Shown: one piece after another, positions 1 through 64,000 of the stretch
Layout of the letters: every line of letters starts with the position of its first letter
Numbering within the stretch: position 1 is the stretch's first letter
From: Marinobacter sp. Arc7-DN-1
GTDB taxonomy: Bacteria; Pseudomonadota; Gammaproteobacteria; Pseudomonadales; Oleiphilaceae
DNA: 64,000 nt
Assembly: GCF_003441595.1 (NCBI RefSeq)
Contig: NZ_CP031848.1
Location: 1,488,001 to 1,552,000, forward strand
Direction of reading: 5' to 3'
Program-made: the position numbers and the translations under genes
The notes under the pieces: model-generated
Told to the model about the DNA's origin: nothing
The model's input: only the letters and a program-made list of their open reading frames with translations
Database searches by the model: none

Positions 1-84
1 TAAAGACAAACCTTTACCTGACACGCAGGACCCGCATAATACGTGCAACGTGTTTCATTGATTCTTATTTGCGAACCCAGGGCC

Positions 85-1050
85 ATGACTGCAAAAAGCC
101 AGCTCGAACTGCTCGTCAGGAACTTTCAGAAAAAACGGCCGCTCCGTGCCGGCTCCCTCATCATTACCATCTATGGCGACGCCATCGTTCCCCGCGGTGG
201 CAATGTCTGGCTTGGCAGTCTGATGAAGCTGGTAGAACCCATGGGCATCAGCCAGCGACTGGTTCGCACCTCCGTGTATCGCCTGGTCCAGGAATCCTGG
301 CTGCAAACAGAAAAGGTCGGCCGTTGCAGTTATTACAGCCTCACCGGTCCCGGGCTGCGCCGTTTCGAGCAGGCCTTTCAGCACGTTTACAATCTCGATA
401 CCGAGGAATGGAGCGGCAGCTGGTGCCTTGTGTACCTGAATCAGCTGACTCCGGAACTTCGCCAGAAAGTCCGCGAAGAACTGAAGTGGCTCAGCTTTGG
501 CAGCATGGCGCCGGGCTTGATGGAGCACCCCCGGTTTACCCGCAGCGAACTGATTCCCATGCTGCAGGAGTGGGGCGCCCTGGAAGACACTATCGTGATG
601 CAGACCATGCCCATGGAGCAGAAAAGCCCCAAGGCACTCAGGTTGCAGGTGCGCGAGAGCTGGAACCTGGACGAGCTGGGAGGTCGGTACCGGCGCTTCC
701 TGGCTCAATTCCGGCCCCTCTGGCGTGAGCTGCAATCGGAAGACACGCTCAGCCCGAAAGAATGCCTGATCCTCCGGATATTGCTGATTCACGAGTACCG
801 AAAAATTCTGCTTCGAGACCCACTACTGCCGGACGAGTTGCTACCGGGCGACTGGGAAGGCCGCAGCGCCAAGCAACTCTGCCGGAACCTGTACCGGAAG
901 ATTTATGTGCGGGCGGAACAATGGCTGGATGAAACCCTGGAAAATGCCTCCGGCCCCCTCCCCGGCCCCGGCGAGAAATTCTTCAAGCGCTTTGGAGGGC
1001 TGAGAGACATGACCACGACTCAGGAAGAAACGCCGGAATCCGCTGTCTGA
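85..1050 (+). CDS. paaX: PaaX-type phenylacetate-degradation repressor
   Basis: The 321-residue protein starts with a winged-helix N-terminal domain (the stretch around SLIITIYGDAIVPRGG and the following helix-turn-helix with RLVRTSVYRLVQ) and continues into the PaaX-like C-terminal domain. PaaX proteins (about 300 residues) repress phenylacetyl-CoA catabolic operons and respond to phenylacetyl-CoA; that role is known for the family and inferred here. I chose the ATG at 85 because it gives the usual N-terminus; an in-frame start at 43 would add 14 atypical residues. No other paa gene is in the window, so the partner operon would have to lie upstream of base 1. It is followed 51 bases later by the mtlR-like gene, which is probably unrelated. 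Confidence 0.85.
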   Translation: MTAKSQLELLVRNFQKKRPLRAGSLIITIYGDAIVPRGGNVWLGSLMKLVEPMGISQRLVRTSVYRLVQESWLQTEKVGRCSYYSLTGPGLRRFEQAFQHVYNLDTEEWSGSWCLVYLNQLTPELRQKVREELKWLSFGSMAPGLMEHPRFTRSELIPMLQEWGALEDTIVMQTMPMEQKSPKALRLQVRESWNLDELGGRYRRFLAQFRPLWRELQSEDTLSPKECLILRILLIHEYRKILLRDPLLPDELLPGDWEGRSAKQLCRNLYRKIYVRAEQWLDETLENASGPLPGPGEKFFKRFGGLRDMTTTQEETPESAV

Positions 1051-1101
1051 ATACAGCGAACTGTTGTACTCTGAACTGAAAGGTCGGAATAACGGTGTTT
1101 C

Positions 1102-1998
1102 ATGAGCTCCAGCAAACAGCGCCTGCAGCCCGAATTCGAGTGGGTCGATCAGCAAGGTGACGAATCGATCCGCTACCTTGATCATGGATACCCCAGCCCC
1201 CTTGTGCGCTGGCACTACCATGAGGAGTATGAACTACACCTGATCACAGCGACGTCAGGCAAGGTGTTCGTTGGCGACTACATTGGCAATTTCTCACCTG
1301 ACAGCCTGATACTGGTTGGCCCCAACCTGCCCCACAACTGGATAAGCCAGCTGGATAAGGGGGAGCGCGTCGAGTTACGCGACCGCGTCATCAACTTCTC
1401 CCATGAGTTTGTGAAAGGATGCGAATCCTTCTTCCCGGAAGCACGGCTGCTGGCTCCGTTCTGGGAGCGCGCGCAGTATGGCATTGAGTTTCTGAACCCC
1501 GACAGCATTGCCAGGGCCGTGGAGCTGTTCGAAGACATTGCAACTTCCGGAGGTTTCAGGCGCCTGACCCGATTCTGGACGCTGATAGAGCTTCTTGCGG
1601 GCATTGATGATTACCGGGTGCTCTCCTCATCAACCTACATTCCGATCACCGATGAGAAGATCCTCCATCGGCTCAATCTGGCCGTCAATTACATCTTTGA
1701 GTCCTATGACACCAGCATCTCGCTTGAAGAAGTCGCAGACCATGTGAACATGGGGCCGACCTATTTTTCCAAATTCTTCAGGAAAGCGACTGGCCAGCGC
1801 TTTATTGAGTTCGTCAATACCCTGCGCATCAACAAAGCCTGCGAACATCTTGCCCATACCGACGAGCCGATTACTGAAATCTGCTTTTCGGTCGGATTCA
1901 ACAACATCGCAAACTTCAACCGCCGCTTTTTTCACCTCAAGAAAATGACACCTTCGGACTATCGAAAGGCATCAATGGATGTTCTTTACCGGGGCTGA
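1102..1998 (+). CDS. mtlR: AraC-family regulator of the mannitol operon (MtlR-like)
   Basis: 298 residues with an N-terminal cupin-like sensor (His-rich RWHYHEEYELHLI near residue 35) and a C-terminal AraC/XylS double helix-turn-helix (ISLEEVADHVNMGPTYFSKF and ITEICFSVGFNNIANFNRRF, about residues 205-285). Length and architecture match Pseudomonas MtlR, the activator of mtlEFGKDYZ for mannitol, sorbitol and arabitol use. Here it lies directly upstream of a porin and the same transporter and enzyme genes on the same strand, so a role as polyol-responsive activator is a strong inference. Two near-identical upstream regions with an inverted repeat (2144-2167 and 4077-4100) are candidate binding sites. 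Confidence 0.85.
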   Translation: MSSSKQRLQPEFEWVDQQGDESIRYLDHGYPSPLVRWHYHEEYELHLITATSGKVFVGDYIGNFSPDSLILVGPNLPHNWISQLDKGERVELRDRVINFSHEFVKGCESFFPEARLLAPFWERAQYGIEFLNPDSIARAVELFEDIATSGGFRRLTRFWTLIELLAGIDDYRVLSSSTYIPITDEKILHRLNLAVNYIFESYDTSISLEEVADHVNMGPTYFSKFFRKATGQRFIEFVNTLRINKACEHLAHTDEPITEICFSVGFNNIANFNRRFFHLKKMTPSDYRKASMDVLYRG

Positions 1999-2130
1999 CC
2001 CGCTTTTTACCTTTTTCAAACAATACCTTATAGCTGCATATCATTTTCCTCCCGAATCAGAAAGATGACGTGTTAGCCCCCATTCAAGGCAAAGTTCACG
2101 TCGACTCGCATAACCGATGACAGCTCACCT

Positions 2131-2385
2131 GATGGAAAAAAAGTACATAAATCTGGCGAATTATGTATTTGTCCGCTTTTCATGCCCAGCGTGTAATAGG
2201 ACCCAGCACCCGATTGGGTGTACCGGCAACAACAATGTTGACGGGTTTCCAGATTTAGCCCGGATCGACCTACTCCAAAAATAAACAGAGGTTTGAACAT
2301 GAGCACCAACACCCTTTTCCCGGCGCAGGTCGCAGCCGGAATCCTGACCGCATCCTCCTCCGCCATGACGGCAACTAAAGTCACT
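2131..2385 (+). repeat. Duplicated mtlE promoter/leader, copy 1
   Basis: This stretch is closely similar, by eye nearly 90 percent, to 4062-4322, which is the promoter, 5' leader and signal-peptide coding start of mtlE. Shared landmarks in order are the TACATAA inverted repeat, the CACCCGATTGGGTG palindrome, the CAACAATGTTG palindrome, the AACAGAGGT ribosome-binding region and the first 29 or so codons of mtlE. Similarity stops after the codons for KVT. The copy now sits upstream of the porin gene and probably drives it. Confidence 0.9.
2144..2167 (+). promoter_or_regulatory. Candidate MtlR operator upstream of the porin
   Basis: Perfect 7-base inverted repeat TACATAA / TTATGTA separated by 10 bases. 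The same site, with one arm base changed, is found at 4077-4100 upstream of mtlE. Conservation inside the duplicated promoter and its place upstream of both transcription units suggest a regulator site; assignment to the MtlR-like protein is inference. Confidence 0.5.
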
Positions 2386-2394
2386 TACAGATAA
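2299..2394 (+). pseudogene. Remnant 31-codon mtlE leader peptide
   Basis: A 31-residue open frame begins MSTNTLFPAQVAAGILTA and ends KVTYR. It matches the signal peptide and first mature residues of MtlE (start at 4237) and then hits a TAA stop. The ribosome-binding region AGAGGTTTGAAC is retained, so it may still be translated. It has no mature domain and is best explained as the truncated 5' end left by the promoter duplication. A leader-peptide role for the porin gene 80 bases downstream is possible but unsupported. Confidence 0.75.
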
Positions 2395-2473
2395 ACGAAG
2401 TTCCGCATAGATTTAATGCGACTACTCAGCGTGGAAATAAAACAAATAGCATCCATCACATGAGGTAAAATCA

Positions 2474-3751
2474 ATGAGATTAATAAGCGCTTCAAAACTG
2501 GGGACGGTTTGTGCGTTGCTGGGGATGGCCGCCAGCCCCACTTACGCCACAGAATTGGGGCTGGCCTCCAGCCCCGCCCCTGGCACGGAATTATTCGACG
2601 GTAAAGTAGAAATCAAGGGCGCTATCATGAGCTCCTTCCAGGAACTGGAAGCTGACGATAATGCGTTCAATGTTGCTGATCGGTCGACCGACTCAGGCTT
2701 CAACCGGATACGCTTTTCTCTCGGCTTCGATATCCAGGTCTCAGAACGCATCAATGCCTTTGTGGAACTCAGCGAAGAACCGAATGACTTTGGCACTGAC
2801 GATCAGTTCGAAATCTCCAACGACCTGTCGTTTATCAATTATATGCTCACTGATGACCTCACTTTTCGTTTGGGCGGAGTTGTCACCGCGGTGCGCAACT
2901 TCGGGGGATATTCAGACGGTGCCGTGGTACAGGGCAACCCACTGATTGGCAACTCACCCGCCGATATGGTTACCGCGGAATCCGGCTTCACCGTCTTGGG
3001 AAGCCATGATATCGGCAGCGGTTTTCTCAAACGGGTGAACTGGGACGCCACCGTGACTGTGCCCACCTTCTTCGAGGATTTCGGCGGGGATCGTGGCTAT
3101 GATTACTTCTTCAAGGGTTCTCTGGACCTGCCCATGGGCTTCAGTGTCGGCGGCGGCTATGCCTTCAATGACCTGGGTGATCAGGTTACCGGCGATAATC
3201 CGCGCCCGTTCAGTGAGGTTCAGACGATGGGTATGGTGCAGGGTGACGGCGATAACTACAACTTCCCGGGCAGTGGTGCCGGTGCTCGTGATACCCATGC
3301 CGGTCTGGTGCCGGGTCTGGAAGTCGATGTGTGGCAGATCGGTGCCCAGTATGAGGGTGAGGATATCCCGCTCTATGCCCGCATCTGGTTCGGTCGGGCT
3401 GAAGATAAATTCAGTTTTGGAGACAGCTCAGGGAATCAAACCGTTGCTAGCCAGGCCACCCAGTTCCTGCAGCAGACAAGCGAAATGCAATTTTATGGCA
3501 CGGAGGCCAGCTACTACATAATGCCTTCAAAACTCTACGGTGCAGTGCGCTACACCCTTGTGACTAATGAGTCCGACAATGCCGGTCCCGACGACGAGTT
3601 GACACGTACCCAGGTCGGCGGCGGTTATTGGCTAAATGATGTGGCGCTAGTAAAGGCGGAGTACGTGAGCCAGCAAGAGGGCGCGAATTCCCCCGGTCAG
3701 ATCGGGGATGACTGGGATGGCTTTATGCTGGAAGCCTCTGTAGTTTTCTAG
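2474..3751 (+). CDS. Outer-membrane porin in the mannitol locus
   Basis: 425 residues with an N-terminal signal peptide (hydrophobic stretch, cleavage probably after PTYA near residue 25), alternating beta-strand composition rich in Gly, Asp and aromatic residues, and a C-terminal Phe (EASVVF), the usual outer-membrane barrel signature. It is not a close visual match to OprB, so I leave the family open. Its position between mtlR and mtlE, under a copy of the mtlE promoter, suggests that it lets polyols or related sugars across the outer membrane. A strong hairpin follows the stop codon. The ribosome-binding site GAGGT lies 8 bases before the ATG. Confidence 0.8.
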   Translation: MRLISASKLGTVCALLGMAASPTYATELGLASSPAPGTELFDGKVEIKGAIMSSFQELEADDNAFNVADRSTDSGFNRIRFSLGFDIQVSERINAFVELSEEPNDFGTDDQFEISNDLSFINYMLTDDLTFRLGGVVTAVRNFGGYSDGAVVQGNPLIGNSPADMVTAESGFTVLGSHDIGSGFLKRVNWDATVTVPTFFEDFGGDRGYDYFFKGSLDLPMGFSVGGGYAFNDLGDQVTGDNPRPFSEVQTMGMVQGDGDNYNFPGSGAGARDTHAGLVPGLEVDVWQIGAQYEGEDIPLYARIWFGRAEDKFSFGDSSGNQTVASQATQFLQQTSEMQFYGTEASYYIMPSKLYGAVRYTLVTNESDNAGPDDELTRTQVGGGYWLNDVALVKAEYVSQQEGANSPGQIGDDWDGFMLEASVVF

Positions 3752-3768
3752 TTTCCGCTCCGGAAAAA

Positions 3769-3811
3769 TTGGGTACAGACCCCGTTTTCTTTAATCGGGG
3801 TCTGTACTCAA
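3769..3811 (+). terminator. Long hairpin after the porin gene
   Basis: GTACAGACCCCG (3773-3784) pairs with CGGGGTCTGTAC (3796-3807) around an 11-base T-rich loop. Extending outward gives a stem of about 16 pairs with one mismatch. It lies 18 bases after the porin stop and may end the porin transcript, separating it from mtlE. It lacks a clean T-run after the stem and also resembles a REP-like palindrome. Confidence 0.55.
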
Positions 3812-4061
3812 TTGATAGTGTTTCCGATTAGCATCTCTGCCGAAATCGATCTGGCAACCGAAGCTCGAGTGCTGGATCCTGGCCCGACTGCGTCACCGGG
3901 CATTCGATAACACATCGAGATGGCCGTGTGCAAATCGGTCACGTTCGCCGGAATACACAACTTTATCGCGTCAGATTTTTCCTTTTCTAACAGGACAATG
4001 CTTTACCGACAGCCGCTCAAAAGGTGGTTCACGGTGGCTGACGCTTAAGGGAACAGCTCGG

Positions 4062-4322
4062 CGAATGGCAAAAAAGTACATAAATCTGGCGAAGTATGTA
4101 TTTGTCCGCTTTTCATACTCAGCGTGTAATGGGCTCATAGGATTCAGCACCCGATTGGGTGTACCGACAACAATGTTGACGGGTTTCCAGATTTAGCCCG
4201 GATCGACCTACTCCAAAAATAAACAGAGGTTCGAACATGAGCACCAACAGCTTTTTCCCTGCGCTGGTCGCAGCCGGAATCCTGACCGCATCCTTCCCGG
4301 CCATGGCGGCCACCAAAGTCAC
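4062..4322 (+). repeat. mtlE promoter/leader, copy 2 (parent copy)
   Basis: Counterpart of 2131-2385. This copy continues into the full mtlE gene and is therefore probably the original. The region 3812-4061 between the porin hairpin and this repeat shows no gene or obvious signal. Confidence 0.9.
4077..4100 (+). promoter_or_regulatory. Candidate MtlR operator upstream of mtlE
   Basis: TACATA / TATGTA inverted repeat, the second example of the site at 2144-2167, about 137 bases upstream of the mtlE start. The binding protein is inferred. Confidence 0.5.
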
Positions 4323-5559
4323 GATTGGCACCGTCAACAACGGCGACATGATTCGCATGCAAGGTTTGTCTGATGCCTTCGAAGCAGAATACCCGAATAT
4401 AGACCTCGACTGGGTCGTACTTGAGGAAAATGTCCTCCGCCAGCGCCTGACCACGGATATTGCCACCGGCGGTGGCCAGTTCGACGTGATGACCATCGGC
4501 ATGTACGAGGCCCCGATCTGGGGAGAAAAAGGCTGGCTGACGGTTATGGATGACCTGCCGGAAGACTATGACAAGGAAGATATTTTCCCGTCGGTCCTTG
4601 GCGGCCTCTCGAAGAACGGGAAGCTCTACGCGCTGCCCTTCTATGCCGAAAGCTCGATGACCTACTACCGCAAGGATCTTTTCGAAAAAAACGGGTTAAC
4701 CATGCCGGCCCAGCCCACCTGGGAACAGATGAAGTCGTTCGCCAAAACCCTCCACAAGCCCGACGAGGGACAATACGGGGTTTGCCTGCGCGGCAAAGCC
4801 GGCTGGGGCGAAAACATGGCGCTGATCACCACCATCGCCAACGCGTTCGGTGCCCGCTGGTTTGACGAAGAGTGGAAACCTGAATTCACCGGCCCGGAGT
4901 GGAAAGACGCGCTCACGTTCTACGTCGACCTGCTGGGTAACTACGGTCCCCCGGGGGCATCCTCCAATGGCTTCAATGAAAACCTCGCACTGTTCAATTC
5001 CGGCAAATGCGGCCTATGGGTAGACGCCACGGTAGCCGGCGCGTTTGTTACCGACGAATCCCAGAGCAAGGTCGCTGATAAGGTTGGTTTTGCACTGGCA
5101 CCAAGCCAGAAGACCGATAAGGGCGCTGGTTGGCTGTGGTCCTGGGCACTGGCCATTCCGGTCAGCTCGGATGCAAAAGAAGCCGCCAAGACCTTTATCA
5201 CCTGGGCGACATCCAAGCAATACAGCGCCCTGGTGGCGGAGACCACCGGCATCGCAACCACTCCTCCGGGCACTCGGGCATCAACTTACGACAACGCCGA
5301 GTACCTTGCTGCCGCGCCGTTTGCGGCCAAAACCCTCGAGTCGATGGATAGGGCCGATCCCAATGACGCCACCCTGAAGCCGGCCCCCTATGTGGGCGTT
5401 CAGTTTGCCGCCATCCCGGAGTTTCAGGCCATTGCAACCCAGGTTGGCAAACTTTTCTCCGGGGCGCTCGCCGGCTCCATGTCGACGGAACAGGCCCTGA
5501 TGGGCGCCCAGTCGATTACGACCCGCGAAATGACCCGGGCGCGTTACTACTCAAAGTAA
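4237..5559 (+). CDS. mtlE: Polyol ABC transporter, periplasmic binding protein
   Basis: 440 residues with a Sec signal peptide ending AMA near residue 24 and the fold pattern of family 1 extracellular solute-binding proteins (DVMTIGMYEAPIWGEKGWL, LYALPFYAESSMTYYRKDLF). This is the typical length for sorbitol/mannitol binding proteins of alpha- and gammaproteobacteria. It should bind mannitol, sorbitol or arabitol in the periplasm and deliver it to MtlFG. It is the first gene of the transporter-enzyme run. The ribosome-binding site is AGAGG. Substrate choice comes from the neighbouring mannitol dehydrogenase and fructokinase rather than from binding-site residues. Confidence 0.9.
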   Translation: MSTNSFFPALVAAGILTASFPAMAATKVTIGTVNNGDMIRMQGLSDAFEAEYPNIDLDWVVLEENVLRQRLTTDIATGGGQFDVMTIGMYEAPIWGEKGWLTVMDDLPEDYDKEDIFPSVLGGLSKNGKLYALPFYAESSMTYYRKDLFEKNGLTMPAQPTWEQMKSFAKTLHKPDEGQYGVCLRGKAGWGENMALITTIANAFGARWFDEEWKPEFTGPEWKDALTFYVDLLGNYGPPGASSNGFNENLALFNSGKCGLWVDATVAGAFVTDESQSKVADKVGFALAPSQKTDKGAGWLWSWALAIPVSSDAKEAAKTFITWATSKQYSALVAETTGIATTPPGTRASTYDNAEYLAAAPFAAKTLESMDRADPNDATLKPAPYVGVQFAAIPEFQAIATQVGKLFSGALAGSMSTEQALMGAQSITTREMTRARYYSK

Positions 5560-5668
5560 TCACGTCGCTATGAACTAACACAACTGGCACCTGTGGGTCC
5601 CGTCATGCCGCTCCATCGGCTTATACGGGCAGCCCACACCGTCAGGGCCCCTTCCCGGAGGCATTGGC

Positions 5669-6613
5669 ATGGAAACAAAAACTTTGGATGCGGACGCAAT
5701 CCGCACAATGCAAGACACGGCTCCGACTGCAGGAGGTGTCAGCAAACAGAAAGCCAGAGTCAGCCGGCTCATGGTATCGCCATCGGTGCTGTTGCTTCTG
5801 CTCTGGATGGTTGTTCCCCTGTCCATGACGATTTACTTCTCGTTGATCCGGTATAACCTGCTTTATCCCGGCGAAAACGAGTACGTCGGCCTGGAGAACT
5901 TCCGGTTTTTCGTGACTGACCTGGGGTTCATGGCCGGCATGACCAACACACTGCTGCTGGTCGGCTCGGTACTCTTGATCACAGTCGTATTCGGTGTCCT
6001 GATTTCACTGCTCATTAATCTGGCGTTCTGGGGTCAGGGGATTGTCAGAATCCTGTTGATTTCGCCGTTTTTCATCATGCCCACGGTAAATGCACTGGTC
6101 TGGAAAAACCTGCTGCTGCACCCGGTGTCGGGGGTCTTTGCCGCCATCTGGCAGTTTTTCGGCGCGCAACCCATTGACTGGTTCTCGGAGTTTCCGCTTT
6201 TCTCCATCATCATGATCGTGTCGTGGCAATGGCTGCCTTTCGCGATCCTTCTGCTGATGACCGCACTGCAGTCGCTCGACCAGGAGCAGCAGGAAGCCGC
6301 GCGACTGGACGGCGCTGGCCCATGGGCCCTGTTCTGGCACCTGACCCTCCCCCACCTGGCCCGCCCGATTGCCGTGGTGGTGATGATCGAAACCATTTTC
6401 CTGCTCTCACTGTTTGCGGAAATCTTCACAACAACCGGTGGTGGCCCCGGCTACGAAACCACCAACCTCGCCTACCTGATCTACAGCCAGGCGTTACTCC
6501 AGTTCGACGTTGGCCTTGCGTCAGCGGGCGGACTGATTGCCGTCATTCTTGCCAATATCGCCGCGTTCTTCCTGGTTCGCGTCGTCGGCAAGAGTCTGAC
6601 CGATAAACAATAA
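5669..6613 (+). CDS. mtlF: Polyol ABC transporter permease
   Basis: 314 residues with about six transmembrane helices and the binding-protein-dependent permease loop (EAARLDGAGPWALFWHLTLP, about residues 210-230) that contacts the ATPase. The start at 5669 has a GGAGG eight bases upstream. An N-terminal cytosolic extension of about 20 residues precedes the first helix. It pairs with MtlG to form the membrane channel for the polyol bound by MtlE. The gene is 109 bases after mtlE and 16 before mtlG. Confidence 0.92.
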   Translation: METKTLDADAIRTMQDTAPTAGGVSKQKARVSRLMVSPSVLLLLLWMVVPLSMTIYFSLIRYNLLYPGENEYVGLENFRFFVTDLGFMAGMTNTLLLVGSVLLITVVFGVLISLLINLAFWGQGIVRILLISPFFIMPTVNALVWKNLLLHPVSGVFAAIWQFFGAQPIDWFSEFPLFSIIMIVSWQWLPFAILLLMTALQSLDQEQQEAARLDGAGPWALFWHLTLPHLARPIAVVVMIETIFLLSLFAEIFTTTGGGPGYETTNLAYLIYSQALLQFDVGLASAGGLIAVILANIAAFFLVRVVGKSLTDKQ

Positions 6614-6629
6614 CGCCGGAGGTGACACC

Positions 6630-7463
6630 ATGCTTAGCCTGAAACAACGCCGAAGCCTGACAACGGCCCTTATGGGTATCCTGGCCTGGGGCGTAGCCCT
6701 GGCCATCTTCTTTCCGATTTTCTGGATGCTGCTGACCAGCTTCAAAACCGAAATCGACGCGTTCGCGACGCCGCCCCAACTGTTCTTCACACCCACGCTG
6801 GAGAACTACACGCTGGTCAATGAGCGCAGCGACTACTTCCACTTTGCCTGGAACTCGGTGGTTGTGTCTTTCGGCTCAACGATTATCGGGATGCTGCTGG
6901 CGGTACCCGCCGCCTACTCCATGGCGTTTTTCGAGACCAAACGCACCAAGGCCACCCTGCTCTGGATGCTGTCCACCAAGATGCTGCCACCTGTCGGCGT
7001 ACTGGTCCCGATCTACCTGCTGTTCAAAGACCTGCAGATGCTGGATACCCGCATTGGGCTGACCATTATTTTCACGCTGATCAACCTGCCAATCATGATC
7101 TGGATGGCTTACACCTACTTCAAGGAAATCCCGAAAGAGGTACTGGAAGCCGCGCGTATGGACGGCTCAACGCTGTTCCAGGAGATCTGGCGGGTTCTGC
7201 TTCCCATGAGCAAAGGCGGGCTGGCGTCCACCGTTCTCCTGGCACTGATTCTGAGCTGGAACGAGGCATTCTGGTCGCTGAACCTCACCGCATCGCAGGC
7301 AGCGCCCCTGACTGCCCTGATCGCCTCCTACTCGAGTCCCGAAGGACTGTTCTGGGCCAAGTTGTCCGCAGTCTCAACCCTGGCCTGCGCTCCGATCCTG
7401 ATCTTTGGCTGGATCAGTCAGAAACAGTTGGTTCGCGGTTTGTCCTTTGGCGCAGTTAAATAA
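6630..7463 (+). CDS. mtlG: Polyol ABC transporter permease
   Basis: 277 residues, six predicted membrane helices, with the permease EAA loop EAARMDGSTLFQEIWRVLLP around residues 170-190. It is the MalG-type partner of the preceding MalF-type permease. The start follows CCGGAGGTGACACC, a strong ribosome-binding site, and the gene ends 12 bases before mtlK. It should form the inner-membrane translocation pore for mannitol-type polyols. Confidence 0.92.
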   Translation: MLSLKQRRSLTTALMGILAWGVALAIFFPIFWMLLTSFKTEIDAFATPPQLFFTPTLENYTLVNERSDYFHFAWNSVVVSFGSTIIGMLLAVPAAYSMAFFETKRTKATLLWMLSTKMLPPVGVLVPIYLLFKDLQMLDTRIGLTIIFTLINLPIMIWMAYTYFKEIPKEVLEAARMDGSTLFQEIWRVLLPMSKGGLASTVLLALILSWNEAFWSLNLTASQAAPLTALIASYSSPEGLFWAKLSAVSTLACAPILIFGWISQKQLVRGLSFGAVK

Positions 7464-7475
7464 CGGAGAATTCCC

Positions 7476-8579
7476 ATGGCTGATTTAACAATAAAAAACC
7501 TGAAAAAATCCTTTGGGGATGTGGAAATCCTCAAAGGCATCAACCTGAACATCAAGGATCACGAGTTTGTTGTCTTCGTTGGCCCCTCAGGCTGTGGCAA
7601 GTCGACCCTGCTGCGCTCGATCGCCGGCCTTGAAGAGGTCACCAGTGGTCATATTTACCTGGACGACAGGGAAATCACCGAACTCGCGCCCGCCAAGCGG
7701 GATCTGGCGATGGTCTTCCAGAGCTATGCGCTCTATCCCCACATGTCCGTGCGCAAGAACATGTCATTTGCGCTGGAGCTGGCCAAGGAGCCCAAAGAGA
7801 CGATCAAAGCCAAGGTGGCCGAAGCAGCTCGCATTCTGGAGCTGGAGCCTTTGCTTGAGCGTAAACCCAAGGAACTGTCCGGTGGGCAACGCCAGCGCGT
7901 TGCCATTGGCCGCTCCATCGTCCGCCAGCCCAAGGTGTTCCTGTTTGACGAACCGCTGTCGAACCTCGATGCCGCACTTCGCGTGCAGATGCGGCTTGAA
8001 CTTGCGCGGCTTCACCATGACCTGAAAGCCACCATGATCTACGTGACTCACGATCAGGTCGAAGCCATGACCCTCGCCAATAAGGTCGTGGTACTCAACC
8101 AGGGGCAGATCGAGCAGGTCGGCTCGCCCATGGAGCTCTATCACAGCCCGGCCAACCGGTTTGTCGCGGGCTTTCTCGGCATGCCGAAAATGAGTTTCCT
8201 GCCTGCTACCGTGCTTGCATGCGATCATCAGGGAACCCGAATCCAGCTCGAAGATGGCGCCACACTCACCCTGCCGGTCGAGGGGACATCATTGCGCAAG
8301 GACAGCCGCGTAACCCTGGGCGTGCGGCCTGAGAACATTTATGTCTCCGACCCTGCGGAAAGCCACCTCACCGGCCGTCTGGACATAGCAGAAAATCTTG
8401 GCAGTGACACCTACTGTTACGTCAAAACCGGTACCGGCGAAACGCTTACGGTCCGGACACCGGGCAATTTCACATGCAACTTTGGCCAGCAGATCGGCCT
8501 GAGCCTCGAGCTCGACCAGTGCCACCTGTTCGATGACCAGGACCAGGCCCTGCCCAGACTCGAGCAGATCGCCGCCTGA
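7476..8579 (+). CDS. mtlK: Polyol ABC transporter ATPase
   Basis: 367 residues. Walker A GPSGCGKST at residues 36-44, Q-loop near MVFQSYALYPHM, signature LSGGQRQR near 134-141, Walker B FLFDEP near 156-161 and the switch His in VTHD are all present. The C-terminal third is a TOBE/MalK-type regulatory domain. It powers uptake by MtlEFG. The order mtlE-F-G-K-D is the Pseudomonas mannitol operon order. Confidence 0.95.
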   Translation: MADLTIKNLKKSFGDVEILKGINLNIKDHEFVVFVGPSGCGKSTLLRSIAGLEEVTSGHIYLDDREITELAPAKRDLAMVFQSYALYPHMSVRKNMSFALELAKEPKETIKAKVAEAARILELEPLLERKPKELSGGQRQRVAIGRSIVRQPKVFLFDEPLSNLDAALRVQMRLELARLHHDLKATMIYVTHDQVEAMTLANKVVVLNQGQIEQVGSPMELYHSPANRFVAGFLGMPKMSFLPATVLACDHQGTRIQLEDGATLTLPVEGTSLRKDSRVTLGVRPENIYVSDPAESHLTGRLDIAENLGSDTYCYVKTGTGETLTVRTPGNFTCNFGQQIGLSLELDQCHLFDDQDQALPRLEQIAA

Positions 8580-8623
8580 CACGCGAAGGGCCGGCCCCGC
8601 CGACCGGAAAACAGGGTGAACCT

Positions 8624-10099
8624 ATGAAGCTGAACAAGACCACACTGTCCGACCTGCCAAGCGGCGTTTCGCGCCCGCAGTACAATCGGGCAAACCTGAA
8701 ACATGGCATCATCCACATCGGGGTTGGCGGCTTTCACCGTGCCCATCAGGCCATGTACACAGACAGACTGTTGCAGCAAGGCGGCAACGACGACTGGGCC
8801 ATCTGCGGAGTCGGGCTGCGTGAGGCAGACCGAACCATGCAGTCCGTCCTGGCAGAACAGGACTACCTCTATACCCTGATCGAGCTGGGCTCCGATGGCA
8901 CCAATGCATTGAGTGTCATCGGTGCGATCACCGATTTTCTGTTTGCTCCGGACGACCCCGACCGGGTGATCGAAAAGCTTGCCAGTCCTGACGTCCGAAT
9001 CGTTTCCCTCACCATTACCGAGGGAGGCTACAACGTTGATGACAATACCGGGCTTTTCAATCATGAGCATCCGGATGTGGTTCATGACCTGCAGCATCCC
9101 CAGCAGCCGCGCACCGTGTTTGGTTTTCTGACCGAAGCCCTTGCCCGCCGCAGAAACCGGGGACTGGCACCATTTACCATCATGTCCTGCGACAACCTGC
9201 CCCACAACGGCCATGCAGCGCGCAGCGCTTTACTGGCATTCGCCTACATGCGTGATGCCGGGCTGGCAGAGTGGATTGATCAACAGGTCACTTTTCCCTG
9301 CAGTATGGTGGATCGAATTACACCGGGAACCACGCCCGCCCATACCGAGTGGCTGAAACTCTCCCATGGTATCGAGGATCGCTGGCCAGTCATCTGCGAA
9401 CCCTTCACCCAGTGGGTTCTGGAAGACAATTTCTGCAACGGCCGCCCGGACTGGGCGTCCGCCGGTGCCCGGTTCACAGGCAATGTGGCCCCCTACGAGC
9501 TGATGAAAATCCGGCTGCTGAATGCCAGCCACTCGGCCATGGCGTACCTGGGTTACCTTGCCGGCTATCGCTACACCCATGAAGTCATGGCAGACAGCCG
9601 TTTCACCGATTTTATCCGGGCCTTCATGGATGAGGATGTTACCCCGATTCTGGGTGACATTCCGGGCGTTGATCTCGTTGGCTATAAGGCGACACTGATC
9701 GACCGCTTTTCCAACCCACAGGTCGGCGACCAACTGGCCAGGCTGTGCCTTGACGGATCCAGCAAGATCCCCAAGTTCCTGGTGCCAACCATTCGAGCGC
9801 TTATTCAGGAATCCCGGCCCCTGGACCGCGTGGCCCTGGTCATCGCAAGCTGGGCGGTATACCTCAAAGGCAAGGACGAAGCCGGCCACCTGCATGAAGT
9901 TCGGGATCCGCTTGCTGAACGCCTGCAAACCGCAGTGCAGGACCGGGACAGCCTGAACCAGACGTTTCTGGGCATGGAGGATCTGTTCAGCAGGGATTTG
10001 ATCCATTCCCGGGCCTTTTGCGCGGCCTTTGAGTCCGCCGTCAAAAGGCTGGAATCCGATGGTGTTCTGGCGACCCTGGAATCGTTGTCAGTCACTTAA
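8624..10099 (+). CDS. mtlD: Mannitol 2-dehydrogenase
   Basis: 491 residues, the full length of the polyol-specific long-chain dehydrogenase/reductase family. N-terminal nucleotide-binding region HIGVGGFHRAHQ near residue 30 and the family catalytic pattern K...N..H in MKIRLLNASHSAM near residues 290-300. It oxidises D-mannitol (and often sorbitol or arabitol) to the ketose with NAD in the cytosol; the product from mannitol is fructose. It follows mtlK by 44 bases and precedes the fructokinase. Mannitol versus sorbitol preference cannot be read from sequence by eye. Confidence 0.93.
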   Translation: MKLNKTTLSDLPSGVSRPQYNRANLKHGIIHIGVGGFHRAHQAMYTDRLLQQGGNDDWAICGVGLREADRTMQSVLAEQDYLYTLIELGSDGTNALSVIGAITDFLFAPDDPDRVIEKLASPDVRIVSLTITEGGYNVDDNTGLFNHEHPDVVHDLQHPQQPRTVFGFLTEALARRRNRGLAPFTIMSCDNLPHNGHAARSALLAFAYMRDAGLAEWIDQQVTFPCSMVDRITPGTTPAHTEWLKLSHGIEDRWPVICEPFTQWVLEDNFCNGRPDWASAGARFTGNVAPYELMKIRLLNASHSAMAYLGYLAGYRYTHEVMADSRFTDFIRAFMDEDVTPILGDIPGVDLVGYKATLIDRFSNPQVGDQLARLCLDGSSKIPKFLVPTIRALIQESRPLDRVALVIASWAVYLKGKDEAGHLHEVRDPLAERLQTAVQDRDSLNQTFLGMEDLFSRDLIHSRAFCAAFESAVKRLESDGVLATLESLSVT

Positions 10100-10124
10100 A
10101 GACGCCCCAGGCAGGAAACAGACA

Positions 10125-11156
10125 ATGCAAAAGGTTATCGCATTTGGAGAAGCACTGATCGACATGCTCTCCAGCAACGTCGGCAACACACCCGGAACCG
10201 GGACGACAGAAACAACCGGGCAGGAAACCTTCACCAAGTTTCCCGGTGGTGCTCCGGCGAACGTCGCAGCCGCGGTTGGTAAGCTGGGCGGTCGCAGCTA
10301 CTTTGCGGGCAAGGTCGGAGCGGACATGTTCGGGGATTTCCTCAAGGCATCACTGGAAGACAACGGCGTAAATACCGACTACCTGCTGCAGACCCGCGAA
10401 GCCAAAACGGCACTGGCCTTTGTGTCACTGGACGCCCATGGCGAGCGAAGCTTCGAGTTCTATCGCAACCCTTCCGCGGATACGCTGTTTCGTTCGGAGG
10501 ACTTTCAGGATGAATGGTTTCAGGAGCCGGGAATTTTCCATTTCTGTTCCAATACGCTGACCGAGCCCGGCATACGGGAAACAACCCTGGCGGGCCTGGA
10601 AAAAGCCAGGAGTGCCGGTTTTGTCATCAGCTTTGATCTGAATCTGCGGGAAAATCTGTGGCCAGAGAACAGCGACCCATTCGGCGCTGTATGGTCCTGC
10701 ATCAAGCGGGCACATGTGGTTAAACTCAGCGCAGAAGAACTGGCCTTCCTCTGCGGTGATCAGGATGAGGATCTTGTCCTGAGGAGGCTCCAGAACGCCG
10801 GCGTCGCATTGATCGTGATCACCGACGGAGGAGCACCCATGCGTTATTACACAGGCAGCCATAAAGGGCTGATTCAACCTGTAGAGGTAACCATGGTAGA
10901 CAGCACAGCGGCCGGCGATGCCTTTGTCGGCGGCCTGCTATACCGCCTCGCAGAAACGGAAGTGTCTCCGGCGCGATTGACTGCTCTGGGCGAACATCCT
11001 GAAGCCCTGAAAGAAATGCTTCAGTTCGCCAGCGCCTGCGGCGCCCACGCGGTAACCCGCGCTGGGGCATTTACCTCACTGCCGAGCCAGTCTGACCTGG
11101 AGAGCCTGCTCAGGATTTCCCGGCACCGGACTCAGCCAACTGTGCCCGGGTCTTGA
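10125..11156 (+). CDS. mtlZ: Fructokinase, PfkB family
   Basis: 343 residues of the ribokinase/PfkB fold: N-terminal FGEALIDML, substrate-site KFPGGAPANVAAA near residue 45, and the C-terminal anion-hole motif AAGDAFVGGLLYRL around residue 260, whose Asp is the catalytic base. It phosphorylates the fructose formed by MtlD. The start at 10125 has AGGAAACAGACA in front; an in-frame upstream start overlapping mtlD is unlikely. Pseudomonas operons carry mtlY (xylulokinase) between mtlD and mtlZ; it is missing here, which argues for a mannitol/sorbitol rather than arabitol pathway. Confidence 0.9.
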   Translation: MQKVIAFGEALIDMLSSNVGNTPGTGTTETTGQETFTKFPGGAPANVAAAVGKLGGRSYFAGKVGADMFGDFLKASLEDNGVNTDYLLQTREAKTALAFVSLDAHGERSFEFYRNPSADTLFRSEDFQDEWFQEPGIFHFCSNTLTEPGIRETTLAGLEKARSAGFVISFDLNLRENLWPENSDPFGAVWSCIKRAHVVKLSAEELAFLCGDQDEDLVLRRLQNAGVALIVITDGGAPMRYYTGSHKGLIQPVEVTMVDSTAAGDAFVGGLLYRLAETEVSPARLTALGEHPEALKEMLQFASACGAHAVTRAGAFTSLPSQSDLESLLRISRHRTQPTVPGS

Positions 11157-11233
11157 GACGCCCCTCCCGGCGTGCCTGGGCATTGTCGAACCGACGCTTC
11201 TGCTGAGGGGTCACCGGGACAACCTCCGGCAGC

Positions 11234-12418
11234 TCAACCGACGACCGCAGTTTCGTCTTGACGCTGCTGTGCCCGCCTTGCCAGATGAAGCATGAGTACA
11301 CCCAGCGCCATAACAACCAGAGTCAACCAAAGACCGTTGGTGTAATTACCCTCCACATCCGCCAGATAGCCGACGACTGCCGGTGCCACCATCTGCGCTA
11401 TGCCATAACTGAAGGTCAGCCGGCTCATGGGCCGGGAGGGATTTTCGGGGAACACGCGCCCGACCATCGCCAGCATCATGCTGACAATACCGATAAAGCT
11501 GGCACCATAAATCACGGAACTGAGCATCACACTGGTCAGGCTGGTGTTCATGATCAGCATCAGGATACTCACCGAGTTCAGTGTGTAGGCCAGGTACAGT
11601 GCCAGCCACTGCCCCCAGCGACGGGAGAATACATCCCAGAGCCAGCAGGCCGGGGTGGCGGCAAGACCGGCAATCAGCCAGACCAGCCAGCCCTGGCCGC
11701 TGAGCTCGGGCATGGATTCGGCGATGGCCACCAGGAACGTGGCTGTCACCACATAGCCCACGCCGGCGCAGAAATACGCCAGTTGCAGTATACGGATGAA
11801 GCGGCTCCGCTCATCCCCGGTACCTTCACCCCCTGTGCGGGGCAGAGCGCAGGCCCGGTAGTCCGGCATCCAGCGCCAGGCAGGAACCAGAAGTGCCAGC
11901 GCCACCAACCCGTAGATCACCCATTGCTGATCCCAGGTGAACGGGTCCTTGATCAGCTCGGCCACCACGGCAGTCAGGACAATCCCAAGCCCGATGCCGG
12001 AAAAGAACACACCAAGCTCGGATTTCTGGTTATTCTTGATCAGCCAGCTCATCAGCAGGCCGGCTCCCAGCAACATGCCCGCTGAAGTGCTCAGCCCGGA
12101 GATAAAGCGCAGAATGAACCACAACCACATGTTGGTGGTGTACCCCATGAGCACCGTCGAAACCACGGCGACCACCAGTCCGAGCTGGTACAGCCTGACC
12201 TTGAGACCGAGATCGCTGATCCGGGTAATGAGCACCGCCCCGGTCAGGTAGCCGGCATAGTTCACGGTAGCCAGCATGCCGACAACGGATTTGCTCAGCC
12301 CCAGCGCAGCAACCATTTCCGGGATCATCGGCGTGTAGGAAAACCGGGCGATCCCCACCATGACCACAACGGCGATCACGCTGGCCACCAGCACTTTTAT
12401 TGTTTCTATCGGTTTCAC
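11234..12418 (-). CDS. YbfB/YjiJ-family MFS transporter
   Basis: 394 residues with about 12 hydrophobic helices and the YbfB/YjiJ N-terminal pattern (GIARFSYTPMIPEMVAALG near residue 22). Major facilitator proteins of this family are uncharacterised or weakly characterised exporters, so the substrate is unknown. The start is a GTG preceded by AAGGGCACC. The gene is transcribed away from efpL, 30 bases downstream of it on the same strand, and could be co-transcribed. Confidence 0.8.
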   Translation of the reverse strand: MKPIETIKVLVASVIAVVVMVGIARFSYTPMIPEMVAALGLSKSVVGMLATVNYAGYLTGAVLITRISDLGLKVRLYQLGLVVAVVSTVLMGYTTNMWLWFILRFISGLSTSAGMLLGAGLLMSWLIKNNQKSELGVFFSGIGLGIVLTAVVAELIKDPFTWDQQWVIYGLVALALLVPAWRWMPDYRACALPRTGGEGTGDERSRFIRILQLAYFCAGVGYVVTATFLVAIAESMPELSGQGWLVWLIAGLAATPACWLWDVFSRRWGQWLALYLAYTLNSVSILMLIMNTSLTSVMLSSVIYGASFIGIVSMMLAMVGRVFPENPSRPMSRLTFSYGIAQMVAPAVVGYLADVEGNYTNGLWLTLVVMALGVLMLHLARRAQQRQDETAVVG

Positions 12419-12448
12419 GCGGTGCCCTTACATCGGAACGAGTTCAGA

Positions 12449-13015
12449 TCAGGCGCGGCCCAGGAACTTGCGCTCCTCCACGTTAATGCGAATGCGATCT
12501 CCGGTGGAGATATGTTCAGGCACCTGTACCACCAGACCAGTTGCAAAACGGGCGGGCTTGGTTCTGGCCGTCGCAGAGCCGCCTTTGACGGACGGATCCG
12601 TCTCTTCAATCACCAGTTCAACGGTGGGCGGAAGTGCGAGTGCAACCGGCGAGTCCTTCAACAGGATAACCATAACGCCCTGCGTGTCTTCGGAGATGAA
12701 CAGCAGCTCTTCGGCAATGGCGTCCCGGTTCAGGCTGTACTGGGTGAAGTCCTCGGTATCCATGAACACGTACTCATCGCCATCCGCGTAGGAAAAGGTG
12801 GCTTCCCGGCGCGTCAGGTCAGCCAGGTTGAGCATGTCCGAATCCTTGAATGTCTCGTCAAGCTTCTGGCTGGTCACCACATCGTACATTCGCATCCGGT
12901 ACAGGCTGCCACCGGCACGGCCCTGGGGGACCGAGCGCTCAATGTCTTTCACGAAATACACCCGTCCGTCGTATTCAACAGCGGAATTCTTTTTGATCTC
13001 ACTGGCTCTGGGCAT
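12449..13015 (-). CDS. efpL: Elongation factor P-like protein EfpL (YeiP)
   Basis: 188 residues with the three-domain EF-P fold (KOW-like N-terminal domain, two OB domains, C-terminal [17 protein letters not shown]). The loop that reaches the ribosomal P-site tRNA reads VPQGRAGGS with Arg33 at its tip, the EfpL hallmark, in place of the modified Lys or Arg of EF-P. Known role of the family: relief of ribosome stalling at polyproline and some other motifs. It is preceded by a crotonase gene 29 bases upstream on the same strand. Confidence 0.92.
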
Positions 13016-13044
13016 GTCTTCTGTTTCCGTAAAGGGAGTTTCGC

Positions 13045-13743
13045 TTAACCGTTCAGCCCCAAATGCTCTGAATCCTGCTCAATGCAACGATCCAGAAGCG
13101 CCAGGTAATCCGCCTTGGCTTTAACCTTGGTTTCCCGGTGCGCACGCATGTTCAGAGTCTTGAAGTGGAGCGCAAGCCCGGTGGCTCGTTCGATCAGTTT
13201 GTCCTGGGCAACCACCTCATCCAGGAACCCTGCCTCGACCGCGCCTTCAGGGCTGTAGATTTCAGCGTTTACAACCGAGCGGTAGAAATGAGCCGGCGCC
13301 AGACGGTGGCGGGCAATTTCGATACCGGCATGGTGCATGGTCATGCCAATCGCAACCTCATTCAGGCCCAGCTTGAAGGGCCCTTCGATACCAATGCGAT
13401 GATCTACGGACAGCAGGATGAACGCTCCCTTGGCAATGGCATGGCCGCTGCACGCGCCGATCACCGGCAACGGAAACGCCGCGAGGCGACGGGTCAGTTT
13501 GGAGCCGGTAGTTACCAGCGCCGCAGCTTCCTTCGGACCTTTCTGCATTTCCTTCAGATCGTAACCGGCGGAGAAAATGCCCGGCTGGCCGGTGAGGATA
13601 ACAACGGCCTTGTCCTGCTCCGCACGATCCAGCGCCTGATTCAGGCCCTCAATAACCTCATGACTCAGGGCATTCGCCTTGCCATTGCTGATGGTGATCG
13701 TCGCAACACCGTCTTTCAACTCGTAACCTACCAGCTCAGTCAC
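13045..13743 (-). CDS. Enoyl-CoA hydratase/isomerase-family protein
   Basis: 232 residues, slightly short for the crotonase family (about 255). The oxyanion-hole regions are visible as SAGYDLKEM (about residue 60) and [15 protein letters not shown] (about residue 100). The typical catalytic Glu pair is not obvious: the second region has a GLNEVAIGM stretch as in many isomerase-like members. It probably acts on a short acyl-CoA, but the substrate is unknown. It lies upstream of efpL on the same strand; a candidate TetR-type operator sits 26 bases before its start. Confidence 0.8.
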
Positions 13744-14056
13744 CTGCCTTACCTCTCTACCAAAATTAAAGTGAGCGTTTGTTTACTTAGTCGGACCAGA
13801 TTGTGGGTCAGCCGCGTCCGAGTTTCAACAATCTTTGCAAGAATTCGAAGGGCACGGAGCTCTGAATAATCTTACCCACAAAAACTGTGGATAACTTTGT
13901 GGGAACAGCTCGGACAGGTGTCTTCAGCCCTGCAATCACAGGGCTTCAGGGATTATGGCGTTTTAATGACCGGCTACGCCTTAAACAGCACGCTCGAGCT
14001 ACCGAATAGCTTAGGATTGCAGCCGCAGGCTGACCTGTGGCGGTGCATGTCACGGG
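13744..14056. other. Intergenic region between crotonase and DUF2750 genes
   Basis: No credible gene. It holds the candidate operator at 13769-13788, an 8-base inverted repeat CCCACAAA/TTTGTGGG (13875-13903), and inside that repeat one perfect DnaA-box-like 9-mer on the minus strand (13886-13894). One isolated box does not suggest an origin. Confidence 0.5.
13769..13788 (-). promoter_or_regulatory. Candidate operator upstream of the crotonase gene
   Basis: AAGTGAGCGTTTGTTTACTT is an imperfect palindrome of the kind bound by TetR-family regulators of acyl-CoA genes. It lies 26-45 bases before the crotonase start. The regulator is not in this window's immediate vicinity, so this is only a suggestion. 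Confidence 0.3.
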
Positions 14057-14449
14057 TCAGCCTCTGTTGAAATCCGACATCACATCCTGCAGATCCCGCT
14101 TGAGCTCCTCGGGTTCGGTGATCCAAACGGTTTTATCAAGGCCGGGAAAGACGCCGACATCCAGGCCATCCCTGGTCAGCCCGGGCACCCATTTCCTGAA
14201 AAAGTCTGGCAATGAAATACTTCGGGGAGACAGGTCATCGGCACCCTTGGCGTAGTCGGCGGCAAACGCCGGGGCAGGCCAAACGGGCAGGTACTCTACG
14301 TCGCCATCGTCGGAGGCAATTTTCAGGAAGCGATTCCCGGTATTAACCAGAATCCAGATTTCGCGCTCCTCGCCCACCTGGTTCAGGAAGTAGTCGTACC
14401 GCAGTTCGCCGTCCATTTCGATTACCGGGGTAAGTTCATCACTGCTCAT
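14057..14449 (-). CDS. DUF2750 family protein
   Basis: 130 residues beginning MSSDELTPVIEMDGELRYDY, with the DUF2750 pattern of an acidic-aromatic N-terminal half and PVWPAPAFAADYA in the middle. The function is unknown. The ATG at 14449 is one base after the TGA of the Rpn-type gene (TGATATG), so the two are probably translationally coupled. An upstream in-frame start would overlap the Rpn gene by 86 bases and adds residues unlike the family. Confidence 0.75.
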   Translation of the reverse strand: MSSDELTPVIEMDGELRYDYFLNQVGEEREIWILVNTGNRFLKIASDDGDVEYLPVWPAPAFAADYAKGADDLSPRSISLPDFFRKWVPGLTRDGLDVGVFPGLDKTVWITEPEELKRDLQDVMSDFNRG

Positions 14450-14450
14450 A

Positions 14451-15149
14451 TCAGGCACGCCACTCCAACAAGTTGCTTTCGGGTAGGTTTCGGAGCCTAA
14501 CACGGAATCCGGGAAGACTGACTGTAGTACGTTCACGGATGCGGCTCATTGCCTTTTTAACCGGTTCATGTGCCACATTAGCCATGGTGAGCTCCTCTTG
14601 CCAGTGCTTAAAGAAAGTGATCCAGGCCGATAACGGTCCCGGCTCCAGACCGATTCGGTCTGCCTTGTTCAGTTCGATCAGGTTCATCTGCAAAATGTTC
14701 CCCAGCGATATGTCCGGCTGGGTTTCGTCACGCATCTCGAACCGACACACCGCTTGCCTACGTTCGTTCTCAGTTGCAGTGAACAAATCAAAATCCAGCA
14801 GGTGCAGCCCGACCGAGGCTCTCAGGTGCTGGTAGTCCTCCCCAGCATCCAGTTGCGTGCCCAGAGTACGCGCAAGGTAAAACAAACCGCGCTTATGCCA
14901 AGCACCGTACCTGCGAACCTGTATCTCGACATTATAGCAGTGGCCTTCCCCATCCCGAGCCAGGACATCCAGGATAATGTATTTGCCAGTCAGTTCACTG
15001 GCTTCGATATTCGGGTTCAGAATATCAACCGACATAATATCCGGAAGATCAGGGCGCAGATCATTAATCAGGTTCACCAACAGATCCGGGGCTTCTGCAA
15101 ACAAACGCTTGAAAACGTAATCGTTGGTCGGATCGAGTAAGTCGCTCAT
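14451..15149 (-). CDS. Rpn-family PD-(D/E)XK nuclease (recombination-promoting)
   Basis: 232 residues. The N-terminus (PTNDYVFKRLFAE) and the nuclease core, with an Asp in ILDVLARDGEG and the E-x-Q pair in YNVEIQVRR around residues 60-80, match Rpn/'PD-(D/E)XK transposase' proteins, which cleave DNA and stimulate RecA-independent recombination. Relatives are commonly near 280-300 residues, so the C-terminus is short and may have been trimmed. It is followed immediately by the DUF2750 gene. Good ribosome-binding site AGGTGG. Confidence 0.8.
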   Translation of the reverse strand: MSDLLDPTNDYVFKRLFAEAPDLLVNLINDLRPDLPDIMSVDILNPNIEASELTGKYIILDVLARDGEGHCYNVEIQVRRYGAWHKRGLFYLARTLGTQLDAGEDYQHLRASVGLHLLDFDLFTATENERRQAVCRFEMRDETQPDISLGNILQMNLIELNKADRIGLEPGPLSAWITFFKHWQEELTMANVAHEPVKKAMSRIRERTTVSLPGFRVRLRNLPESNLLEWRA

Positions 15150-15321
15150 GAGGCCACCTGAATGAATGACGGTTATTCTACCACCCCCCCCTCACCTCAT
15201 CGGATAACACCAAAAACTCAAAAAAACAGGCCAGTCCCAGACCCGCACCCACAGCCAGACCCAGTATCCTTTAACAAAAGTTCAGTGATTGCTGAACGAG
15301 TTGGCGTATCGGCAGAAACCG

Positions 15322-16371
15322 TCAGCTTTCAACCATCCGGGCCCTCAGGCGCGGTAACTGGGCCGGGTAGTTTTCCTGGATGAAGGTCACCAGCCCCTCA
15401 CGAACCGCGCATCTGAGATCCCAGTTCCGGCTTGAATCCGAAGCGCTCATCAGGAACCGCACCTGCATGGCCTGGTCGCTGGCATCGGTCACCTGCACCG
15501 TAGCCAACTTACCGTCCCAGAGTCCCGACTGAGCCAGCAACCGGTTGAACTCCTGCCGAAGCGGTTCCACCGGCATGGTGTAGTCCACCCAGATAAATAC
15601 GGTTCCCAGCAGATCCGCGGTATTTCTGGACCAGTTCTGGAACGGATTCTCGATAAACCATTGCAGCGGAATAACCAGTCGGCGAAGGTCCCAGACCCTC
15701 AAAACCACATAGGTGGAAGTCACCTCTTCCACCCAGCACCACTCCCCCTGAACGTTCAGTACATCATCTATCCGGAAGGGCTGGGTGAGCGCAATCTGCA
15801 TCCCCGCCAGCAAGTTGCTCAGCACAGGGCGGGCGGCGAAACCCAGGATCAGGCCGCCGACCCCCGCCGACGCGAGCAGGCTGGCGCCCATGTGCTGGAC
15901 GGACTCAAAGGTCATCAGGGCCGCACCCAAGCCGATAATGACAATGAGGATATTCAGGGCGCGAACCAGAAACCGGGTCTGGGTTTCGACCTTGCGGGCG
16001 CGCTTCCACTGCCCCTCGAGCACCGGGTTCAGCGCCACGATAACCTCACCAATCGCGGAAGTCAGCCGAACCGCCGCCCAGGTGATCGCCAGAACAAGCA
16101 ATAAAGTGGTGACTTGCTGCATGGCTGCCATCAACGGCAAATCCGCTGGCGCCGCCTCCAGCGCCCCGGCCAGCACCAGCAGACAGAAGACCACGCCGAG
16201 CGCCCGGGCTGCGGCGTCGAGAAACAATCGCAGCACCGTTCCCGGCTCGGAGAAATGGCGAAAGACCGCCAGCGCCAGCCGGTACACACCGTAGGTGGCG
16301 ATAACCGCGAGGATCGCCGAGAATCCGGGCCACATCCACGCCTTGAAACCAGCCTCAAACGCTTCCAGCAT
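15322..16371 (-). CDS. MscS-family mechanosensitive ion channel
   Basis: 349 residues with four or so N-terminal hydrophobic segments followed by the pore-lining and beta-domain region typical of MscS (SAGVGGLILGFAARPVLSNL, residues about 165-185, then FRIDDVLNVQGEWCWVEEV). Such channels open under membrane tension to release solutes during hypo-osmotic shock, and some are ion channels of unknown physiology. It lies 77 bases downstream of the BCCT osmolyte carrier on the same strand, so a shared osmotic role is plausible but inferred. Confidence 0.9.
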   Translation of the reverse strand: MLEAFEAGFKAWMWPGFSAILAVIATYGVYRLALAVFRHFSEPGTVLRLFLDAAARALGVVFCLLVLAGALEAAPADLPLMAAMQQVTTLLLVLAITWAAVRLTSAIGEVIVALNPVLEGQWKRARKVETQTRFLVRALNILIVIIGLGAALMTFESVQHMGASLLASAGVGGLILGFAARPVLSNLLAGMQIALTQPFRIDDVLNVQGEWCWVEEVTSTYVVLRVWDLRRLVIPLQWFIENPFQNWSRNTADLLGTVFIWVDYTMPVEPLRQEFNRLLAQSGLWDGKLATVQVTDASDQAMQVRFLMSASDSSRNWDLRCAVREGLVTFIQENYPAQLPRLRARMVES

Positions 16372-16448
16372 CAGTCCCCCGCGAGTCCTTGTTCATCTGG
16401 GTTGCACAGAAAGAACCGGGGCCGCCCGGGCGCCCGGCTTATGCAAGA

Positions 16449-18005
16449 CTAGACCAGCCCCTGCTCCCGTGCCATCGCCATGGCCGCTTTCGGCCCGGTC
16501 CACAGCGACGGCAGAATGATCAGCGATACCGGAATCGCTGTCAGTACGATGAACTGCTGCAGCACGCCAATCTGGCCAGCCCCCATGTACAGAAGAATGG
16601 CCGCCATCAGTGCCATGGCACCACCCCAGAACACGCGAATCCAGGGGCTTGGTTCATCGTGACCAGCACCCACCATGGCGATTGAGTAGCTCATGGAATC
16701 ACCTGTAGTGGCAACAAATATGGTGGTAAGCAGCAGAATCGCGGCCGCCATCCAGGTACCGCCGGGCAGTGCCTGGGCCACGGTCAGCGTGGCGACATCA
16801 AAGCGGAAGTTGTTCAGCGCGCCCGTGAGGTCAAACGTACCGGCAAGCTGGTGATAGATGCCCGAGCCGCCCAGCAATGTGAACCAGATGGTCGTCGCAA
16901 TGGGTGCCAGCAGGGCCACGGCCAGAACCATTTCCCGTACGGTTCTGCCACGGGAAATCCTGGCCACAAACACGGCCATCAGCGGCGTGTAGCCGATGAA
17001 CCAGGCAAAGAAAAACACCGTCCACCATTTCATCCACCAGGCCGGAGCAGTTTCTGCCGTCATGGTTGCCATGGCGAAAAAAGAAGTTACGTATTCACCC
17101 ATGGATTGTGTGTAGATGTTGGTCAGGAACAATGTCGGGCCAAAAACAAAGATCACCCCGGCAATAACCAGCGCCAGTATCACATTAAAGCGGCTGAGCA
17201 GCTGGATGCCTTTGTGAAGACCGGTCATGGCGGAGGTCATGTAAACACCTGCAAGAACCGCCAATACCGTCAACTGGGTGCCGTACCCGTCAGGCACGCC
17301 AAACAGTTCGTGCAGACCAAAACTCATCTGGGTGGCCAGAAAACCGATAGGACCAACCGTTCCAGCTACCACCGCAATAACGCAGAAAGCATCAATCACA
17401 CCCCCGAGGCGGCCCTTAATCACTTTCTCGCCAAACACCGGATACAGCAGAGTCCTTGGCTGGAGAGGCTTGCCCTGCCCGTAATGGGCCCGGGTCAGAA
17501 CGAGAGCAGTCAACGAGCCCAGCACCGCCCAGGCGAGAAATCCCCAATGAGTAAATGACTGGGCCATGGCGGGCGCTGCTGCGGCCGACGTACCGGCTTC
17601 CGTATCAAACGCCGGGGGCGTCACAACGAAGTGATAAACCGGCTCGCCAGCGGCAAAAAACACGCCGCCTCCCGCCAGCAACGTACACATGATCATCGAC
17701 AGCCAGCGGAAACGGCTGATTTCAGGCCGATCCAGTCCACCGATACGCGCCGCGCCTGCACGGCTGAGCGCTGTGCCAATGGCGATGAAGAACGTCAGCA
17801 ACAACAAGAGCTGAAAAAACGAACCAAGGTAGGTTGCGGTCCAGGCAAATCCACTTCCTATAAGATCGGCAACGTAGCTGCTATCAACAATAGAAGCGCC
17901 GACGAACAGCAGAATAAAGCCGATGGTGAGCGCCAGCACCACCGGGTCGCTGTCAGCCAGCGCCCCGGATTTTACCTGCGGGGCGGACTGAGATTGTATG
18001 GTCAT
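16449..18005 (-). CDS. BCCT-family betaine/carnitine/choline-type transporter
   Basis: 518 residues with about 12 transmembrane helices and the BCCT signature region WWTVFFFAWFIGYTPLMAVF followed by VARISRGRTVREM (about residues 310-345). Family members import glycine betaine, choline, carnitine, ectoine or DMSP. The conserved Trp box is partly altered (Phe-rich), so the substrate may be unusual. A short cupin gene 236 bases upstream on the same strand resembles DMSP-lyase-type cupins. A DMSP substrate is one hypothesis; osmoprotectant uptake beside the MscS channel is another. Confidence 0.9.
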   Translation of the reverse strand: MTIQSQSAPQVKSGALADSDPVVLALTIGFILLFVGASIVDSSYVADLIGSGFAWTATYLGSFFQLLLLLTFFIAIGTALSRAGAARIGGLDRPEISRFRWLSMIMCTLLAGGGVFFAAGEPVYHFVVTPPAFDTEAGTSAAAAPAMAQSFTHWGFLAWAVLGSLTALVLTRAHYGQGKPLQPRTLLYPVFGEKVIKGRLGGVIDAFCVIAVVAGTVGPIGFLATQMSFGLHELFGVPDGYGTQLTVLAVLAGVYMTSAMTGLHKGIQLLSRFNVILALVIAGVIFVFGPTLFLTNIYTQSMGEYVTSFFAMATMTAETAPAWWMKWWTVFFFAWFIGYTPLMAVFVARISRGRTVREMVLAVALLAPIATTIWFTLLGGSGIYHQLAGTFDLTGALNNFRFDVATLTVAQALPGGTWMAAAILLLTTIFVATTGDSMSYSIAMVGAGHDEPSPWIRVFWGGAMALMAAILLYMGAGQIGVLQQFIVLTAIPVSLIILPSLWTGPKAAMAMAREQGLV

Positions 18006-18240
18006 GGGATCTGCCTCTCGAAGAAAAAGCCGCGCAGACTACACGAAATGCCTCGAACTTGCACTTACAGTGGGGTAAATACGCACATAGTGGCGGAAAG
18101 CATCAATACAGGTGTTTTTGCCTCGTCACGGCTTGAATAAGAATCTCATAAAGTTCTTTTTACTCCGGGATTGTTCTATGGTTACTGACATCAAGGTGTC
18201 CCGGATCTACTGGACCTGGTCGACCGGCTACTTTGCCCCA

Positions 18241-18492
18241 TTACCGCTTGCGCGAAGAAAAGCTCATCTTCTGGTTGGCGAGCTTCTCCCCAGTCCCTGT
18301 CCAGGCGTAGGCCAGCAACGTAGGTTCGAAATCACCCGTTGTCATGCGGTGGGCTTTTTCAGGTGGGTTGAAGAACAGAGCACCGGGTGTAAACACACTA
18401 TAGTTGCTGTCTGAGACAGAGCCGGTCAGGCAGATGTAGGATTCACTGATACCATCATGGCCGTGCTCAACGTGGTCTGAGAGTCTCGACAT
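18241..18492 (-). CDS. Short single-domain cupin (DMSP-lyase-like?)
   Basis: 83 residues containing a perfect cupin motif 1, H-x-H-x4-E-x6-G (EHGHDGISESYICLTG, residues about 9-23), and a motif-2 His (NPPEKAHRMT, about 48-57). These four residues are the metal ligands of cupin enzymes, including the DddL/DddQ/DddW/DddK DMSP lyases, whose C-terminal half this resembles. Those enzymes are longer (about 130-230 residues), so this is either a minimal cupin or the C-terminal remnant of one. AGGAGAGGTACC precedes the ATG, which supports real expression. It lies between an EamA transporter and the BCCT carrier, all on the minus strand. Confidence 0.6.
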   Translation of the reverse strand: MSRLSDHVEHGHDGISESYICLTGSVSDSNYSVFTPGALFFNPPEKAHRMTTGDFEPTLLAYAWTGTGEKLANQKMSFSSRKR

Positions 18493-18551
18493 GGTACCTC
18501 TCCTGCGGTTCTCTGGAAGGTGGCCCATCAGGATAAGTGATTTGCTGTAGA

Positions 18552-19433
18552 TCAAACAATGCCGCACCGGGATGGCCGGCCTCGGAACAGGACATAGTTC
18601 CCGAGCAGCGCCAGGGACGCCCCCAACACGGCCGTCACCGTCCATTCAAAACCTTCCAGCCAGGTCGAAACGCTCAGAGCAACCACCGGGAAAAGCACCG
18701 TTGCGTAGCCGGCCTTGTCTGCGCCGAGGGTCTGAATCACCGTGATGTAGCAATAGAATGCGACGATAGAACCCGGAACCGCCAGAAACACGGTTGCGCC
18801 CCAGAAGGTTGCCGTCGTGGGAACGACCCACTCCACGCCCTGCACCAGACACCAGACGCCCAGAATCAACGCTCCGTATACCATCGCCCAGGCATTTGCC
18901 AGGAACAGAGGCACCTGAGACATCCGTACCTTGATGCTGACCAGGTTTCCCATCGAAAACCAGAAGGTGCCAGCAACCGCGAACAGAATGCTGGTCGCAG
19001 TCGTGTTACCCAACTGCAGATCATGCCAGAACAACAAAGCCACACCCGTGATGCCCAGAGAAATTGCCGGATACAGGCGAGCAGTGGGTTTCAGCCGCAA
19101 CCACAGCCAGCCATTCAGGGCGTTGAACAGGGCCGCTAATGAAAACACCACCGCCAGCAGGCCGCTGGTCATGGATTCTGCAGCACGGTAGATCAACAGG
19201 AAATTCACGCTGTAAAGGGTCAACCCCTGAAGCACAAGCCATCCGTGCTGCTTCAGCGTCAGTTTCTGCAGGCGTCGCATCAGAGCCAGAACCACCAGAG
19301 CCACGGTGGAGGCCATCACAAAACGGTAGAAGACGGAAATGTCGACAGGCGCTGCTTCAACCTGCAGGCGAATCGCCGTCCAGGTGAGGCCCCAGATCAA
19401 TACCGTCAAACCATAATGAACAGAGATTGGCAT
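18552..19433 (-). CDS. EamA/DMT-superfamily transporter
   Basis: 293 residues, ten predicted helices in two EamA repeats. Characteristic motifs are LIWGLTWTAIRLQ near the N-terminus and a repeat-2 start near TATSILFAVAGTFWFSMGN. Family members export amino acids or other metabolites; no substrate can be assigned. I chose the ATG at 19433 (MPISVHYG), which has AGGAATCACTGCC in front, over an in-frame start ten codons upstream. It is divergent from the truncated AraC regulator at 19554, which probably once controlled it. Confidence 0.85.
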   Translation of the reverse strand: MPISVHYGLTVLIWGLTWTAIRLQVEAAPVDISVFYRFVMASTVALVVLALMRRLQKLTLKQHGWLVLQGLTLYSVNFLLIYRAAESMTSGLLAVVFSLAALFNALNGWLWLRLKPTARLYPAISLGITGVALLFWHDLQLGNTTATSILFAVAGTFWFSMGNLVSIKVRMSQVPLFLANAWAMVYGALILGVWCLVQGVEWVVPTTATFWGATVFLAVPGSIVAFYCYITVIQTLGADKAGYATVLFPVVALSVSTWLEGFEWTVTAVLGASLALLGNYVLFRGRPSRCGIV

Positions 19434-19553
19434 GGCAGTGATTCCTGTAGGTAACGGGAACATTTGTAATTCAGGCGGTCAGGATAGGACGGAAAAGACA
19501 GCAAAACTTGTCAGATCCTGCTGAACCATGGATGATTCTTGCGGAGGCCAGAT

Positions 19554-20186
19554 ATGCAAACCGATCCTGAATCCGCATCACACCCGCGGACGCAATCACG
19601 TAAGGCTACCCGGGATATTGTTGATACCCTGAGAACCGCTGGCGTTGCCCCCCAGAGAATGCTGGAATTGGATCAGGGGCGGGCTCTGGCGCAGTGGCAA
19701 AATCATCAGGGCGAGGTGCGGTACGAACGGCCCCGACACCATGCACTGAGCATCTACATAGACAAGGGCGAACAAGCCAGACGTGTATTGAACGGGAAAG
19801 TTGTCAGCCGTCACTCCGACTTACCACAAACACTCCCAGAAGTGACAGGCACGCTATCACTTCGATACCGCCGACTTCTGCAAGAACGCATCAACGCTCA
19901 ACTAAGCCAGCCACTGACGCTGGCCGATATGGCCAGTTGGGTCAATCTGAGCCCCTACCACTTTGCCCGGCTTTTCAGGGCAACCTTCGACTGCGCCCCT
20001 TATCAATACGTTCAGGAACAGCGATTGATCCGGGCCCGGGACATGCTTCGTGAACGGAGCGATAACATCACTGCCATTGCGCTTACATGCGGATTCAATG
20101 ATTCCAGCCAGTTCAGCCGGGCGTTCAAATCAAGGTTCGGAATAACGCCTTCAGGCTACCGCGCAGAAGCTCACTTAAACCACTGA
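19554..20186 (+). CDS. AraC-family regulator with internal deletion
   Basis: 210 residues. The N-terminal sensor begins normally (LAQWQNHQGEVRYERPRHHALSIYI, about residues 50-75) but breaks off at GKVVSRHSD and runs straight into the linker and double helix-turn-helix (LTLADMASWVNLSPYHFARL and ITAIALTCGFNDSSQFSRAF). Full-length relatives have about 290 residues, so roughly 80-100 residues of sensor core are missing without a frameshift. The DNA-binding part looks intact, so it may be a constitutive or inactive regulator. GCGGAGGCCAGAT precedes the ATG at 19554. It is divergent from the EamA gene. Confidence 0.8.
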   Translation: MQTDPESASHPRTQSRKATRDIVDTLRTAGVAPQRMLELDQGRALAQWQNHQGEVRYERPRHHALSIYIDKGEQARRVLNGKVVSRHSDLPQTLPEVTGTLSLRYRRLLQERINAQLSQPLTLADMASWVNLSPYHFARLFRATFDCAPYQYVQEQRLIRARDMLRERSDNITAIALTCGFNDSSQFSRAFKSRFGITPSGYRAEAHLNH

Positions 20187-20204
20187 CCCCGGAGCCAGAG
20201 GCCC

Positions 20205-20864
20205 ATGCGCATTCGCGTTACCCATCAACGGATCACGATAGCTCTGCAGCTGATACTGCTTGCCGAGGCAATATTGGCCATCTGGGGCCAGCGGTGGTTT
20301 ACCGCATTTCTGACCGCAATGATTATTGCAATTACGTTCTTCCCGGTGCTGTTTGAACGCCGTTTTCGGATTCACATTCCGCCCGAGTTGCAACTGGCTG
20401 CCATCGGGTTTGTTTTCGCCGCCCTGTTCCTTGGCGAGATACGCGATTACTACACACGGTTCTGGTGGTGGGACATGGCACTGCACACCATGTCGGGCTT
20501 TCTGCTCGGCATTCTCGGTTTTCTGCTGGTGCACATCATGAATGAAACCGAAAAAATTCAGGTGCACATGAACCCGGGTTTCGTGGCTTTTTTCGCATTC
20601 ATGTTTGCGCTGGGCGTGGGTACCCTGTGGGAGGTTTTTGAATTCGCCATGGATTCCGTGTTCGGGACGAATATGCAAAAGCCGATGCTGGGCGATCCGT
20701 CGGGATTGACAGATACAATGTGGGACCTGATTGTTGATACGCTGGGTGCGCTGGTTATATCCTTCCTGGGCTGGCGTTACCTTAAATTCCCTGGTGGACG
20801 ATCATTCCTGGAACGCTGGATAGATGCGTTCATTGAACGAAACCCGAGGTTTTTCGGGCGCTGA
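20205..20864 (+). CDS. Multi-pass membrane protein, DUF2238/YjdF-like
   Basis: 219 residues with about six hydrophobic segments. Conserved-looking acidic and His residues lie at membrane edges: WWWDMALHTMSGFLLG, GTLWEVFEFAMD and DTMWDLIVDTLGALVIS, the arrangement of the DUF2238/YjdF-type membrane proteins. Function unknown. It begins 18 bases after the AraC stop on the same strand and may share its transcript. Confidence 0.7.
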   Translation: MRIRVTHQRITIALQLILLAEAILAIWGQRWFTAFLTAMIIAITFFPVLFERRFRIHIPPELQLAAIGFVFAALFLGEIRDYYTRFWWWDMALHTMSGFLLGILGFLLVHIMNETEKIQVHMNPGFVAFFAFMFALGVGTLWEVFEFAMDSVFGTNMQKPMLGDPSGLTDTMWDLIVDTLGALVISFLGWRYLKFPGGRSFLERWIDAFIERNPRFFGR

Positions 20865-20887
20865 GGGGCGGAGAAATAATCGGCATT

Positions 20888-21232
20888 GTGAGAAGTAAAG
20901 CCTATGCTCAGGGGCTCTCCCCCGCTGCAAGCAACCCCGGAGGGACCCAACAGACCGGCTATGTGATCGAAACCGAAGCAGGCCGTTCGGAAGTTGACTG
21001 GCGCAACCTGTGCCCGGAAAGCCAGGCGGAAGCCGAGGATTCGCTGACGATGCTGGACTATATTTCGGTGGATGCCAGCGATCCCTCCCTGCAAACCTCC
21101 GTCGATAACCGGTACACCCGTGTGGGGTTCTCTCTGCCTTCAGCATCAAAACCGGGCCAGGGCTGCTATGTCGAATACGATTCCTTCGGCGACCCGGAGT
21201 GCACGGTTACCCAAGTTACCTCGGAATGCTGA
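20888..21232 (+). CDS. Small hypothetical protein
   Basis: 114-codon frame with a GTG start and no in-frame ATG. The translation is acidic and has four Cys residues, three of them toward the C-terminus (QGCYVEYDSFGDPECTVTQV then a terminal Cys). No signal peptide is apparent from this start. Composition looks coding, but the start is uncertain and I recognise no family. It is tail-to-tail with the gene at 21273-21647. Confidence 0.4.
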   Translation: MRSKAYAQGLSPAASNPGGTQQTGYVIETEAGRSEVDWRNLCPESQAEAEDSLTMLDYISVDASDPSLQTSVDNRYTRVGFSLPSASKPGQGCYVEYDSFGDPECTVTQVTSEC

Positions 21233-21272
21233 CATCCACTACGGGCCATAGCCATGACCTGCTGGGCACTGT

Positions 21273-21647
21273 CTACTTGACCAAACCCGATCTGGGAACC
21301 AGGCACTCCATTGCTGTGAGTGAGACGTCCCTGAATACGGCCTCTGAGGCAACGACGCCCGGGAATCTGTCGAAAAGCATCCGCCGGCAAGTGGATGTGC
21401 GGGCTTCACCCTTGCTGACACAATCAGCGTGAGCTTTTGTCCCCTCTCTCTCGCCAGTGGCGTCCACGCAGAACCCGGGAAGCTGGGTAAAAATCCAGTC
21501 GACCGCAGAACTGAGTTCAACCGGATTGGCCCGCAAATTGGTAAGCCGGCTGGCATCGATTGGCTCTGGCTGTTTGCGGGTCTGCTCCCAGAGAACAAAC
21601 AGCAGGGCAGCAGATACCAATACAACAGTGACCGTGGGAAACTTCAT
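21273..21647 (-). CDS. Hypothetical membrane-anchored or exported protein
   Basis: 124 residues with an N-terminal hydrophobic segment (TVTVVLVSAALLFVLW) acting as signal anchor, followed by a periplasmic-looking region with four Cys residues (GFCVDA, HADCVS, STCRRM, MECLVP), probably two disulfides. AAAAGG lies in front of the ATG. I do not recognise the family. Confidence 0.6.
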   Translation of the reverse strand: MKFPTVTVVLVSAALLFVLWEQTRKQPEPIDASRLTNLRANPVELSSAVDWIFTQLPGFCVDATGEREGTKAHADCVSKGEARTSTCRRMLFDRFPGVVASEAVFRDVSLTAMECLVPRSGLVK

Positions 21648-21796
21648 GGGCGCCTTTTCAATCCGGTGAATCAGGCCGCCGATGATAAACGCTCAGGCAT
21701 GTTCTGTCCCGGTTTCCTATACTGTCTTTGAATTCATACCCATGGTCCGTTCGCGGACAACGATTCCATCAACAAACTGACCAGGAGTTTTGGCAA

Positions 21797-22366
21797 ATGA
21801 CCACACTGATCGTTGGTCTGGTTCTGTTTCTCGGCGTGCATTCGCTGTCCATCGTCAACGAGCCGCTGCGTAATCGACTGCACGCATCCCTCGGTGAGGC
21901 TGCGTACAAAGGTCTCTACTCGCTCGCTTCCCTTGTTGGCCTGTTGCTGATCATCTGGGGCTACGCTGCCGCCCGAATGGACCCAACCGTGATCTATACG
22001 CCCCCGGCCTGGCTTCGGCACCTGGCCATGTTGCTGTTGATTCCGGTGTTCCCGCTGCTGTTTGCCACCTACTTCCCGGGCAAAATCAAGGCAAGGCTCA
22101 AGCACCCGATGCTGATTGCGGTCAAACTCTGGGCGCTGGCTCACCTGCTGGCCAACGGCATGCTGCAGGACCTGCTGCTGTTCGGCTCAGTCCTCGCATG
22201 GGCCGTGGCCGACCGGATTTCCATGAAGCACAGAAGCCAGCGACCGATTCCCACATTACCGGCCAGCAAGGCAAATGACCTTATTGCAATTGTCGGCGGC
22301 CTTGCGGTGTATGTGGTGACGGTATTCTGGGCACACCAATGGCTGTTTGGCGTGGCGCCGGTGTGA
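21797..22366 (+). CDS. NnrU-family membrane protein
   Basis: 189 residues, five to six transmembrane helices, with the NnrU pattern: HSLSIVNEPLRNRLHASLGE at the first loop and HPMLIAVKLWALAHLLANG near the middle. NnrU proteins were first named beside nitrite/nitric oxide reductase genes but occur widely; the role is unclear. AGGAG nine bases before the ATG at 21797 decides the start; an upstream in-frame start adds 23 non-hydrophobic residues. Confidence 0.85.
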   Translation: MTTLIVGLVLFLGVHSLSIVNEPLRNRLHASLGEAAYKGLYSLASLVGLLLIIWGYAAARMDPTVIYTPPAWLRHLAMLLLIPVFPLLFATYFPGKIKARLKHPMLIAVKLWALAHLLANGMLQDLLLFGSVLAWAVADRISMKHRSQRPIPTLPASKANDLIAIVGGLAVYVVTVFWAHQWLFGVAPV

Positions 22367-22384
22367 TCGGGGCTGATCCGCGGA

Positions 22385-23350
22385 TCAGCGCCCCTGAGCA
22401 CCCCGTCGCAACCAGTCATGGACGAAGGCAAGCTTGCGTTGCGCCGTTTCCGAGAGCACGAAGGGATACAGGTCCGACAGGCCCATGGAACGGTTCACGT
22501 GATTGACCCGAATGGCCAACGACGCTGCCACATGAATCAGCAACGCAGTATCAGGCTCTGAGTAGGGATCCCAGCCGGACCGTGGCAATTCCGGCGACGT
22601 CAGACCGGATGCCACAAAACTGTCGGTGATGTCGGTCAGGTGCAGCAGGTGGGCCGCGGTTTCGGCCCAGTCCTCGTGCGGATGGGCCGACGCATAGCTG
22701 GTCAGGTAAAACAGCCTCCAGTCAGCCGGCGGGCCCTGATGATAGTGCCGTTGAAGTGCTGTGGGGTAGTCAGCGCGCTCATCACCAAACATCTCCCGGA
22801 ACGCATTCAGAAAGTCGTCCCGCAGACTCAGACGCCACCAGAGCATATGCGCAATCTCATGGCGCATATGGCCCACCATGGTTCGGTAAGGCTCATCCAG
22901 GGCCTGTCTCCTGGTTGCACGCACTACCGGGTCAGCCTCGGCCACGCTGATGGTCACCACGCCGTTTGCGTGCCCCATGGCAACTGGCGTCAGCCCCTCC
23001 GCGAGCATATGGAAAACCGGGCGCGTCCCCGGATCTTCCGGCCGGAACCAGTGCCAGCGGCCGAGATTGTCCAGCACCCAGCGCTTTGCCGCCTCGGTTT
23101 TCGCCCAGTTCGGCATGGCGTTTGGAATGCTCGGATCCGGCGCCAGGGCCGTCATGGCACAGGAACGACAAAATGCCCCCTGCTCTGGTGCGATCCAGTT
23201 GCAACCAATGATCCCCCGGTTCACACAAAAGGGCGGCATGGGGAGGAACGCCCTTGCCTGGGGGTCATAAGCGACAGGGGCACCCTCGGCGGTGGTCAGA
23301 TTATCAAACCAAAGATTACCGGAACCAACCGGGTTGGAATAAACCTTCAT
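22385..23350 (-). CDS. Putative zinc-binding metallopeptidase (Peptidase_Mx type)
   Basis: 321 residues. The N-terminal part has a Cys-rich zinc-ribbon region (FCVNRGIIGCNW and GAFCRSCAM, about residues 40-65). The middle has a zincin motif HEIAH (about residue 163) and a downstream EDWAETAAHLLH helix that could give the third ligand. This architecture matches the putative zinc-binding peptidase family found beside transglutaminase-like systems in proteobacteria; the substrate is unknown. No such partner genes are adjacent here. Cytosolic, with no signal peptide. Confidence 0.8.
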   Translation of the reverse strand: MKVYSNPVGSGNLWFDNLTTAEGAPVAYDPQARAFLPMPPFCVNRGIIGCNWIAPEQGAFCRSCAMTALAPDPSIPNAMPNWAKTEAAKRWVLDNLGRWHWFRPEDPGTRPVFHMLAEGLTPVAMGHANGVVTISVAEADPVVRATRRQALDEPYRTMVGHMRHEIAHMLWWRLSLRDDFLNAFREMFGDERADYPTALQRHYHQGPPADWRLFYLTSYASAHPHEDWAETAAHLLHLTDITDSFVASGLTSPELPRSGWDPYSEPDTALLIHVAASLAIRVNHVNRSMGLSDLYPFVLSETAQRKLAFVHDWLRRGAQGR

Positions 23351-23591
23351 TGAGCTGGAGCTCCTTTTGAACGGCAGTGTGCAAAAAAACGGATCGCCGC
23401 TCTACCGAACCTATACCCTAAAGCAAAGGAACACCAGCCAGGGATTCGTTATCCAGATCCCGCTGCACCAGAAGGCGCCGCAACAGACCTGTCCCCGCTC
23501 CCCTTACAGATAACAGACCGAAGATGAGTAACTGGGTATCACGGGGCAAAGCCGCCCCATGCCGCCCTCTACAACGCCAGACATAACCGGG

Positions 23592-24701
23592 TCATTCTCC
23601 GGAGGACTCCCCGGCGAATGCGCTCAGGTGAAACGCGATAGCTTCCTCCACGGCTTCCATACCACACACTCTGGGCTCCGGGACACTCCCGCCGGCCAGT
23701 ACATCCAGAACAGATCGCACACCGTGGGCCAGTGACTCCGTGTTGTAGCCGCCTTCCAGAACAAAGGCAAGCCGACCCTCACACAGCCGATCCGCCAACG
23801 ATTGCACAATTCCCGTCATGGCGGCAAAACCCTCGAAGGAAACATTCATCGCAAGGTCGTACCAATGGGCGTCGAAACCTGCCGACACCAGAATCAGATC
23901 CGGCTTGAAGTACTCCGCGGCCGGCACAAGAATTTCATTGAAAGCCCTGAGGTAAGCGACATCACCAGCGCCACCCGGCATGGGCACATTCACTGTGGTG
24001 CCCTCGCCCAACCCCGCCCCGACATCGTGCAAATTGCCACTGCCAGGGTAAAAAGGTGAAGCCCGGTGGATATCGAAGAACATCACATTCGGATCCGCCC
24101 AGAAGATGTCCTGGGTACCGTTACCATGGTGGGCGTCCCAATCGACAATCAGCACTCTTTCACAGCCAAGCTCAGCCTGGGCATGGGCTGCTGCAACGGC
24201 AACGTTGTTAATGAGGCAGAACCCTCTGGCCCGAACCGGCTCTGCATGATGCCCAGGGGGCCTGATCAGGGCGAAGGCGCTGCCAGTACTGCCCGAACAA
24301 ACTGCCTCCACCGCAGCAATCGCGGTACCTGCGGCCACCTCGGCAGCCTCGATGCTTCCGGGTGACACCGCAGTGGTATCCACATCCAGCCAGGCATTTT
24401 TGTCACGCAGGGAAAACACATCGTCCAGATACGACGTAGTGTGAACACGAGCCAGCTGTTCCCGGGTGGCGGACTTGCCGGGAGCGAATCGAAGCCCCTC
24501 AACCGGCTCTCGGACCAACAAATCGAGAATGGCCTGAATGCGTCCGGGGTGCTCGGGGTATTTCCATTGAACATTCAGCCCAGCAAGGATCCCTCGAACT
24601 CTTTTGTCCAGACGGCCAGGAAGAAAGGCGGCGTTCACATCGGGCGCGTGATTCAGAACGCGCTCGTCATAAACCAGAGTGACTTCTCTTTTTGCTGACA
24701 C
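23592..24701 (-). CDS. Histone deacetylase-family amidohydrolase
   Basis: 369 residues of the arginase/deacetylase fold. Active-site motifs: IRPPGHHAE (tandem His), DWDAHHGNGTQDIFW (zinc Asp and His), SAGFDAH (zinc Asp) and LEGGYN near the C-terminus (transition-state Tyr). It is a class II type enzyme. Bacterial members deacetylate polyamines or other acetylated amines rather than histones; the natural substrate here is unknown. I favour the GTG at 24701 because GGAG sits six bases before it, although four more in-frame residues are possible upstream. Confidence 0.9.
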   Translation of the reverse strand: MSAKREVTLVYDERVLNHAPDVNAAFLPGRLDKRVRGILAGLNVQWKYPEHPGRIQAILDLLVREPVEGLRFAPGKSATREQLARVHTTSYLDDVFSLRDKNAWLDVDTTAVSPGSIEAAEVAAGTAIAAVEAVCSGSTGSAFALIRPPGHHAEPVRARGFCLINNVAVAAAHAQAELGCERVLIVDWDAHHGNGTQDIFWADPNVMFFDIHRASPFYPGSGNLHDVGAGLGEGTTVNVPMPGGAGDVAYLRAFNEILVPAAEYFKPDLILVSAGFDAHWYDLAMNVSFEGFAAMTGIVQSLADRLCEGRLAFVLEGGYNTESLAHGVRSVLDVLAGGSVPEPRVCGMEAVEEAIAFHLSAFAGESSGE

Positions 24702-24792
24702 ATGTATCTCCACGATTACGCATGGAAGTGCGCCACAGCCCTCGTGCAGTCAGCACGATCTCCAATCAGCATAGACCAGCGTTACTTTGCTG

Positions 24793-26676
24793 TCAGCGGT
24801 CAGGCGGCCTCCAGATCGGAACATCTTCTTGCTTCGGCTCTTCCCAATCCCGCTGCATGGCGCTGCTTAACGCCTCCTCCAGCTTCATAAACAACTCGCC
24901 GTAACGGGGGCTAAACCGGATACCTTCCTCGATTTCCTTCCAGGCCTCGAACAATTCGTCCTCGTGGGCTTGTTCATTGTCCACAAACGCCCAGGTCATC
25001 TGCCGGGCACGCATCGGATGCACACCCATAGCCGTAAGTGCGTGGCCGCCAAGTTCGAGAGCTGAGTGATAGGTTTCACTCACAACATCATCCGCGCCCG
25101 CTTCCCTCAACCGGTATCCGTGACCACGGTCAAAGGCGCGGGCAAGCACCCAGACACCGGGGAAAAACTGCTTCACGTGCTCCACCATCTGCACCGCCCG
25201 ATCACGGTCGTCTATGGCCACCACCAGCAGGCGGGCCTGCTCGATACCCGCTGTCTCCAGCAATTCCGGCCGGCTTGCATCCCCGAAGAAACTCTTGATG
25301 TTGATCTGCCTGAGGTTCTCGATCTGCTCGATCTCATGGTCCAGCGCCACAATTGGAACATTATTGGCACGCAACAAACGGCAAACGATCTGCCCGAAAC
25401 GACCAACACCGGCCACAATCACCGGAGCCTGCTCATCGATGGTGTCGGCCTCCCGGTCATCGTTCTTTGAACGCCGATAACGCGGCAGCACGATCCGGTC
25501 GTAGACAATGAACAGCAACGGCGTAAGAAACATTGAGAGCGCCACTACCAGCATGAGAATCTGCGACATCTCCACAGGAATCACGTGGTTCTGGACGCTG
25601 TAAGTCAAAAGAACAAAGCCAAATTCGCCGGCCTGGGCCAGCCCCAGCGTGAACAACCAACCATTGCTGCCGTGGACCCTGAAAAGCAGCGCCAGGCCGA
25701 GCAGAACCGCCGCCTTGACAGCAATGACCGCGACCGCAAGGGAAGCGACCGTGCCCCATTGCTCAGATAACACGTCAAAATTGACCCCAGCACCAACGGT
25801 GATAAAAAACAGACCCAGCAGCAGGCCCTTGAACGGCTCGATATTCGCCTCCAGCTCATGCCGGAATTCGCTGTTGGCCAATACCACGCCTGCCAGAAAT
25901 GCACCCAATGCGGGAGACAGGTTGACCAGGCTCATGAGGGCAGCAATTCCGATGATCAGCATCAATGCCGTCGCGGTGAAAACCTCTCGCAATCCTGACT
26001 GCACCACATAGCGGAACAAAGGCCGGCTCAAATAGTGACCACCAACGATTACCGCTCCGATGGCAGCCACCACGACCAGCCCGTTAGCCCAGCCCGGAAG
26101 ACTGGCCACCAGGCTCAGGCTACTGCCAGGATCATCAGAGGGGCCCGCAGCGTCTTTCAGTTCCGGCAGAGCCAGCAAAGGGATAAGCGCAAGTATGGGA
26201 ATAACCGCGATGTCCTGAAACAGCAAGACTGAGAAGGCACTGCGCCCCCCTTCGGTTCTGACCAGTCCCTTCTCGTTTAGGGTCTGCAATACAATCGCGG
26301 TGGATGAGAGTGCAAAGATCAACCCCACTGCAAGCGCCGTCTGCCACCGGAGCCCAAGCCATGCGGCCACCGCCATACCGGCTACTGCCGTCAACACCAC
26401 CTGAAGTCCGCCAAGGCCGACGAGACGAACCCTCATGGCCCAGAGCGCCTTGGGATCAAGCTCCATGCCGACCAGGAACAGCATCATGACCACACCAAAC
26501 TCGGCGAAATGCTGAATGGTGTCCGCTTCCTGACCGACCAGCCCTGTCACCGGGCCGATCACCACACCCGCAACCAGATAGCCGAGCACGGAGCCCAGGC
26601 CAAAACGTTTTGCCAGGGGCACGGCGATCACCGCGGCAACCAGGTAGATAAAGGCCTGAATGAAGTAGACAGTCAT
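24793..26676 (-). CDS. CPA2-family K+/H+ antiporter, KefB/KefC-like
   Basis: 627 residues: an N-terminal cation/proton exchanger domain with about 12 helices (GYLVAGVVIGP near residue 32, GLIFALSSTAIVLQ near 118, LSPALGAFLAGVVLANSEFR near 255) followed by a C-terminal RCK/TrkA-N nucleotide-binding domain (VIVAGVGRFGQIVCRLL, about residue 415). This is the architecture of glutathione-gated potassium efflux systems. No KefF/KefG-type ancillary gene is adjacent. It should extrude K+ in exchange for protons at the inner membrane. Confidence 0.9.
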   Translation of the reverse strand: MTVYFIQAFIYLVAAVIAVPLAKRFGLGSVLGYLVAGVVIGPVTGLVGQEADTIQHFAEFGVVMMLFLVGMELDPKALWAMRVRLVGLGGLQVVLTAVAGMAVAAWLGLRWQTALAVGLIFALSSTAIVLQTLNEKGLVRTEGGRSAFSVLLFQDIAVIPILALIPLLALPELKDAAGPSDDPGSSLSLVASLPGWANGLVVVAAIGAVIVGGHYLSRPLFRYVVQSGLREVFTATALMLIIGIAALMSLVNLSPALGAFLAGVVLANSEFRHELEANIEPFKGLLLGLFFITVGAGVNFDVLSEQWGTVASLAVAVIAVKAAVLLGLALLFRVHGSNGWLFTLGLAQAGEFGFVLLTYSVQNHVIPVEMSQILMLVVALSMFLTPLLFIVYDRIVLPRYRRSKNDDREADTIDEQAPVIVAGVGRFGQIVCRLLRANNVPIVALDHEIEQIENLRQINIKSFFGDASRPELLETAGIEQARLLVVAIDDRDRAVQMVEHVKQFFPGVWVLARAFDRGHGYRLREAGADDVVSETYHSALELGGHALTAMGVHPMRARQMTWAFVDNEQAHEDELFEAWKEIEEGIRFSPRYGELFMKLEEALSSAMQRDWEEPKQEDVPIWRPPDR

Positions 26677-26744
26677 GGGTTTTTCCTTGATTTGGATTCA
26701 GTCAGGCTGCGGATTTCGCAGGCGACCGTCCCTGGCAGATCTGT

Positions 26745-27605
26745 TTAGCGTAGACCCTGGAATGCATCTTTCACATGCGATGCAAGGGCATCATTCAGAG
26801 GGTTGGAACCCCGACGTACCAGCGCCAGTTGATAAAAGCCAATTGCCGGCAGGCTATCCCCGGCAATCTCTTTCAGCGGTGGATGTATCAGGCTTTTCGG
26901 AAACGGCGCTACGGCGAGATCAGCCAGCATGGCGGCTTCCTGCCCGGAGCAATGCTCGCAGGTGTAGGCAATTCTGTATGGCACACCGGCTCTGTCGAGC
27001 GCCCGAAGAGTCATCCGGCGCCAGGCACAGCCTTCATGAGCCATGGCAATTGGCAGTGGCGAACGCTGGAAGGCTGACGACCCTTCCCGAGCGGCCCAGA
27101 CCAGTGGCTCTTCATGAACCACCTCACCGCGGGTAATACCGCCCTCCTCCGCCACTGTCACCAGAGTCATATCCAGCTCACCAGCGTCCAGAAGAGCCAG
27201 GTTTTGCTTGCTGGAGCCGACAACCACATCGACCAGAACCGCCGGGTAAGATCTCGCGAATTCCGCAAGTACCTCTGGCAGAATCCGGGTACCTACGTCG
27301 TCGGAGGTGCCGATACCCACTTTCCCCTCAAGCGTCGGTGAGATGAAGTGCCGCACTGCCTCCTCATTTAACCGCAACAACCGGCGGCTGTAATCGAGTA
27401 GAGTCTCACCCTCAGCCGTCAAAGTGACGCGCCGTGGTTCACGAATGAACAGCGTTCTGCCCAGATTCTGTTCGAGCTGCTTGATTTGCATGCTAAGGGC
27501 CGAGGGCGTCCGGTGCACCAATCTCGCCGCACTGGTAAAAGTGCCGCACTCAGCAATGGCAACGAAGCTCCTGAGTACATCGTTATCGAGTAGCGGAATC
27601 TTCAC
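26745..27605 (-). CDS. LysR-family transcriptional regulator (LrhA-like)
   Basis: 286 residues with an N-terminal winged helix-turn-helix (FVAIAECGTFTSAARLVHRT, about residues 13-32) and a type 2 periplasmic-binding-like effector domain containing an HCSGQEAAMLADLAVAPFP stretch typical of the LrhA/HexA branch. Target genes are unknown. It is divergent from the small DUF1127-like gene at 27797 and lies 68 bases downstream of the antiporter's start on the same strand. Confidence 0.88.
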   Translation of the reverse strand: MKIPLLDNDVLRSFVAIAECGTFTSAARLVHRTPSALSMQIKQLEQNLGRTLFIREPRRVTLTAEGETLLDYSRRLLRLNEEAVRHFISPTLEGKVGIGTSDDVGTRILPEVLAEFARSYPAVLVDVVVGSSKQNLALLDAGELDMTLVTVAEEGGITRGEVVHEEPLVWAAREGSSAFQRSPLPIAMAHEGCAWRRMTLRALDRAGVPYRIAYTCEHCSGQEAAMLADLAVAPFPKSLIHPPLKEIAGDSLPAIGFYQLALVRRGSNPLNDALASHVKDAFQGLR

Positions 27606-27796
27606 GGAAGGACCTCTTGTGTCGGTTTCTGGCGTGAAACTGACTTAAGCATAACTGAACGAGATATTAAATTCTTTTCGTTTGATTGAAGGCATAAAGA
27701 GTTCCAGAATAACGGCTGTTGGCACCCGCGTGCGAGTAAAACGAAATCTCCAGGCGAGCTGCTGCAAGCCATTCACCCACAGTCGGGGCCGTCGAT

Positions 27797-28072
27797 ATGT
27801 TGAACAGAACAGAGCAACAGGCAACCGCCGCAATGCAGCCGATCACCTCATGGATTCAGGGGTACTCAAAACGCCAGCAATTCCGCCGGATGGCGCAGTC
27901 ATTGCTGAAGGAAAAGGATGACACCCTCTCAGATCTCGGGTACGACCGCCACGATCTGGAAGGCGCCCTGCACCTTCCCATCAGGAGTGACGCGGTGCAA
28001 TACATTGAGGCGCGTCGCTCCAAGCGCGCCCTGGAAGCCCGGCGGGCAAAAAGCCACCGGCTCGTGGGCTAG
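27797..28072 (+). CDS. Small DUF1127-like protein
   Basis: 91 residues, basic, with a segment TLSDLGYDRHDLEGALHLP (about residues 44-62) that resembles the DUF1127 core 'LSDxxLxDIGLxRxDI'. DUF1127 proteins are small Arg-rich factors linked in alphaproteobacteria to RNA and phosphate or stress regulation. Such genes often stand divergent from LysR regulators, as here. It is tail-to-tail with the homocysteine methyltransferase gene, 13 bases apart. Confidence 0.6.
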   Translation: MLNRTEQQATAAMQPITSWIQGYSKRQQFRRMAQSLLKEKDDTLSDLGYDRHDLEGALHLPIRSDAVQYIEARRSKRALEARRAKSHRLVG

Positions 28073-28085
28073 CAACCTGTCGGAC

Positions 28086-29003
28086 TTAAGGCTGATCTAC
28101 TGCGCCGGCCAATTGAGAGAAACGAACCAGTTCGAAGTCGCCTGACAGCGCATCGGCCAGATGGCGGATGTGCTCAGGCGTGATTTCACAGCAGCCACCA
28201 ACCACGCGGGCACCATCGTCCAACCACTGCCTCACTTGCACTGCGTAGGCCTCTGGCGAAATATCTGGCCGGGCTTCGAGTGCGTCTACCAGCGCCCCGC
28301 CAGCCATAGGCTCAACCGTTTTGAAGGCGTTGGCGTAACCGCCAGTACAGGGATACAGCACGGCCAGCTCGGGCATTGCCTTCGAAAGCACTTCTGGATC
28401 ACAGCAGTTCAGCATGATGGCCGTTGGTGCGAACGCCTTGGCCGCTTCGACAGCCTGCGCAAGCGTTTCCCCGGACCGGAGGTTGCCATCAGTTTCCAGC
28501 CGGAATGCCACACCAAAGGGCTTGCCTGACTCACTGGCGGCCGCACAGGCGGCTTTCGCCTCGAGGATGTTGGTCATGGTTTCGATGAGAAAGACATCCG
28601 CACCGGGCTGCAGTTTCACAAGTGTGTCGTACTCTGCCTTCAAATCATCGAATGATCGGGCTGGCTGGCCCCTATAGCTACCGACCAGAGGCGGCAGGCA
28701 ACCGGCGATATCAACGTTTGCACCAGTTATCTCGATGGCGCGTTGCAAAACCTCAAATGCCTTTCGGTGAATCGCTTCTATCTCATCACCGATGCCCTCC
28801 CTGGCCAGACGGGTCGGGGTTGCGGCGTAGGTATTCAGTGTCAGGGTCCGAGCCCCCGCCCGAATAAAATCAACATGAACATCGGTAACAAGCTCCGGCT
28901 GCTCCCGCATCACCGCCACTGACCAGAGCAGCGAGGTGACAGTCGTGGCCCTGCGATAGATTTCCTGGCCCAGGCCGCCATCAAGAAGTGCAACAGATTT
29001 CAT
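28086..29003 (-). CDS. Homocysteine S-methyltransferase-family protein
   Basis: 305 residues of the Pfam S-methyl_trans fold. Zinc-binding Cys residues are visible in IMLNCCDPEVL (about residue 205) and VGGCCEITPEHI (about residue 280), and LLDGGLGQEIYRRA forms the N-terminal strand. Family members transfer a methyl group from S-methylmethionine, SAM or betaine to a thiol such as homocysteine. The methyl donor cannot be fixed from sequence. The ATG at 29003 is preferred over a TTG eight codons upstream that would overlap the sulfatase gene. Confidence 0.85.
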   Translation of the reverse strand: MKSVALLDGGLGQEIYRRATTVTSLLWSVAVMREQPELVTDVHVDFIRAGARTLTLNTYAATPTRLAREGIGDEIEAIHRKAFEVLQRAIEITGANVDIAGCLPPLVGSYRGQPARSFDDLKAEYDTLVKLQPGADVFLIETMTNILEAKAACAAASESGKPFGVAFRLETDGNLRSGETLAQAVEAAKAFAPTAIMLNCCDPEVLSKAMPELAVLYPCTGGYANAFKTVEPMAGGALVDALEARPDISPEAYAVQVRQWLDDGARVVGGCCEITPEHIRHLADALSGDFELVRFSQLAGAVDQP

Positions 29004-29013
29004 AGGGTACTCA

Positions 29014-31044
29014 TCAGGGTATAACAATATTAAATCGGCCCTGAGGCTGATCCAGCATGCTGAAGAAGCCTATCAGGTCGAGCTTACTTCCCTCAAAGCT
29101 GATCTCGTCACTGAACAGAAGTTCCTTCAGCCCTGCCTTGCCGATCAACAAATCCACGAACAGCGGCCGGGTCAATCGCAGGGTGGCATCAGCCGGCGTG
29201 TCCTCGCTGGTCAGGCGGTTGTGCAACACCGAATTTCGCAAGGTCAGCAGGTAGCTTTCCTCAAGGTCCGTGAAGGTGATCTTGATAGTAGCGCTTTCGC
29301 CTTCCGCGTCCTCGGCTTTGAGCCGAACGGCCATACTATCGAAGAACAACGCCACCGGCGTGTTGAGCAGCACCTCTCTCATCATGGCTGGCCTGAGGCC
29401 TTCGTCCGGCGAGCCGTGACGCAATTCATAGGCGCCGGTCAGGTAGAAGTCCCGCCACGGCGCCGACTCCGCCTGGTAACCGAGCTGGTCGTAGACACTG
29501 GCCAACAGCCGTTTCGCGTCGTCGTTATCCGGCTCGGCGAAGACAACGTGGTTGAGCAATTCCGCAAGCCAGCGGTAGGTATCCCGGCCCTCGGCCGCGT
29601 CCATATCGGAAGCCGCCTCAAAATCCTGCAGGGCTTTTTCCAGAACCTTTTGGGCACCGCCCATCATCTCGACATACCGTTTTGCCGAGTCACTTTCGGG
29701 CAGCGGGTTGAGCTGTGCCGGGTTGGCGGTAAACCAGCCCAGGTAATGCTGATATACCGCCTTGGCATTGTGGGACACGGTGCCGTAGTAGCCCTGGTTA
29801 TGAAAATCCTCGTTCAGCGCAGGCGGCAATTGCAGTTGCTCGGCAATCTCCCTTGGCGTGGCGCCACGGTTCATCAGACGCACCGTTTGGTCATGGATGA
29901 ATTTGTAGGTATCCCGCTGCACCGCCAGGAAATCCTGGATATTCTCCTGCCCCCAGAGCGGCCAGTGGTGGCTGCCAAAGTATACTTCCGCTTCCGTGAA
30001 TCGGTTCTTCGCTTCATCAATAAAGCTACTCCAGAGCCTGGCATCGCGAACCTTCGCGCCCCGGAGGGTATAGAGGTTGTGCATGTTGCGGCTGACCAGC
30101 TCGGCACCACAGAACGCTTTCTGCTCTGGCAGGTAGAACGTGAACTCGGCAGGCGCTTCGGAACCGGACACCACCTGGAAAACCATCGGAACGCCGTCCA
30201 CGGTAAGCTCAGTCCCCGTCTCACTGACCAGGTCGGTAGGTGGGGCAAAGCCAAAGGTACCGAAGGCAGGTCCTTTACCCAGGCCGGTACCAACATGGCC
30301 TCGCTCATTTCTCTCCAGACGCTTGCCATACATGAACATGGCGCGGCGGGTCATGGCAGGGCCAGCGATGATGTTCTCGCTCGTGGCCTCTTCCTCGAAG
30401 CCCGCTGGCGCGATGACGCGCAGGTTAGCCCTCTCTTCATCGGAGAGGTGCTGGAGAATGCCCTGCACGCCACCAAAGTGGTCGATATGGCTATGGGTAA
30501 ACAGGATCGCCCGCACCGGTTTTTCACCCAGGTGTTCCCGGGCAAACAGGAAGGCCTTGCTGGCAGTTTCCCGGGCAGTCAGTGGGTCCACCAGAATCCA
30601 CCCGGTATCACCCTCGATAATCGACATATTGGCCAGATCGTAACCCCGGATCTGGTAAAGCCCATCGGTGACCTCGAACAATCCATGAATGTTGTTCAGG
30701 GCCGCCTGGCGCCATAGGCTGGGGTTCACCGAGGCAGGCGCATTTTCACCCTCACGGTCGATAAAGCCATAGTCCGGCATATTCCAGACCTCACCGCCCT
30801 CAAGATGATCAATCACCAGGTCCGGATCCTGGGCAATCAGCCCACGCCGTGCGTTCTCAAAATCGCCACGGTTGTCGAAGGGCCGTTGGTCAAGCACCTG
30901 TTGATTGGCCTGGCCGGTGCTGGCCGTTGGCGCGCTGTGCCCGGCACTGTTGGCTTGAGGGGAATCCGGACCGGTATCACACCCGGCGATGGCCAGCGCA
31001 ATACCGAACAGCGGAACAAGGTGAACCTTTCGAGATAGAGACAT
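29014..31044 (-). CDS. Alkyl/aryl-sulfatase, metallo-beta-lactamase type (SdsA1-like)
   Basis: 676 residues, beginning with a lipoprotein-like signal (ALAIAGC, lipobox Cys at about residue 22). A metallo-beta-lactamase domain carries THSHIDHFGG (about residue 180) and further ligands (FCGAEL, GSHHWPLWG). The central dimerisation and C-terminal SCP2-like domains follow, as in Pseudomonas SdsA1. Known activity: hydrolysis of primary or secondary alkyl sulfates such as SDS to alcohol and sulfate. The lipid anchor suggests envelope location. It is followed by the homocysteine methyltransferase, 11 bases after the stop. No sulfur-starvation genes are adjacent. Confidence 0.92.
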   Translation of the reverse strand: MSLSRKVHLVPLFGIALAIAGCDTGPDSPQANSAGHSAPTASTGQANQQVLDQRPFDNRGDFENARRGLIAQDPDLVIDHLEGGEVWNMPDYGFIDREGENAPASVNPSLWRQAALNNIHGLFEVTDGLYQIRGYDLANMSIIEGDTGWILVDPLTARETASKAFLFAREHLGEKPVRAILFTHSHIDHFGGVQGILQHLSDEERANLRVIAPAGFEEEATSENIIAGPAMTRRAMFMYGKRLERNERGHVGTGLGKGPAFGTFGFAPPTDLVSETGTELTVDGVPMVFQVVSGSEAPAEFTFYLPEQKAFCGAELVSRNMHNLYTLRGAKVRDARLWSSFIDEAKNRFTEAEVYFGSHHWPLWGQENIQDFLAVQRDTYKFIHDQTVRLMNRGATPREIAEQLQLPPALNEDFHNQGYYGTVSHNAKAVYQHYLGWFTANPAQLNPLPESDSAKRYVEMMGGAQKVLEKALQDFEAASDMDAAEGRDTYRWLAELLNHVVFAEPDNDDAKRLLASVYDQLGYQAESAPWRDFYLTGAYELRHGSPDEGLRPAMMREVLLNTPVALFFDSMAVRLKAEDAEGESATIKITFTDLEESYLLTLRNSVLHNRLTSEDTPADATLRLTRPLFVDLLIGKAGLKELLFSDEISFEGSKLDLIGFFSMLDQPQGRFNIVIP

Positions 31045-31116
31045 GTGGCAACTTATCGATCTGTTGTTATTGGTTAACCCGAGTTTACCCCGGTATCAGC
31101 CAGAGTCCTGTATCAG

Positions 31117-31440
31117 TCAGCCAAAATACTCCTGCATCCAGTCAAACAGCTTACTGGCAGTCATATCGCCAAGAGCCATCTGCTGGAAATCATTACCCAC
31201 TTCATCCTCTATGGTCACGAATTGATAAAGAAGAGTGCCGGGCTGCTCATCGTGAAGTATAAGCGTGATACGCCGGCGAGTGCGAAGACAGTCAATGGTC
31301 ATCACATCTGCCGGTATACCCGCATCACGCATGCCCCGGCGAACCTCCACAACCGGATTGATGTGATGGTGGGTTGCCTGAATGCGAGCATGGGCGTCGC
31401 TGGCAAGGTCGGACAAGGTTTTGAGGGCATCTTCAGACAT
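31117..31440 (-). CDS. Conserved hypothetical protein
   Basis: 107 residues, acidic, no signal peptide or membrane segment, with a His cluster (ATHHHINP) near residue 24 and an amphipathic C-terminus (FDWMQEYFG). The ORF composition looks coding and it sits 18 bases downstream of the enolase-superfamily gene on the same strand. I do not recognise a family or function. Confidence 0.55.
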   Translation of the reverse strand: MSEDALKTLSDLASDAHARIQATHHHINPVVEVRRGMRDAGIPADVMTIDCLRTRRRITLILHDEQPGTLLYQFVTIEDEVGNDFQQMALGDMTASKLFDWMQEYFG

Positions 31441-31458
31441 TGGGCAGATTCACTCCGG

Positions 31459-32559
31459 TTATTCATAGACATCATGCAAAGCCAGCATTTTGAAGTCCGG
31501 GACCACACCCAGTCCAGGGCGGTCGCTGAGCGTCATACGCCCCCCGGATACCTCCGGAGCGCCGGTCGCAAGCTGAGTGGTGTTGTAATTATGGAGATCG
31601 GTCGTATTGAGCAACGCCCTTGCCGGGGTGCTTGCCGCCAGATGCGCGTAAGCAGCAGTTGCGATACCACTGCCCCAGGCATCTTCAATCGTCATGGGTA
31701 TTCCAGCATCCACGCACACATCCCGGATAACGCGGGAAGGTGTCAGGCCGCCAAATTTGCTGACTTTCAGCGCAATGGCGTCTATGGCGTCATCCCGCAG
31801 GGCCCGCTGTAAATCGCCAAGAGAGTTCAGGCTCTCATCCAGCTTGACAGGGTGCCGCACTCGCTGCCTCACTGACAGACACTCCTCGTACTGGCGGCAG
31901 GGCTGCTCCAGATACAGATCTACGCCCTCAACCGCGCGGGAAAAGCGCAGCGCCTGGTCCCGGCGCCATGCTGCATTAATGTCGCCAATCCAGAGCTCAT
32001 CGGGTTGCTTCAGCTTGCTCAGGGTTCGAACCAGCTCAATATCTTCATCAACGTCGTGCCCGAGCTTGATCTGAATATGGCGAAAACCCTCTGAGCGGAA
32101 TTGGCGCAGCGACGCCTGCATCTCAGCCGGTTCGGCCAGGGGAACTATCCTGTGCAAAGGCATGGAGGGCGTCTGCAGGCCACCAAGCAGAGTATAGACC
32201 GGAAGGCCGGTCGCCTTGCCGAGAAGGTCCCAGCAGGCGATATCAATGGCTGCCTTGGCAACAGCCTGGCCGGTAAGAGCCTGATTCATCCGCTCATGAA
32301 TCGCTGAGATTTGCCTCGGATCCTCTCCGATCACCGCGGGCGCCAGCAAGGACAGGCAGGCCGGAATTCCCTCGGCAAACGCTGGCATATAGTTGGGGCC
32401 GCAGGGACAAACCTCTCCGTAGCCTTCCAGGCCCGTGTCCGCCGTTAAAACCACAACTGTGCTGGTGAATACCTGATGGGAACGGCCACCGGCAAAGGCG
32501 TAGGCCTTGCCGGTGTATTCAAGATCTGCAGTGTAAGCTGCAATACTGGCGATGCGCAT
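31459..32559 (-). CDS. Mandelate racemase/muconate lactonizing-family enzyme
   Basis: 366 residues of the enolase superfamily. Expected catalytic elements: a Lys in HIQIKLGHD (about residue 165), metal ligands Asp in IGDINAAW (about 193), Glu in YLEQPC (about 219) and Asp in VKLDESL (about 242), and the second Lys in LKVSKFGGL (about 266). The C-terminal IEDAWGSGI resembles cis-3-hydroxyproline dehydratase and 4-hydroxyproline-betaine epimerase subgroups. An amino acid or betaine substrate is therefore plausible. The ATG at 32559 (MRIASIAAY) is preferred; a start 35 codons upstream adds residues unlike the family. A LysR gene lies upstream on the same strand. Confidence 0.8.
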   Translation of the reverse strand: MRIASIAAYTADLEYTGKAYAFAGGRSHQVFTSTVVVLTADTGLEGYGEVCPCGPNYMPAFAEGIPACLSLLAPAVIGEDPRQISAIHERMNQALTGQAVAKAAIDIACWDLLGKATGLPVYTLLGGLQTPSMPLHRIVPLAEPAEMQASLRQFRSEGFRHIQIKLGHDVDEDIELVRTLSKLKQPDELWIGDINAAWRRDQALRFSRAVEGVDLYLEQPCRQYEECLSVRQRVRHPVKLDESLNSLGDLQRALRDDAIDAIALKVSKFGGLTPSRVIRDVCVDAGIPMTIEDAWGSGIATAAYAHLAASTPARALLNTTDLHNYNTTQLATGAPEVSGGRMTLSDRPGLGVVPDFKMLALHDVYE

Positions 32560-32688
32560 GACTGTCCCCGAGTTCTGACCCAACTGATCGATGGTACATC
32601 CAATTGAAGTGTAGTCCCCTAATCCGGGTATAACGCCTTTTGCAGGTTCAGCCCTCTGGAGCAAACACTAAGCCCCCATTCTGTTGAG

Positions 32689-33594
32689 TCAGTTCTCAGC
32701 TTTCCTGAAGCACTCAGCAAGTTCAGCAGCGAGAAAATCGAACACCGTCCGAACCCGGAGGTTCATCCTGAGTTCCCGGTGCGAGACCAACCAGACATCG
32801 CCACCGAACAGTATATCCTCAAAGACTTTCTCAACTCGGGGCTCGGCATCGCCCAGCTCAAGCGGTATCACTCCAATGCCGATACCGGCCCGGGTCATCT
32901 GCCAATGCACCAGATGACTGTCTGTACGGGCAACAAAGTGCTCCTCTCCCAGCTTGATACCGCGCTCCGCCAGCGCACTCATGTACGCCCCGTTATTCGA
33001 CACGAAGCCGATGAACCGGCCTTCCCGGAGCTCCTCAGGAAAAGGGGATGGCAAAGTCGTCAGTATTTCCGGTGTGGCGTAAAGAGTGGCTGAGAACTGC
33101 CCCACCTTACGAGCAATAAGATCGGGTTCTGTCGGCCGAAAGTTGCGGATGGCGATGTCTGCCGCCCGGCGCCGAAGATCACTGGCTTCGTTGGAGGCAA
33201 CCAGATCGATGCGAATTCCCGGGTACTCATTGCGAAGCTTGTGAAGGATGGGAGGCAAAATGTAGGCGGCCGTGATTTCCGATGCCGAAATCGCAATCTC
33301 GCCTTCAATGGAAGTTGCTCGCCCCGTTGCCGCCAGCGACAGACCGCTAGCAGCCTCGCCCATCGCCCGAACGTAGGCAAGCAATTCCAAACCGTTCTGC
33401 GTTAACTCCAACCCCCGACCTCCACGCTCGAAAAGGACTGTGGACAGCTCCTCTTCCAGCGCCGAGACCTGCCTGCCAAGGGTCGGCTGCGAAATCCCCA
33501 GAGCCTTTGCAGCAGCGGATAAAGAGCCTTCCTCGGCAGTCACAAGAAAGGCCCGAGCCCGGTTCCAGTCGAAGTTAACAGATCGCCAATTCAT
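32689..33594 (-). CDS. LysR-family transcriptional regulator
   Basis: 301 residues, winged helix-turn-helix at the N-terminus (FLVTAEEGSLSAAAKALGIS, residues about 16-35, then QPTLGRQVSALE) and an LTTR effector domain. It is divergent from the methyltransferase at 33701 and upstream of the enolase-superfamily gene, either of which may be its target. No inducer can be assigned. Confidence 0.9.
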   Translation of the reverse strand: MNWRSVNFDWNRARAFLVTAEEGSLSAAAKALGISQPTLGRQVSALEEELSTVLFERGGRGLELTQNGLELLAYVRAMGEAASGLSLAATGRATSIEGEIAISASEITAAYILPPILHKLRNEYPGIRIDLVASNEASDLRRRAADIAIRNFRPTEPDLIARKVGQFSATLYATPEILTTLPSPFPEELREGRFIGFVSNNGAYMSALAERGIKLGEEHFVARTDSHLVHWQMTRAGIGIGVIPLELGDAEPRVEKVFEDILFGGDVWLVSHRELRMNLRVRTVFDFLAAELAECFRKAEN

Positions 33595-33700
33595 TCACTT
33601 ATGCATATCAGGAATACGAATATGACGATACTACCAACAGAATTGCAGAGATAGAATGGGCCCCAGTGACTTAAAGCAGCCAGTCCACAGAGGAAACCCC

Positions 33701-34327
33701 ATGAATTCGTATGTCAATTTCTGGAACCGCAGCGCCGCGCGCTACGCCCGACGCCCCATCGCGGACCAGAACGCCTATCTGAGAAAGATCGCCTTAACAC
33801 AGAAATACCTCCATTCAGAAATGGATGCCCTGGAATTTGGTTGCGGCACGGGATCGACAGCGCTGATCCACGCTCCCAAAGTCCGCAGCTATCTTGCGAC
33901 AGACGCGTCTGCCCGGATGATTGAGATTGCCCGGGAAAGCTTGGCAGAACAACCGACCGGCAATCTCAATTTCCAGGTTGCCACCCTTGACGACCTGCAA
34001 CAGCGGCAACAGACATTCGACGCCGTATTGGGCTTAAACATACTGCACCTCCTCGAATATCCAAAGTCGGCAATCGAGCAGGTCTTCGGCATGCTAAAAC
34101 CCGGCGGTGTCTTTATCAGCAACACCGCATGCCTTCAGGACACCTGCCCCTACCTCAAACCCGTCGCCCTGTTGGCCAGACTGCTGCGCGTCGCCCCCTT
34201 TGTGAATTTCCTGTCCCGCGAGGAACTGGAATCTGATCTTGAGCGTGCCGGGTTCCAGATTCAGTACCGCTGGGTCCCCGAGAAGTCAAAAGATGTATAT
34301 TTCCTGATCGCCACTAAGCCGAAGTAA
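33701..34327 (+). CDS. Class I SAM-dependent methyltransferase
   Basis: 208 residues with the Rossmann-type SAM motif I (ALEFGCGTGSTAL, about residues 44-56), an acidic end of strand 2 (YLATDASARMIEIA) and motif IV-like FDAVLGLNILHLLE. The substrate is unknown. The start at 33701 follows AGAGGAAACCCC. It is divergent from the LysR gene. Confidence 0.88.
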   Translation: MNSYVNFWNRSAARYARRPIADQNAYLRKIALTQKYLHSEMDALEFGCGTGSTALIHAPKVRSYLATDASARMIEIARESLAEQPTGNLNFQVATLDDLQQRQQTFDAVLGLNILHLLEYPKSAIEQVFGMLKPGGVFISNTACLQDTCPYLKPVALLARLLRVAPFVNFLSREELESDLERAGFQIQYRWVPEKSKDVYFLIATKPK

Positions 34328-34362
34328 AATCGGAACCCTCAGAAAAAGCGTAGTTGCAACCA

Positions 34363-34587
34363 ATGAAAAGATCCCTGCTCATAGTTGTATTAGTCACCAT
34401 TGCGGCCGGATGCAGCCACAGGGCAGTCTATGACAACGTGCGCATACACCAGCGAAACGAGTGCGCAAATAAACCGCCGTCGACCTACTTTGAATGTATT
34501 GAACGCGCGAACAAGTCCTATGAGGAATACGAGCGGGAGAGAAAAGAAGTGTTGGAAAAGCCGGAATCTGATGCCAAGCTTCCATAG
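34363..34587 (+). CDS. Small lipoprotein
   Basis: 74 residues with a basic start (MKRSLL), hydrophobic core and lipobox TIAAGC (Cys at about residue 16), then a charged mature part with two Cys residues (NECANK, FECIER) and a Lys/Glu-rich helical C-terminus. It should be lipidated and sit in the envelope. Unknown function. It is 35 bases after the methyltransferase and 46 before the DUF3185 gene. Confidence 0.7.
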   Translation: MKRSLLIVVLVTIAAGCSHRAVYDNVRIHQRNECANKPPSTYFECIERANKSYEEYERERKEVLEKPESDAKLP

Positions 34588-34633
34588 ACTATCGGAATAC
34601 CGCGCACATCTGCGCATTACAGGGAATAATCCA

Positions 34634-34837
34634 ATGGGAAGCTCAAAACTGGTCGGTATCGTTCTACTCGTAGTGGGCATTGCCCTGCTCTACTTTGGAT
34701 ACCAATCGACACAGTCTCTCGGTAATCAGCTGACTGAAACCGTCACAGGCCGCTTTACTGACGACACCATGTGGTATCTGATCGGCGGCGCCGCCGCAAC
34801 TGCGGCAGGCGCTTTTCTGGCATTCGTCAGGAAATAA
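34634..34837 (+). CDS. DUF3185 small membrane protein
   Basis: 67 residues, two transmembrane helices (LVGIVLLVVGIALLYFGY and a C-terminal AAATAAGAFLAF) joined by a loop ending FTDDTMWYLIGG. This is the exact pattern of DUF3185 proteins, which are common in marine gammaproteobacteria and of unknown role. ACAGGGAATAATCC provides the ribosome-binding site. Confidence 0.85.
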   Translation: MGSSKLVGIVLLVVGIALLYFGYQSTQSLGNQLTETVTGRFTDDTMWYLIGGAAATAAGAFLAFVRK

Positions 34838-34867
34838 ATCCACTCGGCTGTTCCGTCAGAAATCCAC

Positions 34868-35134
34868 TAGTGTCCCGTCTGGCTAATTCGCGAACCTACT
34901 GAGCCACTGAGGGCCTTGAGAGCAAGGCGCGGTGGTGAAGGTTTGGTGGTTCCAAATCGAGGCGGCGCAACGCGGCTATCAAGGCCCTCAGTGGCTCCCG
35001 AAGGGCGTAGCGCTGAGGCCTCTGGCCGGTGTTGCCAGCCCTTGATGTGGAACCACCACACCTGCAGACAGGCGCCTTGGCCAGAGGCCTCAGCGCTACG
35101 CAGTAGATTAGCGAATTAGCCAGACGGGACACTA
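34868..35134. mobile_element. 267-bp MITE-like element with nested palindromes
   Basis: Perfect 24-bp terminal inverted repeats (34868-34891 and 35111-35134) end in the sequence GCCAGACGGGACACTAG, and both outer ends show CTAG. Inside lie two perfect hairpins, with 19-bp arms at 34901-34919/34979-34997 and 21-bp arms at 35007-35027/35079-35099, plus an 11-bp long-range pair (34944-34954/35048-35058). There is no coding capacity. CTAG at both ends fits insertion at the TA of a CTAG target, which is known for IS630; relation to that family is inference. It lies between two convergent genes, and its right end supplies the TAG stop of the DUF2784 gene. Confidence 0.85.
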
Positions 35135-35533
35135 GTCTCGGCGTCGCCTGGTCCTGACCAGAAACCAACTGGCCAGGACCAGCGCCCCGAAAACCGTATA
35201 GCCCAGGGTGAAAACCCAGTCCGGTGCGCTGTAATACAGGATGGATTGCAGCCAGTGCTGAATGAATGATCCCTCATAGCCCGCTTGCCCCGCCTTCTCC
35301 CGAAGTGCCATTTCCCACGCTGTGAGTGGGCAAAGCACGCCCAGCCAGGATTGCAGAACGACGATACCTATGACAATCAGGTGGCTCAGCCGGAACCAGA
35401 AATTGCGCACCCACCGCCATCCAAGGAAATGACCAACGAACGTCGCCACCAAGCCCAGAATGACAAAGGCGACCAGCATGGTATGCAGGATCAGCAGCAT
35501 GTCAGCAAGTATCAGAACCCACCGGTTATTCAC
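35132..35533 (-). CDS. DUF2784 membrane protein
   Basis: 133 residues, four hydrophobic segments, with the family pattern of a first helix LADMLLILHTMLVAFVILG and a loop SWLGVLCPLTAWEMALRE containing the conserved Cys-Pro. Role unknown. I chose the GTG at 35533 because GGGAGG lies five bases in front and it gives the family N-terminus. The stop codon TAG lies within the end of the MITE-like element, but the uninterrupted target would have supplied the same stop. Confidence 0.8.
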   Translation of the reverse strand: MNNRWVLILADMLLILHTMLVAFVILGLVATFVGHFLGWRWVRNFWFRLSHLIVIGIVVLQSWLGVLCPLTAWEMALREKAGQAGYEGSFIQHWLQSILYYSAPDWVFTLGYTVFGALVLASWFLVRTRRRRD

Positions 35534-35567
35534 AAACGCCTCCCAAAAGCTGATTCGTGGCAGCCAG

Positions 35568-35948
35568 TTACCCCAACCTCGAGAAAAGCAAACGCGCACT
35601 CTCATTGGCAGGGAAGATCATCTCAACCCGCAATTCGGACAGAAACACATCATTCACCGGACCGAATCGTGCAATCATTGTGGTGGTTTCGAGGATATCA
35701 TTACCCATGTTCAGTCGTTCCCGTAGAGGAATATCGAGCGTCTCCGCCAACCGCAGTACCACATCCCGCTTAGGTCGCGAACGGCCAGTTTCGATAAACG
35801 ACAAGTGGCGCGGCGAAAGCTCCGCCCCCACCGCCAACTCAAGCTGGCTCATTCTTTTCTGGTTTCTCCAGAACCGTAGCTTATGGCCAAAAGCACTGTG
35901 TTGTGCGATCTGGCTGCCCTGGTCTATCGACCTATTTTTAACGGTCAT
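35568..35948 (-). pseudogene. Truncated XRE/MmyB-type regulator
   Basis: 126 codons. The helix-turn-helix is intact (LRFWRNQKRMSQLELAVGAE then LSPRHLSFIETGRSRPKRD, residues about 25-60) and matches MmyB-like regulators of about 260-280 residues. After PLRERLN the normal linker is lost and the frame ends in NESARLLFSRLG, the beginning of the ligand-binding domain, followed by a stop. The rest of that domain is absent because the DUF2784 gene begins directly after. A DNA-binding fragment might still be made. It lies in the scarred stretch between two copies of the MITE-like end. Confidence 0.65.
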
Positions 35949-36055
35949 TTATCCAGCCTTTACCTTTTCGGGAAGTGCGCCGGAAAGCTCGTCGGCGCAT
36001 GCTCATACCCAGAGCATAACCAATTCTGAACATCAACGTGCGGAGGCAATCCACA

Positions 36056-36727
36056 ATGCTTATTACCCGAATCGCGCCCGTTTTATTTCTCGCATTTACA
36101 AGCTTCACTCTCTGGGTGTTGGCCACCTCAGAGCAGAATTTCTGGCTATGGCTTCTAAGCCTGTTTACTGAGAAGGAGTCACTTCAGGTCGTTCTGGATC
36201 TTGGAATTGCCCTGTTGCTGCTTATGTATCTGTTGTACCGGGATCATATTGCCCAGGGCGGAAGCGCCAAAAGCTTCATCCCCTTCCTGGTTGTCCTGCC
36301 GTTACTCGGCGTCATCTCGCCACTGGCCTATCTCACCGCCAGAGCACTGAAGCCAGACTGGTTGCTCATGACAAGCGAGGTCGGACCCTTATCGAACGTT
36401 AGACGACAAGGCCCGTTTCAGAACCGGACGGAAGCCCTCAAGGGCTTCCTGGACACCACAGTTCGAAATTCAAAGCCGCCACCGCATTGGATGGTCCTGC
36501 CTGAGCACCCCTTTCTCATCCCAATCGTCCCAACCGGTAAACGGAATCGGGGGCTCGCAGGAAAGCGTGGGGATCCGCTCCGCCCAGGCCGCTTTCTTCT
36601 GCTCCAGTTGCTTTCTAAACGTACCCTCGCCCTGATACCGGATACCGCCGCCTTGAACGCCATAGCTAACCTGAGGCACCAACACATCGAACCCCACATA
36701 ATAGAGCGAATCGTGCATCGGCCATAA
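36056..36727 (+). CDS. DUF2834-like membrane protein with run-on C-terminus
   Basis: The first 105 residues or so (LITRIAPVLFLAFTSFTLWV through GVISPLAYLTARALKPDW) form three hydrophobic segments like DUF2834 proteins, which normally stop near residue 110-120. Here the frame continues for another 110 residues through DNA antisense to a truncated NAD(P)H dehydrogenase, giving a Pro/Arg-rich tail that is not protein-like. The natural stop has probably been lost in a rearrangement near 36400. GGAGGCAATCCACA precedes the ATG at 36056. Confidence 0.6.
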   Translation: MLITRIAPVLFLAFTSFTLWVLATSEQNFWLWLLSLFTEKESLQVVLDLGIALLLLMYLLYRDHIAQGGSAKSFIPFLVVLPLLGVISPLAYLTARALKPDWLLMTSEVGPLSNVRRQGPFQNRTEALKGFLDTTVRNSKPPPHWMVLPEHPFLIPIVPTGKRNRGLAGKRGDPLRPGRFLLLQLLSKRTLALIPDTAALNAIANLRHQHIEPHIIERIVHRP

Positions 36728-36895
36728 CCATTCAACCATGTTCCCAGCTCGACCGAAGGGCATGAACGCCTGTTCAGGGGAGCCGGCAGTCACGGAGCAC
36801 ATCGCCGTCTTGCCCCGGAAATGGCCCCGGTTGTAACGCCGGCTGCCGGAATAAAGCCCGCCATAGACCAGCACCCGGTCAAACCAGCCTTTCAA
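36470..36895 (-). pseudogene. 5'-truncated flavodoxin-like NAD(P)H dehydrogenase
   Basis: The translation begins at LKGWFDRVLVYGGLYSG, which in NQO1/KefF-type flavin quinone reductases is at about residue 75-80, and continues through FRGKTAMCSVTAG and LYYVGFDVLVPQVSYGV to a normal-looking end. The N-terminal 70-80 residues with the FMN-binding loop are missing. Upstream sequence matches the family only as far as PAIL and then loses similarity, 50 bases before the lone MITE-like end at 36956. The neighbouring LysR fragment would have been its divergent regulator. Not expected to be functional. Confidence 0.75.
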
Positions 36896-36955
36896 TATCG
36901 CCGGCTGGGTGTGGCATTGTTTAAGCGATCGCGCAGCGGCTACACATCGAGCCCC

Positions 36956-36972
36956 GCCAGACGGGACACTAG
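36956..36972 (+). repeat. Lone terminal repeat of the MITE-like element
   Basis: GCCAGACGGGACACTAG is identical to 35119-35135 and to the reverse complement of 34867-34883. No other part of the element is adjacent. It sits exactly at the point where LysR similarity begins. Confidence 0.85.
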
Positions 36973-37523
36973 CCCCGGCGTTTGAGGCGTTTCGCGCCCA
37001 CTATCCGGACATCGAGCTGGAAGTTGTCATTTCCAATCAGGTTCACAGCCTGAGCAAGCGCGAAGCCGACATTGCCGTTCGCCCCACCCGGAACCCGCCG
37101 CAAACCCTGGTCGGCCAGCGGGCCGGATCCATTCAACAGGCCGTCTACGGCCAACGACGCCACTGGCAAGACGTGCCGGCTCCCCTGGACACATTGGCCA
37201 GATACCACTGGGTCGGTCCAGACAAGCACATGGGAGACAGTGCCCTGGAAACCTGGCTGACACAGCAAGGCCTGGATAACCACTGCCACTATCGGGTTGA
37301 TTCCATGTTGGGTATGCAAACGGCGGTGCGCCATGGGACGGGCCTGGCGGTGCTGCCCTGCTATCTCGGGGATTCAGACCCTGAACTCATGCGGTTGACG
37401 GATCCCCTGTCGGAACTGGCCGTTCCGCTCTGGCTGCTCACCCACCCGGATCTGAGACGCGTCAGTCGGATCAGGGTATTCACGCAAGACATTGGAGAGT
37501 ACATTCGACAAAGACTTGGATGA
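36969..37523 (+). pseudogene. LysR-family regulator lacking its DNA-binding domain
   Basis: The frame reads LAPAFEAFRAHYPDIELEVV onward and continues through ADIAVRPT and the C-terminal DIGEYIRQRLG, a normal LTTR effector domain of about 184 residues. The first 100 or so residues with the helix-turn-helix are absent and replaced upstream by the lone MITE-like end. A GTG at 36909 opens the frame but adds only non-homologous residues. As a regulator it should be inactive. It was probably the divergent partner of the truncated NAD(P)H dehydrogenase. Confidence 0.8.
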
Positions 37524-37539
37524 GAGGAAGCGACCTATA

Positions 37540-37586
37540 AAACCGGGACAGATCTATTTTCATCCCAAATAGATCTGTCCCGGTTT
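37540..37586 (+). repeat. 20-bp perfect hairpin, REP-like palindrome or terminator
   Basis: AAACCGGGACAGATCTATTT (37540-37559) and its exact reverse complement (37567-37586) flank a 7-base loop. It lies 16 bases after the LysR fragment's stop. The stem is longer than needed for a terminator and has no T-run, and its ACAGA core echoes the hairpin at 3769-3811. The remainder up to 37869 is AT-rich with no gene and probably contains the promoter of the DsrE-like gene. Confidence 0.7.
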
Positions 37587-37869
37587 CGGTTGCTGGGTCA
37601 CGTCTTGCATTTGGAGCCCGTAGCGTAAGTATGTTGTTCGGACTGTAGTTTCGGCCTTGATTCTCGTCAAACAAATACATGCTTGGCAACTGTTTTCAGG
37701 TCTATTTCAGCTTCGTGTGTTCGACTGCCAGAACCCCAACTTGCTCCAAATTGGTACATTTATGATATATCGTACCTGTATTAGCTTAGGGAAAATATTT
37801 TAGATTCTGGAGCATTTTTATGGGTTGGCTGACAAAAAAACAAGTTCCTATCCCTCAAGGAGATTTGTC

Positions 37870-38388
37870 ATGAGCGTGAATTATAAAAGCATACTTCGCC
37901 GAATTCCCCCCGTCTTCTTTGCGGCGGTCTATATGGCCCTGATGTCTGTGCCTGCAGGTGCAGCCGGGTACGACAATGCCCTGAAGGGCGTTAAGAACTA
38001 TGACGCTGTCTACGAGGTGAGCCAGGGAGATCCCAAGGTCGTTAACCCCGTTTTCTTGGTAATAAAGAACTCCTACAAAGCACCTGAAGTGAAGGCGCTT
38101 GCGAAAGAGCCCAACATCGCCATCGTTTTTCACGGGCCGGTGGTGAAACTGCTTTCGACTGACAGCGCATCATTTGATGAGGCAGAGCTGGCCGAGGTAC
38201 AGAAATTCCAGACGACTCTTAAACAAATGAAGAAGGACGGGGTGACACTGGAAGTTTGCCGTTACGCGTTGAAAGGGATGGGTGTAGATGAGGCGACGAT
38301 CATTCCGGAGGTCGACCCGGTAGATAATGGTTTCGTCTCGGTCATCGGCTATCAGATGCAGGGGTACGCGGTTGTCCGAATCCCCTAA
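37870..38388 (+). CDS. Periplasmic DsrE/DsrF-like protein
   Basis: 172 residues with a signal peptide (RRIPPVFFAAVYMALMSVPA, cleavage near AGA-AG at about residue 32). The mature part has the DsrE-like pattern: NIAIVFHGPVVKLL, a helix of LKQMKKDGVTLEV and a conserved Cys in VCRYALKGMGV. DsrE-fold proteins with this Cys take part in sulfur transfer; exported versions are common but uncharacterised. AAGGAGA six bases before the ATG at 37870 decides the start. No sulfur-oxidation genes are nearby. Confidence 0.8.
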   Translation: MSVNYKSILRRIPPVFFAAVYMALMSVPAGAAGYDNALKGVKNYDAVYEVSQGDPKVVNPVFLVIKNSYKAPEVKALAKEPNIAIVFHGPVVKLLSTDSASFDEAELAEVQKFQTTLKQMKKDGVTLEVCRYALKGMGVDEATIIPEVDPVDNGFVSVIGYQMQGYAVVRIP

Positions 38389-38896
38389 ACAAAAAATCGG
38401 TTGTTGCTCTGCGAGCTGAAGTTCACCTTGAGGTCCGCTGGTCAAGATTGATCACATAAAAGGTGGAACACGAATGCGATTGCTCGCAAACTGGAGGTTC
38501 CGGGGCCAGTGCACCACGTTCTGGTGACGTCGGACGGTCGCTAAGCCGTTTCCACTCATCCCATGAGCAGCGGAATCAGTATTATTGATCTGGACTCCGG
38601 TCCCATCCGCAAATAAGCAGGTGGCGTGGTCAAGTCCACGCGCCACACCTGCGGCAGTCAGGAAGCAGCCCTGCATTGCCACGAAGAATCTCTCCACAAT
38701 ACCGGTCGTTCCGACAAAAACTGACACATTGGGCCAGCCGGTGGCCCGGATTCTTCGGGGCTGCCTCTGCCGTTTTTGGACGACTCGGTGTCGTATTGGA
38801 TTCACCTGCACTGAGCAATTAGAGCCACATTGAATCAGGGCCCTGGCCGATATGCGGCTGCGCGAGGGCGTTCATTGCAGGCAAAGGGGAACCAAA
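38389..38896. other. 508-bp region without a convincing gene
   Basis: Several short frames exist on both strands (for example 38452-38811 minus), but their translations are Arg/Cys-rich and unlike proteins I know. A GGGCCA/TGGCCC inverted repeat lies near 38736-38752. The region should hold the promoter of the FAD-GcvT gene; I see no glycine riboswitch. Confidence 0.4.
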
Positions 38897-41467
38897 ATGG
38901 CACAACTACCGAAACGTGCAAGAGTCGTAATCATTGGCCAGGGCGGTATCGTTGGCTCCTCGGTAGCACACCACCTGATCGAGCAGGGCTGGGATGACAT
39001 CGTAGGACTGGAAAAATCCGCCATTCCCTCAGACATCGGCTCCACCTCCCACGCCTCGGATTTCTGCTTCACCACTTCCCACGACAAGCTGAACATTTAC
39101 ACCACCAAGTACAGCCAGGCCTTTTATGAAAAGCGTGGCAATTACGTGAAATGCGGCGGCATGGAAGTGGCGCGCGTCGATGACGACGAGCGCATGGACG
39201 AACTCCGCCGCAAGGTGGGTTCCGGGAAAGCCTTCGGCACAAATGTCAGCATGATTTCGCCCAAGCGGGCAAAGGAGCTGTTTCCATTGCTGGAGGAAAG
39301 CCAGGTCCAGGGCGCCATGTGGGACCCGGACGCCGGGCTGGTGGTACCCCGCTCCCAGAGCGTAGCCGGCGATCTGGTGGAAGAAGCCGTGGCCACCGGC
39401 AAACTCCAGGCTTTTGCCTACACACCGGCCATCCGCATTGATGTCCAGGACGGCCAGGTGCGTGGTGTTGAAACCCACAAGGGTTACATCGAAACCGAAT
39501 ACGTGGTGCTCTCCATGGGTATCTGGGGGCCGTTGATGGCCAACACCGCCAATGCGCCTCTGCCTCTGATGCCATTGGAACACCCCCTGCTGTTCTTCGG
39601 CCCCTACGAAGAACTGGCCGGAACCGGCAAACAGATCGTCTATCCGCTGTTCCGCGACCAGGGCAACTCCGCCTATGTGCGGGACACCGGCGACCCCACC
39701 ACCACCGAAGGTGGCCGTATCGAGTGGGGTTATTACGAGGCGGAAAACCCTCGGCTGGTCTACCCTGGCGCCATTGCCGAGCCCGGTGATGCGCGGATGT
39801 CGCCCTCGATGCGGGATCTTTCACTGGATCAGGTCATGGACGCCTACGAAAAAGCCATCGAAATGACCCCGATCCTGGGCGAGTTGGGTTGGGAGGAAAA
39901 GCATTCCTTCAACGGCCTGCTGTCGGTGACTCCGGATGGCGGCTCACTGATGGGCGAATCCCCGGAAGTCCGCAACCTGTGGTTCTGTGAAGCAGTCTGG
40001 GTCAAGGACGGTCCGGGTGCGGGCAAGTTACTGGCGGACTGGATGACTCATGGATCCCCGGAGATGGACCCTCACAGCATCGATATTGCCCGCCATTACC
40101 CGCTTCAGAAAACACCGGACTTCGTGTACAACCGCTGCTATGAGACTGCCAAAAAGATCTACACCCCGGCGGTTCATCCGCGTGAGCCCTACCTCTCCGG
40201 CCGCAAGATGCGAACCAGCCCGTTCTACCTGCGGGAAGTTGGACTGGGCGCTTACTTTATGGAGGCCGCCGGCTGGGAGCGTGCTCACGGTTACGCCGCC
40301 AATGAGCCCACCCTGCTGGCGAAATACCGCGACCGTATCCCGGTGCGGGAGCACGAATGGGACACCCGGCATTTCTGGGAGGTATCCAACGCCGAGCAAC
40401 TGGAGATGAGCGAGTCCGTGGGCATGATCAACCTCTCCCATTTCGCCATCTTTGACATCTCCGGCGACGACGCGGAGGCGCTGCTGGAGTATCTGTCGGT
40501 GGCCAAGGTGGGTGGCACCACGCCCCATGGCAAAGGCGTCTACACCCACTTCCTCGACAGCCGCGGGGGCGTGCGCTCCGACCTGACCATCATCCGGCGG
40601 GGCGAGAAAGACTATCGGGTCGTCTGCGGCGGCGACACCGGCCACCGGGACTATTGCTGGATCACCCGCATGGCCCGGGAGAAGGGCCTGGACAACATCC
40701 AACTGCACGACCGCACCGACGAACTGGCTACCCTGGGGCTCTGGGGTCCCAAGGCCCGGGAGACCCTGGCGCAGTTCGTCACCGACCCGGACCAGTTGTC
40801 GGCGGACAATTTCCCGTTTGCCACCGCGCAGGAACTGAACATTCGGGGCGTTCCGGTCTGGGCTTTCCGCATATCCTATGTGGGCGAACAGGGCTGGGAG
40901 CTTTACTTCCCATTCAGTTACGGCCTGCGAATCTGGGACCTGTTGTACGACGCCGGCGTTACCCCGGTGGGCATCGAAACTTACGCCAACACGCGGCGCC
41001 TGGAGAAAAGCCTGCGGCTGCAGAATGTGGACCTGGAAACGGAATACAACCTTTACGAGGCCGGACTGCAACGGCCCAAGGTCAAGGAAGCCGATTTCCA
41101 CGGCAAAGCCGCTTACCTGGAACAACGGGAGTGGCCCCGGCAATCGGCCTACCTGTGCACCATGACCATGACCGGGCACCAGGATGCTAACGGCGTGCTG
41201 CGCTATCCGGTGGGCCAATGGCCGATTCTGGACCCGCAAACCGGCGAAGTGCTGGTGGACAGCCACGGCCGCCGCTCCTACAACACCAGCGTGGCCTGGG
41301 GGCCTTCGGTGGGAAAAATCATCCTGTTGGGTTATATCCCCGCGGAGTACGCCCAGGAAGGCCGTGAACTGACTCTGGAATACTTCCAGGAACACTACCC
41401 TATCCGCATTGAGGCAGTGGGTTACCGGGCGCTGTTTGATCCAGACAACGAACGGATCAGATCCTGA
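38897..41467 (+). CDS. FAD-GcvT fusion oxidoreductase (dimethylglycine/sarcosine dehydrogenase type)
   Basis: 856 residues. An N-terminal DAO-type FAD domain (VVIIGQGGIVGSSVAHHLIE, about residues 10-30) is followed by STSHASD, whose His corresponds to the residue that covalently holds FAD in dimethylglycine dehydrogenase. The C-terminal half (from about residue 430) is a GcvT folate-binding domain (FDISGDDAEALLEYL, SYVGEQGWELYFP, GIETYANTRRLEKSLR). Known enzymes of this type oxidatively demethylate dimethylglycine or sarcosine and pass the carbon to tetrahydrofolate. Neighbours (serine deaminase, GbdR/SouR-like regulator, methyl-THF oxidation operon) support a methylated-amine substrate. AAGGGGA precedes the ATG at 38897. 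Confidence 0.85.
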   Translation: MAQLPKRARVVIIGQGGIVGSSVAHHLIEQGWDDIVGLEKSAIPSDIGSTSHASDFCFTTSHDKLNIYTTKYSQAFYEKRGNYVKCGGMEVARVDDDERMDELRRKVGSGKAFGTNVSMISPKRAKELFPLLEESQVQGAMWDPDAGLVVPRSQSVAGDLVEEAVATGKLQAFAYTPAIRIDVQDGQVRGVETHKGYIETEYVVLSMGIWGPLMANTANAPLPLMPLEHPLLFFGPYEELAGTGKQIVYPLFRDQGNSAYVRDTGDPTTTEGGRIEWGYYEAENPRLVYPGAIAEPGDARMSPSMRDLSLDQVMDAYEKAIEMTPILGELGWEEKHSFNGLLSVTPDGGSLMGESPEVRNLWFCEAVWVKDGPGAGKLLADWMTHGSPEMDPHSIDIARHYPLQKTPDFVYNRCYETAKKIYTPAVHPREPYLSGRKMRTSPFYLREVGLGAYFMEAAGWERAHGYAANEPTLLAKYRDRIPVREHEWDTRHFWEVSNAEQLEMSESVGMINLSHFAIFDISGDDAEALLEYLSVAKVGGTTPHGKGVYTHFLDSRGGVRSDLTIIRRGEKDYRVVCGGDTGHRDYCWITRMAREKGLDNIQLHDRTDELATLGLWGPKARETLAQFVTDPDQLSADNFPFATAQELNIRGVPVWAFRISYVGEQGWELYFPFSYGLRIWDLLYDAGVTPVGIETYANTRRLEKSLRLQNVDLETEYNLYEAGLQRPKVKEADFHGKAAYLEQREWPRQSAYLCTMTMTGHQDANGVLRYPVGQWPILDPQTGEVLVDSHGRRSYNTSVAWGPSVGKIILLGYIPAEYAQEGRELTLEYFQEHYPIRIEAVGYRALFDPDNERIRS

Positions 41468-41493
41468 CCGGTTTCAGACAAGAGGCAAGGCGG

Positions 41494-42876
41494 TCAGCAC
41501 TCGATGATGTTGACCGCCAGCCCTCCCCTGGCGGTTTCCTTGTATTTGTCCAGCATGTCGCGGCCGGTTTCCCGCATGGTGTGCAGCACCTTGTCCAGGG
41601 ACACGTAATGCTTGCCGTCACCCCGCAGCGCCATAATCGCGGCATCAATGGCCTTCACCGAGGCCATGGCGTTACGCTCGATGCAGGGAATCTGCACCAG
41701 CCCGCCAATGGGGTCACAGGTCATGCCCAGATGATGTTCCATGCCAATTTCGGCGGCGTTTTCTACCTGTTCCGCGGTACCGCCCGTCGCCGCTGCAAGG
41801 CCGGCAGCAGCCATGGCGCAGGCCGAACCAACCTCGCCCTGGCATCCCACCTCGGCCCCGGAAATGGACGCATTTTCCTTGAACAGCACGCCAATCGCCC
41901 CGGCGGTCAGCATGAAGCGCAAAATGCCCTCCTCGTTCGCCTGCGGACAAAACTCCCAGTAATAGTGGAGCACAGCCGGAACAACGCCTGCCGCGCCATT
42001 GGTTGGCGCCGTTACAATCCGCCCCCCGGCGGCATTTTCCTCATTGACGGCGAGGGCATAGAGATTGATCCAGTCCAGCGCACTCAGGGACGGTGAAATC
42101 AGATCCACCCGCTGCTTGTCCATCAGCGACCGATACAGCGACGCGGCCCGGCGCCGGACCTTGAGACCACCGGGCAATTCGCCCTCGTGGTGAATGCCGC
42201 TCTGTACGCACTCCCTCATCACCCGCCATAGCTCCAGAATGCCGCTGCGAATCTCACCCGGCGTGCGCCAGGCCTGCTCGTTGGCAAGCATGATGTCGGC
42301 GATGGTCAGGTCGTGCTCCCGACACAGCGTCAGCAGCGCCTTGGCGCTGTTAAAGGGGTATGGCTGTGGCGTATCATCCTCGCGGACTTTCAGGGTGCCA
42401 TCAGCGGTCGCATCCACCACGAACCCACCGCCTACCGAGTAATAGGTTTTTTCGTACAGGCACTGCCCCTCACCGTCGAAGGCCTGGCAGACCATGCCGT
42501 TGGGGTGTTCAGGCAGTGATTTGCGACGGTAATAGACCAGATCGTTATTCTCACGGAAGCGAACGGGGTGTTGCCCTGCGATCGACAGGATTCCGCAGTC
42601 GCGAATCCGCTCAAGGCGAGCCGGCATTTCCTCAGGATCGACCCGGTCAGGTCGTTCGCCCTCCAGCCCCATCATTACCGCAGGGCCGGTGCAATGGCCC
42701 TTGCCGGTGGCACCAAGAGAGCCGTACAGGGACACCTTGAGCCGGCAAACGGAAGAAAGCAGCCCTTCGGTCACAAGAGCCCCGGCAAACCGTCGTGCCG
42801 CCTCCATGGGCCCCACGGTGTGGGAACTGGAAGGGCCAATACCGACCTTGAACAGCTCAAACAGACTGATCGCCAA
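41494..42876 (-). CDS. sdaB: L-serine ammonia-lyase, single-chain iron-sulfur type
   Basis: 460 residues with the N-terminal [20 protein letters not shown] and the C-terminal catalytic domain. Fe-S ligands are visible as [33 protein letters not shown] and the terminal IIEC. It converts serine to pyruvate and ammonia. In Pseudomonas a serine deaminase accompanies sarcosine catabolism, where glycine plus methylene-THF gives serine. AGGAGGCCTGAAA directly precedes a TTG at 42876, which I take as the start; an upstream in-frame ATG would add 27 non-homologous residues. It is tail-to-tail with the FAD-GcvT gene, 26 bases apart. Confidence 0.9.
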
Positions 42877-43207
42877 TTTCAGGCCTCCTGTTGAGGGACA
42901 CACTCCAACAATAACGCCAATGCGGCCCCGCCGCATGCTCTCTGACGACACTGACAAGATGATTTACGACAGCAGGGCAGGTGGCGTTGAGACCATCCTG
43001 GAATCGCCGGTGTCGCATCTGAACCATTGGCACTCTGGCCACCCCCTTAGCCACCCCTTAGCCACCCCCTTAGAATGAAACCAACGTGGAGCTGATCACT
43101 TATTGCACAATGCCAGTGCAGCAGCTAGTGTTCAGGTTAGGGTGGTCGACACAGACATCCCGTTACCGGCCACCAAAGCTGGCCCAGGCAGGGCAAGGGG
43201 GTTGCTG

Positions 43208-44326
43208 ATGACCACTGATACCGGCTCGCACACAGACAGGCCCGCCCAGCAGCCCTATCGGGTCGGCTTCCTGCTGATCGACAACTTCACTCTGATCGCC
43301 CTTGCCACCGCGGTTGAACCCCTGCGCATGGCCAATCAACTGGCAGGCGCCGAACTCTATTCCTGGAAGCTGCTTACCGCCGAGGGCGGCCCTGCCCGCG
43401 CCAGTGACGGCATCACCATGGTGCCGGATGCGTCCATTCAGGAAGAGCACGGCTTCGATCTGGTCATCGTTGTTGCCGGCATTGATGTCACCCGGAGTTT
43501 CTCCCGCAAGGAAGTCAACTGGCTGAAACAGATGGCCCGGCGCCATGTCCTGCTGGGGGCTGTCTGTACCGGCGCTTATGTGCTGGCCAGTGCCGGCCTG
43601 CTGGACGGCCACGCCTGCAGCGCCCACTGGGAATGCCTGGAAGCCATGCAGGAGGGCTTTCCACGGGTCCAGACCAACAACCACCTGTTTACTGTAGAGA
43701 GGGAACGCATGACCTGCACCGGTGGCACGGTGCCCATGCACATGATGCTCAGCTTCCTGGCCCGGCGCCATGGCCAGGAACTCAGCAACGCGGTCTCCCA
43801 CATGTTTGTCTGTGACCGGGTACGGGAGGAAAGTGAACAACAACCCATGCCCATGCATCCGGGCCTGGCCCGCGCGCAACCCAAGCTGGCGGAAGCCGCC
43901 CAGTTGATGGAAGCCAACATTGAAGAGCCCATCGAACTTCAGGAACTGGCGACACTGGCCGGGATATCACGCCGACAACTGGAAAGGTTGTTCCTCAAGC
44001 ACATGGGCTGCACGCCCTCACGCTACTACCTGCGGGTGCGGCTGAACCGCGCACGCCGGCTGCTCAAACAGACATCCTGCTCCATTGTGGAGATTGCCTC
44101 CATGTGCGGATTTGTCTCCGCCACCCACTTCAGTCGCTGCTATCGCAAAACCATGGGGCGCGCGCCCAAATACGAGCGAATGGAAGTTTACTCCCAGGGC
44201 CTGGGCCCCGCCGGCAATGTCCTGACCGATACCATGGCCAGTCTGCCTTCCTCTTCCCTGCAGGCACTGAGACGTGCGCGCACCGAGCCAACCTACGGTA
44301 TTTTCGAGGACACCGGTTCAGGTTAG
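43208..44326 (+). CDS. GlxA/GbdR-like AraC regulator with GATase1-like sensor
   Basis: 372 residues: an N-terminal DJ-1/GATase1-like domain ([20 protein letters not shown], about 17-36, and [20 protein letters not shown] with the nucleophile-elbow Cys) and a C-terminal AraC helix-turn-helix pair ([20 protein letters not shown] and [20 protein letters not shown]). This is the architecture of GbdR and SouR, which respond to glycine betaine/dimethylglycine and sarcosine. With the flanking catabolic genes, an activator role for this region is a good inference; the inducer is not known. AAGGGGG precedes the ATG at 43208. Its 3' end overlaps fhs by 9 bases tail-to-tail. Confidence 0.88.
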
Positions 44327-46054
44327 CCCCACAACCAGGCCGTTCGCATCAAGGGCGATATCCAGTGCCGCGGGACGGCGGGGCAGGCCCGGCATGGTCA
44401 TGATGTCGCCACAAATCGCTACCACAAACCCGGCGCCAGCGGCGAGGCGCACTTCCCTGACCGGCAGCATGTGGCCGGACGGCGCACCCTTCACGGTCGA
44501 GTCCGCCGAGAAGCTGTACTGGGTCTTGGCAATACACACCGGCAGGTGGCCGAACCCCAGGCTTTCGTATTCCTCCAACTGCTGTTTGGCCAGGGTTGTA
44601 AATTCAACGCTTCCCGCGTGATAGATACGGGTGGCTATGGTGCGGATCTTGTCCGCCAACGGCAGGCTGTCCTCGTAGAGGAATTTCACCTCCGGTGTGC
44701 CTTCGTCCATCTGGTCGAGCACAGCCTGGGCCAGTTCCGTTGCGCCCTCGCCGCCGGTTGCCCAGTGGTCGGCGGGCACTGCCCTCACGCCCAGCTCTTC
44801 ACTGATGGACTGCACCAGCGCCATCTCGTCTTCAGTATCGCCGGGAAAGCGGTTGATGCACACCACTGGGGTCAGGCCGAACTGCTGCAGGTTGCGGATG
44901 TGTCGCTCCAGGTTGGCGGCACCGTCCCGCACCGCGGCCAGGTTGGGAGTGCCCAACTGGCTCCGGGCGACACCACCCTGCATCTTGAGGGCCCGAATGG
45001 TGCAGACCACCACGGCGGCGTCTGGCCGCAAGCCCGTGTGCCGGCATTTGATATCAATGAACTTTTCCGCACCAAGATCCGCACCGAAGCCGGCTTCGGT
45101 CACCACAACGTCGTTCAGAGCCAGGGCCGCACGAGTGGCAGTCACGGAGTTACAGCCATGAGCAATATTGGCAAAGGGGCCACCATGGATGAACACCGGG
45201 TTATGCTCCAGACTCTGCACCAGGTTCGGCTGCAGCGCCTCTTTCAACAGCACGGTTAGCGCGCCTTCAACCCCCAGATCACGAACGGTGACCGGTGTCA
45301 TATCGGAACGCCGGCCAACAATGATATTACCCAATCGCTGCTTCAGATCCGCACGCCCGTCCGCCAGGCACAGGATAGCCATAATCTCTGACGACACCGT
45401 GATATCGAAACCGGTTTCCCGGGGCACACCATGGGCTGCGCCACCCAGGCCACACACCATGTTGCGCAGGGAGCGATCAGTCAGGTCCATGACTCTGCGC
45501 CAGCTCACGTAACGTGGGTCCAGCCCGGCTTCATTGCCCCAGTGAATGTGGTTGTCGATCAGCGATGCCAGCAGGTTGTGGGCGGTGGTAATGGCGTGGA
45601 AGTCGCCGTTGAAATGCAGGTTGATGTCTTCCATCGGAATCACCTGCGCCCGGCCTCCGCCAGCAGCGCCGCCCTTCATACCAAAGCAGGGGCCGAGGGA
45701 CGGCTCCCGCAGGCACACGGAAGAACGCACACCCAGGCGGTTGAAGCCGTCGTTCAGCCCCACGCTGGTGGTGGTCTTGCCCTCGCCGGCCGGGGTTGGG
45801 GTAATGGCGGTCACCAGCACCAGCTTGCCCCGGGGCGCGGTAGCGGAGGTATCGACATAGGCCATATCCAGCTTGGCCTTGTAGTGACCGAAAGGCACAA
45901 GGCTTTCACCCGGCAGTCCAAAACGCTGTTGGGCCAACAGCAGAATGGACTGGGGCTGGACCGAGCGGGCGATCTCAATGTCCGGGGTGCCCGGCGGCGG
46001 AAACTCCGCAATCGCCGGCATTACGGATGTCAGTTTACTGTACTGAAGACTCAT
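44318..46054 (-). CDS. fhs: Formate-tetrahydrofolate ligase
   Basis: 578 residues, near the usual 556. The P-loop-like [19 protein letters not shown] (about residues 70-88) and the downstream [17 protein letters not shown] are signature regions. It joins formate and THF with ATP, or runs in reverse to make formate plus ATP from formyl-THF. Its start overlaps the end of the MetF-like gene by 20 bases, so the two are co-translated. Many gammaproteobacteria use PurU instead; Fhs together with MetF and a GcvT-type demethylase points to oxidation of methyl groups with energy recovery. Confidence 0.93.
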
Positions 46055-46964
46055 GGAACTGCCCTCTCTGGCCCTCAACGGACCCGCTGTGCTCTTGAAT
46101 CCATTGCGCCGACTGGCGCAGACCGCCGAATGGGAAGAGATGAATACCCCGGAGCAGGGTATCCGGGTTGTCCAGGCAGTACTGGACCAACGCTCGCACC
46201 ATGCCGTCAGGCGTCCAGGCGCGCAGTAGTTTGGCGCTGCCCGGGCGACGCAGCATCATGCGGGCAGACGCCCCCACCCCGCATTGCGCGGCATAGGCAA
46301 TAAGGGTTTTTACCCGCGTCGGCCCGGCCATTCCGATGTAGACAGGCACCTCTTCCAGGATATTGCCCAGGCTCTGCAGCCAGTCGATGACCACCTCGGC
46401 GTCGAAAGTGAACTGGGTCACCACCCACAGCCTCGTGGCTGTGGTGCGGGCGTATTCACGCTTGACGCTCAGGGCTTGGGTCAACGTGGCCCGGTCCGCC
46501 ATGGGATGCCCCTCCGGATGGGCAGCCACGCCAATACCACGAAACCGGAATTGCGCCAACAAGCCGGATTCAAGCACCGCCAGAGTGTCCGGAAAGGGGC
46601 CGACCACCGCATCGCTGTCGCCGGCAATCAGCAGCAACCGGTCAACCCTGCTCTCATCGAGCTGTGCCAACCAGTCCCGCAGTTGCCCGCGGCTCTCGGC
46701 CATACGGGCGGGTACGTGGGGGATCGGCTGCATGCCCATATTGAGGAGGTGCCGGCAGGCTTCCAGAGTGTCGCTGAATTGCCCTTTTGGCAGGAATGGC
46801 ACATAGACACAGGTGCCCTCGGGCAGCAGGTCCGGCAGATCTTCCGCTGCCAGTATCTGGCGGGGTGTCGCCTCAATCGAAGCCGAGCGCACCAGGGCGC
46901 GAAGCCGTTCCGCCGCCGCCTCATCGCGCGGGTTGGACGCCTGTTTTTCGCTCGCCAGTTTCAT
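46035..46964 (-). CDS. Methylenetetrahydrofolate reductase-like protein
   Basis: 309 residues of the MetF/MTHFR barrel family: [40 protein letters not shown] and [19 protein letters not shown] fit the FAD- and folate-site strands, and [18 protein letters not shown] is the classic MTHFR 'QFFFD' region. It is more divergent than housekeeping MetF and lies between the GcvT-type demethylase and fhs. Probable task: oxidising methyl-THF to methylene-THF. The ATG at 46964 (MKLASEKQA) is chosen; a longer frame runs back into the upstream gene without similarity. Confidence 0.82.
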
Positions 46965-47019
46965 AAGCCGCGTACCCCCTTGCTGCCGGTGCCTGCTACC
47001 GCCTGCCCTTCCCGTTAGG

Positions 47020-48381
47020 CTAGTCGGCGAAGTCAATACCCTTCGCCCGGGCCCGTTCACGGGCGTTGGGGTTCACCGATGGCCGGAAGGGCACTTCCAC
47101 CACCTCCGCCTCCACAGCGGTTGAGCCATCCGCCGCGGCATATTCCACCGGAAGGTGCACGGTCAAGCTGCTGCCAATACTGCTCAGATCAAACGGCACA
47201 TAGGCCAGCGCGATGTTCGTCTCCAGTTCCGGCGAGTACCAGGGTGACGTGACATAGCCCTCCGGCTCGCCACCATCGGGCCCGCTGATCAGCCAGAAAT
47301 CATTGGCGTAGTCAGTCACCTTGCCGCCGCCAAAGCGGATGCCCACCATAATGTGGCTGAACGGCGGACGACCGGCATCCAACTGCTCACGAACCTTCTC
47401 CAGCGTCTGCTTGCCGATATAATCCGCATCTTTGTTGCGCGGCACCTGGTAGGCCAGGTTGCACTGGAATGGCAGGGTTTCCTGATCCACATCCTGGCCC
47501 CAGGAAAGAATGCCCGCGGCTATCCGGCGATGGTGTGCGGGCGCTATCACCCGCAGGTTGTGCGGTTCACCGGCCGCAAGCACTGTGTACCAGAGGTCCT
47601 CGGCGTATTTAGTCGCTTCCTTGAGGTAAATCTCGTAACCCTTCTCTCCGGTGAAACCGGTCTGGGAAACGATGACATCGTGGCCCGCCACCTGGCCTTC
47701 CATCAGTCCATAGTAGGGAATGTCTTTCACGCCCTCACCGAACAGATCCGTCATAAGTGCCTCGGACTTGGGACCCTGGATCTGGACCGGTGCCACATCG
47801 ATTTCCGCGATGCTGACGTTGAAGCCCATACCGACGTTTACGCCCCGCAGCCAGAATTCCAGATCACTGTCGGAAAGGGAGAACCAGAATTCGTCCTCGG
47901 CCACCCGAAGCAATACCGGGTCATTGAGGATACCGCCGTCCTCGTTGCACAGGATGACGTACTTGCCCCGCATGGGTTTGATCTTGGTAGCGTCCCGGGT
48001 GATCACATAGTTCACGAAGCGCTCCGCATCCGGACCCTTGACCTGGATCTGGCGCTCCACCGCCACGTTCCACATGGTAACGTCGTGTATCAGCGACTCG
48101 TATTCCACCATGGCACCACCGTCTTCCGGGCGGACATAACCCCGGGGATGGTACATGCGGTTGTAAACGGTCGCCCGCCAGCAGCCCGCCTCGTAGGCCA
48201 GGTGCCAATACGGCGACTTGCGGACCCGTGTGGAAATCAGCATCTCCACCGGCGTGGGGCCGGACTGACGCAGGTTGATGGGTACGCGGCGATCCGACTG
48301 GTCGACGCTGTCGGGCTGGCGCGCGGCACCGGCCCGTTGTTGCGGATCATCCTGAGGTACTTGTTCGAATTTAACGGCCAT
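47020..48381 (-). CDS. GcvT-family THF-dependent methyltransferase/demethylase (DmdA/LigM-like)
   Basis: 453 residues of the aminomethyltransferase fold. The N-terminal TPVEMLISTRVRKSPYW followed by VEYESLIHDVTMWNVAVER resembles the layout of folate-dependent demethylases such as DmdA (DMSP) and LigM (vanillate), and differs from glycine-cleavage GcvT, which is about 365 residues. Folate-site regions include QTGFTGEKGYEIYL and GILSWGQDVDQETLPFQ. It heads an operon with the MetF-like gene and fhs, so it probably moves a methyl group onto THF for oxidation to formate. Substrate unknown: DMSP, betaine-type amines or an aromatic ether are all possible. Confidence 0.75.
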   Translation of the reverse strand: MAVKFEQVPQDDPQQRAGAARQPDSVDQSDRRVPINLRQSGPTPVEMLISTRVRKSPYWHLAYEAGCWRATVYNRMYHPRGYVRPEDGGAMVEYESLIHDVTMWNVAVERQIQVKGPDAERFVNYVITRDATKIKPMRGKYVILCNEDGGILNDPVLLRVAEDEFWFSLSDSDLEFWLRGVNVGMGFNVSIAEIDVAPVQIQGPKSEALMTDLFGEGVKDIPYYGLMEGQVAGHDVIVSQTGFTGEKGYEIYLKEATKYAEDLWYTVLAAGEPHNLRVIAPAHHRRIAAGILSWGQDVDQETLPFQCNLAYQVPRNKDADYIGKQTLEKVREQLDAGRPPFSHIMVGIRFGGGKVTDYANDFWLISGPDGGEPEGYVTSPWYSPELETNIALAYVPFDLSSIGSSLTVHLPVEYAAADGSTAVEAEVVEVPFRPSVNPNARERARAKGIDFAD

Positions 48382-48635
48382 TGCTATCTCCCCCTTACCG
48401 GGTTGTCGATAGCCCTAATGTGACCGTCTTTCGGTTTTCCGGGAGGAACCAATACGACACGGATTCGACTAAAAGCGGCAGAGGGTTGGCCGCAGCTCCA
48501 GAAAAGCACCGCTGGATAACCCGTGTCAGGCCACCGAAAAAATCGCTTGCCATAGTACGTAGCCTCACAGCCTTACTGGCACCGACCGGCTGCGCCTCGA
48601 TCAGCACGCGGCCGGATAACAGCAGCCGCGCCGGA

Positions 48636-49631
48636 TTAAAGCTTCACCATCAACTTACCCTTGTTCTCGCCGGTCAGGAACAGGTTCAGGCCGTTCATGG
48701 CCGATTCCAACCCTTCCAGAACGTGTGTCCGGTATTTGATCTGTCCCTTCTGAACATAGGGTGTGAGCTTGGCGTGCAGCTCCTTCGTCCTGTGCCAATG
48801 ATCAGGCATGGTGAAACCCTGGATCGACAGGCGTTTCTTGATGATGCGCATCCAGTTGGGGCCGGGACGAGGGTTCGCTGAGGTGTAATCGGCAATCATT
48901 CCGCACACCACAATACGGCCGTGCGCATTCATCCGCTCGAACACGTAGTCCTGGACCGGACCACCGGTGTTCTCGAAGTAGACGTCGATACCCTCCGGGG
49001 CCAGTTCATCCAGTTTCGCGCCCAGGTCGTCGGTCCTGTAGTTCACGGCACCGTCGAAGCCCAGTTCATTGACAATCCAGTCCGCCTTTTCATCGCTGCC
49101 GACGACACCGATAACCCGCAGACCATCGGCCCTGGCCAACTGCCCCACGATCGAGCCGACAGAGCCGGCGGCACCGGATACCACCAGGGTTTCACCCGGC
49201 TTGGGGTCACCATAACCATACAGCCCCTGGGTGGCGGTCAGACCGGGCAGGGCAAAAACCGACAGTACCATTTCCGGCGGCAGGCTTTTATCCACCTTGT
49301 TCACGCCCGTACCATCCGTCAGGGCCATTTCCTGCCAGCCAAACATCCCCATGACCTGGTCACCCACGGCAAAATCCGGGTGATTCGAAGCGACGACCTC
49401 GCCAATGCCCGATGAACGCATGACGTCACCCAACTCCACCCGGGGAATGTAGCTATCGGTGTCCTCACTCATCCAGCCCATCATGGCCGGGTCGAGAGAC
49501 ATATAGGTCTGCCGGACCAGAAATTCACCTTCGGCGGGTTCCGGAACGGTGTTTTCCACCACCTCGAACAGCTCCGGGCCGACAGTCCCCGCAGGCCGCT
49601 TCACCAGGTTAATCGCTTTATAGGTACTCAT
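48636..49631 (-). CDS. NADP-dependent medium-chain oxidoreductase (leukotriene B4/CurA type)
   Basis: 331 residues of the zinc-free MDR family. Nucleotide-binding region VSGAAGSVGSIVGQLARADG (about residues 152-171), an N-terminal RPAGTVGPELFEVVE and the C-terminal VLEGLESAMNGLNLFLTGENKGK are typical of alkenal/one and curcumin-type double-bond reductases. It probably reduces alpha,beta-unsaturated ketones or aldehydes with NADPH. The 254 bases before the GcvT-type gene hold no convincing gene; one 70-codon frame there looks non-coding. Confidence 0.9.
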   Translation of the reverse strand: MSTYKAINLVKRPAGTVGPELFEVVENTVPEPAEGEFLVRQTYMSLDPAMMGWMSEDTDSYIPRVELGDVMRSSGIGEVVASNHPDFAVGDQVMGMFGWQEMALTDGTGVNKVDKSLPPEMVLSVFALPGLTATQGLYGYGDPKPGETLVVSGAAGSVGSIVGQLARADGLRVIGVVGSDEKADWIVNELGFDGAVNYRTDDLGAKLDELAPEGIDVYFENTGGPVQDYVFERMNAHGRIVVCGMIADYTSANPRPGPNWMRIIKKRLSIQGFTMPDHWHRTKELHAKLTPYVQKGQIKYRTHVLEGLESAMNGLNLFLTGENKGKLMVKL

Positions 49632-49822
49632 TGGCTGACTATCTCCTGCAGTGCGTGAAAGAACCGTTGATAATCACTGATATGGGGACAGGAGCCCTTC
49701 CTTAAAAGGGCACGACCGTAGTCCTTGCCCACGCCGGGTTTCTCAAAGACGCCCAAAGACTAATCCAGAACGCCAAAACTTAGTAACCAAAGGTTATTTA
49801 CACAACAGAGAGACAGCCGTAT

Positions 49823-49847
49823 ATTAAGTGACCATCGTTCACTTAAT
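49823..49847 (+). promoter_or_regulatory. Palindromic operator of the SDR-TetR operon
   Basis: ATTAAGTGA and TCACTTAAT are perfect 9-base inverted arms around a 7-base spacer, ending 12 bases before the SDR start codon. This is the size and place of a TetR-family operator, and a TetR gene is the next gene but one. Autoregulation is inferred. Confidence 0.65.
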
Positions 49848-49859
49848 AAGGAAAACACC

Positions 49860-50621
49860 ATGAACTATGTGCTCATCACCGGCGCCAGTGCCGGCATAGG
49901 CGAAGAGTTCGCCCGCGCTCTGGCTGCCGAAAAGCAGAACCTGATTCTTGTGGCCCGTCGTGAAGACCGCCTGGCCTCCCTGGCTACCGAGCTTTCAGAA
50001 AGATCCGGCGTATCCGTCGAGGTTCTGGCTGCCGACCTGGCCACAGCCGAGGGCGCCGAAAACGTTGTCTCGGCCGTTACTTCAGCCGGATGGAAGCTTA
50101 CCGGCCTGATCAACAATGCCGGTTTTGGCGACCGCGGCAGCTTCAGCGACCTCTCACTGGAACGCCAGCTCAACATGATTCAGGTGAACGTGACATCGCT
50201 GGTTGCGCTGACCTGGAAACTCCTGCCCAACCTGAAAGAGAACCGGGACAGCTTCATCGTTAACGTCGCCTCCACCGCAGCGTTTCAGGCGGGGCCCGGC
50301 ATGGCCATTTACTACGCCACGAAGGCCTTTGTATTGTCCTTTTCCGAAGCACTGCACGAGGAATTACGAGGCTCAGGCGTTGCCGTAAGCGCACTCTGCC
50401 CGGGAGCGACAGCGTCAGAGTTCGCAGCTGAAGCCAATATGACGGACACCAGGCTCTTCAAAGCCGGCACCATGTCAGCCGAAGCGGTGGCAACCACAGC
50501 ACTGGCCAGACGCCGCAGTGCCATCGTCATCCCGGGACTGCGTAACCGGTTGATGGTATGGTTGGGCAAACTTTCCCCCCGACTCATTACCAGGCGCCTC
50601 GCAGGCTGGTTACAGGCGTAA
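49860..50621 (+). CDS. Short-chain dehydrogenase/reductase
   Basis: 253 residues, classical SDR with the cofactor motif TGASAGIGEEFARAL (residues 6-20), NNAGFG, the catalytic Ser in VASTAAFQ and the catalytic pair YYATKAFVLSFSEAL (Y-x3-K). The C-terminus is extended by a basic amphipathic segment (RNRLMVWLGKLSPRLITRRL), as in YqjQ/DltE-type SDRs that associate with membranes. The substrate is unknown, perhaps a lipid ketone. It is followed 6 bases later by a TetR gene and preceded by the operator at 49823-49847. Confidence 0.9.
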   Translation: MNYVLITGASAGIGEEFARALAAEKQNLILVARREDRLASLATELSERSGVSVEVLAADLATAEGAENVVSAVTSAGWKLTGLINNAGFGDRGSFSDLSLERQLNMIQVNVTSLVALTWKLLPNLKENRDSFIVNVASTAAFQAGPGMAIYYATKAFVLSFSEALHEELRGSGVAVSALCPGATASEFAAEANMTDTRLFKAGTMSAEAVATTALARRRSAIVIPGLRNRLMVWLGKLSPRLITRRLAGWLQA

Positions 50622-50627
50622 GAAACG

Positions 50628-51269
50628 ATGACAATCAGGCTTTGTGGTGGCAAGCAGCGCGCACGCACGGAAGCGGAAAAAATCACAAGGGAACAGCAGA
50701 TTCTCGATGCGGCGGCAGAGCTGTTCGTTAGTCGCAGCTATGACAAGCTGACACTAGCCGATGTGGCAGCAGCAAGTGGGCTGACCAAGGCTGCGCTGTA
50801 CCGATATTTCAGGAGCAAAGAGCTGCTGTTCATCGCCGTCTACAAGCGTGCTTTCAGAGCCGTGGTGCACGAGGCGCAATCCAGAGAGTCGATGACGTTG
50901 CCCGAGGATCTGACCGGACTCTTGGTCGCGCATCCTCTTTTTTGCGGCCTCACCGCCATATTACACGTTGCCCTGGAAACCGGGCTGACCGAGCAGGAGG
51001 CCCGCGATTTCAAACTGTTCTTACTGGAACAATCACAACAGCTGGCAGCACCCATTAAGTCCGCCAGCGGTCGCGATGACGCCGCCTGTTTTCATTTTCT
51101 CATGCAATGCCAACAGGCGCTGATCGGATGCTGGCATATGACCCATCCGCCCGCCGCCGCGCGCAAGGCCATGGAACAACCGCCGTTAACGGTATTCAAA
51201 ATGGCGTTCGAGCCGACGCTGCGGAGCCATCTTCGGGCACTGACCTGTGCTTTTGTGGCCCAGCCATGA
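50628..51269 (+). CDS. TetR-family transcriptional regulator
   Basis: 213 residues; the N-terminal helix-turn-helix (ILDAAAELFVSRSYDKLTLA then SGLTKAALYRYFRSKE, about residues 25-65) is intact and the C-terminal ligand-binding part is helical. Ligand unknown. It is the second gene of the SDR operon, and the perfect palindrome upstream of that operon is its likely binding site, making a simple negative feedback unit. Confidence 0.9.
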   Translation: MTIRLCGGKQRARTEAEKITREQQILDAAAELFVSRSYDKLTLADVAAASGLTKAALYRYFRSKELLFIAVYKRAFRAVVHEAQSRESMTLPEDLTGLLVAHPLFCGLTAILHVALETGLTEQEARDFKLFLLEQSQQLAAPIKSASGRDDAACFHFLMQCQQALIGCWHMTHPPAAARKAMEQPPLTVFKMAFEPTLRSHLRALTCAFVAQP

Positions 51270-51330
51270 GCTGAGCCCAGGTTTTCGAGCACAAGTCAGC
51301 AAGATCAGCAATACTTCCGGGCCCTTTGCT

Positions 51331-52377
51331 TCAGCATATACGGGGCAGCTGTTCGCCGGAGAGTCTGTCGATGACCCGGCTGGCGCCAATCATACTGGAA
51401 GCCGTAACCAAGCCGGCGGCCCCTTGCACAAAATGGCCGATTTCAACGGCCGCCTCGCTCACCGGGTACCTCCGGAGCACATCCACTGCCCGGGCAACAT
51501 CCGGTTCAGCCACGACGGCGATAAAGCGGCCTTCGTTGGCCACATGCAGTGGGTCCAGCCCCAGCAGCTCGCAAAAGGCAGACACATCTTCGCGAACCGG
51601 GATATCGGCCTCACGGATCTCCGCTGCCACCCCGGCACTTTCCGAGACTTCCACCAACGCACTGGCCAGGCCTCCGCGGGTAAGGTCACGAAGGCAATGC
51701 ACATCCACCCCCGCTTCCAGCAACGCCAGGACCGGCGGCGCGACCGAAGCGCAGTCGCTCTCAATCGCCGATTCCAGGTCAAGCTTCTCCCGCGCAGTCA
51801 TCACTGCGACGCCGTGGCGTCCAAGGTCGCCACTGAGCAGAATCCGGTCGCCAGGCCGCACCCGGGCAGGCGCCACCGGCTGTGGCGCCACAACTCGCCC
51901 GACTCCGGCGGTGTTGATGTACAAACCATCCGCCTTGCCGCGTTCCACCACCTTGAGGTCGCCGGTCACGATTTGCACGCCAGCTTCGAGGGCTGCGGCA
52001 GCCATGGAATCGACAACCCGGCGCAACGTAGCCAGCGGCAAACCCTCTTCGAGAATAAAACCGGCACTCAGGTATTGCGGCCTGGCCCCGCACATGGCGA
52101 GGTCGTTGACCGTGCCATGCACCGCCATAGTACCGATATCAGAACCCGGAAAGAACAGCGGCCGCACCACGTAGGAGTCCGTCGTGAACGCCATGGCACC
52201 GGGCATATCGACCACGGCGCCGTCGTGTTGCCGTGCCAGCCAGGGATTATCAAACGCCGGACGAAAAATACCATCAAGCAACTGGGCCATGGCCCGGCCG
52301 CCACCACCGTGGGCTATTTTCACCACCTCATGGTCATCGTTCATCGGCGGGCAATGATTGTCGCAGCTGTCACTCAC
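51331..52377 (-). CDS. hypE: Hydrogenase maturation protein HypE
   Basis: 348 residues of the PurM/HypE ATP-binding fold: [15 protein letters not shown] at the N-terminus, [19 protein letters not shown] (about residue 53) and a C-terminus ending PRIC. The final Cys is the residue that HypF carbamoylates and HypE dehydrates to thiocyanate, the precursor of the cyanide ligands of the NiFe site. The GTG start at 52377 overlaps hypD by 8 bases. It is the last gene of the hydrogenase operon. Confidence 0.95.
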
Positions 52378-53476
52378 GCGCTGAACCTCCGGTCGGTCGT
52401 CGGTAACGATAATAGGCGGCGCAGGCGCCTTCCTCGGACACCATCGTCACGCCGAGGGGGCGTTCCGGAGTGCAGCGGGAGCCGAAGGCGGGGCATTGGT
52501 CCGGGCGGATTTCGCCCCGCAGCACTGCCCCACTGAGGCAGTCACCCCGCATCTCAGCCTCGCCGTTCACTGCGCCGAAACGGGTTTCTGCGTCGTAGGA
52601 TCGGTAGGCGGGTGACAACCCAAGACCACTGTCAGGTATGTCTCCCATGCCCCGCCATTGCCTGGGCACCACCTGGAAGACCGCCTGCATTACCTGCTGG
52701 GCCATGGCGTTCCCCGGGCGGCGGACGGCCCGGCTGTACTGGTTTTCAACACAGCTCTCACCCTGCTCCAGCTGACGCACGCAGCGGTAGACTCCCTCCA
52801 GGATATCCAGCGGTTCAAAGCCGGTCACCACAATGGGCACGCCGTGCTTACGGGCAATGGGTTCATACTCTTCATACCCGGTGATCGTGCAGACATGGCC
52901 GGCCGCCAGGAACCCCTGAACCCGGTTGCCCGGGCGCTCCAGCAAGGCGCGAATCGCCGGTGGCACCAGCACTTGCGAGACCAGCACCGAGAAATTCCCG
53001 AGCCCCTCCCGCTGGGCCTGATAGACCGCCATGGCATTGGCCGGGGCTGTGGTTTCAAATCCGACGGCAAAAAAAACCACTTCATGCCTCGGATTCTGCC
53101 GGGCCACCGTCAGCGCCTCGAGCGGCGAATACACCACCCGGACATCCGCGCCCCGCGCCCTGGCAGCGGACAGGTCCGATTGGGTCCCGGGCACTCGCAG
53201 CATATCGCCGAAAGTACATAGGATGACCCGTGGAAGCGCGGCGATTTCGAGGGCTTTGTCAATGTAGGCGATGGGAGTCACACACACCGGGCACCCCGGA
53301 CCATGGATCAGGGAGATTGCTTCCGGCAGCAACTGATCGATCCCGAAGCGAACGATGGCGTGGGTCTGCCCCCCACATACCTCCATGAGAGTCCAGGGAC
53401 GGGTGGTGATGCGGGCAATGGCATCGGCATACCCCCGGGCAGCATCGGGCGCGCGATATTCGTCACGGTACTTCAT
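52370..53476 (-). CDS. hypD: Hydrogenase maturation protein HypD
   Basis: 368 residues. Conserved Cys-containing signatures are all visible: [11 protein letters not shown] (about 34), [12 protein letters not shown] (about 60), [25 protein letters not shown] and the C-terminal [12 protein letters not shown] with [11 protein letters not shown]. HypD holds a 4Fe-4S cluster and, with HypC, builds the Fe(CN)2CO unit. The start at 53476 overlaps the hypC stop by 4 bases (ATGA). A longer frame runs back into hypC. Confidence 0.95.
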
Positions 53477-53748
53477 TGCGGCACCGGCCTTCCTGGCTCC
53501 AGCTCGTCCGCCTCCTGCTCCAGGGTCTCGAGGCACTCGAGGTAATGGAAAACGCGCTCGGCTTCATGCGGGTCCACAATGGTAATGGCAAACCCCACAT
53601 GCACCAGCACATAGTCCTGCTCTCGTACATCGGGCACGTAGGCCAGATTGACCGGCTTGACGATGCCACCAAAATCGACGCGCCCCTGACGGGTGAGTGG
53701 ATCGTCGCCCTCAATGCTGATCACGCGTCCCGGCACGGCCAGACACAT
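53473..53748 (-). CDS. hypC: Hydrogenase maturation chaperone HypC
   Basis: 91 residues starting [14 protein letters not shown], the invariant HypC N-terminus whose Cys2 binds the iron of the assembling cofactor. The body has the usual OB-like pattern ending [19 protein letters not shown]. The frame opens six codons earlier, but the MCLAVPG start is certain for the family. It overlaps hypF by 28 bases and hypD by 4. Confidence 0.95.
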
Positions 53749-56057
53749 GCCCCCTCCCTGCCCCAAAGAGCGCCGGCCGCCCAGGCCAGCTGACCCACCG
53801 CCAGACCGCCATCATTGGGCGGCAGCCGGCACGGCCAGAACACCTGAAATCCGGCCCCCTCAAGGGCTGTTATGGTCAATTCCAGCAGGCAGGCGTTCTG
53901 GAAACAGCCGCCAGCCAACACAACTCTCGACAGTTTAGCCTGTTTCGCCACTGCCACAATGGCGTTGACCAGCCCCTGATGGAAGCCCGCCGCAATCCCG
54001 GATACCGGCTTCCCCCTCCGAAGGTCTTCCAACAATGCGTAAACCGCCGGCGCCCAATCAACCTGCCAGGGCCGGTCGGCTTCCGGCACCGACAGCTCGA
54101 ACCGGTAGGGAGATGCAGTGTCAGTGCGATCCAGGGCTGCCTCCAGCTCGCCCGCTGCCTGCCCCTCGTAACTGGCCTGCAGGCAGATGCCAGTCAGCGC
54201 GGCTACGGCGTCAAAAAGCCGGCCCACACTTGAGGTTTCCGGCGCGTTCAAGCCGGCCTTGAGCGATTGAATCAACAGCTTTCTTTCCGCTTTGGAAAAG
54301 CTGTTCACCGGGGCCAGTGCCTGACACTCCATGACCTGCGCCCCCATCAAGGCATACAGCAGCCCGAAGGCCGAACGGCGGGGTTCTCGCATGGCCGCCT
54401 CGCCACCTGGCAGCCGGAATCGCCGCAGATGCGCCACGCGCTCGTAACCTTGTGAGTCCAGGCGCAGGAATTCTCCGCCCCACAAGGTCTGATCGTCGCC
54501 AACACCACTGCCATCCCACGCCACCCCAAGCACCGGCTCATTGACCCCGTGCTCAGCCATCACGGCCGCTATGTGGGCCACATGATGCTGGACAGCGCAT
54601 TGTTCCTCACCACGGGCCTGGGCGTAGCGCGTTGTGTAATAGTCCGGGTGGCCATCGTGCGCCCAGTGCCGGGGAATGGTGGCAAACAGTTGCTGCAGAT
54701 TATCCGTGGTGCGATCGAGCTCTTTCCGGCTCAGGATGCTGTCCATATCGCCCAGGTGCTGGCTCAACACTACGCCGGCGCGGGTGCTCATGGCCACGGT
54801 GGTTTTCAGGTGGCCTCCGGTGGCGCCCCGGCCGGGAGGCACCTGGATGGGCAGGGCCAGGTTCGGGGAGTAGCCACGTGCACGGCGAAGCAACTGCGTA
54901 CGCCCCGCCACCACCCGGGCCACGGAATCATCCAGTGGTCGTAAAATGGGGCGATCGTGAACCAGAAATCCGTCCGCCAGGTCACCCAGGCGCACCAGGG
55001 CTTCCTCGTTGTCGATGGCAATCGGTTCGCCACTGCGGTTACCGCTGGTGGCAACAACGGGAAACCCCAGATCACCAAGCAGCAGATCGTGTAACGGGGT
55101 GCAAGGCAGCATCACGCCCAGATCCGCCCTGCCCGGAGCGAGGTTGGCCGCCAGATCATGGTTGCGCGCATGGAGCAGGACAATGGGCCGCTCGGCCCCC
55201 ATGAGCAACAGGCTTTCGGGCCCGGAGACCGGGCACATCTGCCGCAAAGATGCCAGTGAACCAAACATGACTGCCAGCGGCTTTCGGGGCCGCCCTTTTC
55301 GTGCGCGTAACGTCTGCACCGAGTGACTATTGCGGGCATCTGCAAGCAGCTGAAACCCGCCCAGCCCTTTAAGCGCGATGATGCCACCTGCCCTCAGCCG
55401 CCTGACCGCCTCGGACAAGGCGGCCTCGCCTTCCGCCAGCACGCAGCCATCACCTTGGCAAAATGCGACACGCGGACCGCATTCCGGACAGGCATTGGGC
55501 TCGGCATGAAAGCGCCGACTCTCCGGATTACGGTATTCCGCCAGACAACGCGGGCACATTTGAAAGTACCTCATCGCCGTGCGTTCGCGATCGTAAGGCA
55601 AACCCTCGATCAGGCTGTAGCGGGGACCGCAGTAAGTGCAGCTGATGAAGGGATACCGGTAACGCCGATTATCGGGATCGTGCAGCTCCCCGGTGCACTG
55701 ACCGCAGGGCGCCAAATCCGCAGGTAAACGTGTGGTGGCAGCGCCCCGCTCCTCACTCTCGCGTACGCGGAACGCCTGAAACGCCGCAGGCCTGGCCAGC
55801 GGTTCCGCACACACCGCCTCCACGCACGCATGCACCGGAGCCTGTTGCTTGAGCGCATCCACCAGGTTCTGCAACGCCTCGGGACGACCCTCAGCCTCAA
55901 TGATCACGCCCTCCGGGGTATTGCCAACCCACCCCGTCAGCCCCAACCCTGTCGCCAGGCGATAGACAAAAGGCCGAAACCCCACGCCCTGAACCACGCC
56001 ATAAACACGAACACGCCAACGAACTGGCGAGGGCTCCGCCCGGCATCTGTCATTCAT
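53721..56057 (-). CDS. hypF: Carbamoyltransferase HypF
   Basis: 778 residues with the full domain set: acylphosphatase-like N-terminus (VRVYGVVQGVGFRPFVYRLA), two zinc-finger pairs (FISCTYCGPR, QMCPRCLAEY, NACPECGPR, about 115-195), a YrdC-like domain (GIIALKGLGGFQLLADA) and the Kae1-like carbamoyltransferase domain (VQHHVAHIAAVMAEHG, AWDGSGVGDD). It makes carbamoyl-AMP from carbamoyl phosphate and loads HypE. It overlaps hypA by 4 bases and hypC by 28 bases. Confidence 0.95.
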   Translation of the reverse strand: MNDRCRAEPSPVRWRVRVYGVVQGVGFRPFVYRLATGLGLTGWVGNTPEGVIIEAEGRPEALQNLVDALKQQAPVHACVEAVCAEPLARPAAFQAFRVRESEERGAATTRLPADLAPCGQCTGELHDPDNRRYRYPFISCTYCGPRYSLIEGLPYDRERTAMRYFQMCPRCLAEYRNPESRRFHAEPNACPECGPRVAFCQGDGCVLAEGEAALSEAVRRLRAGGIIALKGLGGFQLLADARNSHSVQTLRARKGRPRKPLAVMFGSLASLRQMCPVSGPESLLLMGAERPIVLLHARNHDLAANLAPGRADLGVMLPCTPLHDLLLGDLGFPVVATSGNRSGEPIAIDNEEALVRLGDLADGFLVHDRPILRPLDDSVARVVAGRTQLLRRARGYSPNLALPIQVPPGRGATGGHLKTTVAMSTRAGVVLSQHLGDMDSILSRKELDRTTDNLQQLFATIPRHWAHDGHPDYYTTRYAQARGEEQCAVQHHVAHIAAVMAEHGVNEPVLGVAWDGSGVGDDQTLWGGEFLRLDSQGYERVAHLRRFRLPGGEAAMREPRRSAFGLLYALMGAQVMECQALAPVNSFSKAERKLLIQSLKAGLNAPETSSVGRLFDAVAALTGICLQASYEGQAAGELEAALDRTDTASPYRFELSVPEADRPWQVDWAPAVYALLEDLRRGKPVSGIAAGFHQGLVNAIVAVAKQAKLSRVVLAGGCFQNACLLELTITALEGAGFQVFWPCRLPPNDGGLAVGQLAWAAGALWGREGACVWPCRDA

Positions 56058-56335
56058 GGGCCCGACCCATCCTCCGTTTCCAGCTCCAGGCTCTGCAACA
56101 GCACATCCTGGGCATTGGGGTGATTGATGTCATCAGACGTTTCAATCCGGAGGTGGGCCTGGTCCGCGCAGGTACCGGCTGCCTCCTGACGGAAGTGATC
56201 GGTGAAATGTTCCGGCGACATATGGCACAGCGCGCCTAGCCATACCGCAACCTCCACCACCCGTTCGGCCTCTTCGTCCGCGCAAAGCTTCTCCACCCTG
56301 TGAATCAGGTTCCTGACCAGCGCCGTTTCATGCAT
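56054..56335 (-). CDS. hypA: HypA-like nickel protein lacking the zinc site
   Basis: 93 residues beginning [17 protein letters not shown]; the N-terminal His2/Glu3 nickel ligands are present and WLGALCHMSPEHFTDHFRQE matches the HypA nickel domain. Ordinary HypA has about 113-118 residues with two CxxC motifs that bind a structural zinc. Here no CxxC exists; the expected region is replaced by TSDDINHPNAQDVLLQSLEL. It may be a specialised form linked to this hydrogenase type. It overlaps the protease gene by 8 bases and hypF by 4. No hypB lies in the operon. Confidence 0.8.
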   Translation of the reverse strand: MHETALVRNLIHRVEKLCADEEAERVVEVAVWLGALCHMSPEHFTDHFRQEAAGTCADQAHLRIETSDDINHPNAQDVLLQSLELETEDGSGP

Positions 56336-56828
56336 CATCGCTCTCCTGAATCCTGCATCCTGTGTCCTTTTCGATGGCATCAATCACCGCCTGAGTCACC
56401 CCGGGAATGGTGTCCGCAACCGGTTTTGACAGCCCGTCGCCCGCTTCGAAGCTGGCCGCCTCCACCGCAAACACCCGGCATACCGGAGGCAGCACATCGA
56501 GCGCGCGCGCCAGCTCAATCGCTTCAGACAGCCCCAGCGCATGGGACGAAAACGCGCCTCCCAGGGCTGGCAGCGGCGCGGCGCTGGCGTCGAACACCCG
56601 GAGGTGCCCCGGCTCCAGCCCCATGACAGCGGCATCGACCAGGTACACCGCTTCGGCGCCAGTCATCAGGTCCACCAGTCCGGCCACTTCGCCGCTGTGC
56701 TCAACCACGTCGACAGTTTCCGGCAAACGGTCATCAAGGGCATCCATCACCAGCGGTCCGAGGGCATCATCCCCCCGACCCCGGTTGCCGATACCAACAA
56801 CCCTGATGGGCCGGGAAACATCACTCAT
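56328..56828 (-). CDS. Hydrogenase maturation protease
   Basis: 166 residues of the HycI/HybD family: [18 protein letters not shown] near the N-terminus with the nickel-ligand Asp/Glu, and [10 protein letters not shown], then [12 protein letters not shown] with the ligand His. It removes the C-terminal tail of the large subunit after nickel insertion. The start at 56828 overlaps the large-subunit gene by 8 bases (ATGAGTGA). A much longer frame upstream is antisense-like run-through and is not used. Confidence 0.9.
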
Positions 56829-58110
56829 GGCGGACATCCAGTTTGAGAAAGTGCGTTGCACAGGAGATGCAGGGATCGTAGTTGCGGATGGTCTGCTCAC
56901 AGCGTTCACGCAGGGTATCGGCCGGCAAATCGAGCCAGCCGCCAACCAGCTCTTGCAGGTCGGCCTCAATGCTGGGCTGGTTCTGTGCCGTGGGCGGCAC
57001 AATCTGCGCCTCGAGGATGGCACCGTTTTCATCAAGCCGGTAACGGTGAAACAGCAGACCGCGTGGGGCCTCGGTGCAACCGAAGCCTTCCGAGAGCCTC
57101 GGCTCGGCCGGTTCGAACGGTCGCTCAGGTTCCTGGTATCCGGCAATCACACGCAGAGCCTCATCACAGGCATACACAACCTCGACGCTGCGCACCACAA
57201 TGCTCTGGAACGGGTTGTTGCAAGTAACACCCAAACCAGCTTCTTTGGCCGCCTCCCGGGCCAGTGGCGAGAGCTGGCCAAAATTGAGACTGTAGCGCGC
57301 CAGCGGCCCGACCAGATAACAGTCATGCTCACGCAAGTGCGAGTGCAGCGCCGTAGAGCGCTGCACGTGGGACTCCACAAAGTGGCGATTGTAATCCGCT
57401 ACGGCGATATCCAGCCCACGATTGGACATAATACGCCCGACGTTCATGGCGTACTCGTCCGGATGGTGCAGTGCGACCAGGTGGTAGTCCCGCCCGGCCT
57501 CCGGCATGTCCAGCCCGGCCGTCCAGCGCACGGTTGCCAGGGCGTCCTCCCGGGCCTGTTTCAGGGTGTCGGCCAGCGGCTCCAGTTCCTTGCGGGTCGG
57601 CGTTCGATAGAATCCGCCCACTCGCACATTGATGGGATGGATTTCCCGACCGCCCAACAGCGTCATGATGGCATTGCCCGCTTTCTTCAGGGACAGCCCC
57701 CGTTTGACGATGTCGGGATAATCCCGGGCCATGTCCACCGCCCCGGCGTACCCCAGGAAATCCGGGGCGTGCAGCATGTAAATGTGGAGGGCGTGGCTTT
57801 CGATCCACTCCCCGCAGTACAGCAACCGGCGCAATGCCCGCAGCGGCCCCTCCACCTCGATACCAAGCGCGTTCTCCATCGCATGGACAGCGCTCATCTG
57901 ATAGGCCACCGGGCAGATACCACAGATGCGGGCGGTCACATCGGGCGCCTCTGAAAAGTCGCGCCCACGCAGGAATGCCTCGAAAAAACGCGGGGGCTCA
58001 AAAATACGCAGTTCCGCATCGCTCACCTGGCCGTCCCGGACCGTCACCTTCAGGGCACCTTCGCCCTCGACCCGCGCCAGGTAATCCACCTTGATGGTCT
58101 TACGGCTCAT
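56821..58110 (-). CDS. hydA: NiFe hydrogenase large (alpha) subunit, group 3b-like
   Basis: 429 residues. The nickel-binding pairs are [19 protein letters not shown] (about residue 58) and, at the C-terminus, [16 protein letters not shown]. The short tail after SCATH should be cut by the adjacent protease. N-terminal [17 protein letters not shown] is typical of soluble group 3 enzymes (sulfhydrogenase alpha). With HydB, HydG and HydD it forms a cytosolic bidirectional H2:NAD(P) oxidoreductase. The start at 58110 overlaps hydD by 11 bases. Confidence 0.93.
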
Positions 58111-58882
58111 GACGTTCGCTCTCCTCACGGAACGGGCCGGCCCAGGCGTTGAAAGTCCGGTAAAAGCGCAACCGCTCGGCCCGGCCCATGCCCAACTGAT
58201 CCAGTCGCTCACTCAGCGCAGGCGCGTTGGGATTTTCGTTGGGCCCATAGCAACCGTAACAACCCCGATTATAGGACGGACACAAGGCATTGCAGCCGCT
58301 GTGGGTCATCGGCCCCAGACAGGGCGTTCCGTGGGCCACCATCACACAGACATTGCCCCTGAGCTTGCAGTCCAGACACACGCTATGGGCCGGCGTGACC
58401 GGTCGTCGCCCGCACAGAAACGCCGACACCACCTCCAGTAACTGCTGTTTGCTGATGGGGCAGCCACGCAATTCAAAATCCACGGCCACGTGGTCGGTGA
58501 TCGGTGTGGAGGTGGACAGGGTTTCAATGTACTCCGGGTGGGCGTAGACAGCCGCCATGAAATCATCAATATCGGCGAAATTACGCAACGCCTGAATGCC
58601 GCCAGCCGTGGCGCAGGCACCGATGGTCACCAGCGTTCGCGAGCGCCGGCGCACGCTCTGGATACGCTCGGCATCGTGGGCGGTGGTGATGGATCCCTCC
58701 ACCAGGGACAGATCGTAAATACCGCGAATACTGCCGCGGGTGGCCTCCGGGAAATAGGCGATATCGACTGCCCCGGCGACCTGCAGCAATTCATCCTCAC
58801 AATCCAGCAAGCTCAGTTGGCAGCCATCGCACGACGCAAACTTCCAGACGCCAAGGCGTGGCTTGTGATCCGGGCGCGCCAT
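58100..58882 (-). CDS. hydD: NiFe hydrogenase small (delta) subunit
   Basis: 260 residues. The Fe-S ligands are clear: [16 protein letters not shown] (proximal cluster), [18 protein letters not shown], then [34 protein letters not shown] and GCYGCYGPN. This matches sulfhydrogenase delta subunits that carry three Fe-S clusters between the active site and the beta/gamma module. No twin-arginine signal, so it is cytosolic. It starts one base after the hydG stop. Confidence 0.93.
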
Positions 58883-58883
58883 G

Positions 58884-59714
58884 TCAAAACTCCTTGAGGT
58901 TCAGTAATCCGCGGACCCGATCAAACGACAGCACCGGACCGTCCTTACAGACAAACGTCGCTCCAAACTGGCAATGGCCACAATGCCCGAGCGCGCATTT
59001 CATGTTTCGCTCCATGGACAGATAAATCGCCCCATCCTCAACACCGGCACCCCGCAGCGCGTTGACCGTGAAGCGCATCATGATTTCCGGGCCACACACC
59101 ATCGCCAGGGTGTCTTCAGGGTCGAAGCCCAGCGTCGGCACCAGAGCCGGAACCACACCGACCATGCCCTGCCAGTCACTGTCGGCGTGGTCCACAGTAA
59201 TATAGACTTCAATATCCGGACGCTTGCTCCATGCCTCCAGTTGAGCGGAATAGAGGATATCGCCGGGACTGCGTGTACCGTAAAGCAGGATAACCCGACC
59301 GTACCTCTCCCGATGGCGCAACACGTGATAAATGGCCGGTCGCAAGGGTGCCAATCCCAGCCCGCCGGCCACAATCAGCAAATCCGCACCCTCGCCTTCC
59401 GTTATCGGCCATCCGACACCGAACGGGCCACGCAGGCCAACGGTGTCCCTCGGTTTCAGGGCCGCCAGCTTCCTGGAGACCGGGCCCACCGCCCGCACGG
59501 TATGAACCAGCGTCTCTGTCTGTCCGGTGTCACCACTCAGGCTGATGGGCACCTCGCCCACACCGAACACATAGAGCATATTGAACTGGCCCGGCAAACA
59601 GGGCCGGTTGCCGGCCGGTCCCGGCTCCAGTTCCAGTGTCCAGATGGTTTCCAGTTCCTGCTGTCGGCGCAGAACCCGAACCGGTTCGGGTACCATCAGA
59701 TCGTCTGAAATCAC
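58884..59714 (-). CDS. hydG: Hydrogenase FAD/NAD(P)-binding (gamma) subunit
   Basis: 276 residues of the ferredoxin-NADP reductase fold: [20 protein letters not shown] (flavin), [19 protein letters not shown] (pyridine nucleotide), [11 protein letters not shown], and a C-terminal 2Fe-2S site [19 protein letters not shown]. It links electrons from the hydrogenase dimer to NAD(P). It overlaps the cNMP-domain gene by 4 bases (ATGA). Confidence 0.93.
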
Positions 59715-60181
59715 TCGGGCTGCTCCGGAGTACCATAAACATCCAGAACCTGCATTTGTGTCGCGTGAAGCCGACTGGTCAGAATCGGCAGCAATCGTTT
59801 CAGGACTTCGTAGCCCAGAGCCGGATCATCATCGCACTTCTTCCTCAGGCAGTGGGCGTCCATCGCGATGGCACGGGTCAGCGTGATGGCGCGTGCATCG
59901 TAGGCCCAGTGATAGGGGGGCAGAACCCAGGACACCCCCGCCAGGTCGCCTTCATGGAGCGTCTGAAAACAGACCGACGGTTTTCCCGGCACCGCGATTT
60001 CCAGAGCCACCTGACCATAGCGGATGAGGTGCAGGTGATCGGCGTCTGTGCCTTCGCGAAACAGGTATTCCCCCGGATTGAACCGAACATTGCGGGCACA
60101 CCCGCTGACCAGATTGCAGAAATCGCTATCCAGATCCTTGAAGAACGGATGCTCGCACACGATCCGGGCAATGTTTTTCAT
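59711..60181 (-). CDS. Cyclic nucleotide-binding domain protein without DNA-binding domain
   Basis: 156 residues forming one cNMP-binding beta-roll: VRFNPGEYLFREGTDADHLH (about residues 31-50), IRYGQVALEI and LHEGDLAGVSWVLPPYHWAY, where a Crp-type protein would have its phosphate-binding cassette. The usual cassette (R-A-A) is not obvious: the region reads PPYHWAYDARAIT, so the ligand may be something else. There is no helix-turn-helix. It sits between hydB and hydG with 4-base overlaps on both sides, so it is made in step with the enzyme. A role as an allosteric or accessory hydrogenase subunit is inferred. Confidence 0.85.
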   Translation of the reverse strand: MKNIARIVCEHPFFKDLDSDFCNLVSGCARNVRFNPGEYLFREGTDADHLHLIRYGQVALEIAVPGKPSVCFQTLHEGDLAGVSWVLPPYHWAYDARAITLTRAIAMDAHCLRKKCDDDPALGYEVLKRLLPILTSRLHATQMQVLDVYGTPEQPE

Positions 60182-61314
60182 TGCCTTTCTCCCGATGAAA
60201 CATCATCGTGAATGGCGCGAACCTCCTCCGTGATATCGATGCCCACCGGGCACCAGGTGATGCAGCGACCGCAACCGACACAGCCTGAGGTGCCGAACTG
60301 ATCCACCCAGGTAGCGAGTTTGTGGGTCATCCACTGACGGTAGCGGGACCGGGTCGAGTTGCGAACACTGCCGCCGTGAATATAGGAAAAATCCGACGTG
60401 AAACACGAGTCCCAGCGCCGGCTGCGTTCCGCGCTGGCGCCTTCCAGATCCGAGGTGTCTTCAACCGTGGTGCAGAAGCACGTCGGGCAAACCATGGTGC
60501 AGTTCGCGCAGCTCAAACACCGGTCGGCAACGTCGGCCCAGCGCGGATGCTCCAGATTATCCATCAGTAAGGCGGGGATGGCGGTTTGCGGCATACTCCG
60601 GCCCATCTGACTGCGGGTTTTCTCCACCACAGCGGTGGCGGCGGCCTGGTGGGCATCTGTCGCGGGTTTGCGGGGCAATTCGGCGAGAATCGCCGCCCCC
60701 TGTTCGGAGCCCGACCGGATAAGGAAAAGGTGGCTGTCGTCGCCCAGAAGCTCGGTGAGGGCAAGATCGTACCCGTCCCTGACGTCGGGCCCGGTATCCA
60801 TGGAGTCACAGAAACAGGTGCCGCCAGCCTCTGAGCAGTTGATCGCCACCATAAAAGCCTGCTCCCGACGTGACCGGTAATGAGGGTCGGCATAGTCGTC
60901 CCCCAGCAACACACGATCCTGGATGCCGATCGCCGCCAGCTCACAGGCGCGCACCCCGAAGAACGCATATCGAGGCGGATCATCCCGGGCAGGAACAAAG
61001 CGGAGTTCGCCGCCGTTGCGAGTCGCCTGCCACAAGGACACCTTCGGTGGGTGAAGAAAACGTTTCCAGCTATGGGGCCCCACGGCATAACCGAACAACG
61101 CCTCATCCGAACGCCGCTTCAACCGGTAGTGACCACCATCCTGCTCATCCGTCCAACCGGCGGGAAGCTCCCCGGTACGGGCGAGCTCATCGTACACAAT
61201 GGCCTGGTCCCGAACGGTTGGCCCAAAAACCGTATACCCGCGCTCAGCCAATGCATCCAGCAAACACTGCAAGCCGTCCCGCGTGATGACAGAGGCATCG
61301 TCAAAGTTGTCCAT
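60178..61314 (-). CDS. hydB: Hydrogenase iron-sulfur (beta) subunit
   Basis: 378 residues. C-terminal tandem 4Fe-4S sites CLSCANCTMVCPTCFC and CVGCGRCITWCPVGID (about residues 280-365) are as in sulfhydrogenase beta subunits; an extra Cys-rich motif GGTCFCDSMD lies near the middle. It shuttles electrons between the delta and gamma subunits. First gene of the operon. I chose the ATG at 61314 (MDNFDDASV), which has GGAAGG upstream, over one eight codons earlier. Confidence 0.92.
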   Translation of the reverse strand: MDNFDDASVITRDGLQCLLDALAERGYTVFGPTVRDQAIVYDELARTGELPAGWTDEQDGGHYRLKRRSDEALFGYAVGPHSWKRFLHPPKVSLWQATRNGGELRFVPARDDPPRYAFFGVRACELAAIGIQDRVLLGDDYADPHYRSRREQAFMVAINCSEAGGTCFCDSMDTGPDVRDGYDLALTELLGDDSHLFLIRSGSEQGAAILAELPRKPATDAHQAAATAVVEKTRSQMGRSMPQTAIPALLMDNLEHPRWADVADRCLSCANCTMVCPTCFCTTVEDTSDLEGASAERSRRWDSCFTSDFSYIHGGSVRNSTRSRYRQWMTHKLATWVDQFGTSGCVGCGRCITWCPVGIDITEEVRAIHDDVSSGERQ

Positions 61315-61334
61315 GAGGAGACCTTCCGTGATTG

Positions 61335-61365
61335 GCAATCAGAAAATAAGGAATCAACTGATTGC
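61335..61365 (-). promoter_or_regulatory. Inverted repeat upstream of the hydrogenase operon
   Basis: GCAATCAG and CTGATTGC (8-base arms, 15-base spacer) lie 21-51 bases before the hydB start in the divergent region shared with phaB. It overlaps the likely promoter or leader of the operon, so it could be an operator or the base of a leader hairpin. No perfect FNR box was seen in 61315-61591. Confidence 0.35.
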
Positions 61366-61591
61366 TCACGACAAGCTTTAGCAAGTCCAGGGATTTTGTC
61401 AAAGGTGGAATGGGGGGTGGGTAAAGTGACTGAAATTCTTTGCGTTGGCGATAACTCATGCGCGCGGCCTGACCGGTTGCCTTGCGTTGATTTCTTGTGA
61501 CCTTGTGGGGGCTCTGCTAGCTTGAAACTAGAAGTTGTCGAACAACAACGATTACTCAAGCCGTAGTTCAAGGCCATTCAAGGAGAGTGTT

Positions 61592-62335
61592 ATGCAAGAC
61601 CTCAAAGGCAAGGTTGCCATCGTCACCGGTGCCTCTCGCGGCATCGGTCGGCACATAGCCCTTCAGCTCGCCCAGCGCGGCGCCGACGTCGCCATCAACT
61701 ACCGCTCGCGTCAGCCCGAGGCAGACGAGGTCGTCAAGGAAATTGAGGCGACCGGTGTCCGGGCGCTGGCCATCCAGGCTGATCTTTCCCAGATGCCCGC
61801 GGCCCGGAGCCTGATACGTCAGGTCCATGACCAGTGGGGGCGCATCGACATCCTGGTGAACAACGCCGGCATCACCAAAGACAAGTCCATGAAGAAGCTC
61901 ACCGACGATGACTGGAACGACGTCCTCGATACCAACCTGGGAAGCGTCTACGCAACCTGCTCCGAAGTACTGAACATCATGATGGACCAGAAGTACGGTC
62001 GCATCATCAACATCACCTCCTTCGTCGGCCAGGCCGGCAACTTCGGGCAGGCCAACTACGCGGCCAGCAAGGGCGGTATCATTGCGTTTACCAAGACCCT
62101 GGCACTGGAAATGGCCAGGTACAATATCACCGTCAATGCCATTGCCCCGGGCTTTACCGAAACCGAAATGCTCGCCCAGGTGCCCGAGAATATCCGCCAA
62201 CAAATCATTGCCCGCGTGCCGATGGGCCGTTTTGGTCAACCCGAGGAAATCGCCCGCGCGGTGGTGTTCCTGGCAGCGGAAGGGGACTACATCACCGGCC
62301 AGCAAATCAACGTTAACGGCGGCGTGTACATGTAG
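61592..62335 (+). CDS. phaB: Acetoacetyl-CoA reductase (PhaB-type SDR)
   Basis: 247 residues, classical SDR: TGASRGIGRHIALQLA (about 12-27), NNAGITKDKSMKKLTDDDW, active-site Ser in ITSFVGQAGNFGQ and YAASKGGIIAFTKTLALE (Y-x3-K). The sequence also fits FabG, but phaC follows 24 bases downstream, so acetoacetyl-CoA reduction for polyhydroxybutyrate is most likely. AAGGAGAGTGTT precedes the ATG at 61592. An upstream in-frame start is not needed. Confidence 0.88.
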   Translation: MQDLKGKVAIVTGASRGIGRHIALQLAQRGADVAINYRSRQPEADEVVKEIEATGVRALAIQADLSQMPAARSLIRQVHDQWGRIDILVNNAGITKDKSMKKLTDDDWNDVLDTNLGSVYATCSEVLNIMMDQKYGRIINITSFVGQAGNFGQANYAASKGGIIAFTKTLALEMARYNITVNAIAPGFTETEMLAQVPENIRQQIIARVPMGRFGQPEEIARAVVFLAAEGDYITGQQINVNGGVYM

Positions 62336-62359
62336 CACCGCCAGCTGGAGAGTGTGACC

Positions 62360-64000
62360 ATGGCTGACAAACCGATTAAGACCAGCCCCCCGCCGGAATT
62401 CGAGCCCAACGTCGTGCGCCAGTCGCTGGTACGGGCGGGTGTGCATGGCGGCCATCTGCTGAAGCGTTCTATCCTGCGCCGGTTGAGCCGGGGCAATCCC
62501 AACCCGGTCAGCGTCAAAAGCATGGCCAAACCCTTTGTTTCCCTGACCGGCAGGCTCGCAACCCAGCCGGACACCCTGATCCTGGCCCAGATGCGCCTTC
62601 TCAAGAACAGCACCCGGTTCTGCTCGGGCCTGCTGGCCAGCAGCTTAAGCAACAAGCCACTGGCCGTGATGGAGCCGGAGCCGGGCGACGGGCGCTTTCG
62701 CGACCAGGCCTGGAATGAGGTCATGGCCTTTAATGTCATCAAGCAGGCCTACCTGCTGTCGAATCGCTGGATCATGGACACCCTAGATGATGTCCGCGGC
62801 CTGGACGACCACACCAGACGCAAGCTGCGATTTTTCACCGGCCAGATGACCGACGCCCTGGCCCCGAGCAATTTCATCCTGAGCAATCCCGAGGTGCTGC
62901 GGGCGACAATCCAGACCCGGGGCAGGAACCTGCTGCGCGGACTGGCCAACCTGTTGCGCGATCTGGATGAGGGCGCCGGCCCCATGCCCTTTCGCATGTC
63001 CGACCCGGACGCCTTTACGGTTGGAGACAATCTGGCCAACACGCCGGGTGACATTATTTTCCAGAACGAACTGATGCAGCTCATCCAGTACCGGCCAACC
63101 ACCGACACCGTGCACCGTCGGCCGCTGCTGGTGATACCGCCGTGGATCAACAAGTACTACATTCTCGATCTGGGTGAGAAAAAGTCGTTCATCCGCTATT
63201 GGGTCGAGCAGGGCCACACCGTGTTCGTGGTCTCCTGGGTGAATCCCGGGCCGGAACTGGCGCATAAGAGTTTTGAAGACTACATGCTCGAAGGCCCCAT
63301 CGCCGCCATGAACGCCATTGAACAAGCCACCGGTGAGCGTGAACTGAATACGGTCGGCTACTGCATTGGCGGCACCCTGCTCGGCTGTACCCTCGCCTGG
63401 CTGGCCGCCCGGGGCGACGACCGGGTCAAGAGCGCCACCTTCCTCAACAGCCTGTTGGACTTCTCGGAGGTCGGCGATCTGGAAGTGTTCATTGATGAGG
63501 ACGCCATTGGCAAGCTCGAAAAAGCCATGAACAAACAGGGCTATCTCGAGGGTGCCTCCATGGCGACCGCCTTCAACATGCTGCGGGCCAACAGCCTGAT
63601 ATGGTCCTTCTTCGTCAACAACTACCTGCTGGGGCGTGATACCGCCCCCTTCGACCTGTTGTACTGGAACGCGGATGCCACCCGCATGCCGGCGACCATG
63701 CACAGTTTCTACCTGCGCAACATGTACCTGCACAACCGGCTGCGTGAGCCCGGTGGTATTGAACTGGCGGGCACCCCGATCGATCTGGGGAAAGTCAAGG
63801 TGCCGAGTTACTTTGCATCGGCCATCGAGGATCACATCGCCCCCTGGATTTCCTCTTATCGCGGCTCACGCTATCTGGGCGGCCCGGTGCGTTTTGTCCT
63901 CGGCGGCTCGGGGCACATCGCTGGGATCATCAATCCGCCGGACCGGAAAAAGTACGGCTATCGCGTCAACGAGGACAGCGACCTGGATCCGGATGCCTGG
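62360..64000 (+). CDS. phaC: Polyhydroxyalkanoate synthase PhaC (partial, runs off window)
   Basis: 547 codons are visible and the frame is still open at the window edge. The lipase-like box GYCIGGTLLG (about residue 335) carries the catalytic Cys, preceded by PPWINKYYILDLGEKKSFI and followed by HIAPWISSYRG, which holds the catalytic Asp region (IEDHIAPW) and GSGHIAGIINPP with the His. The long N-terminus fits a class I synthase acting on short-chain hydroxyacyl-CoA. It polymerises the product of PhaB at the granule surface. GGAG nine bases before the ATG at 62360. Confidence 0.93.
   Translation, partial: MADKPIKTSPPPEFEPNVVRQSLVRAGVHGGHLLKRSILRRLSRGNPNPVSVKSMAKPFVSLTGRLATQPDTLILAQMRLLKNSTRFCSGLLASSLSNKPLAVMEPEPGDGRFRDQAWNEVMAFNVIKQAYLLSNRWIMDTLDDVRGLDDHTRRKLRFFTGQMTDALAPSNFILSNPEVLRATIQTRGRNLLRGLANLLRDLDEGAGPMPFRMSDPDAFTVGDNLANTPGDIIFQNELMQLIQYRPTTDTVHRRPLLVIPPWINKYYILDLGEKKSFIRYWVEQGHTVFVVSWVNPGPELAHKSFEDYMLEGPIAAMNAIEQATGERELNTVGYCIGGTLLGCTLAWLAARGDDRVKSATFLNSLLDFSEVGDLEVFIDEDAIGKLEKAMNKQGYLEGASMATAFNMLRANSLIWSFFVNNYLLGRDTAPFDLLYWNADATRMPATMHSFYLRNMYLHNRLREPGGIELAGTPIDLGKVKVPSYFASAIEDHIAPWISSYRGSRYLGGPVRFVLGGSGHIAGIINPPDRKKYGYRVNEDSDLDPDAW

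Follow-up and report, generated by a model that had tools for sequence, protein, structure and literature searches.

The window, a stretch of 64,000 nucleotides from Marinobacter sp. Arc7-DN-1 (contig NZ_CP031848.1, positions 1,488,001 to 1,552,000), carries near its start the genes of polyol uptake in the order mtlR, promoter copy A, a porin-like gene, promoter copy B, mtlE, mtlF, mtlG, mtlK, mannitol dehydrogenase and PfkB-family kinase (Table 1). The mtl gene set is that of the Pseudomonas fluorescens operon for mannitol, arabitol and glucitol; in that species OprB is credited, presumptively only, with the outer-membrane step (PMC4514859). A literature search on mtlE in Marinobacter found nothing addressing the mtlR-porin-mtlE locus. 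Elsewhere in the genus, mtlR is divergent from mtlE in genome G012 (L044), versus tandem in the window; judged from this order, the regulator is rearranged within the genus. Contig 12 of G059 (L043) carries a second mtlE-like gene (72% identity), apart from the main mtl operon and with one TGA reported inside the match.

Table 1. Features of the mtlR-mtlE region, in window coordinates
Feature	Position	Strand	Basis
mtlR, AraC-family activator gene	1102..1998	+	Pfam HTH_18 and AraC_binding; same place in most relatives
Copy A: native mtlR-mtlE spacer, PmtlE, first 28 mtlE codons	2029..2384	+	Collinear with G108, groups with G108
Copy A MtlR-type operator: two TGG half-sites, A-tract behind the first	2133..2168	+	Block conserved in 12 genomes
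Copy A -35 TTGTCC, 17-nt spacer, -10 TGTAAT	2169..2197	+	Sequence, alignment
MtlE remnant, signal-peptide region, decaying	2299..2394	+	Sequence, alignments
Left junction: mtlE homology ends abruptly inside codon 29	2384..2385	.	Sequence alignments
Porin leader, AT-rich (36% GC), ribosome-binding site TGAGG	2385..2473	+	Without relative in genus
Outer-membrane porin-like gene, 425 aa	2474..3751	+	Homologues, weak fold match
Long-stem hairpin 3' of porin, no U-tract	3767..3813	.	Folding
Tyrosine-recombinase gene scrap, 36 nt	3832..3867	+	89% match to two copies in G102
Internally deleted IS21-family element, right end (..GGAATACACA) at 3959	3867..3959	+	Collinear istA/istB element fragments in genus
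Copy B: diverged mtlR-mtlE spacer, PmtlE, mtlE start	3960..4322	+	Alignments, tree
Copy B MtlR-type operator	4066..4101	+	Alignment
Copy B -35 TTGTCC, 17-nt spacer, -10 TGTAAT	4102..4130	+	Sequence, alignment
mtlE, polyol-binding protein gene, intact	4237..5559	+	Pfam SBP_bac_1; 96% aa identity to G108
mtlF, mtlG, mtlK ABC transporter genes	5669..8579	+	Pfam, relatives
Mannitol dehydrogenase and PfkB-family sugar kinase genes	8624..11156	+	Pfam

The doubled promoter region and its counterpart in relatives

Pairwise alignment of the two copies (A 2120-2384, B 4053-4322) finds them clearly homologous, with 241 of 262 aligned bases identical (92.0%) and indels of 8 and 3 nt. When copy A was searched by blastn against the 64-kb window, it hit itself and 4053-4322 at E 1.5e-98, and the next match was 19 nt long (E 0.22); in the whole genome the repeat occurs twice, as A and B alone. 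The similarity is thus far above chance, bearing out an earlier note on this DNA, which had described a doubled promoter and leader region; its coordinates were correct to within about a dozen bases, with copy B reaching further left. The right edge of the repeat (AAAGTCAC) is sharp and cuts mtlE two bases beyond codon 28. The left edge is diffuse: homology of copy B to the mtlR-mtlE spacer of genome G029 extends as far as 3960-3962 (local score 40, against 29 for the best of 500 shuffles), and 3960-4052 is a recognisable but diverged spacer of this kind, with ~50% identity to copy A and to G029.

Among 124 genomes of the genus, the window's own (G000) included, mtlE is found in 15 and the porin in this one alone; a search of the 123 other genomes found it absent from all. 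The closest relatives by MtlE identity are G108 (96%) and G029 (93%), and in both of them mtlR is followed directly by a single promoter and mtlE. Comparison of this interval, suggested in the earlier note as a check for a recent event, thus found porin and second copy both missing there. Window blocks 4-2384 and 4054-10019 are collinear with G108 (assembly 58% complete; mtl locus on one contig) and overlap there at one promoter, the first block corresponding to 3926-6304 of its locus L032. No match to 2370-2490 was found in the genus genomes. Relative to G108 and G029, 2385 to ~3959 is by these alignments an insertion, and the porin looks acquired because it lacks a match in 123 genomes and the site is empty in both relatives.

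Copy A and G108 have three derived states in common (a deletion of 8 nt and two substitutions, C to A in the first half-site of the operator and G to T at GAAT) where copy B, G029 and the outgroups from which polarity was taken keep the ancestral states. Sites dividing the four sequences two against two join A with G108 and B with G029 in 13 cases, A with B in 3 and B with G108 in 1. In maximum likelihood analysis (~280 columns) A and G108 group with support 96/91, a sister relationship of A and B is disfavoured (AU p 0.04), and the best tree places B outside G029, A and G108 together (80/84). In the tree of the mtlE body G000 joins G108 at 100/100. Judged by its collinear upstream flank and the derived states in common with G108, copy A is the native one. 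Since A joins G108 and the mtlE body also joins G108, the copy B promoter, on these trees, either predates the split from G108 or is foreign to it, and mtlE itself is native.

Between the B-type promoter and the native mtlE body, the alignments place a switch from one sequence to the other somewhere between ~4165 and 4325. The right-hand breakpoint is not fixed more closely because the coding parts of the repeat are about equally distant (A-B 88%, A-G108 86%, B-G108 88%). A natural place for a homologous crossover is the 71-nt leader upstream of mtlE, which copy B shares unchanged with G108 and G029. No such homology is present at the left junction in codon 29.

Control elements and the MtlE remnant

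In both copies the operator begins 36 nt before the -35 box, with an A-tract after the first half-site. As expected of an MtlR-dependent PmtlE, an AraC-family activator gene lies nearby and two half-sites fall within ~37 bp upstream of the -35. Matched by eye to the consensus AGTGC-N5-AGTAT-N7-AGTGC-N5-AGGAT, the first half reads ATGGC-AAAAA-AGTAC and the second, looser, CTGGC-GAAGT-ATGTA. The single change in the first half-site of copy A (C to A) is presumably tolerated because the sole mtl promoter of G108 carries it too. No terminator-like site was found on the + strand from promoter A to the porin start. Operator, -35 and -10 are complete in both copies, and the porin is therefore probably mannitol-controlled from promoter A; its placement under the polyol promoter, as the earlier note had it, is the natural reading of two whole promoter cores.

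Copy A runs into an open reading frame (2299-2394, +) of 31 residues plus stop (MSTNTLFPAQVAAGILTASSSAMTATKVTYR), the 31-codon MtlE remnant of the earlier note, which has L to Q in the hydrophobic core and A to T close to where cleavage is predicted, and ends 79 nt ahead of the porin start. That note's wording, that the duplicated region captures the porin, was overstated, since no fusion joins the signal-peptide remnant to the porin; the latter is supplied with a start, a ribosome-binding site and a signal peptide of its own.

The mtlE 5' leader (4166-4236, and 2228-2298 in copy A) is identical at 71 of 71 positions in copy B, G108 and G029, next to coding sequence at ~80-88%. It holds AAAAATAAACA beside the ribosome-binding site, which we take to resemble the Crc/Hfq-type AANAANAA motif; a search for a known RNA element in the leader found none. 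It is conceivable, and in our view very unlikely, that the MtlE stub acts as a translated leader which, with the conserved mtlE 5' leader, couples porin translation to the post-transcriptional control of the transporter. One polyol signal would then adjust uptake at the outer and inner membranes jointly, acting through two separate promoters.

The porin-like gene and the mobile-element debris

The product of 2474-3751 is likely a porin. Its sequence has a signal peptide and a C-terminal phenylalanine, and its five relatives, 38-50% identical, share many motifs, all six family members ending in F or FD. No curated Pfam or NCBIfam model reaches its cut-off on the protein (best Porin_7, E 0.013), and a sequence-profile search against solved structures found no match. 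Where a general porin would have a beta-barrel of ~16 strands, a low-confidence AlphaFold model (mean pLDDT 42) contains many strands of 10-14 residues, and in Foldseek this model best matches a general trimeric porin (E 5e-6, TM 0.36). An N-terminal stretch of ~11 residues sets the window protein apart from its five relatives and may have come from a small local duplication; the first codons also hold a GC-rich inverted repeat (2521-2575).

In Zhongshania antarctica (L047), G403 (L076) and a Catenovulum adriaticum plasmid (L050) the porin relatives adjoin genes for mannitol dehydrogenase and a sugar kinase, which in Zhongshania and Catenovulum is a PfkB kinase; the same three loci hold an HAD phosphatase, a SorC-type regulator and a permease-like protein beside the porin. 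This gene context of its relatives supports a polyol role of the porin. An Alteromonas plasmid carries a more distant relative close to a gene with the annotation PQQ-dependent alcohol dehydrogenase. Genes of this kind lie near the distant family members L051 (annotated) and L077 (an open reading frame recognised by eye), hinting at an alcohol/polyol porin family outside Pfam and NCBIfam.

Two candidate readings of the porin flanks were rejected. For leader region 2376-2473 as a diverged promoter copy, the 14-nt match (TACTCAGCGTGGAA) is within chance, being equalled in 54 of 1000 shuffles. The very stable hairpin downstream of the porin (79 nt folding at -36.5 kcal/mol, z -6.8) is not a dispersed repeat, its core 12-mer being unique in the genome.

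Beyond the hairpin lie pieces of a recombinase gene and of an IS21-family element, short at 24-42 nt each. The terminus of the IS21 relic aligns with seven other copies ending ..GGAATACGCA, where the window has ..GGAATACACA; it is a conserved terminus in CA with unrelated flank beyond, as for IS21 ends. Fuller relatives with istA and istB are present in several other genus genomes, and one intact relative, L066, carries the Pfams IstB_IS21, rve and Mu-transpos_C_2. Among the best candidates per genome, a search with 3745-4090 found no other IS21-element match in G000, G108 or G029 at E 0.001. Spacer homology in copy B sets in one to three bases after the relic ends, which argues that the lineage supplying copy B formerly had an IS21-family element in its mtlR-mtlE spacer. 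A composite transposon was rejected: there is an IS end at one side only, and 2370-2490 has no match in any genus genome.

Origin of the arrangement

We consider it fairly probable that a foreign porin entered the interval between mtlR and mtlE, accompanied by mobile-element debris and a diverged mtlE promoter, so that the native copy A now reads into the porin and copy B drives the mtlE operon. The incoming gene would be of the general porin type, and its source was probably a sister lineage in which an IS21-family element already lay beside the porin in the mtlR-mtlE spacer. At the right junction homologous recombination would have taken place in the leader or start of mtlE, and at the left junction illegitimate recombination inside mtlE codon 29. 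Promoter A would thereby have stayed upstream with a cut-off mtlE stub, and copy B would front the intact mtlE. MtlR with mannitol, arabitol or glucitol would then switch on two units: promoter A, the stub and the porin; and promoter B, mtlEFGK, dehydrogenase and kinase. We infer the donor and the recombination route, as we do porin transcription from A and polyol passage through the porin. Our search for a donor genome with the porin, the IS21 relic and copy B but without copy A found none. Homology-facilitated illegitimate recombination has been documented (PMC3240628), as have duplications made by transformation (PMC3784515), and a single import from a sister lineage accounts for the data.

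The main rival, and a serious one, is an old duplication followed by loss: the insertion and both promoters would be ancestral, and G108 and G029 would have lost the porin and one copy, scarlessly, by recombination between the direct repeats. Such recombination would yield exactly the empty site seen, and an old event predicts the position of B in the best tree and suits the heavy decay of the IS21 relic; the left part of the G108 promoter is also A-like. Against this, it calls for no fewer than one loss and probably for two independent ones, the 14 other mtlE-bearing genomes hold no trace of the porin, and the spacer upstream of copy B is just ~50% identical to those of A and G029. We regard this history as possible and on balance unlikely. 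Far less credible is the simple, recent tandem duplication within the strain that the earlier note had put forward, with promoter and mtlE start doubled and a porin picked up between them. Two direct copies of ~265 nt, 92% identical, do flank the porin as it would have them; however, they are as far apart (92.0%) as the two species (A-G108 92.1%) and are not each other's nearest relatives. The proposal is not borne out by the grouping of A with G108 or the AU test on A and B as sisters, nor by copy B, which keeps ancestral states and abuts the IS21 end and older spacer.

A further alternative concerns function: the porin might not be mannitol-controlled, copy A being dead or the porin having its own promoter in 2395-2473, and the arrangement would then be a passive scar. 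The changed half-site of copy A, the decay of the MtlE remnant, its stop 79 nt short of the porin and the AT-richness of 2385-2473 would all suit this. But G108 has the same half-site change in its only mtl promoter, the core of promoter A is otherwise intact, no sigma-70-like site was found in 2385-2473, and porin relatives sit in polyol loci; we hold a passive scar to be improbable.

With import as the preferred reading, the locus is a well-resolved case of a foreign uptake gene placed under an existing regulator by means of a second promoter copy, and two close relatives still show the empty site. An outer-membrane route for mannitol, arabitol and glucitol is predicted from the arrangement, which also offers a lead on a porin-like family, outside the curated models searched, beside polyol/alcohol dehydrogenase genes in several marine bacteria. 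The event is of a known, ordinary kind of operon remodelling. As read here, it resembles the events of PMC3240628 and PMC3784515 in combining one homologous with one illegitimate junction and in the partial duplication of recipient DNA bordered by repeats; those were laboratory events, whereas here the route is deduced from a scar of some age and from a donor copy that has diverged. The IS21 relic is like its family in terminal sequence and in its collinear istA and 3'-end fragments, although it is reduced to ~90 nt with no transposase.

The polyol clusters of Zhongshania antarctica and Catenovulum adriaticum pCadTS8_2 contain members of this porin family (48-49% identity) next to genes for mannitol dehydrogenase and a sugar kinase. 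Their porin gene is instead divergent from those for the HAD phosphatase, SorC-type regulator and permease-like protein, with no mtlEFGK in the stretch read and no duplicated promoter. The closest parallel in regulation is PmtlE/MtlR of P. fluorescens DSM 50106 (PMC4514859), which has the same AraC/XylS-type MtlR, the same mtlEFGK-dehydrogenase-kinase set, and likewise an operator of ~37 bp directly upstream of the -35, in which an A-tract comes after the first half-site at -72; the -35 is TTGTCA there and TTGTCC here. In P. fluorescens, however, mtlR lies elsewhere in the genome, a single promoter serves the operon and the presumed porin OprB is encoded outside it, whereas the promoter is doubled in Marinobacter sp. 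Arc7-DN-1.
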